From an uncultured Candidatus Melainabacteria bacterium (GTDB lineage Bacteria > Cyanobacteriota > Vampirovibrionia > Gastranaerophilales > Gastranaerophilaceae): a DNA stretch of 35,627 bases. The translations under genes were made by a program, and so were the position numbers. Below are positions 1-35,627 of this stretch, in pieces; within the stretch, counting starts at the first letter, position 1, and each line of letters opens with the position of its first letter. The stretch lies in the NCBI GenBank assembly GCA_950096985.1, contig CATNBA010000015.1:1-35627 (forward strand), read 5' to 3'. The notes below the pieces were generated by a model. The model was not told the origin of the DNA. It was given only the letters and a program-made list of their open reading frames with translations, and did not search any database.

Positions 1-23
1 AGGAAATATAAAGTAATATTATA

Positions 24-52
24 TTGACAAAACAAGAAATATAATCAATAAT
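24..52 (+). promoter_or_regulatory. Probable sigma70-type promoter of the prepilin gene
   Basis: A perfect -35 box TTGACA (24-29) is followed after 17 nt by AATAAT (47-52). Transcription would start near 59-60, leaving a leader of about 27 nt that carries an AAAAGGA ribosome-binding site (76-82) ahead of the ATG at 87. Confidence 0.6.
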
Positions 53-86
53 ATGTATATAAAAGGTAATTTTATAAAAGGATTTT

Positions 87-782
87 ATGAACAATAAATT
101 AGGTTTTACTTTGGCGGAAGTTTTGATTACTCTTGGAATTATCGGAGTTGTTGCCGCTCTTACCATGCCTGTATTAATAGCTAATCATCAGAAACAAGTT
201 ACCGTTACACGTCTAAAAGAAGTATACAGTATAGTTTCTCAGGCTGTTTTGCTTGCTCAGCGAGACCATGATCATCCCTCAACATGGACTGTACATTCAG
301 GAGGACAGCTTTCAGACAAAGCAAAAGTCACTGCAGAATTCTGTGAAACATATATTATACCGTATATTAAGGCTCCTCAAATTCACGGTTGGAAGAGTGT
401 AAAAGATATCGGTGTCAAAGACGGATATATTGCACTAAATAAAAAACCAATTGGAAATGGAAATTTAAATAAAAATGATCATACTTATGTAATAGAATTA
501 AATAACGGTCAAATATTATACTTTTGTTATAACAATGATATTAATGGAATATTAGCTCAAGTATTGTTTTATGTTGACATAAACGGCAAAAAAGGTCCTA
601 ATATGTTTGGCAGAGATGCATTCTTGTTTGAGTATGATATGCGTAAAGGCAGAGTTTTGCCGTATTATTATAACAGGAATGTTGAACAGCTTTGTATAAA
701 GGATGCTGAATGGAATAGTATAACCTGTGCAGCTAGAATTATGAGAGCCGGCTGGCAGATAAAAGATGATTATCCGTGGTAA
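87..782 (+). CDS. Type IV pilin-like / type II secretion pseudopilin precursor
   Basis: Secreted pilin-like subunit of 231 residues. The N-terminus is a class III (prepilin) signal: a short leader MNNKLG, then FTLAEVLITLGIIGVVAA, with Glu at position +5 of the mature chain and a hydrophobic helix to about residue 32. Prepilin peptidase would cut after Gly6 and methylate Phe7. The rest (about 35-231) is a polar globular domain with Cys at about 86, 147, 210 and 219 that could form disulfides. Many such pilin-like proteins occur in Gastranaerophilales-type genomes, usually without nearby assembly genes, and none is seen here. Whether it is a major pilin, a minor pilin or a pseudopilin cannot be told. 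A start at 87 is supported by an AAAAGGA site 4 nt upstream and a good promoter. Confidence 0.85.
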   Translation: MNNKLGFTLAEVLITLGIIGVVAALTMPVLIANHQKQVTVTRLKEVYSIVSQAVLLAQRDHDHPSTWTVHSGGQLSDKAKVTAEFCETYIIPYIKAPQIHGWKSVKDIGVKDGYIALNKKPIGNGNLNKNDHTYVIELNNGQILYFCYNNDINGILAQVLFYVDINGKKGPNMFGRDAFLFEYDMRKGRVLPYYYNRNVEQLCIKDAEWNSITCAARIMRAGWQIKDDYPW

Positions 783-793
783 AAGATAAAAAC

Positions 794-822
794 TTGCCAT
801 AAGTTTAAAAATCCGCTAAACT
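794..822 (+). promoter_or_regulatory. Probable promoter of the TrmB-type gene, placed for a leaderless mRNA
   Basis: TTGCCA (794-799), 17 nt, TAAACT (817-822), then six bases and the ATG at 829. The expected transcription start falls on or next to the start codon, and no Shine-Dalgarno is present between -10 and ATG. Confidence 0.5.
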
Positions 823-828
823 CATTGT

Positions 829-1629
829 ATGGATGAAATCGTTGAAAAATTAAAAGAACTCGGGCTGAATGAATACCAGTCAAAGGTTTATATTGCATTG
901 TTGAAAAAATATCCCGCAACTGGTTATGAAATCAGCAAGCTTGCAAACATTCCCCAATCAAGGACCTATGATACTTTAAAGGCTCTTGAGGGTCTTCATA
1001 TAGTAATTTCATCAGGCACAAAACCGCTGACCTATACCCCCATCAAGCCTAAAGAATTGACTAAACGATATAAACGTAAAATCGAAAGTACAATAGATTT
1101 TCTTGACAAAAAACTTCCTGATGTTAAAGAAGAAACTTATACAGAGCCAATATTAACAATTGCGGGCAGAACAAAAATTATCGATAAATCAATCGAACTG
1201 ATAAAAGGCGCAAAGAAAAATATTTATATTTCACTTTTTGCACAGGATTTTAAATATCTTGAACAGCATCTATTGGATGCTTACAACCGCGGTTTGGATG
1301 TAAAAATTGTTAAATACGACAGGTTTATTTGTAATTTCGGTGCTGTATTTGAGCATTCGGGAATTTCCATGCATGAACATTACAGATACGGTAAATTTAT
1401 ATTTCTTACAATTGATGATAATGAGGGACTTTTTGGAATTAGCGATCCGATAAAAAATAATTATCCAGAGGTTATCTGGACAAAAAATTCAGAAATTGTG
1501 TTTTTAATCAAAGCTTTTAATGCTAATAATATGTATATGATTGATATTGAAGAGAACTTCCCCGAACAGCTGAGATACTTCTACGGTGCGGGTTTGAAAA
1601 AGTTAAGAGATAAAGTATTAAAAGCTTAA
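829..1629 (+). CDS. TrmB-family transcriptional regulator
   Basis: Predicted DNA-binding regulator of 266 residues. Residues 1-75 form a winged helix of the TrmB type: ELGLNEYQSKVYIALLKK, then YEISKLANIPQSRTYDTLKALE as recognition region. A charged linker helix (about 80-108) leads to a C-terminal domain (about 115-266) with the TrmB/phospholipase-D-like layout (GRTKIIDKSIELIKGAKKN, then strand YISLF). In archaea and some bacteria TrmB proteins sense sugars; the ligand here is unknown. It lies 47 nt after the prepilin gene and has its own promoter close to the ATG. There is no ribosome-binding site, so translation may start on a leaderless message. Targets are not evident; the neighbours are unrelated. 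Confidence 0.8.
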   Translation: MDEIVEKLKELGLNEYQSKVYIALLKKYPATGYEISKLANIPQSRTYDTLKALEGLHIVISSGTKPLTYTPIKPKELTKRYKRKIESTIDFLDKKLPDVKEETYTEPILTIAGRTKIIDKSIELIKGAKKNIYISLFAQDFKYLEQHLLDAYNRGLDVKIVKYDRFICNFGAVFEHSGISMHEHYRYGKFIFLTIDDNEGLFGISDPIKNNYPEVIWTKNSEIVFLIKAFNANNMYMIDIEENFPEQLRYFYGAGLKKLRDKVLKA

Positions 1630-1646
1630 CCATTTTTTACATTAGC

Positions 1647-1675
1647 TTTTCAAAAAAAAATTACAGAAGTATAAT
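1647..1675 (+). promoter_or_regulatory. Probable promoter of tdk
   Basis: TTTTCA (1647-1652), 17 nt, perfect TATAAT (1670-1675). Transcription would start near 1682, just ahead of the AGAGGGG ribosome-binding site (1685-1691) that serves the ATG at 1697. Confidence 0.55.
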
Positions 1676-1696
1676 AATATTATCAGAGGGGATACG

Positions 1697-2317
1697 ATGA
1701 ATTACGGGTATAGTTTTGAATTAATTACGGGTCCTATGAGCTGTGGGAAAACCGAAGAACTTTTGAGAAGAATTAGACGCTCAATTATTGCAAAAAGAAA
1801 AGTGAAAGTTATTTCTCCGGATATTGATACACGGGCAAAAGGAGATTACATAGAATCAAGAAACGGTTTGTGGCTTGATGCGATTAAGGTTAAACATGCT
1901 ATTCAGATTATGAGCGTTGTAAAACCTGATGATGAAGTTATTGCAATCGATGAGCTTCAATTCTTTGACAGTAATATTGTAAAAGTTGTTTCAAAACTTA
2001 TGGATGAAGGTAAAAAGGTTATCGGAACAGGTTTGGAACTTGATTTTAAAGCAGAACCGTTTGGCAGTATGCCTGAATTGATGTGTATTGCAACAAAAGT
2101 TGATAAACTTCATGCCGTATGTATGAAATGCGGGGGAGAAAATGCTACCCGTACTCAAAGACTTATTGACGGAAAACCTGCTGATAAAAATTCACCGCTT
2201 ATTATGATTGGCGGGGATGAAACTTATGAAGCGCGCTGTATAAAATGTTATGAGCTTCCTGATGTAGAAGCCGAAAAGAAAAAACGCGGATTTAAGCTAC
2301 TCAACTTTGAACATTAG
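1697..2317 (+). CDS. tdk: Thymidine kinase (type II)
   Basis: Cytosolic salvage enzyme that phosphorylates thymidine with ATP to give dTMP; 206 residues, normal for the type II (TK1-like) family. Walker A is GPMSCGKT at residues 12-19. The Walker-B-like IAIDELQFFD segment near residue 90 includes the Glu expected as catalytic base in this family. The lasso and zinc region in the C-terminal third has two Cys pairs (CMKC and CIKC), the usual structural zinc ligands. A strong AGAGGGG ribosome-binding site lies 5 nt before ATG. The TAG stop overlaps by one base a 24-bp palindromic repeat (2317-2340), and an intrinsic terminator follows. It appears monocistronic. Confidence 0.95.
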   Translation: MNYGYSFELITGPMSCGKTEELLRRIRRSIIAKRKVKVISPDIDTRAKGDYIESRNGLWLDAIKVKHAIQIMSVVKPDDEVIAIDELQFFDSNIVKVVSKLMDEGKKVIGTGLELDFKAEPFGSMPELMCIATKVDKLHAVCMKCGGENATRTQRLIDGKPADKNSPLIMIGGDETYEARCIKCYELPDVEAEKKKRGFKLLNFEH

Positions 2318-2340
2318 GAGCGTAGCCGCTCCACCCGCCA
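2317..2340 (+). repeat. Dispersed 24-bp palindromic repeat, copy 1
   Basis: A 24-bp sequence with core palindrome GGAGCGTAGCCGCTCC followed by ACCCGCCA; it is strikingly GC-rich against the surrounding DNA. It begins on the last base of the tdk stop codon. An identical copy lies at 14149-14172, also at a gene end. A GC-rich extension (CCCGGGTTTTGG) follows this copy only. Confidence 0.8.
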
Positions 2341-2376
2341 CCCGGGTTTTGGAGAAATTTTACAGATTAATATTAC

Positions 2377-2410
2377 AAAAGACCGACATTAAAATCGGTC
2401 TTTTTTTTAT
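2377..2410. terminator. Bidirectional intrinsic terminator between tdk and the 2431-2838 gene
   Basis: Hairpin GACCGA/TCGGTC with an 8-nt loop, flanked by A-rich sequence on the left and a run of eight T on the right, so it can serve tdk on + and the convergent gene on -. Confidence 0.85.
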
Positions 2411-2430
2411 ATAATATGCAGAAAAAATTC

Positions 2431-2838
2431 TTAGAATAAATTTGCAACACCTTGGATTGTTTCTTGATGCAACGGTTTTTCAAGATATTTAGCAAGTTTG
2501 TCGTGGTTAACACCAACCACATTTGCCATTGCATAAGCAACAAAATCTTCACCGGCTTGCAATTCGTCCAAAGCTGCCATAAATGCTGAACCTGCAAATG
2601 CTTGTTCCAATCTTTTTGCGGTGGCTTCATCTGATGTATCAACTCTATTTAATTGAGCTTTATTTTGAACAGCTAAAACATCAAGAATATTAGCGTCAAC
2701 TTTTTTAGTCTCAAATTCTTTAACCTCTTTAACAGGCTCTTTCTTTTCTTCTTCTACAGCTTTTTTATTAGTATTATAGGCACCGTAAAGAGCTTTTAAA
2801 TTTTCCAAATTGTTTCTGTTAATTCTGTTCATTTCCAT
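2431..2838 (-). CDS. Unrecognised lineage-type protein (135 aa)
   Basis: No family is recognised. The 135-residue protein has an Asn/Lys/Glu-rich, probably disordered N-terminal half (residues 1-50, including runs such as AVEEEKKEPVKEVKE) and a helical C-terminal half (about 55-135) with FAGSAFMAALDELQAGEDF in its middle. There is no signal peptide, membrane segment or cysteine. The start is well supported by an AAAGGAG ribosome-binding site 8 nt before ATG. It is followed by a strong terminator shared with tdk. The next gene upstream on the same strand (2977-3390) is similar in size and style and has its own terminator, so the two are probably separately transcribed. A lineage-specific cytoplasmic protein is the safest description. 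Confidence 0.75.
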   Translation of the reverse strand: MEMNRINRNNLENLKALYGAYNTNKKAVEEEKKEPVKEVKEFETKKVDANILDVLAVQNKAQLNRVDTSDEATAKRLEQAFAGSAFMAALDELQAGEDFVAYAMANVVGVNHDKLAKYLEKPLHQETIQGVANLF

Positions 2839-2916
2839 TTCTCCTTTGTTAACAATATCGGCTATTGTTAGGAGAAACTTTAATAAATATACTAAAATGT
2901 TACGAAAAATTTACAA

Positions 2917-2946
2917 AATAAAAGACCGATTTAATTATCGGTCTTA
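2917..2946 (-). terminator. Intrinsic terminator of the 2977-3390 gene
   Basis: On the minus strand a 9-bp hairpin AAGACCGAT/ATCGGTCTT with a 6-nt loop runs into TTTATTTTG. Its stem core (GACCGA) matches that of the terminator at 2377-2410. Confidence 0.7.
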
Positions 2947-2976
2947 AATAACTGTGAGTAAAATTTTTCAAATTTA

Positions 2977-3390
2977 TTATGCTACAACGACATCTGCTAA
3001 TAAATCATCCATCATAAATTCCGGGAATTCTCCGCCGTCAAGTGCTGCAAGAATATTCATTGTATTTTCATTAACAGGACCATACATATATGCCTGTGTT
3101 AACGGATCAGATACAGCATTAAATGCTTGTTTCTTATCTGCTCTGCCAACATTTGATACGTTAATATCTTTGTGTGCAGCCAAATCTTCTAAACTTCCTG
3201 CAGCAGGTTGTTTACTAAAATTTACACCCATAGCAGCATATGGATTGTCTAAAAAGTCTCGGCCTAATTCTTTTGTTTCAGGTTTTCCTACAGGTACATC
3301 GTTATTTACTTTAGGTTGTTGTTGATTTCCTTGAGTTTTTTTAATACCGCCAAAACCAAAAAGTGGGTCATTTCCATTAATTCCTATCAT
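2977..3390 (-). CDS. Unrecognised lineage-type protein (137 aa)
   Basis: No family is recognised. The 137-residue protein starts with a low-complexity Gly/Asn/Gln-rich tract (MIGINGNDPLFGFGG, then KKTQGNQQQPKVNND). A conserved-looking central part follows (about 45-100, with FLDNPYAAMGVNFSKQPAAG) and then an acidic helical end (NILAALDGGEFPEFMMDDLL). It has no cysteine, signal peptide or membrane segment. An AGGAGAACAAC ribosome-binding site precedes the ATG. Its own terminator lies 30 nt beyond the stop. Its partner in style is the neighbouring 2431-2838 gene; sequence similarity between the two is too weak to call them paralogues by eye. Confidence 0.75.
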   Translation of the reverse strand: MIGINGNDPLFGFGGIKKTQGNQQQPKVNNDVPVGKPETKELGRDFLDNPYAAMGVNFSKQPAAGSLEDLAAHKDINVSNVGRADKKQAFNAVSDPLTQAYMYGPVNENTMNILAALDGGEFPEFMMDDLLADVVVA

Positions 3391-3570
3391 TGTTGTTCTC
3401 CTATTTTACTCACATTCTCTTGTATTACTTATGCAATTTCCTGTTTAATTGATTATCTATGTTTATATAAAGTATTTTTGTATTTAAAAATTGCGTAAAT
3501 CATATATATTTTTGATATATTATGTAACAATTCTTTACAATTATTTCTCCAAATATGCCCAAATGGCTAA

Positions 3571-3598
3571 TTGCAAAAACTTTTCCTTTTGATAGTAT
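3571..3598 (+). promoter_or_regulatory. Possible promoter of the orphan LuxR-type HTH gene
   Basis: TTGCAA (3571-3576), 16 nt, TAGTAT (3593-3598), giving a short leader of about 26 nt that contains GGGGATAGAAG before the ATG at 3631. The 240-bp stretch 3391-3630 otherwise holds only AT-rich DNA and the upstream region of the minus-strand gene. Confidence 0.4.
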
Positions 3599-3630
3599 TG
3601 TTATAAGTTAATTTTTGGGGATAGAAGATA

Positions 3631-3876
3631 ATGGAAATGATCACAACAGACAAGCACAATTATGGTTTTACACCCAGAGAGTGGGATGTAATATATTTAT
3701 TGGTAGAAGGTTTAAAAAATGATGATATTGCTAAAATTCTGCACATCAGTCCTTCAACGGTAAAGGTAAATCTTACAAATATTTTTGAAAAATTGTGTGT
3801 TGAAAACAGAACGCAGGCAGTTGCAAAAATTATTGCAGAAAATATTATTCCTCGTCGAGACTTAAAACAGCCATAA
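3631..3876 (+). CDS. Stand-alone LuxR/GerE-type HTH regulator
   Basis: An 81-residue protein that is little more than a LuxR-type DNA-binding domain. [20 protein letters not shown], then [20 protein letters not shown], then the closing helix [14 protein letters not shown] span residues 13-71. There is no receiver or sensor domain, so it is not a typical two-component response regulator; small GerE-like proteins can bind DNA alone or pair with another regulator. A GGGGATAG ribosome-binding site lies about 7 nt before ATG. Its last 32 bp overlap the 3' end of lepA on the other strand. A broken relative with two such domains lies at 29792-30246. Confidence 0.85.
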
Positions 3877-5647
3877 AAGCTTCTTGAGGAACTTCAACAC
3901 GACCGACAGATTTCATTCGTTTTTTGCCTTTCTTTTGTTTTTCCAACAGTTTTCGCTTACGTGAAATGTCGCCGCCATAACATTTATCAAGAACGTTTTT
4001 ACGCATAGCTTTAATATTTGTTCTTGCAATTACCCTGCCTCCAACTGCCGCTTGTATAGGAACTTCAAATAACTGGCGCGGAATAATATCTTTTAGTTTA
4101 GCTGTTAATTTTTGACCTATATAAAAAGCACTGTCTTCGTGACAAATTACAGAAAGTGCGTCAACAATTTCTCCGGCAAGCATAATATCAAGTTTAACGA
4201 GTTTTGAGCGTTTATAGTCTTTGAACTCGTAATCCATACTTGCATAACCCTGGGTACGTGATTTCAGTTGGTCGTAAAAATCTGTTATAACCTCACTTAA
4301 AGGAATTTCATATTCAAGGCTGGCACGTACTTTATCAACATATGACATGTTAATAAATATACCGCGTTTTGTCTGCGACAAGTCCATTAATGTGCCAACG
4401 TAATCTTTAGGTGCAATAATTTGAACTTTCACATATGGTTCTTCTATATAATCTCTTAATTGAGCTGGCGGTAAATTTGCAGGGTTGTCGATTTCAACCA
4501 TTTCACCGTTAGTTTTGTAAACGTGATAAACTACAGAAGGTGCTGTTGTTACAAGTGAAAGTCCGTATTCGCGCTCCAAACGTTCCTGAGCAATTTCCAT
4601 GTGCAGCATACCCAAAAATCCGCATCGGAAACCAAATCCGAGCGCAGATGAGGTTTCAGGTTCAAACGTAATACTGCTGTCATTGAGTTTAAGTTTTTCC
4701 AATGCCTCTTTAAGGTCTGCGTAATCATCGTTATCAACAGGATACATACCTGAAAAAACCATCGGTAAAGCTTCTTTGTAACCGTCAAGTGGTGCATCAG
4801 CAGCATTTTCAACAGTAGTAACCGTGTCACCCACAAATCTTGTCAATTCTTTAATAGATCCGGCAAAATATCCTACATCACCGCAAACAAGTTCCTTAAC
4901 CTGTACCCTTGCCGGTGTCTGATAACCCAGTTCAACAACATCGTATTCTTTGCCTGATGCCATAAACTTAACCTTGTCACCTAGTTGCATTTTACCGTCA
5001 ATGATTTTAAAGAAACAAAGTGTACCAAGATACTGGTCGTATGCACTGTCAAAAACCATTGCTCTCAAAGGTTTTTCGGAATTATCAACAGGCGGCGGTA
5101 TTAGTTCTACAACAGCCTCTAAAACTTCATCAATACCTATCCCTGCTTTTGCGCTTACGGGAATTGCTAATGATGCATCAATCCCCAAAACTTCTTCAAT
5201 TTCTTCTTTTACGCGTTCAACGTCAGCAGAAGGCAGGTCGATTTTATTAATAACAGGGATAATTTCCAAATTTTGTTCAATTGCAAGGTAGACATTGGCA
5301 AGAGTTTGCGCCTCAACACCCTGAGTTGCATCGACGATTAATAATGCACCTTCACATGCTGCAAGAGAACGTGAAACTTCGTAGGAAAAATCTACGTGAC
5401 CTGGTGTGTCGATAAGGTTCAGAATATAATCTTTGCCATCTTTAGCTTTATAATTCATTCTTGCAGAATTAAGCTTGATTGTAATTCCGCGTTCACGTTC
5501 GATATCCATAGAATCCATAATCTGGTTTTGCATATCTCGCTGAGCAACAGTTTCTGTTTTTTCAAGCAAACGGTCTGCAAGTGTAGATTTTCCATGGTCA
5601 ATGTGGGCAATTATGCAAAAGTTTCTGACATTATCTCTGTATTTCAT
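3845..5647 (-). CDS. lepA: Elongation factor 4 (ribosome back-translocase)
   Basis: Ribosome-associated GTPase of 600 residues, the normal LepA length. G1 is AHIDHGKST (14-22), the switch I part is RGITIK, G3 is DTPGH (80-84) and G4 is NKID (134-137). The family-specific C-terminal domain closes the protein with [19 protein letters not shown], then [20 protein letters not shown]. The chosen start is ATG at 5647, with TTGGA 7-11 nt upstream. An in-frame TTG at 5659 would add four residues but has no ribosome-binding site. A weak promoter is visible on the minus strand (TTGAAG 5697-5692, TATAAT 5676-5671, 15-nt spacing). Its 3' end overlaps the convergent LuxR-type gene by 32 bp. Confidence 0.97.
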
Positions 5648-5730
5648 ATTTGTTTCCAATTACAATTTATATTATATGAAAAAAAAGAGAACTTCAAGTA
5701 TAAATTGAATAAACTCATATATTTAGAGGT

Positions 5731-5758
5731 TTGACAAGTTTCAAAATATTATTAAAAT
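5731..5758 (+). promoter_or_regulatory. Promoter of the EF-hand gene
   Basis: Perfect TTGACA (5731-5736), 16 nt, TAAAAT (5753-5758). Transcription would start near 5765, which places the GTG at 5763 outside the message and favours the ATG at 5787. Confidence 0.6.
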
Positions 5759-5786
5759 AATAGTGAGTAAAAATTTGGAGATAACT

Positions 5787-6332
5787 ATGGCAAACAATAA
5801 TAACGGAATTCTTTCAGGAATTGCATCAGGTCTTACAAGTACGTATTCTTACCTTGCATCTCAATATCCTAACGGTTTGACACTCGAAAACCTTACAGAG
5901 GCAAGAGGAAAAACTGCTAATTTAAACACATTAAATCAATCTTTTGCATCATATCTGCAGACAAATTTTGCAAATATTGATAAAAATGGCGACGGTATTA
6001 TTACAGAAGATGAAATGAATAATTTGTCTAATTTAATTTCGACACAAGGGTTAACTAAAGCTGAATTAACACAATTGTATGCCTCAGGTGCAAGCGGAAT
6101 TTCTGACAGCTTGATGACAAAAATTCTTGAAAATTTTGATGAAATGGACACTAATCACGACGGTAAAATTACAAGTGCCGAAATCTCAGCATACAGCATA
6201 AACTGTTCGCGTATGGAAGTTGAAGATGAATTTAATAACCGACGCGCAACTGATATGTCCGTATTCTACGGCAGTGAAAGTTCATCAACAGATACATATA
6301 GTCTTTTAAGTTACAAATACAAAAATAAATAA
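5787..6332 (+). CDS. EF-hand calcium-binding protein
   Basis: A 181-residue protein with two canonical 12-residue EF-hand loops: DKNGDGIITEDE (65-76) and DTNHDGKITSAE (121-132). Each has Asp/Asn at positions 1, 3 and 5, Gly at 6, Ile at 8 and Glu at 12, so both should bind Ca2+. The N-terminal 40 residues are Asn/Gly/Ser-rich without a clear Sec signal, and the C-terminal 35 are Ser/Tyr-rich. The role could be calcium buffering or structural; the location is uncertain. ATG at 5787 is chosen because TTTGGAG lies 6 nt upstream; an upstream GTG (5763) has no such site. It has its own promoter and a terminator shared with eno. Confidence 0.85.
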   Translation: MANNNNGILSGIASGLTSTYSYLASQYPNGLTLENLTEARGKTANLNTLNQSFASYLQTNFANIDKNGDGIITEDEMNNLSNLISTQGLTKAELTQLYASGASGISDSLMTKILENFDEMDTNHDGKITSAEISAYSINCSRMEVEDEFNNRRATDMSVFYGSESSSTDTYSLLSYKYKNK

Positions 6333-6351
6333 ACTTAGTAACGTATGGAAA

Positions 6352-6382
6352 GGAAATGACCTCTTTTTAAGAGGTCATTTTT

Positions 6383-6384
<2 letters not shown>
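6352..6384. terminator. Bidirectional intrinsic terminator between the EF-hand gene and eno
   Basis: Hairpin AAATGACCTC / GAGGTCATTT with a short AT loop and a run of seven T on the + side, and a matching A-run for the minus strand. It lies between the convergent EF-hand gene and enolase. Confidence 0.85.
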
Positions 6385-7669
<1,285 letters not shown>

Positions 7670-7759
7670 CTAAACCCCCTTACCATTAGTATCTAAAGTT
7701 ATTCTTTCATAAAGTATTTTTGTTTGCAACTAGCTATATAATCAATTTACAAAAAGTGC

Positions 7760-7787
7760 TTGAAATAAAAAATTTTTATGTAATAAT
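7760..7787 (+). promoter_or_regulatory. Promoter of tRNA-Met
   Basis: TTGAAA (7760-7765), 16 nt, AATAAT (7782-7787). The start of transcription would be about 5 nt ahead of the tRNA 5' end at 7799. Confidence 0.55.
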
Positions 7788-7798
7788 AAGGTTTGTAA

Positions 7799-7872
7799 GC
7801 CAAGGTAGCTCAGTTGGTGAGAGCGCACGGCTCATACCCGTGAGGTCGAGAGTTCGAATCTCTCCCTTGGTA
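7799..7872 (+). tRNA. tRNA-Met (CAT anticodon), probably elongator
   Basis: Full cloverleaf of 74 nt without encoded CCA. The acceptor arms are GCCAAGG (7799-7805) and CCTTGGT (7865-7871) with a G1:U72 wobble pair and A73. The anticodon stem is CACGG/CCGTG around the loop CTCATAC, and the T-arm is GAGAG/CTCTC around TTCGAAT. Initiator tRNA would show three consecutive G:C pairs next to the loop and a C1:A72 mismatch; neither is seen. A tRNA-Ile2 with modified C34 cannot be excluded from sequence alone. A strong terminator follows directly. Confidence 0.9.
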
Positions 7873-7874
7873 AA

Positions 7875-7911
7875 TAAAAAAGGATAGGAACTTCACCCTA
7901 TCCTTTTTTAT
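7875..7911 (+). terminator. Intrinsic terminator of tRNA-Met
   Basis: Hairpin AAAAAAGGATAGG / CCCTATCCTTTTTT with a short loop, directly after the tRNA. It overlaps the first possible ATG (7914) of the next reading frame, which supports the later ATG at 7929. Confidence 0.88.
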
Positions 7912-7928
7912 TTATGAAAGGAGTTTAT

Positions 7929-8825
7929 ATGAAATTATATCTTGATAATGAAATTGATAAAAAGCTTTCCGAATTATATCCTAAAGAGGTTATTGAAAAT
8001 GCAAAAATTGGTGTTATTGACTATCTTGGAATGAATATAACAGAATATAAAGATAGCGATATAATTTTCAAAATATATTATGATGACGGTCATAGCAGAG
8101 AAGAATATGAAACAAAATATAAAAATGACCCGTTGATTGATTTTTTATATGAAAAAAATATGGTTTATTTTTTAGAGATTGTACGTGATAAAGATAATAC
8201 TGAATGTACACGATTTAATGTCGGTCTTAAAAATTTAACTAATGAAAATGTAATGTCATTATTTGCGTGGTTAGAAAAGAATGTAAGTTTTTTCGCGAAG
8301 TATAAAGATGAGATTTTAAAACTTTCTGAAATAAAACGTTATATGAACGAAGATTATAAGTATTCTTCATTCTTTTTTATTGGGATTGTGAAAGATGAAA
8401 CAGGTATTAAAGTTCTTAAATGCTATTGGTTGAACAAAAACAGGGAACCGCATGAAATATTTAATGACGATTATCACTTAAAATTTTTAGAGGAATCAGG
8501 AATAAAACAATTCCAAGAATTAATTCCCCTTACAAAAGAGGCAATTAAGAATTGTGGAAGACATTTGTGTATGACCGGTATTGATTATAATTCTGAATGT
8601 TCTGAAAAACATAAACTTTATGTTGATTATCCGACAGATGTATATGGTGGTCTGCTTAAAACTTTTCCGGAAAATGAAGAACTGAAAAAGAAAATAATTC
8701 TTATACGTGACTGGCATGAAATTCACGATGAATTTTATTGCGATGGTTTTACAATAGGAAAAGATTCTGAAAATAAATTAGTTTTAAATATATATTTTAA
8801 ATTTAAAAAAAACTATGAAGGATAG
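7929..8825 (+). CDS. Unrecognised 298-aa protein with five strand-pair/helix units (possible PT-barrel fold)
   Basis: No family is recognised with certainty. The 298 residues show a regular alternation of predicted helices and five antiparallel strand pairs, at about 27-52, 78-100, 147-168, 213-233 and 269-292. Several pairs share the pattern hydrophobic-GI-x-D-x(4)-K-x-K-x-Y (for example MTGIDYNSECSEKHKLYV). Five such units, ten strands and about 300 residues is the architecture of ABBA-type prenyltransferases, including the cyanobactin PatF/TruF group. This is inference from layout only, and no active-site motif is confirmed. It has no signal peptide or membrane segment. Start ATG 7929 has AAAGGAG 5 nt upstream. 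No promoter of its own is evident after the tRNA terminator. It ends directly against an SDR gene relic. Confidence 0.7.
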   Translation: MKLYLDNEIDKKLSELYPKEVIENAKIGVIDYLGMNITEYKDSDIIFKIYYDDGHSREEYETKYKNDPLIDFLYEKNMVYFLEIVRDKDNTECTRFNVGLKNLTNENVMSLFAWLEKNVSFFAKYKDEILKLSEIKRYMNEDYKYSSFFFIGIVKDETGIKVLKCYWLNKNREPHEIFNDDYHLKFLEESGIKQFQELIPLTKEAIKNCGRHLCMTGIDYNSECSEKHKLYVDYPTDVYGGLLKTFPENEELKKKIILIRDWHEIHDEFYCDGFTIGKDSENKLVLNIYFKFKKNYEG

Positions 8826-8826
8826 A

Positions 8827-8890
8827 TTTTATTCCGGTTGTCCTGTGTGCACATCAAGTCCGCCTGTTATAGGAAGGTTTACACCGTTAC
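8827..8890 (-). pseudogene. Relic of an SDR gene 3' end (direct repeat with 10145-10208)
   Basis: Read on the minus strand this 64-bp segment encodes NGVNLPITGGLDVHTGQPE and a stop, almost identical to the last 19 residues of the intact SDR gene at 10147-10881. The DNA matches 10145-10208 at 58 of 64 positions. The differences are mostly silent, with one Val/Ile change, so the two ends diverged as coding sequence before this one lost its upstream part. The rest of the gene is absent; a SLOG gene begins 8 bp away. It marks the left edge of an apparent insertion or recombination tract. Confidence 0.85.
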
Positions 8891-8898
8891 ATAAATTC

Positions 8899-9342
8899 TT
8901 ACTTCAATAGCGTTACTTTAATTAACCCCTTTTTCTCTCGTCCTTGAGCGTACTCAACAATTTTTCTAGAATTACCAACACCACAATATGCTATTAAATA
9001 GTTGCTATGTTGTACCATGTACCGATTTGCCTGCACAATAGCAAAAGGTTTTGGCACTGTTTCCATTCCTTCAGGGTACAATGTTCCGTCAAAATCCTCC
9101 AGAGTTTCTTTTTTCTGATTAAGTACATACGGTGCAAGTAAGTATAGTTTAATGTCTGTATGTCGTTTCTTTGCTTCTCTTAGAACCCCTTTTACTAAAC
9201 GGTCAAAATCGCCGTAATGACCGACTGTAAAAGTGGTCACGCCGTATTCCGTAATATGTTTTTCAACAGCTTGTGCAAGCTGTTCTTTAATGCTGCTTGG
9301 GGTGTATCTGCTTCCTATAAAAAAACATTTTTTGTTGTCCAT
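8899..9342 (-). CDS. SLOG-superfamily (DUF1273/YpsA-like) nucleotide-binding protein
   Basis: A 147-residue Rossmann-like protein. CFFIGSRYTPSSI (6-18) is the first strand and phosphate loop, FTVGHYGDFDRLVKGVLREA is the second glycine-containing element with the GDFD motif, and AIVQANRYMVQHSNYLIAYC leads to a last GVGNSRKIVEYAQ loop. This order matches the SLOG superfamily, whose members bind nucleotides or nucleotide-derived ligands and are frequent in phages, plasmids and defence loci; DUF1273-like proteins are common in Firmicutes mobile regions. The exact ligand is unknown. It sits divergently from the twin XRE genes, inside the SDR-repeat-bounded tract, which fits horizontal gain. The nearest GGAG lies about 15 nt before the ATG, so ribosome binding is not obvious. 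Confidence 0.75.
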   Translation of the reverse strand: MDNKKCFFIGSRYTPSSIKEQLAQAVEKHITEYGVTTFTVGHYGDFDRLVKGVLREAKKRHTDIKLYLLAPYVLNQKKETLEDFDGTLYPEGMETVPKPFAIVQANRYMVQHSNYLIAYCGVGNSRKIVEYAQGREKKGLIKVTLLK

Positions 9343-9346
9343 AATT

Positions 9347-9358
9347 AAGTTATAACTT
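9347..9358. promoter_or_regulatory. Palindrome upstream of the SLOG gene
   Basis: Perfect 12-bp palindrome AAGTTATAACTT, 4 bp upstream of the SLOG start codon, in the divergent region shared with the first XRE gene. It could be an operator. Confidence 0.3.
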
Positions 9359-9402
9359 CTCCATATTTAGTACAATAATTAATTATAGTATAAACATGTC
9401 TA

Positions 9403-9432
9403 TATAATGAGTTTTAATTTATTTTAAAATAA
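9403..9432 (+). promoter_or_regulatory. Promoter -10 box and palindromic operator candidate of the first XRE gene
   Basis: A perfect TATAAT (9403-9408) is followed by a perfect 14-bp palindrome TTATTTTAAAATAA (9419-9432), positioned just after the expected transcription start. The same place in the second gene copy carries a degenerate version (9802-9815), while the -10 box there is not conserved. Autoregulation by the XRE proteins is a reasonable inference. Confidence 0.4.
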
Positions 9433-9447
9433 GCAACACTCATAGTT

Positions 9448-9759
9448 ATGAGTTATCAAAAGCTAATAACTAATGGTATAAAGCGTTTACGAACTGAAAA
9501 CAAACTCACCCAAGAAAAGTTTGCCGAAAAAATTAACATGAGCGTTCAGGGGTATCGTAACATTGAACATAGCAGATATTTACCAACAGCAGAAACAATC
9601 GATAAAATATGCAAGGTTTTTAATATTCAACCTGTTGAACTACTACTACCCGAACCACAAGAAAATCTAGATAAATTAAGAAAACTAATCAATATCAAAC
9701 TAAGCAACTGTGATGTAGATAAACTAATTAAAATCAATAACTTTATAGATTTAATATAA
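9448..9759 (+). CDS. XRE-family HTH regulator, tandem copy 1
   Basis: A 103-residue Cro/CI-type repressor. The five-helix HTH spans residues 5-65: ITNGIKRLRTENKLTQEKFA, then EKINMSVQGYRNIEHSRY with the recognition helix, then TAETIDKICKVFNIQPVELL. A short C-terminal tail (72-103) with two Cys-flanked turns is probably the dimer part. It is about 84% identical to the next gene (16 differences), and the upstream DNA is also similar, so this is a tandem duplication of a unit of about 380 bp. No Shine-Dalgarno precedes ATG. Together with the divergent SLOG gene it fills the tract bounded by SDR repeats. Confidence 0.9.
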   Translation: MSYQKLITNGIKRLRTENKLTQEKFAEKINMSVQGYRNIEHSRYLPTAETIDKICKVFNIQPVELLLPEPQENLDKLRKLINIKLSNCDVDKLIKINNFIDLI

Positions 9760-9830
9760 CAATAAATATAGCACAAGTATGTCCACTTAATTAGTTTTAA
9801 TTTGTTTCAAGATAAGTAACAATTATACTG

Positions 9831-10142
9831 ATGAGTTACAAAGAACTAATAACTAATGGCATAAAGCGTTTACGAGCTGAAAACAAACTTACACAAGAAC
9901 AGTTTGCAGAAAAGATTAGCATGAGTGTCCAAGGTTACAGAAACATTGAACACAATAGGTATTTGCCAACTGCTGAAACAATAGATAAAATTTGTGAAGT
10001 ATTTAATATTCAACCTGTTGAATTATTGTTGCCTGAGCCACAAGCGAACCTGGACAAAGTGAGAGAACTAATTAATAATAAGCTATGTAACTGTGACTTA
10101 GATAAACTGATTAGAATTAACAATATGATAGACTTAATGTGA
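9831..10142 (+). CDS. XRE-family HTH regulator, tandem copy 2
   Basis: Second copy of the 103-residue XRE regulator. The HTH is at residues 5-65 with GIKRLRAENKLTQEQFAEKI and MSVQGYRNIEHNRYLPTAET. The recognition helix is nearly unchanged from copy 1, so both copies probably read the same operator; changes cluster in the C-terminal tail (72-103). The -10 box of copy 1 is not preserved upstream, while the region around the palindrome is partly kept, so this copy may depend on read-through. Its TGA ends 4 bp from the convergent SDR stop codon. There is no Shine-Dalgarno. Confidence 0.88.
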   Translation: MSYKELITNGIKRLRAENKLTQEQFAEKISMSVQGYRNIEHNRYLPTAETIDKICEVFNIQPVELLLPEPQANLDKVRELINNKLCNCDLDKLIRINNMIDLM

Positions 10143-10144
10143 AC

Positions 10145-10208
10145 TTTTACTCCGGCTGTCCTGTGTGCACATCCAGTCCGCCTGTCACCGGAAGGTTTAC
10201 ACCGTTAC
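10145..10208. repeat. Direct repeat, right copy (intact SDR gene end)
   Basis: The last 64 bp of the SDR gene region, repeated at 8827-8890 in the same orientation with 58 of 64 identical positions. The two copies bound the SLOG and twin XRE genes. Confidence 0.85.
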
Positions 10209-10881
10209 AATAACTGGATTCTTCACTTGCAAGAAAATATATCACTTTTGCAACTTCTATAGGAGCGCAAATTCTTTTTAAAGGATTTACACACGCATAT
10301 TTCGGTATATTATCAGGGTTAAGCATATTTGTGTCAACCGCTGACGGACATACGCTGTTTACTCTTATGTTAAACTTGGCATAATCCAGTGCCATTGCTC
10401 TTGTAAGATTTACTACAGCTCCTTTTGCCGCATTATAAATAGGCATTTCATAATCACCCGCAATACCTGAAATTGAAGCAGTGTTGACAATTGTGCCATG
10501 ACCGTTTTGAATTAACTCGGGTATAAAATATTTTGATGTTAAATAAATTGATTTTACATCGTTAGACATTAAATCATCCCAATCCTTTTCGGGAGCTTCG
10601 TGAAGAAGACCGTGGGCTATTATTCCTGCATTGTTTATTACACAGTCAATACCATATATAAGTTCTTGCACTTTTGAATGTAAATGTTTGACATCTTTAT
10701 CTTTGCTTACATCTGTTTTTACAAAAAAAATTTTTTCACCGTACTGTTCTTTTAATGTTTCAAGAATATCTGTTTTTTCTTCTTTGTCAGCCATAAACAC
10801 AACCCACCCTCTTTCAAGAAAAAGAACCGTTGATGCAAGACCTATACCTGACATAGCTCCCGTGATTAATACTCGTTTCAT
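10147..10881 (-). CDS. Short-chain dehydrogenase/reductase (SDR)
   Basis: Classical SDR of 244 residues, an NAD(P)(H)-dependent oxidoreductase. The cofactor motif TGAMSGIG is at 7-14 and NNAG at 83-86. The catalytic set is Asn108, Ser in TASISGI (136/138), Tyr149 and Lys153 (YNAAK). The usual PG after the active site is PS (CPSAVDT). The C-terminus GGLDVHTGQPE is typical in that GG and a hydrophobic residue follow the last strand. The substrate is unknown. It has an AAGGAG ribosome-binding site. A dyad (10948-10974) lies upstream, between it and pnuC. The 3' end has a diverged partial copy at 8827-8890, the edge of the SLOG/XRE tract. Confidence 0.93.
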   Translation of the reverse strand: MKRVLITGAMSGIGLASTVLFLERGWVVFMADKEEKTDILETLKEQYGEKIFFVKTDVSKDKDVKHLHSKVQELIYGIDCVINNAGIIAHGLLHEAPEKDWDDLMSNDVKSIYLTSKYFIPELIQNGHGTIVNTASISGIAGDYEMPIYNAAKGAVVNLTRAMALDYAKFNIRVNSVCPSAVDTNMLNPDNIPKYACVNPLKRICAPIEVAKVIYFLASEESSYCNGVNLPVTGGLDVHTGQPE

Positions 10882-10947
10882 AAGTTTTCTCCTTTTTGGA
10901 ATTATTTTTTACAAAAAGAAAAATTTTAACCACATACAACAGTTTAT

Positions 10948-10974
10948 AATCACAAAGACATAATGTTTGTGATT
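10948..10974. promoter_or_regulatory. Large dyad between pnuC and the SDR gene
   Basis: Perfect 9-bp arms AATCACAAA and TTTGTGATT separated by 9 nt. It begins at the pnuC stop codon and lies about 67 bp upstream of the SDR start. It could be an operator for the SDR gene or a weak pnuC terminator; there is no T-tract, so the operator reading is slightly favoured. Confidence 0.4.
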
Positions 10975-11672
10975 TAAGATTTTTTAAGCTCTTTGCGCCA
11001 AACAAAATAAAAATAGATTGCAAGGATAAAGTAAACTCCCCACATAATCACTGTGGAATAGGCTTTTGTGCCGTGAATTACAAGGTTTGCCCACATTATA
11101 AAAGACAGACCGTTTACAACAATCCAAATCAGCCACTGTTCAATACAGCGTTTAACGGTTAAATACATTCCAAGAATGGAAAAGAATGTTGTTATACCGT
11201 CTATAACAGGACTTTTGTCGTTAAAATATGCAAGTATTAATATAGTTGTAACACTGCCTAAAATCCCTGTAATAACAAGTTTTATTCTTTGCAAGTGTGA
11301 AAGTTTTGTTTTTATAATTTCTCTTGTCTTGCTTTCAAGATGCTTTCTCCATCTGAAAATCCCCAAAATTTGCATAGGAATATAATAGCAAAGATAAAGG
11401 AGCATATTTCCCCAAAGAGCATTTTTCAATGAAAGCCAAATGTAACACCATGAGCCCATAAGTCCGAAAAAATAACATGAAATTTTCCCCTTGCCGGCAA
11501 TAATTGTGTATAAAATTCCGCAGACAGCAGAACAAACAGCAATCGGGTTATCTTTTACAAAAAACGCATTTATGAAAATAAAGGAAAGAACAGCAAAAAG
11601 TCCAAGTGTTTCATAAATTTTCCAACCATCTAATTCTTTTTTCGCCAACTCTATAATTTTCATTATGAGCAT
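10974..11672 (-). CDS. pnuC: PnuC-like nicotinamide riboside (B3 vitamer) transporter
   Basis: Inner-membrane protein of 232 residues with about seven hydrophobic segments, matching the PnuC family that takes up nicotinamide riboside for NAD salvage. The family-typical central block is GKGKISCYFFGLMGSWCYIW, then LYLCYYIPMQILGIFRWRKH (about residues 60-110), followed by a charged cytosolic loop and then MYLTVKRCIEQWLIWIVVNG with the conserved W...N part. ATG 11672 or ATG 11663 (three residues later) may be the start; neither has a clear Shine-Dalgarno. It is divergent from the 11689 gene, with only 16 bp between them, so their promoters must overlap each other's coding ends. No NAD-kinase partner (NadR) is nearby. 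Confidence 0.85.
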   Translation of the reverse strand: MLIMKIIELAKKELDGWKIYETLGLFAVLSFIFINAFFVKDNPIAVCSAVCGILYTIIAGKGKISCYFFGLMGSWCYIWLSLKNALWGNMLLYLCYYIPMQILGIFRWRKHLESKTREIIKTKLSHLQRIKLVITGILGSVTTILILAYFNDKSPVIDGITTFFSILGMYLTVKRCIEQWLIWIVVNGLSFIMWANLVIHGTKAYSTVIMWGVYFILAIYFYFVWRKELKKS

Positions 11673-11688
11673 TGTATAATAAATTGCG

Positions 11689-12582
11689 ATGAAAGTACAG
11701 TCGATTTACACAAACCGAATTTTAAAAAAGGGACTAGAATTTGCCTCAAACAAAAGCGCTTTGTTTGTAGGGTCTGTTTCTCTTGCTTTATCGACTATTG
11801 CAAGACCAATTGCGATTATGTCAACGCCTAATACTGATAAAGAAAATAAAAAATATGCTTGCGCGCGTTCTCTTGCATCATCTGCTATCGGTTACGGATT
11901 AATGCTCGGAGTTTCTTTACCTGTTTCAAATGCTATAAAGAAGATTAACGATAACCCCTCAATGTATTTGAAATCTGCTACAGTTAAACATCTTTCTGCC
12001 CCGAAAAAGTTTAACTTTGCAACACAACTGTTTAATCTTGGAGTTGGTTTTCTTATAGCAGTGCCAAAATCTCTTTTGACCTGCGCTTTAATACCGCCTT
12101 TTATGTCAAAAGTTTTTCCTAAAAAAGAAAATAAAAATATTTCTTTTACAGGAAATCTTTCAAAAGGAATTGGTAAACTTATTGATACTAATGCTGTTCA
12201 AAAGTTGACAGATAAATTTCATAATACGAACTTTGAACAACATATTATGTGTGCGATTGATGCTTTTGCAACAGGGGTCTTTATAACACAGACTGCGAAA
12301 AGTAAAAAAATTGAACAGGACCGTAAAAAAGCATTAATGTACAATGCAGGAATTTCAACAGGTTTGTGTATTGCAGGGTCTTATTTGATTGATAGGGCTT
12401 TGAAAAAGCCAACAGAAAAATTTATAGAAAATTTTAAACAAGCAAACAAAAATTCGCCCAAATTGGAAAAATATCTTGAGGGTATAAGAATAGCAAAACC
12501 CGCACTTATTTTAGGCAGTATTTATTACATAGCAATTCCGTTTGCATCCACATTTTTAGCAGACAGGTTTGATAAACGCTGA
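11689..12582 (+). CDS. Unrecognised membrane protein with internal duplication (297 aa)
   Basis: No family is recognised. It has several moderately hydrophobic segments (about 24-44, 62-82, 112-140, 186-202, 217-236, 268-290), so it is probably an integral membrane protein without a cleaved signal. The two halves look related: a charged patch followed by a glycine-rich segment and a Lys-rich end (KENKKYACARSLASSAIGYG with SNAIKK; DRKKALMYNAGISTGLCIAG with DRALKK), each followed by a second hydrophobic block. The linker holds an ISFTGN tag. A TATAAT (11675-11680) lies 8 nt before ATG and there is no Shine-Dalgarno. The gene ends just before the hisS promoter. Confidence 0.72.
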   Translation: MKVQSIYTNRILKKGLEFASNKSALFVGSVSLALSTIARPIAIMSTPNTDKENKKYACARSLASSAIGYGLMLGVSLPVSNAIKKINDNPSMYLKSATVKHLSAPKKFNFATQLFNLGVGFLIAVPKSLLTCALIPPFMSKVFPKKENKNISFTGNLSKGIGKLIDTNAVQKLTDKFHNTNFEQHIMCAIDAFATGVFITQTAKSKKIEQDRKKALMYNAGISTGLCIAGSYLIDRALKKPTEKFIENFKQANKNSPKLEKYLEGIRIAKPALILGSIYYIAIPFASTFLADRFDKR

Positions 12583-12611
12583 TTGACAATTGCGTTTCAA
12601 ATTTATATAAT
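12583..12611 (+). promoter_or_regulatory. Consensus promoter of hisS, placed for a leaderless mRNA
   Basis: Perfect TTGACA (12583-12588), 17 nt, perfect TATAAT (12606-12611). Only six bases separate the -10 box from the hisS ATG at 12618, so the transcript should begin at or next to the start codon. Confidence 0.75.
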
Positions 12612-12617
12612 AACCTT

Positions 12618-13847
12618 ATGGCAAAGATTATTAAAGTTTTAAAAGGAACAAAAGACATTTTACCTCAAGAAGTCGAACAATGGCACAAACTTGAAAAAAA
12701 TGCACTTGATATATTTACAAAATACGGTTACAAAGAAATCAGAACTCCGATTTTTGAGATGACTGAACTTTTTGCACGCGGTGTAGGTGACACAACAGAT
12801 ATTGTAAATAAAGAAATGTACACATTTGAAAAGAGTGAACGCTCTTTGACACTTCGTCCCGAAAATACTGCGGGTGTTGTTCGTTCATTTATAGAAAACG
12901 GTATGGCAAGGCTTTCTGCACCGGTAAAACTCTGGTACAAAGGTCCTATGTTTAGATATGAACGTCCGCAGGCAGGCAGACAAAGACAATTTCATCAGGT
13001 TGGGGTTGAAATGTTTGGCATAAAAGAACCGACAGCTGATGCAGAAGTTATTGCTATGGCGGTTGACTATTTGAAATCTTTAGGTTTAAACGATTTGGAA
13101 GTTGAGATTAATTCACTTGGCTGTCCTTCTTGTCGAGAAGAATATAAAAGAAAAATTAAAGAAGTTTTGAAACCTGAGTTTGAAAATTTATGTGAAGATT
13201 GTCAAAACAGATACGAAAAAAATCCTTTAAGACTTTTGGATTGCAAGGTTGACAGTTGCAAGGAAATTTTTGCAAAGCCCGAAATTCAAAATGTTATTCA
13301 ATCTGATTTTATTTGTGAAGAATGTGCAGAACATTACAAAACATTGAAATCATATCTTGATAAGCTTGATGTAAAATATGTTGAAAATAAACTTCTTGTA
13401 AGAGGTTTGGATTACTATAACAGAACTGTTTTTGAGATAAAATCCAATAATTTAGGTTCGCAAAATGCAGTGTGCGGAGGCGGCAGATATGACAGTTTAG
13501 TTAGAAATCTTGGCGGAGAAGATACTCCTGCTGTCGGCTGGGCAATGGGTATGGAGCGATTAAATTCGCTTTTGCCTGATGTTGAACCTCAAAAGTTAGA
13601 CGGATATATTGTTTCAAATTCGCCTGCTGATGCGTTTTTGTTTGCTCGGGAATTGAGGGCTAAAGGTTACAATGTTGAATTTGATTTAGCAAATAAAAAA
13701 TTTACAAAACAGCTTGAAAAAGCATCAAAATGTGCAAGATGTGCATTGATTTTAGGCGAAGATGAGATTAAGGCAGGAAAAGTTTCTGTCAAAAATCTTG
13801 AAACTTCTGAACAGGTTACAATTCCGCGAAAAGAGGTAAAACTATGA
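12618..13847 (+). CDS. hisS: Histidyl-tRNA synthetase
   Basis: Class II aminoacyl-tRNA synthetase charging tRNA-His; 409 residues, the usual bacterial size. Visible: GTKDILPQEVEQW at the N-terminus, motif 2 around FRYERPQAGRQRQFHQVGVE, the histidine-binding signature LVRGLDYYNRTVFEI, and motif 3 AVGWAMGMERL. The C-terminal anticodon-binding domain covers about 325-409 and ends with the usual ILGEDEIKAGKVSVKNL. A perfect promoter lies immediately upstream with no room for a ribosome-binding site. The stop overlaps the next gene's ATG by 4 nt (ATGA), so the two are translationally coupled. Confidence 0.97.
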   Translation: MAKIIKVLKGTKDILPQEVEQWHKLEKNALDIFTKYGYKEIRTPIFEMTELFARGVGDTTDIVNKEMYTFEKSERSLTLRPENTAGVVRSFIENGMARLSAPVKLWYKGPMFRYERPQAGRQRQFHQVGVEMFGIKEPTADAEVIAMAVDYLKSLGLNDLEVEINSLGCPSCREEYKRKIKEVLKPEFENLCEDCQNRYEKNPLRLLDCKVDSCKEIFAKPEIQNVIQSDFICEECAEHYKTLKSYLDKLDVKYVENKLLVRGLDYYNRTVFEIKSNNLGSQNAVCGGGRYDSLVRNLGGEDTPAVGWAMGMERLNSLLPDVEPQKLDGYIVSNSPADAFLFARELRAKGYNVEFDLANKKFTKQLEKASKCARCALILGEDEIKAGKVSVKNLETSEQVTIPRKEVKL

Positions 13848-14176
13848 ACCTAGATGAAATTATTTTGAAACTTTCACAAAGTTTCAACCGTGTATTTAAC
13901 GATTTCAAAGGTATTTATGCGTTTGGTGAATGTGTTAAAGGCAATATGGATGATGATATTGAACTTGTTGCACTTTTTGATGTAGAAGATAAATCAAAAC
14001 GTGAACAGATTTGGCCTATGGTAGGCAAGATTGAAACTCAATATGATGTTTGCATAGATTTGTATCCGCATACTGAAGACAGTTTCAAAAAAGATGAGTA
14101 CATATATGACGAAGTCATGGAAGAAGGAATTTTTTACGATAAAAAAGGGGAGCGTAGCCGCTCCACCCGCCAATAA
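13844..14176 (+). CDS. Nucleotidyltransferase-like (MNT-type) small protein with repeat-derived tail
   Basis: A 110-residue protein with the outline of a minimal nucleotidyltransferase: an N-terminal helix, IYAFGECVKGNMDDDIELVA (the G-x(5)-G and D-x-[DE] positions, with Glu in place of the usual Ser), and a later VCIDLYP strand that could give the third carboxylate. Families of this type modify proteins or RNAs or act as antitoxins with HEPN partners; no HEPN gene is next to it. Function is therefore open. The GAGGTAAA site and ATGA overlap tie it to hisS. The last nine residues (GERSRSTRQ) are encoded by the 24-bp repeat at 14149-14172, so the original C-terminus was probably near FYDKK. Confidence 0.65.
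   Translation: MNLDEIILKLSQSFNRVFNDFKGIYAFGECVKGNMDDDIELVALFDVEDKSKREQIWPMVGKIETQYDVCIDLYPHTEDSFKKDEYIYDEVMEEGIFYDKKGERSRSTRQ
14149..14172 (+). repeat. Dispersed 24-bp palindromic repeat, copy 2
   Basis: Identical to 2317-2340 (core GGAGCGTAGCCGCTCC). Here it is inside the 3' end of the nucleotidyltransferase-like gene and supplies its final residues. Relative to the host gene's frame the repeat sits in the same register as copy 1 does to tdk. Confidence 0.8.
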
Positions 14177-14211
14177 GATTGTGTATAGACTTTAAAGATG
14201 AGGTAAATAAA

Positions 14212-14397
14212 ATGTCACAAATAACTATACGTTCAGACAGAAAAGACGATTATAAATTCTTCTACAAAGGTGATGAAGTAGTTTTGGGTGCAGGTAAAAT
14301 TATCAGTATTGCAACAGGATTAGATGATGTTGTATTACCGACTTGCGAAATGAAAATTATCAACAACCTTATTGTTATAAAAGGCGGAGAAGAATAA
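14212..14397 (+). CDS. Unrecognised small protein (61 aa)
   Basis: A 61-residue protein without a recognised family. It is mainly predicted beta strand (MSQITIRSDRKDDYKFFYKG, then EVVLGAGKIISIATG, then CEMKIINNLIVIKGG), with a single Cys. The chosen start, ATG 14212, has GATGAGGT 8 nt upstream; an earlier in-frame ATG at 14179 lies directly after the preceding gene without such a site. It follows the nucleotidyltransferase-like gene by 35 bp on the same strand and may be part of the hisS operon. It ends one base before the convergent porin gene, and no terminator separates them. Confidence 0.6.
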   Translation: MSQITIRSDRKDDYKFFYKGDEVVLGAGKIISIATGLDDVVLPTCEMKIINNLIVIKGGEE

Positions 14398-14398
14398 A

Positions 14399-15604
14399 TT
14401 ACAGTACAAACTGCGTTCCGAGGATAATTCTGTGACTGTCGTCCATGTTTTGATTGTCACAGAAAATGTAGTTCAAAATCACACGCAGTGACTGACCTTT
14501 AATAAACCAGTTTACGCCTGCTGTGTATTCACGTTTCAAATCATTAGCAAAATCTCTGTTGGGATCAAATTGATCATAACGTGCAATTAATTGAAGACGC
14601 GGATGAATTTTATAGCCGAGTGTATAATTAAAGCCCTCGGCTTTATTAGTGCTTACTTTTGTACCGTTATAGCCATCTGCTATGCCGTATTCAAAGTTTG
14701 TCCATAATTTTTTGTATTTATAACCGACATAAACACTTCCAACTGTGTAATTAGTTTTATTATGACCAGCGTTTAAACCGCCGCCCAGAACAAGTTTTCC
14801 ATATCTGCCATCTGTTTTGCCAAACGGTTTCACGTTTACCCAGCCTGTAAATTCCGGTCCTGCAAAAGGTGTGTGAAAATATCTGTCTGATGAATTAAAT
14901 GCAAGGTTGTAATCCATAAGGGAATAATCTCCGATAAGTCTTACCCCGAGTGCACGTGTTGACCCAAAATTTCTTGCAATTTGCGAACGGGTAACAAATG
15001 GCAATATATATGAACTTGAGCCGCCTTCTTTACCTATTTGGTTTCTTGAATATCCGACAACTAATCTGTGGTTCGGAATGCTGTTATTTACAATATATGC
15101 ATCTGCAATAAAGTTTTGCATATAGTTCAAATCTTTTTTGGGCTTAGGGTTAAAACCTATTTTAAAATCTGTTTTGGAGTTTCCGAATTTACCAATTGCA
15201 CCGACCTGTAGAGTATCTATATTATATTCGGTGTCATAATCTTGGCTGTTCCAAAGCCCTGATAAATTTCCGCGGTATGCTCCAAAATATTGAATTTTTG
15301 AAACAGGACCTTTTTTATAACGGTAAGTCAACTCCTCTTTCAGTAAAAATGTCGGAACATCTGTCCTTGTAATATCTTTGTTTATAATTTTTCCCATTAA
15401 TGTGTCATCATCAATTTTCCCGTCATCATCCTTATCCCAGTCAAAACTTTCAAAGATTGAGAACTCTGATTCAATGTTGTCTTCCGCTTCAATTTCTTTT
15501 TTGGCAGTATCATTTTTGGATGCTTCAAGGTGAACAGCTTCTTCAGCATATGAAAAACCCGATGTAAGAAAGATAATTAATAATGACAGAAAAATTTTGT
15601 TCAC
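14399..15604 (-). CDS. OprO/OprP-like outer-membrane porin
   Basis: Probable outer-membrane beta-barrel of about 401 residues. The signal peptide is MNKIFLSLLIIFLTSGFSYA, cut before EE. A short acidic region carries DWDKDDDGKIDDDT (55-68), a DxDxDGxxD calcium-loop-like motif. From about residue 85 on, alternating strands rich in Tyr, Gly and aromatic girdle residues run to a C-terminal strand ending ILGTQFVL, as in porins. The pattern resembles the phosphate-selective porin O/P family, but the substrate is not certain. The start is uncertain: GTG 15604 gives the cleanest signal peptide, TTG 15634 adds ten residues, and neither has a Shine-Dalgarno. It is divergent from the decarboxylase gene. 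It supports a diderm envelope. Confidence 0.78.
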   Translation of the reverse strand: MNKIFLSLLIIFLTSGFSYAEEAVHLEASKNDTAKKEIEAEDNIESEFSIFESFDWDKDDDGKIDDDTLMGKIINKDITRTDVPTFLLKEELTYRYKKGPVSKIQYFGAYRGNLSGLWNSQDYDTEYNIDTLQVGAIGKFGNSKTDFKIGFNPKPKKDLNYMQNFIADAYIVNNSIPNHRLVVGYSRNQIGKEGGSSSYILPFVTRSQIARNFGSTRALGVRLIGDYSLMDYNLAFNSSDRYFHTPFAGPEFTGWVNVKPFGKTDGRYGKLVLGGGLNAGHNKTNYTVGSVYVGYKYKKLWTNFEYGIADGYNGTKVSTNKAEGFNYTLGYKIHPRLQLIARYDQFDPNRDFANDLKREYTAGVNWFIKGQSLRVILNYIFCDNQNMDDSHRIILGTQFVL

Positions 15605-15667
15605 AATTATTAATGTATCATAAAATTTGTGCAAAAAAAAATATTTTTGGTGTATATTATTATAACT

Positions 15668-17143
15668 ATGACAAACGTAACAAAAAAAGATAAAAGCCCC
15701 AAAGGCGGTTTGGAAAATAATAATATGGTTTGCAAACAGGATAAAAAATCAAAGATACATGCCCCGATTGTAGAAGCTTTGAAAAAAACTTATGAAACTC
15801 CATCTTATCAGTTTCATATCCCGGGCCATACAAGAGGAAACGGGTCTTTGCCGGAGTTTAGAAAACTTATTGGTAAGAAAGCACTTTGTGTTGATACGAC
15901 TGATGAATTTGACGGTCTTGGAACATTACACCCCGCAACAGGACCTATAAAAGAGGCACAGGAATTGGCTGCTAAAGCATTCAGTGCTAAAAAAACATTC
16001 TTTTTAATTAACGGGTCAACAGCAGGAAACTTAGCTCTTGCAATGGCTTTGACCAAAAAAGGCAAAAAAATTATTACTAACAGAAACTGTCACCGTTCAA
16101 TTTTGACAGGCATGATAATTTCGGGTGCGGAACCTGTATGGCTTATCCCTAACCGTTTTGAAGAATGGGGTATTTGGGGTAATGTAACACCTGAAAGTGT
16201 TGAAGATATGTTAAACAAAACCCCCGATGCAGGCATGGTTTGGATTACAAACCCTACTTATGAAGGTGTTGTTTCTGATATTAAATCGATTGCTGCTGTG
16301 TGCAAAAAATATAATGTTCCGTTAATTGTTGATGAAGCTCATGCTTGTTTGTGGAACTTTAACGGACATTTGCCTACGTCAGCTTTGAAACTCGGAGCTG
16401 ATGCAGTTGTTCATTCATTACATAAAACAGGCGGAAGTATGAGCCAGAGTTCAATGCTGCATATTGCGGAAAATTCTACACTTGATGTTGATGCTGTAGA
16501 AAAAGCCTTGAAACTTCTTCATACAACAAGCCCGTCATTGATGCTTTTGGCAAGTCTTGATTCTGCACGCGCAAATCTTGAAAGTCCGAGAGGGAGAAAA
16601 CAACTTGAACGTGCTGTTCAGAATGCAAAATATCTTCGTCGCGAGATTGATAAACTTGAACATATTCACGATTTAAAACCTGATTTTGGTTACAAAACAG
16701 ATATTACAAAAGTATTTATTCGTGATGACAGACTGTCAGGTAAGCGATTGGAAAGTATTTTGGAAATTGACTTTAATATAGAAGTCGAAAGTGCTTCTGA
16801 TGCAGGACTTTTGATTTTGTCAAATATCGGAAATACACGAGCTGATATGCAGTATCTTGTAAAATGTCTGCAAATAATTGATAAAACAAATTATACTGAC
16901 ATTTGTTATCTTGAAAAGAAAAAATACATGCCTATGTTAACTCCGATTATTAAAATGACATTGCGTGAGGCATTTTATTCACACAAAGAAACTATACCTA
17001 AAGAACAGGCAGTGGGCAGAATTTCAGCAGAAGTTATTGCAGAATGTCCGCCCGGTATTGCTGTTCTTTTGCCAGGTGAATTGATAACCGAAGAACATAT
17101 TCCGTATCTGATGGATTACGATACAATTGAAGTGATTAAATAA
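15668..17143 (+). CDS. Orn/Lys/Arg decarboxylase family PLP enzyme
   Basis: Fold-type I PLP-dependent decarboxylase of 491 residues. YQFHIPGHTRGNG at the N-terminus is the family's opening motif. FFLINGSTAGN forms the phosphate loop, IVDEAHACLWNF contains the PLP ring-binding Asp and His, and VVHSLHKTGGSMSQ carries the Schiff-base Lys. The C-terminal domain ends with ECPPGIAVLLPGELI, typical of this group. Substrate (Arg, Lys or Orn) cannot be fixed by eye; in Cyanobacteria proteins of this length are mostly arginine or lysine decarboxylases feeding polyamine synthesis. The start is ATG 15668; TATTAT lies 7 nt upstream and no Shine-Dalgarno is present, again leaderless-like. A terminator follows. 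Confidence 0.88.
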   Translation: MTNVTKKDKSPKGGLENNNMVCKQDKKSKIHAPIVEALKKTYETPSYQFHIPGHTRGNGSLPEFRKLIGKKALCVDTTDEFDGLGTLHPATGPIKEAQELAAKAFSAKKTFFLINGSTAGNLALAMALTKKGKKIITNRNCHRSILTGMIISGAEPVWLIPNRFEEWGIWGNVTPESVEDMLNKTPDAGMVWITNPTYEGVVSDIKSIAAVCKKYNVPLIVDEAHACLWNFNGHLPTSALKLGADAVVHSLHKTGGSMSQSSMLHIAENSTLDVDAVEKALKLLHTTSPSLMLLASLDSARANLESPRGRKQLERAVQNAKYLRREIDKLEHIHDLKPDFGYKTDITKVFIRDDRLSGKRLESILEIDFNIEVESASDAGLLILSNIGNTRADMQYLVKCLQIIDKTNYTDICYLEKKKYMPMLTPIIKMTLREAFYSHKETIPKEQAVGRISAEVIAECPPGIAVLLPGELITEEHIPYLMDYDTIEVIK

Positions 17144-17146
17144 TTA

Positions 17147-17178
17147 TAAAAAAAGCACCTTGTAAAAGGTGCTTTTTG
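17147..17178. terminator. Terminator between the decarboxylase gene and rpsR
   Basis: Hairpin AAAAGCACCTT / AAGGTGCTTTT with a GTA-containing loop, A-run on the left and T-run on the right. It can serve both convergent units. Confidence 0.88.
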
Positions 17179-17179
17179 A

Positions 17180-17413
17180 TTAATCAAATACGTAATCGAT
17201 AATTGCAGCTTCTCTTGCACGTTTGATTGCTCTAACAATCATTCTTTGATGCTTAGCACAGTTGCCTGTAATTCTTCTTGGAATAATTTTACCGGCTTCT
17301 GTCAAGTATCTTTTCAATTTTGCTGCATCTTTGTAGTCGATTGTTTCAACTTTGTCTCCACAAAGACTGCAATTTTTACGTTTTTTCTTGTCGTCGTTGT
17401 TTTGTCTTGCCAT
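17180..17413 (-). CDS. rpsR: 30S ribosomal protein S18
   Basis: Small-subunit protein of 77 residues. The S18 core is [20 protein letters not shown], then [20 protein letters not shown]. It keeps a potential zinc set C15, C18 (CSLC), C52 and H55, i.e. a C+ form. It is the last gene of the rpsF-ssb-rpsR operon, 61 bp after ssb, with a terminator just behind. An AATTAGCC/AGAAAGGCT-like purine tract lies upstream. Confidence 0.97.
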
Positions 17414-17474
17414 TTTAATTATTAGCCTTTCTAGCCTTATTGTTTAGTACTTGTTAAATCCGTTCGCAAATCCA

Positions 17475-17876
17475 TCAGAACGGAATTTCGTCCTCATTGA
17501 TAAGTTCGTTAGACATATCGTCTGATTCAAACTTAACGATTTCTTCTGTTCCAAAATCAGAATTTGAAGAAACAGCTCCGCCTTCGCCCATTCTTTCGAT
17601 TGTGTTAGCGTCTATTTCATAAATTCTTTTTTCAGAACCGTCATCCATTTTAACTGTTGCTGTTTGAAGTCTGCCTTCAACCAGAACTCTGTCGCCTTTT
17701 GAAATTGAAGAAACAACTTCATCAAGAGCGTTACGTCTTGAAACAACTCTCATGAGAATTTCTTCTCTTTCGCCGATATTAAGAACAAACCCTGACACCG
17801 CAATATTGTTTTGTGTAAAACGTTTTTCCGGTGCTCTATAAACTGTTCCTGTTACTACTGATTTTGCTAAACTCAT
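17475..17876 (-). CDS. ssb: Single-stranded DNA-binding protein
   Basis: OB-fold protein of 133 residues that coats ssDNA in replication and repair. Residues 1-100 hold the OB fold (SVVTGTVYRAPEKRF; strand pairs ending GDRVLVEGRLQTATV). A short acidic linker leads to the C-terminal partner-binding tip NEDEIPF, where DEIPF replaces the common DDIPF. It lies between rpsF and rpsR, 13 bp after rpsF, the conserved bacterial order. Its linker is short compared with Gly-rich SSBs of Proteobacteria. Confidence 0.96.
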   Translation of the reverse strand: MSLAKSVVTGTVYRAPEKRFTQNNIAVSGFVLNIGEREEILMRVVSRRNALDEVVSSISKGDRVLVEGRLQTATVKMDDGSEKRIYEIDANTIERMGEGGAVSSNSDFGTEEIVKFESDDMSNELINEDEIPF

Positions 17877-17889
17877 TTTTTTCTTTCTA

Positions 17890-18171
17890 TTAATTAGCTA
17901 AGAACATAGTTCTTAAAATGTTATCATTCAATTTTAATTGACGTCTGAATTCAGCGATGCTTTCTTCAGGCATATTTAAAATTGAAGTTACGAAAAATCC
18001 GTCTCTAAAGTTTTGTACATCATAAGCTAATTTTTTTCTGCCTGATTTGTCTGTAGATTCAACTTTACCTTTCATATCAGCAACTAATTTGCTCAAATTT
18101 TCGATAGCCTTATCTACTTCTTCTGCATCTAAATTTGGTTTAAATACAGTTAATAATTCATAAGTTTTCAT
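17890..18171 (-). CDS. rpsF: 30S ribosomal protein S6
   Basis: Small-subunit protein of 93 residues, normal length. The N-terminal strand MKTYELLTVFKPNL, the GRKKLAYDVQNFRDGFFV strand pair and the final REFRRQ-like helix/strand LNDNILRTMFL fit S6. It binds 16S rRNA as a complex with S18, encoded two genes downstream. A good ribosome-binding site (TAGGAGAAAATTTAAG) precedes ATG. A promoter with TTGTAA and TATGAT sits within and just beyond the dapF 3' end. Confidence 0.96.
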   Translation of the reverse strand: MKTYELLTVFKPNLDAEEVDKAIENLSKLVADMKGKVESTDKSGRKKLAYDVQNFRDGFFVTSILNMPEESIAEFRRQLKLNDNILRTMFLAN

Positions 18172-18204
18172 CTTAAATTTTCTCCTATTCTAGTGTATGT
18201 TCCA

Positions 18205-18234
18205 ATCATATCATGGAAATACCAATTTTTACAA
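18205..18234 (-). promoter_or_regulatory. Probable promoter of rpsF-ssb-rpsR
   Basis: On the minus strand TTGTAA (18234-18229), 18 nt, TATGAT (18210-18205), leaving a leader of about 27 nt to the rpsF ATG at 18171. The -35 box overlaps the dapF stop codon. Confidence 0.5.
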
Positions 18235-19062
18235 CATGTAATCAGCTTTGAAAGTATAATTTGCCGAACCAATAAGGAAAATATCCTTTTGACTATCTTC
18301 CTTAGACCCTTGCCATTCAACAAATACAGGACCGCCCAACAAATTCACTTTAACTTTTTGTTCTGTTAAGTTATTTAAAACACAAGCAACAACAGAAGCA
18401 CATGCTCCTGTACCGCAAGCTAAAGTTATACCGCATCCGCGTTCATAAACACGCATGTCAATTTCCATTTTTGATTTTACTTTAACAAATTCTGTATTGG
18501 TTTTTTCCGGAAAATATTCATGTTTTTCAATAATCGGACCATACTTAACCGCAAGTTCCATAGGGTCATTTTCTGTAAAAATTACACAATGCGGATTTCC
18601 CATTGAAACAGGGAAAATTTCAAATTCTTTATCAAGTGCTGTAATTTTTCTTTCGCCGAAAAATGGTATTTTTTTATCTTCTAAAATCGGCTTGCCCATG
18701 TTAACTCTAACAAGTCCGTTCTCTAAAAGTTCCGGTTTAATTACTCCGGCAAGAGTTTGTACACTGAATGCTTTTTTGTCTACAAGTTTGTTATCATAAG
18801 CATATTTTGCAAAACATCTCATGCCGTTCCCGCACATTTGAGCAGTTGAACCGTCTGAGTTATAAAAATACCAGCCAATATCAGTTTCAGTAGTGTTGGT
18901 GTCAGGTATAATCATTCCGTCAGCTCCGACCCCGAAATTTCTATCACAAACTTTTTTTGCAAGTTCGTCCATTTTCATGCCTGTTTTTTCATATTCGGCA
19001 TAATCAATTATGACAAAATCGTTTCCGCATCCTTGCATTTTAGTTAATTTAATTGTTTTCAT
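18229..19062 (-). CDS. dapF: Diaminopimelate epimerase
   Basis: Converts L,L-diaminopimelate to meso-DAP for lysine and peptidoglycan synthesis; 277 residues, the usual size. The catalytic cysteines are C77 in QMCGNGMRC and C216 in LACGTGAC, with QGCGNDF at 10-16 and MGNPHCV as further family marks. The start at ATG 19062 has GAGG 5 nt upstream. The open frame continues upstream to 19200, but that part is the translated tRNA-Ser gene and should be left out. The aminotransferase upstream may act in the same pathway, though this is only suggested by proximity. The rpsF promoter overlaps its end. Confidence 0.97.
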   Translation of the reverse strand: MKTIKLTKMQGCGNDFVIIDYAEYEKTGMKMDELAKKVCDRNFGVGADGMIIPDTNTTETDIGWYFYNSDGSTAQMCGNGMRCFAKYAYDNKLVDKKAFSVQTLAGVIKPELLENGLVRVNMGKPILEDKKIPFFGERKITALDKEFEIFPVSMGNPHCVIFTENDPMELAVKYGPIIEKHEYFPEKTNTEFVKVKSKMEIDMRVYERGCGITLACGTGACASVVACVLNNLTEQKVKVNLLGGPVFVEWQGSKEDSQKDIFLIGSANYTFKADYML

Positions 19063-19078
19063 TATTACCTCATATACT

Positions 19079-19103
19079 AAAAAAGTCCCTTTCGGGACTT
19101 TAA
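19079..19103 (-). terminator. Terminator after tRNA-Ser
   Basis: Minus-strand hairpin AAAGTCCC-GAAA-GGGACTTT followed by TTTAG, between tRNA-Ser and dapF. Confidence 0.75.
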
Positions 19104-19104
19104 A

Positions 19105-19194
19105 TGGAGGAGGAGGTGGGATTCGAACCCACGGTACGCGTGAACGTACGACAGTTTTCAAGACTGCTCCAATCAACCGCTCTGGCACTCCTCC
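19105..19194 (-). tRNA. tRNA-Ser (TGA anticodon)
   Basis: Class II tRNA with long variable arm. The acceptor is GGAGGAG (19194-19188) paired with CTCCTCC (19115-19109), the anticodon stem is GCAGT/ACTGT around CTTGAAA, the variable arm is CGTACG...CGTACCG-like, and the T-loop is TTCGAAT. The 3' end reads T then CCA, so the discriminator base would be U73 instead of the G73 usual in bacterial tRNA-Ser. CCA appears encoded here but is not in tRNA-Met of this window. A short terminator follows. Confidence 0.93.
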
Positions 19195-19235
19195 AAGCAA
19201 TCTTTTGGATGTAATTTTATTTTATTAAATAAATC

Positions 19236-20402
19236 TTATTTGTCAAGCCCGCGTAATTTTTTTATAAAATTTTCCAATCTGCCTATGGCAATTTTCAAAT
19301 TTTCCATAGAATATGCGTAGGATATTCTTAAAAATCCTTCGCCGCTGTCACCAAATGCTGTACCAGGAACTACTGCAACTTTTTCTTCATGCAAAAATTT
19401 TGTTGCAAATTCTTCGCTTGTTAAACCAAATTCTTTTATGCAAGGGAATACATAAAATGCGCCATAAGGTTCAAAACACTCAAGTCCCATTTCTTTAAAA
19501 CGGCTCAATAAAAATCTTCGACGCTGATTATAAGCCTGACGCATTTCGGCAACGTCTTTGTCACCGTTTTTTAAAGCTTCTACTGCTGCGTATTGGCTTG
19601 TTGTCGGGGCACACATTATGGCAAACTGGTGAATTTTTGTCATTTGCTTAATGATTTCACAAGGTCCGCACGCATAACCCAATCGCCAGCCTGTCATTGC
19701 ATATGCTTTTGAAAATCCGTTGATAAGAATTGTTCGCTCTTTCATACCCTCAATTGAAGTTATAGAAACATGTTTGCCTTTGTATGTAAGTTCTGCGTAA
19801 ATCTCATCAGACATTACCAGAATATCTTTTTCAATAATAATTTTTGCGATTGCCTCAAGGTCAGATTGTTCCATAATCGCGCCTGTCGGATTATTCGGAT
19901 AAGGTAAAATCAAAACTTTTGTTTTATCCGTAATTGCATTTTCAAGTTCTTGAGGAGTAAGCCTGAATTCATTTTCGGCTTTAAGGTCTATAATAACGGG
20001 TTTTGCGCCTGCAAGAATTGCACAGGGCTCATAAGAAACATATGAAGGCTGAGGAATTATAACCTCGTCGCCTGCATTTATAACTGCGCGAAGTCCTATA
20101 TCAATGGCTTCCGAACCGCCGACGGTTACAAGAATTTCGCTCATCGGTTCATAGTGAACTTTTTGTGAGCGCATCAAGTAATTGCTGATTTCGGAGCGTA
20201 AATCCTTCAAGCCCGCATTTGATGTGTAGAATGTTTTACCTTTTTCAAGCGCGAAAATTCCCTCATCTCTTATATGCCACGGGGTATCAAAATCCGGCTC
20301 GCCAACTCCAAGCGAAATTGCATCTTTCATTTCGCTTACTATATCAAAAAATTTTCTAATTCCTGAAGGTTTGATGTCCTCAACTACTTTTGATAATTTC
20401 AT
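19236..20402 (-). CDS. Class I/II PLP-dependent aminotransferase
   Basis: Cytosolic aminotransferase of 388 residues, fold type I. The opening PSGIRKFF and LGVGEPDFDTP motifs are typical of the PatA/AspC-like group. NPTG (171-174), SDEIYAEL (198-205) and the Schiff-base Lys232 in GFSKAYAMTGWRLGY are intact, and the carboxylate-binding Arg is in FLRISYA near 365. The substrate is not fixed: PatA-like enzymes act on N-acetyl-DAP, aromatic or aspartate-type amino acids. It overlaps the Lrp gene by 4 nt (ATGA) and so is translationally coupled to it; this Lrp-aminotransferase pair suggests control by an amino acid. dapF lies downstream beyond tRNA-Ser. Confidence 0.92.
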   Translation of the reverse strand: MKLSKVVEDIKPSGIRKFFDIVSEMKDAISLGVGEPDFDTPWHIRDEGIFALEKGKTFYTSNAGLKDLRSEISNYLMRSQKVHYEPMSEILVTVGGSEAIDIGLRAVINAGDEVIIPQPSYVSYEPCAILAGAKPVIIDLKAENEFRLTPQELENAITDKTKVLILPYPNNPTGAIMEQSDLEAIAKIIIEKDILVMSDEIYAELTYKGKHVSITSIEGMKERTILINGFSKAYAMTGWRLGYACGPCEIIKQMTKIHQFAIMCAPTTSQYAAVEALKNGDKDVAEMRQAYNQRRRFLLSRFKEMGLECFEPYGAFYVFPCIKEFGLTSEEFATKFLHEEKVAVVPGTAFGDSGEGFLRISYAYSMENLKIAIGRLENFIKKLRGLDK

Positions 20403-20884
20403 GGGGTTATAATTTCTCTTTCTTCTTCATTGTTAGCTTTATTCATTATTGTACCGTGGTCTTTATATTTTTTCAAAACAAAGTGTGTTGCAGTACTTAA
20501 AACTCTATCAAGTGTTGAGAGCTTGTCTGTGACAAAGTTTGAAATTTCTTTAAGTGATTTTTCTTCGATTGTTACAAGCAAATCATATCCGCCTGAAATT
20601 AAATAAACCGCTTTAACCTCAGGATAGTTATAAATTCTTTCTGCAATTTTATCAAACCCCTGCCCTCTTTGTGGTGTGACTTTTACTTCAATAAGTGCCG
20701 TAACTTTTTCGATGTTGGTTTTTTCCCAGTTAATAAGTGTGTGGTATCCTCCGATAATCCCGTCTTTTTCCAGTGTATAAATTTCATTGGCAACATCAAT
20801 TTCACTTTGCCCGAGCATTGATGCAAGTTCTTTCAAATCAATTTTACTGTTTTTTTCTATAATAGATAATAATTCTTCTCTCAT
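20399..20884 (-). CDS. Lrp/AsnC-family transcriptional regulator
   Basis: DNA-binding regulator of about 161 residues. An N-terminal HTH (IDLKELASMLGQSEIDVANE, then EKDGIIGGYHTLIN) is followed by a RAM/ligand domain (TALIEVKVTPQRGQGFDKIA, then AVYLISGGYDLLVTI). Such proteins form octamers and respond to amino acids. The start ATG 20884 has GGAG 6 nt upstream; ATG 20896 would add four residues and sits 5 nt after a TATAGT box, so a leaderless form is possible. It forms an operon with the overlapping aminotransferase gene and is divergent from pckA, whose promoter region it shares. Confidence 0.9.
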   Translation of the reverse strand: MREELLSIIEKNSKIDLKELASMLGQSEIDVANEIYTLEKDGIIGGYHTLINWEKTNIEKVTALIEVKVTPQRGQGFDKIAERIYNYPEVKAVYLISGGYDLLVTIEEKSLKEISNFVTDKLSTLDRVLSTATHFVLKKYKDHGTIMNKANNEEEREIITP

Positions 20885-20926
20885 ATTTTTCTCCATGCTA
20901 AACTATATTAATAAAAAAATAAAAAG

Positions 20927-20956
20927 TTATCAAAATTTTTATGTTGCGGTTATAAT
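20927..20956 (+). promoter_or_regulatory. Promoter of pckA
   Basis: TTATCA (20927-20932), 18 nt, perfect TATAAT (20951-20956). The leader of about 57 nt ends in AAAGGAGGT (21008-21016), the strongest Shine-Dalgarno in the window. Confidence 0.5.
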
Positions 20957-21019
20957 ATTATTGTATTCATGACACCAAATTAAATTAAATAATAAAGAAT
21001 TACCAAAAAGGAGGTAACA

Positions 21020-22618
21020 ATGGAAACATTTGGTATTGAGAAAATGGGTATAATCGGCCCGAAAGCAGTTTATCGCAACTTGACACCTGCTCAGTTGACA
21101 GAGGCTGCATTACGTTTAGGTGAAGGTTCATTAAGCAACACAGGTGCTCTTGTTGTAACTACAGGAAAATATACCGGTCGTTCTCCTAAAGACAAATTTA
21201 TCGTTGATACAGACGGTATCCACAATGAAATCGCTTGGGGTAAAGTAAATCGTCCTATCAGCAGAGAAAAATTTAATTCAATCAAAGGCAAAATCGCTGC
21301 TTACTTACAAAACAGAGAAGTATTTATTTTTGACGGTTTTGCAGGTGCTGACAAAACTTACACTCAAAAATTCCGTGTAATTAACGAAATGGCAAGCCAA
21401 AACTTGTTTATTCACCAATTATTAATCAGACCTACAGCAGAAGAATTAGCTAGCTACGGTCAACCTGATTACACAATTCTTTGTGCACCGGGATTTAAAT
21501 GCGATCCTGAAGTTGACGGCGTAAATTCTGAAGCTTGTATCGCTATTGACTATGAAGCACATGAAATTATCATCTGCGGTTCTCAATACTCAGGTGAAAT
21601 TAAAAAATCTGTATTCGCTACTATGAACTACGTTATGACTAAGAAAAACGTACTTCCAATGCACTGTTCAGCTAACATGGATCCTGAAACCGGCGAAACA
21701 GCAGTATTCTTTGGTTTGTCAGGAACAGGTAAAACAACTTTATCAGCAGATCCTAACCGTAAATTAATCGGTGACGACGAACACGGCTGGTCACCTGATG
21801 GTGTATTTAACTTTGAAGGCGGATGCTATGCAAAATGTATCAATCTTTCTAAAGAACATGAACCTGAAATTTTCAATGCTATCAGATTTGGTTCATTAAT
21901 TGAAAATGTTGTTATGGATCCTGAAACTCGTGAATTTGATTTCAACGATGGTTCATTAACAGAAAACACTCGTGTAGGATATCCTATCGAATACATCGAT
22001 AACGCTCAAATTCCTTCAAAAGGCGGAATTCCTAAAGTTGTTGTATTCTTGACAGCTGACGCATTCGGTGTATTGCCTCCGATTTCAAGATTGGACAAAA
22101 ACGCTGCTATGTACCACTTTGTAACAGGTTTCACATCTAAACTTGCAGGTACTGAAAGAGGTGTTACAGAACCTCAGCCTACATTCTCAACATTATTCGG
22201 CGAACCGTTCATGCCAATGGACGCATCAGTTTATGCTGAAATGTTAGGTGAAAAACTTGACAAATACGGAACAAAAGTATACTTAGTAAATACAGGTTGG
22301 GCAGGCGGTTCAGCATCTATGGGTGCTAAACGTATGAAACTTGCTTACACAAGAGCTATGGTAACAGCTGCATTGAACGGTTCATTTGATTCAATCGAAT
22401 TCAAACACCATGATGTATTCAATGTAGATTATCCTACATCTTGTCCTAACGTACCTTCTGAAATGCTTGATGCACGCGGTATGTGGGCAGATAAAAATGC
22501 TTATGACGAACAAGCTAATAAACTTGCTCAAATGTTTGCTGATAACTTTGCAGAAAAATATCCAAACATGCCTGCTGAAATTGTTAACGCAGGTCCAAAG
22601 GCATTGTCTGTTAAGTAA
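21020..22618 (+). CDS. pckA: Phosphoenolpyruvate carboxykinase (ATP)
   Basis: Interconverts oxaloacetate and PEP with ATP/ADP; 532 residues, the family's normal length. The P-loop is GLSGTGKTTLSADP (about 232-245), followed by kinase-2 GDDEHGWS. The substrate and metal region TGKYTGRSPKDKFIV is at the N-terminus. Lys and His ligands are in MHCSANM, and NTGWAGGS and RMKLAYTRAM are further signatures. The gene has a very strong AAAGGAGGT site. Its codons lean to AAC, TTC, GAC and TAC more than its neighbours, which suggests high expression. With enolase it may run gluconeogenic or fermentative CO2-fixing flux. A terminator follows. The Lrp gene is divergent. Confidence 0.98.
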   Translation: METFGIEKMGIIGPKAVYRNLTPAQLTEAALRLGEGSLSNTGALVVTTGKYTGRSPKDKFIVDTDGIHNEIAWGKVNRPISREKFNSIKGKIAAYLQNREVFIFDGFAGADKTYTQKFRVINEMASQNLFIHQLLIRPTAEELASYGQPDYTILCAPGFKCDPEVDGVNSEACIAIDYEAHEIIICGSQYSGEIKKSVFATMNYVMTKKNVLPMHCSANMDPETGETAVFFGLSGTGKTTLSADPNRKLIGDDEHGWSPDGVFNFEGGCYAKCINLSKEHEPEIFNAIRFGSLIENVVMDPETREFDFNDGSLTENTRVGYPIEYIDNAQIPSKGGIPKVVVFLTADAFGVLPPISRLDKNAAMYHFVTGFTSKLAGTERGVTEPQPTFSTLFGEPFMPMDASVYAEMLGEKLDKYGTKVYLVNTGWAGGSASMGAKRMKLAYTRAMVTAALNGSFDSIEFKHHDVFNVDYPTSCPNVPSEMLDARGMWADKNAYDEQANKLAQMFADNFAEKYPNMPAEIVNAGPKALSVK

Positions 22619-22631
22619 TCTATTTAGAAGA

Positions 22632-22664
22632 TAAAAAAAGCCTCGCATCAGCGGGGCTTTTTAA
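22632..22664 (+). terminator. Terminator of pckA
   Basis: Hairpin AAAAAGCCTCGC-ATCA-GCGGGGCTTTTTT (one G:U pair), just after the pckA stop. Confidence 0.9.
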
Positions 22665-22739
22665 TTTGTAAAAATAAAAAACATCATACATTTTTATGAT
22701 TTCATTTCTGATTTGGTTTGCTAATATATAACCATACTC

Positions 22740-22804
22740 CTTAGAGAACTAAGATACACATATCCCTAATCAACAGCTATGCACTTCTTATGTACATAGC
22801 TTTT
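22740..22804 (+). other. Two-hairpin element upstream of ffh (possible small RNA or attenuator)
   Basis: CTTAG-AGAA-CTAAG (22740-22753) is followed by a 7-bp hairpin AGCTATG/CATAGCT (22775-22801, loop 13) running into TTTTCTTT. A -10-like TATATA is at 22725-22730 but no convincing -35. The arm of the second hairpin contains the -35 of the ffh promoter. It could be the end of a small transcript; function is not known. Confidence 0.35.
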
Positions 22805-22818
22805 CTTTATGTTATAAT
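22791..22818 (+). promoter_or_regulatory. Probable promoter of ffh, placed for a leaderless mRNA
   Basis: TGTACA (22791-22796), 16 nt, perfect TATAAT (22813-22818), then six bases to the ATG at 22825 with no Shine-Dalgarno. Confidence 0.55.
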
Positions 22819-22824
22819 TTTATT

Positions 22825-24246
22825 ATGTTTGATAATTTGAGTGAAAAACTTCAAGATATTATAAGCAAAACTCGCGGTAAAGAACTTACCCAGGACAACA
22901 TGCAAGAGGCTTTACGTGAGATTAGACGTGCTCTTTTGGAAGCAGATGTTAACCTGCGTGTAGTAAAATCTTTTATTTCTTCAATCAAAGATAAAGCAGA
23001 AGGCGAAAAAGTTCTTGAAGGTGTTGACCCGTCACAACAATTGATTAAAATTGTTCATGACGAACTCGTTAATCTGTTGGGTAAAGAACAATATCCTCTT
23101 GACTTTTCAGGTAGTCCGAATTTAATTATGATGCTTGGCCTTCAAGGATCCGGTAAAACAACATCTTCTGCAAAACTTGCCGTAAAACTTAAAAAAGAAG
23201 GCAGGAATCCTTTGCTTGTGGCATGTGATGTCTATCGTCCGGCAGCGGTTACACAGTTGCAAACATTAGGAAAAGAGATTGAAACAGAAGTTTTTACAAT
23301 TCCTGATTGCAAAGATGTTCAGAAGATTGTACAAAGTGCGATTGATTATGCAAAAGACAAAGGATTTAATACCATAATCCTGGATACTGCAGGACGTTTG
23401 CAGATTGATACTGATATGATGGCAGAACTTCTTTTGATTGATAGAATTTTCAAACCTGCCGAAAAACTCCTTGTAATAGATGCAATGACAGGTCAAGAGG
23501 CAGTTAATGTTGCTGAAAACTTTGATGCACAGCTTGGTTTGACAGGTTTGGTTTTAACGAAGCTTGATGGTGACAGCCGTGGCGGTTCTGCATTAAGTGT
23601 TTCTTACTGCACAGGAAAACCCATAAAATTAACAGGTACGGGCGAAAAACTCAACGCGCTTGAAGATTTTTATCCCGAACGCATGGCAACAAGAATTCTC
23701 GGCATGGGCGATATTGTTTCTCTTGTAGAACGAGCACAGGAAGTTTTTGACGAAAAGCAGGCACAAGAGCTTGAAGAAAAAATGAGTAAGAACAATTTTT
23801 CTTACAACGATTTTATCAAGATGCAAAAGCAGATGCAGGCATTTGGGTCAATGGGCAATATGTTAGGCATGCTGGGGCTTAATATTGGGAAAGATGACAG
23901 AGAAAAATTAACTCATGAAAGCGAAAAGCAGTTCAAAAAGATGGAAGTATTCATATCAAGTATGACACCTCAAGAACGCAACAATCCCGATTTGATGAAC
24001 ACAAGCCGTAAAAAACGTATTGCAAAAGGCTGCGGAATGGATTTTCAGGAAGTTAATGCCTTTGTAAAACAGTTTGAGCAGATGCGCACAATGATGAAAG
24101 GCATGACTGATATGAAAAAAATGTTTTCGCACGGGCTTCCTGACATGAGTAAAATGGGTAATTTTGGCGGTCTTGGCGGCTTTAACGGCAAGTTAGGAAA
24201 ACATGCCATGAACAAAGCCATGAAAATGGTTAGAAAGTTTAAGTAA
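22825..24246 (+). CDS. ffh: Signal recognition particle protein Ffh (SRP54)
   Basis: GTPase subunit of SRP, 473 residues, targeting membrane proteins with FtsY. The N domain is at about 1-95. The G domain starts with GLQGSGKTTSSAKLA (about 108), with DTAGRLQ near 187 and TKLDGDSRGG near 245. A methionine-rich M domain runs from about 320 to the end, with MGDIVSLVERAQ at its start and MKKMFSHGLPDMSKMGNFGG near its end. A closing basic helix MNKAMKMVRKFK is present. The message appears leaderless. The stop (TAA) shares its final A with the ATG of the next gene, indicating coupled translation. Confidence 0.97.
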   Translation: MFDNLSEKLQDIISKTRGKELTQDNMQEALREIRRALLEADVNLRVVKSFISSIKDKAEGEKVLEGVDPSQQLIKIVHDELVNLLGKEQYPLDFSGSPNLIMMLGLQGSGKTTSSAKLAVKLKKEGRNPLLVACDVYRPAAVTQLQTLGKEIETEVFTIPDCKDVQKIVQSAIDYAKDKGFNTIILDTAGRLQIDTDMMAELLLIDRIFKPAEKLLVIDAMTGQEAVNVAENFDAQLGLTGLVLTKLDGDSRGGSALSVSYCTGKPIKLTGTGEKLNALEDFYPERMATRILGMGDIVSLVERAQEVFDEKQAQELEEKMSKNNFSYNDFIKMQKQMQAFGSMGNMLGMLGLNIGKDDREKLTHESEKQFKKMEVFISSMTPQERNNPDLMNTSRKKRIAKGCGMDFQEVNAFVKQFEQMRTMMKGMTDMKKMFSHGLPDMSKMGNFGGLGGFNGKLGKHAMNKAMKMVRKFK

Positions 24247-24983
24247 TGTTGAAAAAGTTATTACTGATTTTATTTTTGCTGACAAATATCGGCTTTGCTG
24301 ATGAAACTGATATAAATGTTTTTATGGAGCAATACAGCAAGGAAATTCAGCAAAAAATTAAGGCAAATTTCAAATACCAGGGTCAAGAAAGTGCAACCGC
24401 ATCTGTAAGTTATCAAATAAATCCGGACGGAAGTATTGAAGATATTAAAATTGAACAATCAGGCGGTACTGAAATGGATGAAGTTCTTATTAATGCAGTA
24501 AAAAAATCCGCGCCTTTTAAATCTTTTCCCGAAGAATTTAACTTGTCATCAATTAGAATGACAAGCGGATTTCAGCATGTAGTTCACAAATATCAATCAC
24601 CTTCACCATCTTATCAAAATACGCGTATGGCAATTTTGCCTGTTGAGCCTTCTGCCGAAACACAAAAGGTTTATAAAGATTACATGGAAAAACTTCAAAA
24701 GTATCTGTTTGACAGAATTCCAACAACATATAATTACATTCCGAAAGAGCCTGTTATAAAATGCAAAGTGACAAAAAACGGAACTTTAAAAGATATAGAA
24801 CTGACACAATCTTCAGGGTTGGAAGAATACGATAAAAAGATTATACAAGCGTTTTCCAATGCAAAATATCAACCTTTTCCATCGGAATTGAGCCTGTATG
24901 AAGAGTTACCATTTAAAATGCGTGTATATAAACAAATTCGTACAAATCCAGCATTCGGCAACCCAAATTACAGAATGTGGTAA
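24246..24983 (+). CDS. Periplasmic protein with two TonB-C-like domains
   Basis: A 245-residue exported protein. The signal peptide MLKKLLLILFLLTNIGFA precedes DE. Two similar modules follow, at about 30-112 and 145-228. Each has a strand pair with PDGSIEDIKIEQSGG or KNGTLKDIELTQSSG, then a helix and a FPEEF/FPSEL end, matching the TonB C-terminal fold. Without a transmembrane anchor or Pro-rich spacer it is not a classical TonB, so an accessory periplasmic role is more likely. The overlap with the ffh stop (TAATG) ties its translation to ffh. It converges with the HEAT-like gene with no gap, and no terminator is seen between them. Confidence 0.75.
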   Translation: MLKKLLLILFLLTNIGFADETDINVFMEQYSKEIQQKIKANFKYQGQESATASVSYQINPDGSIEDIKIEQSGGTEMDEVLINAVKKSAPFKSFPEEFNLSSIRMTSGFQHVVHKYQSPSPSYQNTRMAILPVEPSAETQKVYKDYMEKLQKYLFDRIPTTYNYIPKEPVIKCKVTKNGTLKDIELTQSSGLEEYDKKIIQAFSNAKYQPFPSELSLYEELPFKMRVYKQIRTNPAFGNPNYRMW

Positions 24984-26141
24984 TTACAAAGCTCTAATAA
25001 TTGACTTAATATTTAAGTCAGTGACTTTTAAAAGAGCAATTGTTTTTGCGTTTTCATCAAGATTACCGAGTTTTTTCAAAACTTCAGCAGTCTTTAGAAT
25101 TACTGTTTGGTTATTTGATTTTAACAGTTCACGTATTTTGAGTAAATCTGTTGCAAAATCAAGTGCAGTAAACACAAAAGGACTGTTTTCATTTAATTCG
25201 TCATTAACATATTTTTCTAAATTATTTGCACTTTTGAGTAATCTTTTGATATCTTGAACTTCATTTTTTGTATTTTTATCCTCATCAAAAAGGTATTCGT
25301 CATTTTCTGTTAAGATATCGAATTTTTCACGTGCATTCAAAAGAACTATGCCTGACTTGCTTTCATCATGGCTGTTTATTAACTTTTCAAAGACTTCAAA
25401 AAGTTCGTAATCAAAAACAACGCTTAAAGGCAAAATTTCTCCTAAACCATTTATAATAAAATTAATAGTCAAAAGAGCATCTTCGTAATATTTGTCGAGA
25501 AGTTCAAACAAATTCTCTATATAAGGGATTTCTCCCGCAATATTTTCAGCCATTGCTGAATTTCTCATAGCAATAAAAATTTCAGGTAGAGCTTCTTTAT
25601 TCCCATATGCACTCAAAAATTTAACCGCTGATAATTTTTCAAACTCATCACTGCATTTCAATTTTTCAAGTGCATCATTATATGATTTTTCATCTTTCCA
25701 AAGGGCTAGTGATGATGCGCAGTTTTGTACAAGAAAATCATTTTCTGCATATGCATTTTCAATAAGAAACTTATGTGCCAGAGGGTCTTGAACTGCCCCG
25801 AAAAATCTTGCACAATATGTTTTTTCATCATCTGTACCTTGTTCAAATTTTTCAAGCATTAAGTCAGTCAAATCTTCATCAGCGTATTTCACAAGTGCTG
25901 ATATAATTACGTCCTCATAAGACGGAGAATAAAACTTTAAAAACTCAATAAGGTTTTTATAATTATTTTCATTTATCTGTACGCCAATACGTTCTGCCAC
26001 ATTTTGTTTTACAAAATCGAATAAAAAACTATCGCTTTCCACAAGTTCTTTAAAAAGCGTAGTATCACAGTCGTTGACAAGATGCTGGGCAACAGGTTCA
26101 AAACCGAATTTGCCCGTAAGTTTTTTTAATTGTTCACTCAT
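24984..26141 (-). CDS. HEAT/armadillo-like helical repeat protein
   Basis: A 385-residue, almost all-helical acidic protein without signal peptide or membrane segment. Paired amphipathic helices recur, e.g. DEKTYCARFFGAVQDPLAHK, then FLVQNCASSLALWKDEKSYN, then FEKLSAVKFLSAYGNKEALP, in the HEAT-like style; a more irregular acidic C-terminal part covers about 260-385. Such proteins are usually binding scaffolds; the partner is unknown. It lies 14 bp behind the DprA-like gene on the same strand, and is likely in one operon, but no Shine-Dalgarno is seen. No catalytic motif is visible. Confidence 0.65.
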   Translation of the reverse strand: MSEQLKKLTGKFGFEPVAQHLVNDCDTTLFKELVESDSFLFDFVKQNVAERIGVQINENNYKNLIEFLKFYSPSYEDVIISALVKYADEDLTDLMLEKFEQGTDDEKTYCARFFGAVQDPLAHKFLIENAYAENDFLVQNCASSLALWKDEKSYNDALEKLKCSDEFEKLSAVKFLSAYGNKEALPEIFIAMRNSAMAENIAGEIPYIENLFELLDKYYEDALLTINFIINGLGEILPLSVVFDYELFEVFEKLINSHDESKSGIVLLNAREKFDILTENDEYLFDEDKNTKNEVQDIKRLLKSANNLEKYVNDELNENSPFVFTALDFATDLLKIRELLKSNNQTVILKTAEVLKKLGNLDENAKTIALLKVTDLNIKSIIRAL

Positions 26142-26155
26142 AATATTAATTCAAA

Positions 26156-26737
26156 TTAATCCAAATAGAATACGGTAATAACTTTGTGACCTTCTTCTGC
26201 ATATTGAACGGCATTGTGCAAAGTTTTACTTGTATGTGATAAGAAACAGATTAACTGATTGCAATCATCGATAATTTCTCTGTTACAAACGCGTGATGCA
26301 TCAGCCAAAGTCATCATAGCTCTATCCGGATGTTCAACAATATTTGGAACACCGATAAGCTGGTTTTGAACATCACTCGGTTGCTGCCCGATAGTTTGCG
26401 GTAAAATAACTTTCAATTTATCAGGATTAGACTTCATAGCACCGCGAATTGCTGCTGCGTTAGTTCCTGAAGAACCTCCTGATGTAATTATTGTATTGCC
26501 CTGTGTAACAAGTGCTGTTGCCAGTGTTTCAATCATTTGCTGATGAGTAATAGGCAGATTGCGGCTGCCGATGATAGCAATTTTTTTAGCAGATTGTTGA
26601 ATAGTAGCTAATTCCATAGCTAATTCATCAACAGTATCAGGTGAATTTGACGACACAGTATCTAAATCATCCATAGGTACAACTATTGATTGTTGTTTTT
26701 GTGCATCGTCTTCAGAACTCATTAGTATATTTGTCAT
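26156..26737 (-). CDS. DprA-like SLOG protein of cyanobacterial type
   Basis: A 193-residue protein. Residues 1-50 are Ser/Asp/Gln-rich and probably disordered. The rest is a Rossmann-like SLOG/DprA-type fold: KKIAIIGSRNLPITHQQMIE, then NTIITSGGSSGTNAAAIRGA, then KLKVILPQTIGQQPSDVQN, and LICFLSHTSKTL before the last strand. Cyanobacteria carry a conserved family with nearly the same motif order (named DNA recombination-mediator-like), which supports the phylum assignment; this rests on memory of that family. It is too short for a full DprA and lacks the SAM and winged-helix domains, so a DNA-uptake role is unproven. GTG 26749 is in the AAGGTGG ribosome-binding site, so ATG 26737 is preferred. 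The HEAT-like gene follows. Confidence 0.8.
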   Translation of the reverse strand: MTNILMSSEDDAQKQQSIVVPMDDLDTVSSNSPDTVDELAMELATIQQSAKKIAIIGSRNLPITHQQMIETLATALVTQGNTIITSGGSSGTNAAAIRGAMKSNPDKLKVILPQTIGQQPSDVQNQLIGVPNIVEHPDRAMMTLADASRVCNREIIDDCNQLICFLSHTSKTLHNAVQYAEEGHKVITVFYLD

Positions 26738-26826
26738 TTCAAATTCCACCTTTTTTTTAATTGCAATCTACTCATTTTTAGTTTATGCTGATTATATCAC
26801 AAAAAATTGATTTTGGGAATAGGGAA

Positions 26827-29319
26827 ATGGAAAATATATTAGGTAATCTTAACAAAGAACAGAGAGAAGCAGTTGAAACCGTTCAAGGACCTTTGCTTAT
26901 TTTGGCAGGTGCAGGGAGTGGAAAAACAAAGCTTTTAACATCAAGAATTGCATACCTCATTAAACACCAATGTGTTCGCCCCAAAAATATTCTTGCGGTA
27001 ACTTTTACCAATAAAGCTGCAAAAGAAATGAAAGAACGTCTCGGAAATATTTTAGGTGAAGATGTTGTCAAATATATGTGGGTTGGCACTTTTCACGGAA
27101 TTTGCGGCAGAATGCTGCGTGAAAATATCGAAAAATATAATTTCCAGTCAGGTAAAAAGCTTGACAAAAATTTCTCAATTTATGATGAAACCGACAGTAA
27201 TGCGGTTATAAAACAGGCAATTAAGAAATTAAATCTTGATGACAAGGTTTATGCGCCTAAATTAGTTAAAACCGTTATTTCAAACGCTAAGAACAAAATG
27301 CAGGATGCTTATACTTTTGCAACTTTTGCAAGAGATTTTAAATCTCAGAAAATTGCATCAATTTATGAAGAATATGAAAATATGCTTAATAACAATAATG
27401 CAATAGACTTTGATGATATGCTTATGTTGACAGTAAAATTGCTTGAGCAATGCAAAGAAGTAAGACAGCTTTATTATGACAGATTTCAGCATATAATGGT
27501 GGATGAGTTTCAAGACACTAACATGGCACAGTATAAGCTAATCAATATGTTGTATTCAAATTTAGAGCCTGAAATTCCTGATGAACGCTCATTGTGTGTT
27601 GTAGGTGATGTCGACCAATCAATCTACAGCTGGCGAGGTGCTGATTATACAATTATTTTGAACTTCCAGCAGGATTTTAAAAAGACAAAACTTATTAAGT
27701 TGGAACAAAATTACCGTTCTACTGCAAATATTTTGAATGTTGCAAACGCAATTATTGAAAATAATACTGAACGTGTGGATAAAGTTCTTTATTCGAACAA
27801 AGGCGACGGAGAGCTTATTGACTATTTTGAGGCACAGGATGAAAGCGATGAGGCAAACTTTATTGCAAGCCGAATAAAGCAAGACAGTGGCGGAGATTAT
27901 AACCGATATGCAATTCTTTACCGTACAAATTCCCAATCGCGTGCGCTTGAAGAAGCGTGTATGGCAGCGGGAATTCCATATAGAATTTACGGCGGATTAA
28001 AATTCTACGACCGTAAAGAAATCAAAGATATTATTGCATATTTAAAATTAATTTATAATACAGACGATTCTCAAAGTTTCAGACGTATTGTTAATGTCCC
28101 GAAACGTGCAATTGGTGATACTACGGTTAAAAACCTTGCAGAATTTGCTGATAAAGAGGATATAAGTTTATTTCAGGCTTGCCAGAGAATTGAAGATGCA
28201 CTTGAAATCCCTCCGAGAACTCGTTCAAAATTGAAAGATTTTTCTGAACTTATTTTGAAATTTAAAGATGCTCAAAAAAGTTACACTTTACAAGAGTTTG
28301 TAACCCTTGTAATCGAAAAAACAGGCTATCTTGCAGAATTACAGCGCGAAAATACTCCGGAAGCCGAAGCAGATATTGAAAACTTGCAGGAATTAGTTAA
28401 CGTTGCGGGTGAATTTGTTCCCGAGGAAAGTGAAAATGCACTGGGTGAATTCTTGCAGCAGGTTGCACTTGTTTCAGACCTTGATGGTATGGATGATATT
28501 ACAAATAATGTTACGTTGATGACACTTCACTCCGCTAAAGGTTTGGAGTTTCCCGTAGTATTTCTTGCAGGATGTGACGAGGGTGTTTTCCCGCATCAAA
28601 GGACTTTTAATATTCCGTCAGAGATGGAAGAAGAACGCCGTTTGATGTATGTTGGGGTTACACGTGCAGAAGAAAAGTTATATCTTTTATCTGCAAAACG
28701 AAGACAAATGTGGGGCGAATATAAGTATTACAATCCGTCAAGATTTATTGAAGAAATTCCTCGCCAATTGTTGAATTCAATTGGATTTGAAGGTTCTTCA
28801 AGCGGTTCATCGACTTTCCAAAATGCTGTATCACGTGCTAAAACCGGAAAATCTGATTTTTCATATTCATCGGCGCAATTTGATAGTTCAGGCTATGTAA
28901 AACCGTCATCAGGTTTCGGAAAAGGTTTTGTGGCACCGAATAAAGGGCTTGCAAGCGGTAAACCAATGAGAACACCGTCACGTACTATTCTTGTAAAATC
29001 ACAAGAAAATAAAGCAAGAGATGAAGAAAGAACTAAAGAATTTTTTAAAGACAATGCTATAAAAAGAATGCTTGAACAAAGACGTGAAAAGGAACGTATG
29101 CAACAGGAGCAAGAGGCTGAACGCCAACGCAGAATGGAAACAACAACTCCTGTCGAATATGTTTTCAATGAGGGTGAACGAGTTTTTCATGATAAACTCG
29201 GTATAGGGCATATAAAAGAAGTTGCGCAAATTGGCGAAAGCTTGATGTATACAATAGATTTCGGACGTCAAGGAATTAAAGCCATGGATGCAGCTTATGC
29301 AAAGCTTAAAAAGTTTTAA
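26827..29319 (+). CDS. pcrA: ATP-dependent DNA helicase, UvrD/PcrA type
   Basis: Superfamily 1A 3'-5' helicase for repair and replication, about 830 residues. Motifs in order: LNKEQREAV (Q-motif), AGAGSGKTKLLTSRIAYL (motif I, near 26-45), VGTFHGICGRMLR, VDEFQDTNMAQY (near 225), VGDVDQSIYSWRGADY, EQNYRSTANIL, TLHSAKGLEFPVVFLAG (near 567) and MYVGVTRAEEKLYL. A charged linker leads to a C-terminal Tudor-like element GERVFHDKLGIGHIKEV, as in PcrA, that can bind RNA polymerase. ATG 26827 has AGGG directly upstream and gives the usual N-terminus; the in-frame ATG at 26785 would add 14 residues. It is divergent from the DprA-like gene. Confidence 0.95.
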   Translation: MENILGNLNKEQREAVETVQGPLLILAGAGSGKTKLLTSRIAYLIKHQCVRPKNILAVTFTNKAAKEMKERLGNILGEDVVKYMWVGTFHGICGRMLRENIEKYNFQSGKKLDKNFSIYDETDSNAVIKQAIKKLNLDDKVYAPKLVKTVISNAKNKMQDAYTFATFARDFKSQKIASIYEEYENMLNNNNAIDFDDMLMLTVKLLEQCKEVRQLYYDRFQHIMVDEFQDTNMAQYKLINMLYSNLEPEIPDERSLCVVGDVDQSIYSWRGADYTIILNFQQDFKKTKLIKLEQNYRSTANILNVANAIIENNTERVDKVLYSNKGDGELIDYFEAQDESDEANFIASRIKQDSGGDYNRYAILYRTNSQSRALEEACMAAGIPYRIYGGLKFYDRKEIKDIIAYLKLIYNTDDSQSFRRIVNVPKRAIGDTTVKNLAEFADKEDISLFQACQRIEDALEIPPRTRSKLKDFSELILKFKDAQKSYTLQEFVTLVIEKTGYLAELQRENTPEAEADIENLQELVNVAGEFVPEESENALGEFLQQVALVSDLDGMDDITNNVTLMTLHSAKGLEFPVVFLAGCDEGVFPHQRTFNIPSEMEEERRLMYVGVTRAEEKLYLLSAKRRQMWGEYKYYNPSRFIEEIPRQLLNSIGFEGSSSGSSTFQNAVSRAKTGKSDFSYSSAQFDSSGYVKPSSGFGKGFVAPNKGLASGKPMRTPSRTILVKSQENKARDEERTKEFFKDNAIKRMLEQRREKERMQQEQEAERQRRMETTTPVEYVFNEGERVFHDKLGIGHIKEVAQIGESLMYTIDFGRQGIKAMDAAYAKLKKF

Positions 29320-29482
29320 ATTGCACATTAAAAATATTAGGTGGCTAAGCCTGTATCTTTTTTAAAAACTTCAGAACAACTTCATCGGTCAAAGAACTGA
29401 TAGTTTTGATGAAAGGAGGGCTGGATTATCGACAATATCAATTTAACTTTTATTATAACATATACGTTTAGATTTTTTAACC

Positions 29483-29738
29483 CTATTGTATAGGTTTGTC
29501 AAATATGCTGAAAAATTCTGCTAATGTAATATCCATTGCATTGCAGATTGAATTTATTGTGGAAATTTTAGTATCTTTTAAACCTTTTTCAGCGGAACAA
29601 ATGCAGCTTTTAGATAATTCGGCAGACCAAGCTAATTTCTCAGCTGTCAAATTTTTACTCTTTCGAAGTTCAAGTATTCTTTTTGCAATATAGTCGTTAA
29701 TGTTTATTTTGTTAATACCATTTTTGAGATATTGACAT
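29483..29738 (-). pseudogene. Frameshifted XRE-family HTH regulator
   Basis: On the minus strand an open frame ends at 29483 and encodes an XRE domain: NDYIAKRILELRKSKNLTAE, then KLAWSAELSKSCICSAEKGL, then KISTINSICNAMDITLAEFF. This frame has no ATG, GTG or TTG start. An ATG at 29738 opens MSISQ in another frame; removing one A from a run of five near 29721-29725 would join it to give about 85 residues. TTAGAG, 17 nt and TAGTAT lie just ahead of that ATG. It is either a recent pseudogene, a slippage-controlled gene or a sequencing error. It is divergent from the broken LuxR-type gene. Confidence 0.65.
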
Positions 29739-29760
29739 AGTAATACTAATCAGATAAAAT
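29732..29760 (+). promoter_or_regulatory. Promoter of the broken LuxR-type gene
   Basis: Perfect TTGACA (29732-29737), 17 nt, TAAAAT (29755-29760). It overlaps the start of the divergent XRE gene. The transcript would begin near 29767, about 25 nt ahead of ATG 29792. Confidence 0.6.
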
Positions 29761-29791
29761 TAAATTCTCTAAGGAAGTATTACTATAGGAT

Positions 29792-30246
29792 ATGACTAAA
29801 TTACAATTGACTTTACTTAAACACCTTGCAACAGGCGCAACACTAGAAGAAATTGCAAAAAAACTTAATATCAGCCATATACAGTCAAAACCAGAACAAA
29901 ACTCTTATATAAAAAATTCAGGGTCAACAACAGAAAGGATTTAATATTTCACGCTTTACAACTTCGAATTATTCCTTACAGTTTTGTAAAACCTAAATTT
30001 CGCAAAAGATTTATCAAAAAAGTTGAACCCCGTCAAATTCCCAGTTTACAAGACCCGCTTTCACAAGAAGAAATCACATATTTATTATTGAAATCCTGCA
30101 GTATGAAAATTTATGAAATAAGAGAAACAATGCATCTTGTAAGTGCTTACCACGAAAGATATATCCATAATCTTGTATGTTCAAAGCTGAATGCAAGAAA
30201 TATCATGCATGCCATCGCAAATGCAAAAATTCTTGGAATAATATAA
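29792..30246 (+). pseudogene. Tandem LuxR-type HTH regulator broken by a one-base frameshift
   Basis: From ATG 29792 the frame reads MTKLQLTLLKHLATGATLEE, then IAKKLNISHI, the first half of a GerE-type HTH, then runs into junk and stops at 29944. The other half continues one frame over: restoring one base at about 29883 turns CAG TCA into CAA GTC and gives QVKTRTKLLYKKFRVNNRKD, then LIFHALQLRII. That frame stays open to TAA at 30246, adding a second HTH-like part (DPLSQEEITYLLLKSCSMKI, ETMHLVSAYHERYIHNLV). The intact protein would be about 151 residues with two LuxR-type domains. It has a good promoter. A recent mutation or an assembly error is equally possible. Confidence 0.75.
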
Positions 30247-30361
30247 ATCACCCAAAAAAATATAAAAAATTATATGCTGAAAGACTTATTATACAAACAA
30301 TACAGGCTTATTAAGCATATAGAAAAATAATACTTTTTTAGGTATGCAAACTCCTTGTATC

Positions 30362-30378
30362 ACAATGTCCAATATTGT
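30362..30378. promoter_or_regulatory. Small dyad upstream of the intact XRE gene
   Basis: ACAAT-N7-ATTGT, about 54 bp ahead of the XRE start; possible operator. The rest of 30247-30431 is AT-rich with no gene seen. Confidence 0.25.
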
Positions 30379-30431
30379 ATAGCATAACTACTGATGTGGT
30401 TTGAAATATAAAAATACTATACTCTGTTAAT

Positions 30432-30746
30432 ATGGATTATTTTTTGAGAGAGTTTGGCAAAAAAATAAGATATTATAGAGAATTAAAAGGTTATAGTCAG
30501 GAAAAACTCGGCGAATTAGTTAGTGTTGCTCCAAATACTATTGGGTTGTGGGAACGAGGAAAATCGTTTATTGAATATCCTACTCTCCTCAAGCTTTGTG
30601 ATGCTCTGGATGTAGAACCTGCTCAACTTTTCAACTTTCCGCCCGAAAACGGCGTATCATATCAAAAACAAACGCTTGATATTTCTAACTTATCAAAATC
30701 TCAAGTCGATATTCTTTTGAAAATTATTTCTGAATTCAGAAAATAA
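30432..30746 (+). CDS. XRE-family HTH regulator
   Basis: A 104-residue Cro/CI-type regulator. The HTH spans about 4-65: FGKKIRYYRELKGYSQEKLG, then ELVSVAPNTIGLWERGKSFI, then LLKLCDALDVEPAQLFNFPP. A Ser/Leu-rich C-terminal helix (86-104) with SKSQVDILLKIISEF follows and may dimerise. A TATACT box lies 8 nt before ATG and there is no Shine-Dalgarno, so the message may be leaderless. It follows the two broken regulators, so this part of the window looks like an old mobile or regulatory patch. It is only distantly similar to the twin XRE genes at 9448-10142. Confidence 0.88.
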   Translation: MDYFLREFGKKIRYYRELKGYSQEKLGELVSVAPNTIGLWERGKSFIEYPTLLKLCDALDVEPAQLFNFPPENGVSYQKQTLDISNLSKSQVDILLKIISEFRK

Positions 30747-30849
30747 ATCACCATATTTTACTATTTTCTATTTATACCTAAAGGGGATTATTTCGCATGT
30801 AAATAAGTTTACAATTTACATATAACATATATGTGGAGTGAATTTAATC

Positions 30850-31158
30850 ATGTTAATGGGAAATGATTGCCGCGATTGCAACAGATACAATCGTTTGGAA
30901 ATGAAAAATGTGAATAAGGATATTCTGGCGTGGCTTGAAGATATCGTAGAAGAAAACAACAGCCGTGTAGAAAGAAAAGAATGGAAAAGTAAATATAACA
31001 GTTATGTTGTATATGATTACGAACCATTTTGTACAGACGGATTTGAAATAAATCTTGTAATAACTTCATATAACGCTGCTTATTTAAATTTCATTAAATA
31101 TCTGTATGATGAAAAAATAAGTACTATAGAATATCTTAACAACTGCATAGGTGTATAA
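30850..31158 (+). CDS. Unrecognised small protein (102 aa)
   Basis: No family is recognised. It begins MLMGNDCRDCNRYNRLEMKN with a C-x-x-C pair, continues with two predicted helices and the strand region NSYVVYDYEPF, and ends KYLYDEKISTIEYLNNCIGV. It is rich in Asn and Tyr and has no signal peptide. GGAG (30835-30838) lies 11 nt before ATG 30850; ATG 30856 and GTG 30838 are less likely starts. A strong terminator follows. It may belong to the same patch as the XRE gene 103 bp upstream. Confidence 0.6.
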   Translation: MLMGNDCRDCNRYNRLEMKNVNKDILAWLEDIVEENNSRVERKEWKSKYNSYVVYDYEPFCTDGFEINLVITSYNAAYLNFIKYLYDEKISTIEYLNNCIGV

Positions 31159-31159
31159 G

Positions 31160-31193
31160 AAAAACAGACCTTTTTTAAGGTCTGTTTTTTTAT
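31160..31193. terminator. Bidirectional terminator
   Basis: Hairpin AAACAGACCTT / AAGGTCTGTTT with a T-run on the right and an A-run on the left, between the 30850 gene and the convergent zinc-ribbon gene. Confidence 0.88.
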
Positions 31194-31212
31194 AGTTAGT
31201 ATGTGAAATTTT

Positions 31213-31491
31213 TTATTCAGCAGGTTGTTCTTTTGAGAAACAATCTTTACAAAATACTTCTCTGCCCGGAACAGGTTTGAAAGGTACTTGAGTTTGTGCT
31301 CCGCATTTAGAACAAACCGCTTCATACATTCTTCTTTGTCTTCTGTTGTTGCTTCTGCGATTTTTTCTGCATTCCGGGCATCTTTTTGGTTTGTTTACTA
31401 AACCTTTTTCTGCATAAAATTCTTGTTCACCTGCAGTAAAGATGAACTCAGCGCCGCAATCTTCACATACAAGTTTTTCGTCTTGGTACAT
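31213..31491 (-). CDS. Zinc-ribbon protein with four CxxC pairs
   Basis: A small basic protein of 92 residues with eight cysteines in four C-x-x-C pairs: C9/C12, C38/C41, C60/C63 and C81/C84. The first two pairs, with PKRCPECRKNRR, match the zinc-ribbon (zf_Tbcl-like) family common in Firmicutes and related groups; the last two form a second ribbon (CSKCGAQTQVPF, then REVFCKDCF). It should bind two zinc ions; nucleic-acid binding is likely from the Arg-rich middle (RRSNNRRQRR) but not shown. GGAGAAAGACAA precedes ATG. Confidence 0.85.
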   Translation of the reverse strand: MYQDEKLVCEDCGAEFIFTAGEQEFYAEKGLVNKPKRCPECRKNRRSNNRRQRRMYEAVCSKCGAQTQVPFKPVPGREVFCKDCFSKEQPAE

Positions 31492-31594
31492 TTGTCTTTC
31501 TCCTAATTTTAGTTGGTACTCAGAAACCTAAATTCCTTCATTTGATTATATACCATTTTTTAAAATTATGCAAGCAGGTAATTTTTGTATCACC

Positions 31595-33529
31595 TTAAAT
31601 ACTTGTCGACAATGCCGGAGCAATGCCGATGAAGTGGCGGATTAAATCTGCATCCCACTGTGTGCCGGCTCCTTCTTTTAAAATTTTGCAGGCTGTATCG
31701 ACACTCAAACCTTTTCGGTATGGTCTATCAGAAATTAATGCGTGGTATGTATCTGCAACAGCTACAATTCTTGCTGCCAGCGGTATGTCTTCGCCTTTAA
31801 GCTGCTCAGGATAGCCTTTACCGTCAATACGTTCATGGTGATATTTAACCATAGGGATTAAATCTCGTAACGCCTCATTGGGCTCAAGTACTTTTTCAGC
31901 ACCGATTACAGGATGCTGTTTCATAATTTCCCATTCTTCATCTGAGAGCTTATCAGGTTTTTTCAAAACATTTTCAGGTATACCAATTTTGCCAACATCG
32001 TGAAGAAGTGCTCCTAATTTAATTCTCTGAACTTCATCTTCAGGAAGATTAATTGAACGAGCAAGGGCTTCAGAATATCTTGATACAGAAGTTGAGTGAC
32101 CTTTTGTATACGGGTCTTTTGCATCAATTGCGCCTGCAAGTGAATTTGCAAGTTCCATAAGGTGGTTTTGAGAAACAATATTTTCATTGTTAAACTTATG
32201 AACAAGTTCTTCTTCAAAATCAATACCGAGTTGGGAATGACGTTTTGCTATTACTTCAGCAAAAGAATTTAAAGCATCATCATCCCAGAAATTGAAATCT
32301 GAAGAACTTATTATTGCTGACATACCTTCTTTATAACCTTTAGCTTGTGAAATATACATAGCCTGTTCAGCAAGGATAAGAAGTTTTTCCTGATCTCTTG
32401 AGCATTCAGGGAATGTCGCAATACCTACAGAAACCTTTACAGGTCCTACATCGTCTACGAAACAGCAAGAAAGGCAGTAAGTAATATATTCTGCAAGATA
32501 TTTTGCATCAGCCGTGCCTGTATCAGGAAGAATTATAGCGATTTCGTCACCTCCGTAACGACCTGCTTTGTCAGTGCTTCTGCTGTTTTGTTTAACTTTT
32601 TCTGCAAGAAGTTTGATTACTTCATCTCCCTTTGCGTGTCCCAATTCTCTATTAATTTTTGAGATATTGTTTATATCAAGCATTATAATAGAAAGCTGTG
32701 AATCGTTATCTGCCGTACGTTTAAGTTCTGAACATAAAACTTCTTGAAATCCTCTGTGAGTATACAAACCTGTTAAAGCATCCGTATTTGCATACAGATT
32801 TGTCTGCTCTACAAGTTCCAAATTCTGCATAAATAATGCACAATAATTTGCTATAAACTCAAAAAGTCCTGTATGGTTTTCCAAATTATCTTTACCGATA
32901 ACCATAACACCTTTACATCCGCTTACACAATTTAGGGGCAGGACAAGTGAAGATGAACTGTGCAGGTATGGTATGTTTAAAAATTTATTATTTTCACAGC
33001 ATATTGATTTAGCATTATTAAAACATTCTATAACAGGGTTTTCATCTTCAGACATAAATATCTTTGATGTGTAAGTATTTCCCATCGAATTAAAAAGTTT
33101 TATATTAACACATTTTGATTTTTCGTGATAAATTCCAAATGCTGTAAATATATGGTTTAATTTTTCGCTAAACAATTCATGTACTGATACGAATAAATCT
33201 TGAACACTTGTTTTTCCTGTTAAAACTGAGTTTAAAGAATAAACAATATCTGAATAATCAATAACTTTATTTGAACTCCCATTCATATAGCCGCTGCCAT
33301 ATATTTTGTTAGAAGTTTTATTGGTATTAAAATTATTTATTCTTGCAACAATATTTGATGTTTCTTGAGCAATCGGGTCAGAAACAGTTTTTGGTTTTTC
33401 AGGTAAAATCTTTTTTACGGCAGGTTTTTTCAGCGCATTCATCTGTTTCGCCAACGGGTTTGAAACAGTCGAATTCTTAGTCTTTTTGGGCTCAACAGCC
33501 TTTTTACTATCTGCCTTATTTTCGTTCAA
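31595..33529 (-). CDS. GGDEF and HD-GYP domain signalling protein
   Basis: A 644-residue cytosolic c-di-GMP protein. Residues 1-75 are Lys/Pro-rich and disordered, with a repeated NPLAKQMNALKKP-like motif. About 85-240 resembles a GAF sensor. A GGDEF domain follows (about 245-405) with GRYGGDEIAIILP, close to the active GGDEF form. An HD-GYP domain closes the protein (about 455-640) with HDVGKIGIPE and YHHERIDGKGYPEQL, both complete. It could thus make and degrade c-di-GMP. TTG 33529 is the chosen start with AGGTG about 8 nt upstream; no ATG is near until residue 31. No membrane segment is seen. Confidence 0.92.
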   Translation of the reverse strand: MNENKADSKKAVEPKKTKNSTVSNPLAKQMNALKKPAVKKILPEKPKTVSDPIAQETSNIVARINNFNTNKTSNKIYGSGYMNGSSNKVIDYSDIVYSLNSVLTGKTSVQDLFVSVHELFSEKLNHIFTAFGIYHEKSKCVNIKLFNSMGNTYTSKIFMSEDENPVIECFNNAKSICCENNKFLNIPYLHSSSSLVLPLNCVSGCKGVMVIGKDNLENHTGLFEFIANYCALFMQNLELVEQTNLYANTDALTGLYTHRGFQEVLCSELKRTADNDSQLSIIMLDINNISKINRELGHAKGDEVIKLLAEKVKQNSRSTDKAGRYGGDEIAIILPDTGTADAKYLAEYITYCLSCCFVDDVGPVKVSVGIATFPECSRDQEKLLILAEQAMYISQAKGYKEGMSAIISSSDFNFWDDDALNSFAEVIAKRHSQLGIDFEEELVHKFNNENIVSQNHLMELANSLAGAIDAKDPYTKGHSTSVSRYSEALARSINLPEDEVQRIKLGALLHDVGKIGIPENVLKKPDKLSDEEWEIMKQHPVIGAEKVLEPNEALRDLIPMVKYHHERIDGKGYPEQLKGEDIPLAARIVAVADTYHALISDRPYRKGLSVDTACKILKEGAGTQWDADLIRHFIGIAPALSTSI

Positions 33530-33686
33530 TATACTACACCTACTTCACATGTAAAACTACTGATAAACTATTTTTGCTGAATTTCAAAAATGAGTTTACA
33601 TTGCTTAAACTATTTTATAATAGTTTGTATTAAAAACAATACGCCAAATAGACGGCATTGCCGCCACAAAATCCTTTTACTAACAC

Positions 33687-33702
33687 TACTACATATGTAG
33701 TA
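33687..33702. promoter_or_regulatory. Perfect 16-bp palindrome, operator-like
   Basis: TACTACATATGTAGTA, 158 bp upstream of the GGDEF/HD-GYP start. A binding site for a dimeric regulator is the simplest reading. Confidence 0.3.
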
Positions 33703-33774
33703 TAACTCTAAATCACATGCTTTTCCAGTGGTATGAATTTAAATTTTACACAAGTTAATAATTCAAAACAAAAA

Positions 33775-33808
33775 AGAACCAGTTTAATCTTATGATTGTA
33801 CTGGTTCT
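33775..33808 (-). terminator. Minus-strand terminator after the 33877-34218 gene
   Basis: On the minus strand AGAACCAGT and ACTGGTTCT (9-bp stem, loop about 16) are followed by TTTTTTG. It lies about 70 bp after the gene's stop. Confidence 0.6.
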
Positions 33809-33876
33809 AAAATTATATAGTGGCTGTTAAAGAGGTCTTAGGATAACCTGACCCTAATTTTTAATATATAATTATT

Positions 33877-34218
33877 TTATTTAATTTCTTGAACAGGCGG
33901 TTGTTGTGCTTGCTGTAGTTTTTGTAATTTCTTTTGTAGTCTAATCATTTTTTTTACAGCTTTTGCCTCTCCGGATGGTTTATTAAACTCTTCCGGGTTT
34001 ATTGTTGCCATTTTTTCCCAACATCCGGGTACGTTGGATTTTTCTCCGCAAATGCAATTTCTCCATGTTTCACCTGTATGTTTGTCAACAAGTATTGTTA
34101 ACATATTTGGTGCAGTTACCACTTCATATCTGTTTTGAGATGATTTAACTCCGATTTCTGCAAATGTTGCAACAAGAATTAACACCAGTAATGACACAAT
34201 TAAAATGTTATCTTTCAT
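33877..34218 (-). CDS. Unrecognised small membrane-anchored protein (113 aa)
   Basis: A 113-residue protein with an N-terminal anchor (NILIVSLLVLILVATFAEI) and a periplasmic or extracytoplasmic part. The middle carries ILVDKHTGETWRN and CICGEKSNVPGCWEKM, with three cysteines. The end is a Lys/Gln-rich helix (VKKMIRLQKKLQKLQQAQQ). The TGETW motif recalls small proteins that sit near membrane enzymes, but no family is assigned. ATG 34218 has AGAGAGGGT ahead; ORF extension upstream to 34272 lacks a site. The terminator is 70 bp beyond the stop. Confidence 0.68.
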   Translation of the reverse strand: MKDNILIVSLLVLILVATFAEIGVKSSQNRYEVVTAPNMLTILVDKHTGETWRNCICGEKSNVPGCWEKMATINPEEFNKPSGEAKAVKKMIRLQKKLQKLQQAQQPPVQEIK

Positions 34219-34322
34219 AAGACCCTCTCTTTTTGTACATAATTTTAACACAAGTATTATACTAGCGGGCAATGTAAAATGTCAAACCAAAATTTAAAAT
34301 AATAACAGAAAGGAAAAAGGAT

Positions 34323-34670
34323 ATGATTTTACTTTTAAGATGGATACTTTTCACATTAGCCATAATGTTTGTGGCTTGGTTAGTGCCTGGTATCGGTGTA
34401 GAAAACTTTCAGAGTGCAATGCTGGTAACTGTTATAATGGCGCTTATTAACATATTTATAAGACCATTGATTGTTTTTGTTACATTGCCGATTAACATTT
34501 TAACTCTAGGTATTTTTACACTTGTTATTAATGCATTATTGTTTATGCTTGCCGGTTATCTTGCTCCGGGATTTTATGTGGACGGATTTCTTGCTGCATT
34601 TCTCGGGTCGGTTGTACTGTCATTTTTGGGTCTTATTATCAATATGGTTACAGTGCATAACGCAGAATAA
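34323..34670 (+). CDS. Phage holin 4 family (YvlD-like) membrane protein
   Basis: A 115-residue inner-membrane protein with four hydrophobic segments. RWILFTLAIMFVAWLVPGIG at the start, NIFIRPLIVFVTLPINILTL in the middle and VVLSFLGLIINMV at the end match the YvlD/PF04020 family, labelled phage holin 4 although these are mostly chromosomal proteins of unknown role. There is no phage gene around it. A purine-rich AGAAAGGAAAAAGG tract lies ahead of ATG. A terminator follows. Confidence 0.85.
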   Translation: MILLLRWILFTLAIMFVAWLVPGIGVENFQSAMLVTVIMALINIFIRPLIVFVTLPINILTLGIFTLVINALLFMLAGYLAPGFYVDGFLAAFLGSVVLSFLGLIINMVTVHNAE

Positions 34671-34696
34671 AAAAAGCTCCATTCGGAGCTTTTTTT
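34669..34696. terminator. Bidirectional terminator
   Basis: Hairpin AAAAAAAGCTCC / GGAGCTTTTTTT with an ATTC loop, between YvlD-like gene and the convergent cupin gene. Confidence 0.9.
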
Positions 34697-35000
34697 ATAT
34701 TTTAATTACAAAAAACTTACTGTCTTTGAGTGCTACAACTTTATGCTGAGCATCTCGTTTAAACATTAAGATTTCGCCTTTATCTACTTTGAATTTTTCT
34801 GCATCAAAATGAATTTCAATTTCGCCATCTAATACATAAACAGCAGCATCACAAATTGATGTATGAGTGTCAATAATTTCATTTTTCTTCAAGGCAATAA
34901 TGTTTAAACTGCTGTCATTATTCATAAGTAAAACTTCTTTTTCAAATTCTGCATTTTTCAAATCAACAATATCTTTTGCTTTCATTACGTTAAAAAACAT
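34695..35000 (-). CDS. Small cupin-like protein
   Basis: A 101-residue single-domain cupin. The strand pattern AAVYVLDGEIEIHFDAEKFK, then VDKGEILMFKRDAQHKVVAL fits the two conserved cupin motifs. In motif 1 the usual H-x-H is HTS, so a His metal ligand is missing; motif 2 keeps one His (AQH). It may be non-catalytic or bind a different metal or ligand. ATG 35000 has AAAGGAG about 6 nt upstream; ATG five residues later has none. Its terminator is shared with the YvlD-like gene. Confidence 0.75.
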   Translation of the reverse strand: MFFNVMKAKDIVDLKNAEFEKEVLLMNNDSSLNIIALKKNEIIDTHTSICDAAVYVLDGEIEIHFDAEKFKVDKGEILMFKRDAQHKVVALKDSKFFVIKI

Positions 35001-35142
35001 ATTTACTCCTTTCTTTAAATTTCGGTTATATCTTTCATTATTTATTAAAACTATTTTATTAAAATTTTACATTCTACAGTCGAATAAATTTTTTGCAGTA
35101 AAATAATTTATGTAAGTTTATATAAAAATTAATGGAGGAAGT

Positions 35143-35562
35143 ATGATTGAATTTTTTGGAAAAGTGGTTGGATTTTTAATTTTAGCAGGTATAGCATATC
35201 TTCTTTTTAAGAATAAAGGAACTCATCCTGAACTATTTGAACTTGAAGAAGGTGAGGAAATTCAGGAAATGGTAAAAGGTGATTATTGGGTAAAAGAGTT
35301 TTTATGGCAGGAATCTCAAAATTCTGGAGAATTTGCTTTTACAAATAAAAGATTATTATTTAAGGGCACATTTTTGAAGTCAGCTGATAAAAATATAAGT
35401 ATACCTTATAGTGAAATATTATCAATAAAAAAAACCTATGTAGGTTTATTTTTCCCTGTTGCGTTTACAGTTACAACTAAAGATAACAAGAGTTATAAAC
35501 TTGCGATAATGAAACGTGATAAATATATTGATATGATAAATACATTTGCACAAAATAATTAA
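35143..35562 (+). CDS. Membrane-anchored PH/GRAM-like domain protein
   Basis: A 139-residue protein with an N-terminal transmembrane helix (VVGFLILAGIAYLLF, about 8-22) followed by a PH/GRAM-like domain (about 45-139). FAFTNKRLLFKGT, ISIPYSEILSIKKTYVG and AFTVTTKDNKSYKLAIM form the strand pattern, and a C-terminal helix (MKRDKYIDMINTFA) closes it, as in bacterial PH-domain proteins. It probably faces the cytoplasm from the inner membrane; ligand unknown. A GGAGG site lies about 5 nt before ATG. A terminator follows. Confidence 0.8.
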   Translation: MIEFFGKVVGFLILAGIAYLLFKNKGTHPELFELEEGEEIQEMVKGDYWVKEFLWQESQNSGEFAFTNKRLLFKGTFLKSADKNISIPYSEILSIKKTYVGLFFPVAFTVTTKDNKSYKLAIMKRDKYIDMINTFAQNN

Positions 35563-35570
35563 AGAATAAA

Positions 35571-35607
35571 AATAAAAAGACGATAAGTTTTCTTATCGTC
35601 TTTTTAT
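35571..35607 (+). terminator. Terminator of the PH-domain gene
   Basis: Hairpin AAAAAGACGATAAG / CTTATCGTCTTTTT with a short T-rich loop. Confidence 0.88.
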
Positions 35608-35627
35608 ATTAAAAAGTTTTAATGGTT

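Follow-up and report, generated by a model that had tools for sequence, protein, structure and literature searches.

The window analysed here, a 35,627-nucleotide stretch of DNA from a Candidatus Gastranaerophilales genome (a gut bacterium, relative of cyanobacteria; 1.65 Mb, 48-contig assembly), raises the question of why the 3′ end of a single SDR oxidoreductase gene occurs twice, on either side of a tract of three small genes. A first-pass annotation had reported the last 64 bp of this gene as repeated in direct orientation at 8827 with 58 of 64 positions identical; our repeat search of the window bears this out and extends it to a 65-nt direct repeat, 8827-8891 versus 10145-10209, with 59/65 identical positions (91%). 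The SDR-end sequence has only two matches in the whole genome, both in the window, and a chance origin of the repeat was ruled out, the remaining 65-mers of the window all matching at fewer than 38 of 65 positions. The locus comprises the following features, together with a tRNA-Ser gene farther along the window:

7914..8825, plus strand: left flanking gene, 303 aa, no family; stops 1 bp before the repeat
8827..8891, minus strand: attL-like SDR 3′ end, comprising the final 20 codons, the stop and 2 nt (65-nt direct repeat, 91%)
8892..10144, no strand: mini-element body, 1253 bp, holding SLOG, XRE1, XRE2 and almost nothing more
8899..9342, minus strand: SLOG-fold (YpsA-like) protein, 147 aa (AlphaFold model and Foldseek)
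9343..9447, no strand: divergent promoter/operator-like region between SLOG and XRE1 (alignment of seven intergenic regions; putative operator)
9448..9759, plus strand: XRE1 regulator, 103 aa, HTH_3 (PF01381, E 4.6e-15)
9760..9830, no strand: duplicated operator-like region ahead of XRE2 (repeat search and intergenic alignment; putative function)
9831..10142, plus strand: XRE2 regulator, 103 aa, paralogue of XRE1 (PF01381, E 6.2e-15)
10145..10209, minus strand: attR-like copy, which forms the present SDR 3′ end (65-nt direct repeat)
10147..10881, minus strand: target gene, SDR oxidoreductase, 244 aa (PF13561, E 4.9e-51)
19105..19194, minus strand: tRNA-Ser(TGA), unoccupied in the window; its counterpart in genome G046 is occupied by a SLOG+XRE module

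On the SDR strand, both repeat copies read CNGVNLP(I/V)TGGLDVHTGQPE followed by the stop codon. As the earlier annotation had noticed, the left copy retains the final residues and the stop with mostly silent changes: five of the six differences fall at third codon positions, and the sole residue change is I/V (ATA to GTG). The SDR ORF is intact and is completed by the right copy; its nearest NCBIfam is meso-2,3-butanediol dehydrogenase, with a score below the cut-off. GC3 is 0.23 in the SDR body, 0.30 in the far (left) copy and 0.55 in the joined (right) copy, the last being the top value among all 225 20-codon windows of the gene; by Fisher test against the SDR body, p is 0.005 for the right copy and 0.42 for the left. 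An element that inserts at the SDR 3′ end with its own copy of the gene end would make the joined end foreign and leave the far copy native, and the GC3 pattern, which covers few codons, fits such a Campbell-type insertion replacing the gene end. The stretch 8827..8891 probably represents the original SDR end, displaced by the insertion, and 10145..10209 probably the end delivered by the element. On the body side, the two ends share an identical stretch of 20 bp, TGTAACGGTGTAAACCTTCC. An RNA element at the repeats was rejected, Rfam detecting tRNAs only.

Between the two copies lie, as first described, only the SLOG gene (one 147-aa ORF on the minus strand) and the two XRE genes (103-aa ORFs on the plus strand), with no integration or transfer genes and with gaps between ORF and repeat of 7 bp on one side and 2 bp on the other. 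No integrase is encoded between the repeats, and the genome's four PF00589 ORFs all lie on other contigs. Elsewhere in the same genome (L191, G000:C10, 7608-9447), a 421-aa tyrosine integrase adjoins a serine resolvase and is a possible candidate for a trans-acting integrase, and at a further locus (L192, G000:C9, 4943-9228) genes resembling those of a Mu-type transposase and its ATPase adjoin another tRNA-Ser gene.

The 147-aa protein reaches 16 bits against Pfam YpsA (PF06908), below the gathering score of 27.7, and a sequence-profile search for PDB relatives found none. An AlphaFold model built from 31 relatives (pLDDT 90.7, pTM 0.87) has Bacillus subtilis YpsA, 2NX2, as its sole PDB match in Foldseek with E <0.001 (E 3.2e-6; TM-score 0.76 by query length; 11% identity), the next structural matches being LOG proteins and TRPM channel chains. 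Taken together, the match to 2NX2 and the sub-threshold Pfam score identify the protein, as modelled, as a SLOG Rossmannoid fold remote from YpsA proper. Throughout the alignment of the 31 relatives, G44 and F46-D47 are invariant with GxxD spacing, where the substrate-binding motif of YpsA is GxD/E. XRE1 and XRE2 are both HTH_3 proteins well above the gathering score (55 bits vs 23), and their genes form a 383-bp tandem duplication that extends ~70 bp into the upstream sequence (79% identity over 300 bp); in the alignment of seven intergenic regions, it is the final ~70 bp of 9343..9447 that recurs ahead of XRE2.

The tract is most likely a stripped-down mobile element, dependent on an integrase that it does not encode, because relatives hold the same stretch at other gene ends. 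Its likeness to the modules of genomes G044 and G046 begins at 8892-8912 and stops at 10140. In G046, a near relative of the window genome, SLOG, XRE1 and XRE2 follow tRNA-Ser(TGA) between perfect 69-bp repeats that consist of the tRNA-Ser 3′ end and its terminator. A larger counterpart is found in G125, where a 6.3-kb element at tRNA-Ser, bounded by 113-bp att repeats, contains a tyrosine integrase, an XRE gene, small ORFs, SLOG, XRE1, XRE2 and a toxin-antitoxin-like pair. The G046 unit aligns with this element in three blocks, i.e., the tRNA with the left end, the module, and the right end with att, and is missing the integrase region and the toxin-antitoxin pair; judged by this collinearity, it looks like an integrase-less derivative that keeps both att sites, a CIME in the terms of the literature. 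A third stand-alone SLOG+XRE unit, in G307, is flanked by 135-bp repeats (93%); a dispersed repeat behind these flanks was ruled out, the 135-bp sequence occurring only twice in that genome. In G044, a 3′ fragment of tRNA-Ser lies between an integrase-bearing segment and another SLOG+XRE copy, an arrangement suggestive of tandem elements. Stand-alone units measure 1.25-1.45 kb.

Arm-like repeats are absent from the ends of the window's unit, both the TGTCCAT type seen near att in G046 and G125 and the GCGGTAAATGCGGTCAATC type of G044 and G262. In several units, repeats of the latter type stand at fixed spacing, starting ~75 bp ahead of the stop codon of SLOG and 18-85 bp beyond the end of XRE (L031, 1714 and 2729; L072, 8708 and 9694; L125, reverse strand), and they are possible integrase arm sites. 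Two further repeat arrangements were seen within the larger elements: a ~60-bp direct repeat around a HigB/HigA-like toxin-antitoxin pair in the G125 element (L075, 11065-11126 and 11943-12004), and a CTCCC...GGGAG element ahead of successive genes of the G044 element (L032, 5447-5495, 7612-7660 and 8078-8126) that resembles a shared promoter or attenuator.

Across the order, SLOG homologues are present in 39 of 383 genomes (~10%) from 14 genera, the named relatives being mostly Candidatus Gastranaerophilales MAGs, and with few exceptions the gene diverges from a set of one to three XRE genes, which belong to three XRE families. On viral contigs SLOG is found on one short contig from another lineage, which is not informative. 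The module occurs in two settings. One comprises complete integrative elements by tRNA genes, with a tyrosine integrase or a large serine recombinase, the latter in the elements at tRNA-Asp and tRNA-His. The other comprises stand-alone units among seemingly chromosomal genes (the window, G046, G307 and sites at tRNA-Gly/tRNA-Glu), which adjoin tRNA-Gly, tRNA-Glu or tRNA-Ser genes or protein genes; for most stand-alone units at tRNA-Gly/Glu no second att copy is recognisable. At the tRNA-Glu site of one genus, three different SLOG+XRE combinations are found, and several other species have no SLOG gene there. At 8 of 38 loci, the SLOG stop has a tRNA 3′ end facing it no more than 400 bp away, against ~0.2 expected, a contrast whose binomial value overstates the tRNA evidence because the Glu and Gly cases share sites and the loci are thus not all independent. 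Two side observations concern such sites. In L165 (G384), from 2110, the tRNA-Glu 3′ end and terminator are duplicated ~210 bp downstream across a gene-free gap, like the footprint of a lost element; in L076 (reverse strand), a decayed tRNA-Ser 3′ end lies to the right of the second XRE gene, after a stand-alone unit whose neighbours are now protein genes, which would fit a move of the unit together with part of its old att site.

The tract and its repeats are not shared by all relatives: within the window's genus, the SLOG gene occurs elsewhere only in G044 and G046, both times at other sites. The SDR gene itself is rare (6/383 genomes of the order), and none of the five other SDR loci examined has an element at the 3′ end, which rules out this gene end as a common hot-spot and lends no support to the suggestion of the first-pass annotation that it is a repeatedly used target. 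Searches of the window's own genome, the other SDR loci and viral contigs found neither an integrase using an SDR 3′ end nor a parent element for this site, and a degenerate-pattern search for the SDR end on viral contigs gave 0 matches. Near relatives do not show the arrangement that had been envisaged, with the 303-aa gene directly beside the SDR gene: G010 and G046 carry pnuC and the 303-aa gene, each at a locus of its own, and have no SDR gene, so that no clean empty SDR site is demonstrable. The 303-aa gene (7914-8825) is present in only 5 of 33 genomes of the genus. In the window and in G010 it is situated directly 3′ of tRNA-Met, and in G040 it follows two tRNA-Pro genes on their 3′ side; it may itself be tRNA-associated cargo.

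The module and its chromosomal surroundings differ in their history. Between the window and G046, the proportion of synonymous differences is 0.34-0.59 for chromosomal genes (0.69 for one partial gene), and between the window and G044 it is 0.65-0.74; for the module genes, the proportions are 0.67 (SLOG) and 0.69 (XRE2) against G046, and 0.61 and 0.52, respectively, against G044. The module is thus nearer to G044 while the chromosome is nearer to G046, which shows that the SLOG-XRE unit was acquired horizontally. XRE2 nevertheless retains 96-98% amino acid identity to its counterparts in G044, G046 and G125 despite the high synonymous divergence. With dN/dS values of ~0.01 for XRE2 (window vs other genomes), ~0.07 for XRE1 (vs G046) and ~0.1-0.16 for SLOG, XRE2 is under extreme purifying selection and all genes of the unit are under selection.

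From these comparisons we infer that the 65-bp repeats are att sites (attL/attR) of an integrated, CIME-like mini-element without an integrase. Tyrosine-recombinase IMEs use the 3′ ends of tRNA and protein genes as sites, one repeat restoring the gene (PMC5704250). The explanation that we favour, and hold to be probable, is that a minimal integrative element of 1253 bp, flanked by the 65-bp direct repeats, inserted site-specifically at the SDR 3′ end to form the tract, with its integrase supplied in trans or since lost and its gene pair kept by selection. The element would have carried a diverged copy of the SDR end, which would complete the SDR gene upon insertion while the native end was displaced to the far side, the crossover falling within the 20-bp identical stretch next to the SDR body. 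Since no recombinase is encoded, recombination would have been performed by an integrase acting in trans, or by the element's own integrase, later lost through internal deletion; the SLOG+XRE pair, now a stand-alone unit, would then have been retained through selection. A bolder extension, which we find somewhat doubtful, regards SLOG+XRE as a self-contained minimal mobile class (~1-1.5 kb) that has no recombinase, spreads in trans on the att sites of several unrelated integrases at the 3′ ends of tRNA and protein genes, and persists as an addictive or host-protective unit.

The first-pass annotation had offered two origins for the tract, an integration target at the SDR end and homologous recombination with a related locus. 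The former is the better supported because the G046 and G307 modules have other long flanking repeats and full-size relatives with recombinases sit at tRNA 3′ ends, and the GC3 values point the same way. Under the latter, donor DNA comprising the module and an SDR allele of its own entered the locus by recombination and left a second SDR end, which would suit two ends that resemble ~91% identical alleles with mostly silent differences as well as the horizontal acquisition of the module. It gives no account, however, of a repeat that coincides exactly with the last 20 codons and the stop, or of the different repeats around the G046 and G307 modules; the GC3 anomaly is limited to the last 20 codons of the SDR gene, and the body-side identity is just 20 bp, which is short for RecA-mediated exchange. 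We therefore rate homologous recombination as improbable. A tandem duplication of the SDR gene, with the module inserted between the copies and one copy deleted save its last 65 bp, would make a recombinase unnecessary, and the divergence of the ends could date from an old duplication, but this route demands three events and a deletion stopping exactly at the module. It also sits poorly with the silent type of the differences in a relic that would escape selection; no genome was seen with two adjacent SDR genes, and the same insertion geometry already exists at tRNA-Ser in G046, so that we consider such a history very improbable.

As to why the pair is retained, the XRE proteins may, more tentatively, act as repressors that bind the conserved ~70-bp region repeated ahead of each XRE gene, silencing themselves and SLOG. 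SLOG might in turn sense or make a nucleotide ligand or restrain growth, a reading by analogy that draws on the prophage relative YoqJ and on YpsA, whose overproduction hampers cell division in B. subtilis and S. aureus (PMC6459960). One proposal is addiction, whereby a full element at this site was deleted down to SLOG/XRE and att: were SLOG a growth inhibitor held by the XRE repressors, prior loss of the XRE genes would be harmful, and the surviving genes would for that reason be kept. This proposal concerns retention rather than origin and is compatible with the minimal-element explanation. It agrees with the collinearity of the G046 unit with a larger element minus its interior, the division defect upon YpsA overproduction, the dN/dS of XRE2 and the number of stand-alone units; however, SLOG and XRE are divergent and form no toxin-antitoxin operon, and SLOG is only a remote YpsA relative. 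We regard addiction as possible, leaning against it. Alternatively, the pair could be a defence module against phages or other elements that responds to a nucleotide signal and travels as cargo from one attachment site to another, in line with the prediction that SLOG proteins detect or generate nucleotide signals in conflict systems (PMC6459960, citing Burroughs 2015). The rotation of the module at tRNA sites speaks for this idea, whereas the stand-alone units lack an effector gene, no Thoeris-type or other SLOG-system effector or signal-producing gene being found in the unit, and PADLOC has no match for SLOG. Moreover, ThsA, a known SLOG defence protein, is fused to an effector. A role in defence seems unlikely.

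The locus exemplifies, on the favoured reading, a recurrent and very small unit built on one conserved gene pair, SLOG and XRE, that occurs both in complete elements and on its own at many gene ends, with the diverged repeat as an example of how integration can exchange the 3′ terminus of a protein gene. Should the pair by itself account for retention, SLOG proteins would be tied to the control of mobile elements, and a 1.3-kb system would be testable in a laboratory host. Among the papers searched, none was a study of integrative elements in Gastranaerophilales. Among known regulators, the closest named NCBIfam of the XREs by E-value is that of RstR-like phage repressors (NF041951), of which they are not members (41 bits vs a cut-off of 80). 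With B. subtilis YpsA and the prophage protein YoqJ (YpsA SLOG family, 2NX2), the SLOG protein shares the predicted Rossmannoid fold and, for YoqJ, a place on a mobile element; it differs in its 11% identity to 2NX2, its Pfam YpsA score below the gathering score and its divergent XRE partners in place of gpsB. Tycheposons and PICMI-type minimal satellites (PMC10872708, PMC10803314) are likewise small or cargo-carrying units, tycheposons residing at tRNA genes, yet tycheposons carry a tyrosine recombinase where the window's unit has none, and PICMI-type satellites depend on other elements whereas no phage dependence is known for this unit. IMEs and ICEs with tyrosine integrases at the 3′ ends of tRNA or protein genes agree in site preference, repeat geometry and restoration of the target gene, and differ in that the window's unit has no integrase, relaxase or transfer gene. 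CIMEs, cis-mobilizable elements that retain attL and attR and have lost their integration and transfer genes (PMC5704250), differ from the present units, which are very small and recur with one and the same SLOG+XRE content at multiple independent sites, whose mobility is predicted, and for which the SDR-site parent was not found. Shared with CIMEs are the direct repeats, which take in the 3′ end of a target gene, the lack of recombinase and transfer genes, the collinearity of the G046 unit with an integrase-bearing element stripped of its interior, and the apparent tandem with an integrase-bearing element in G044.
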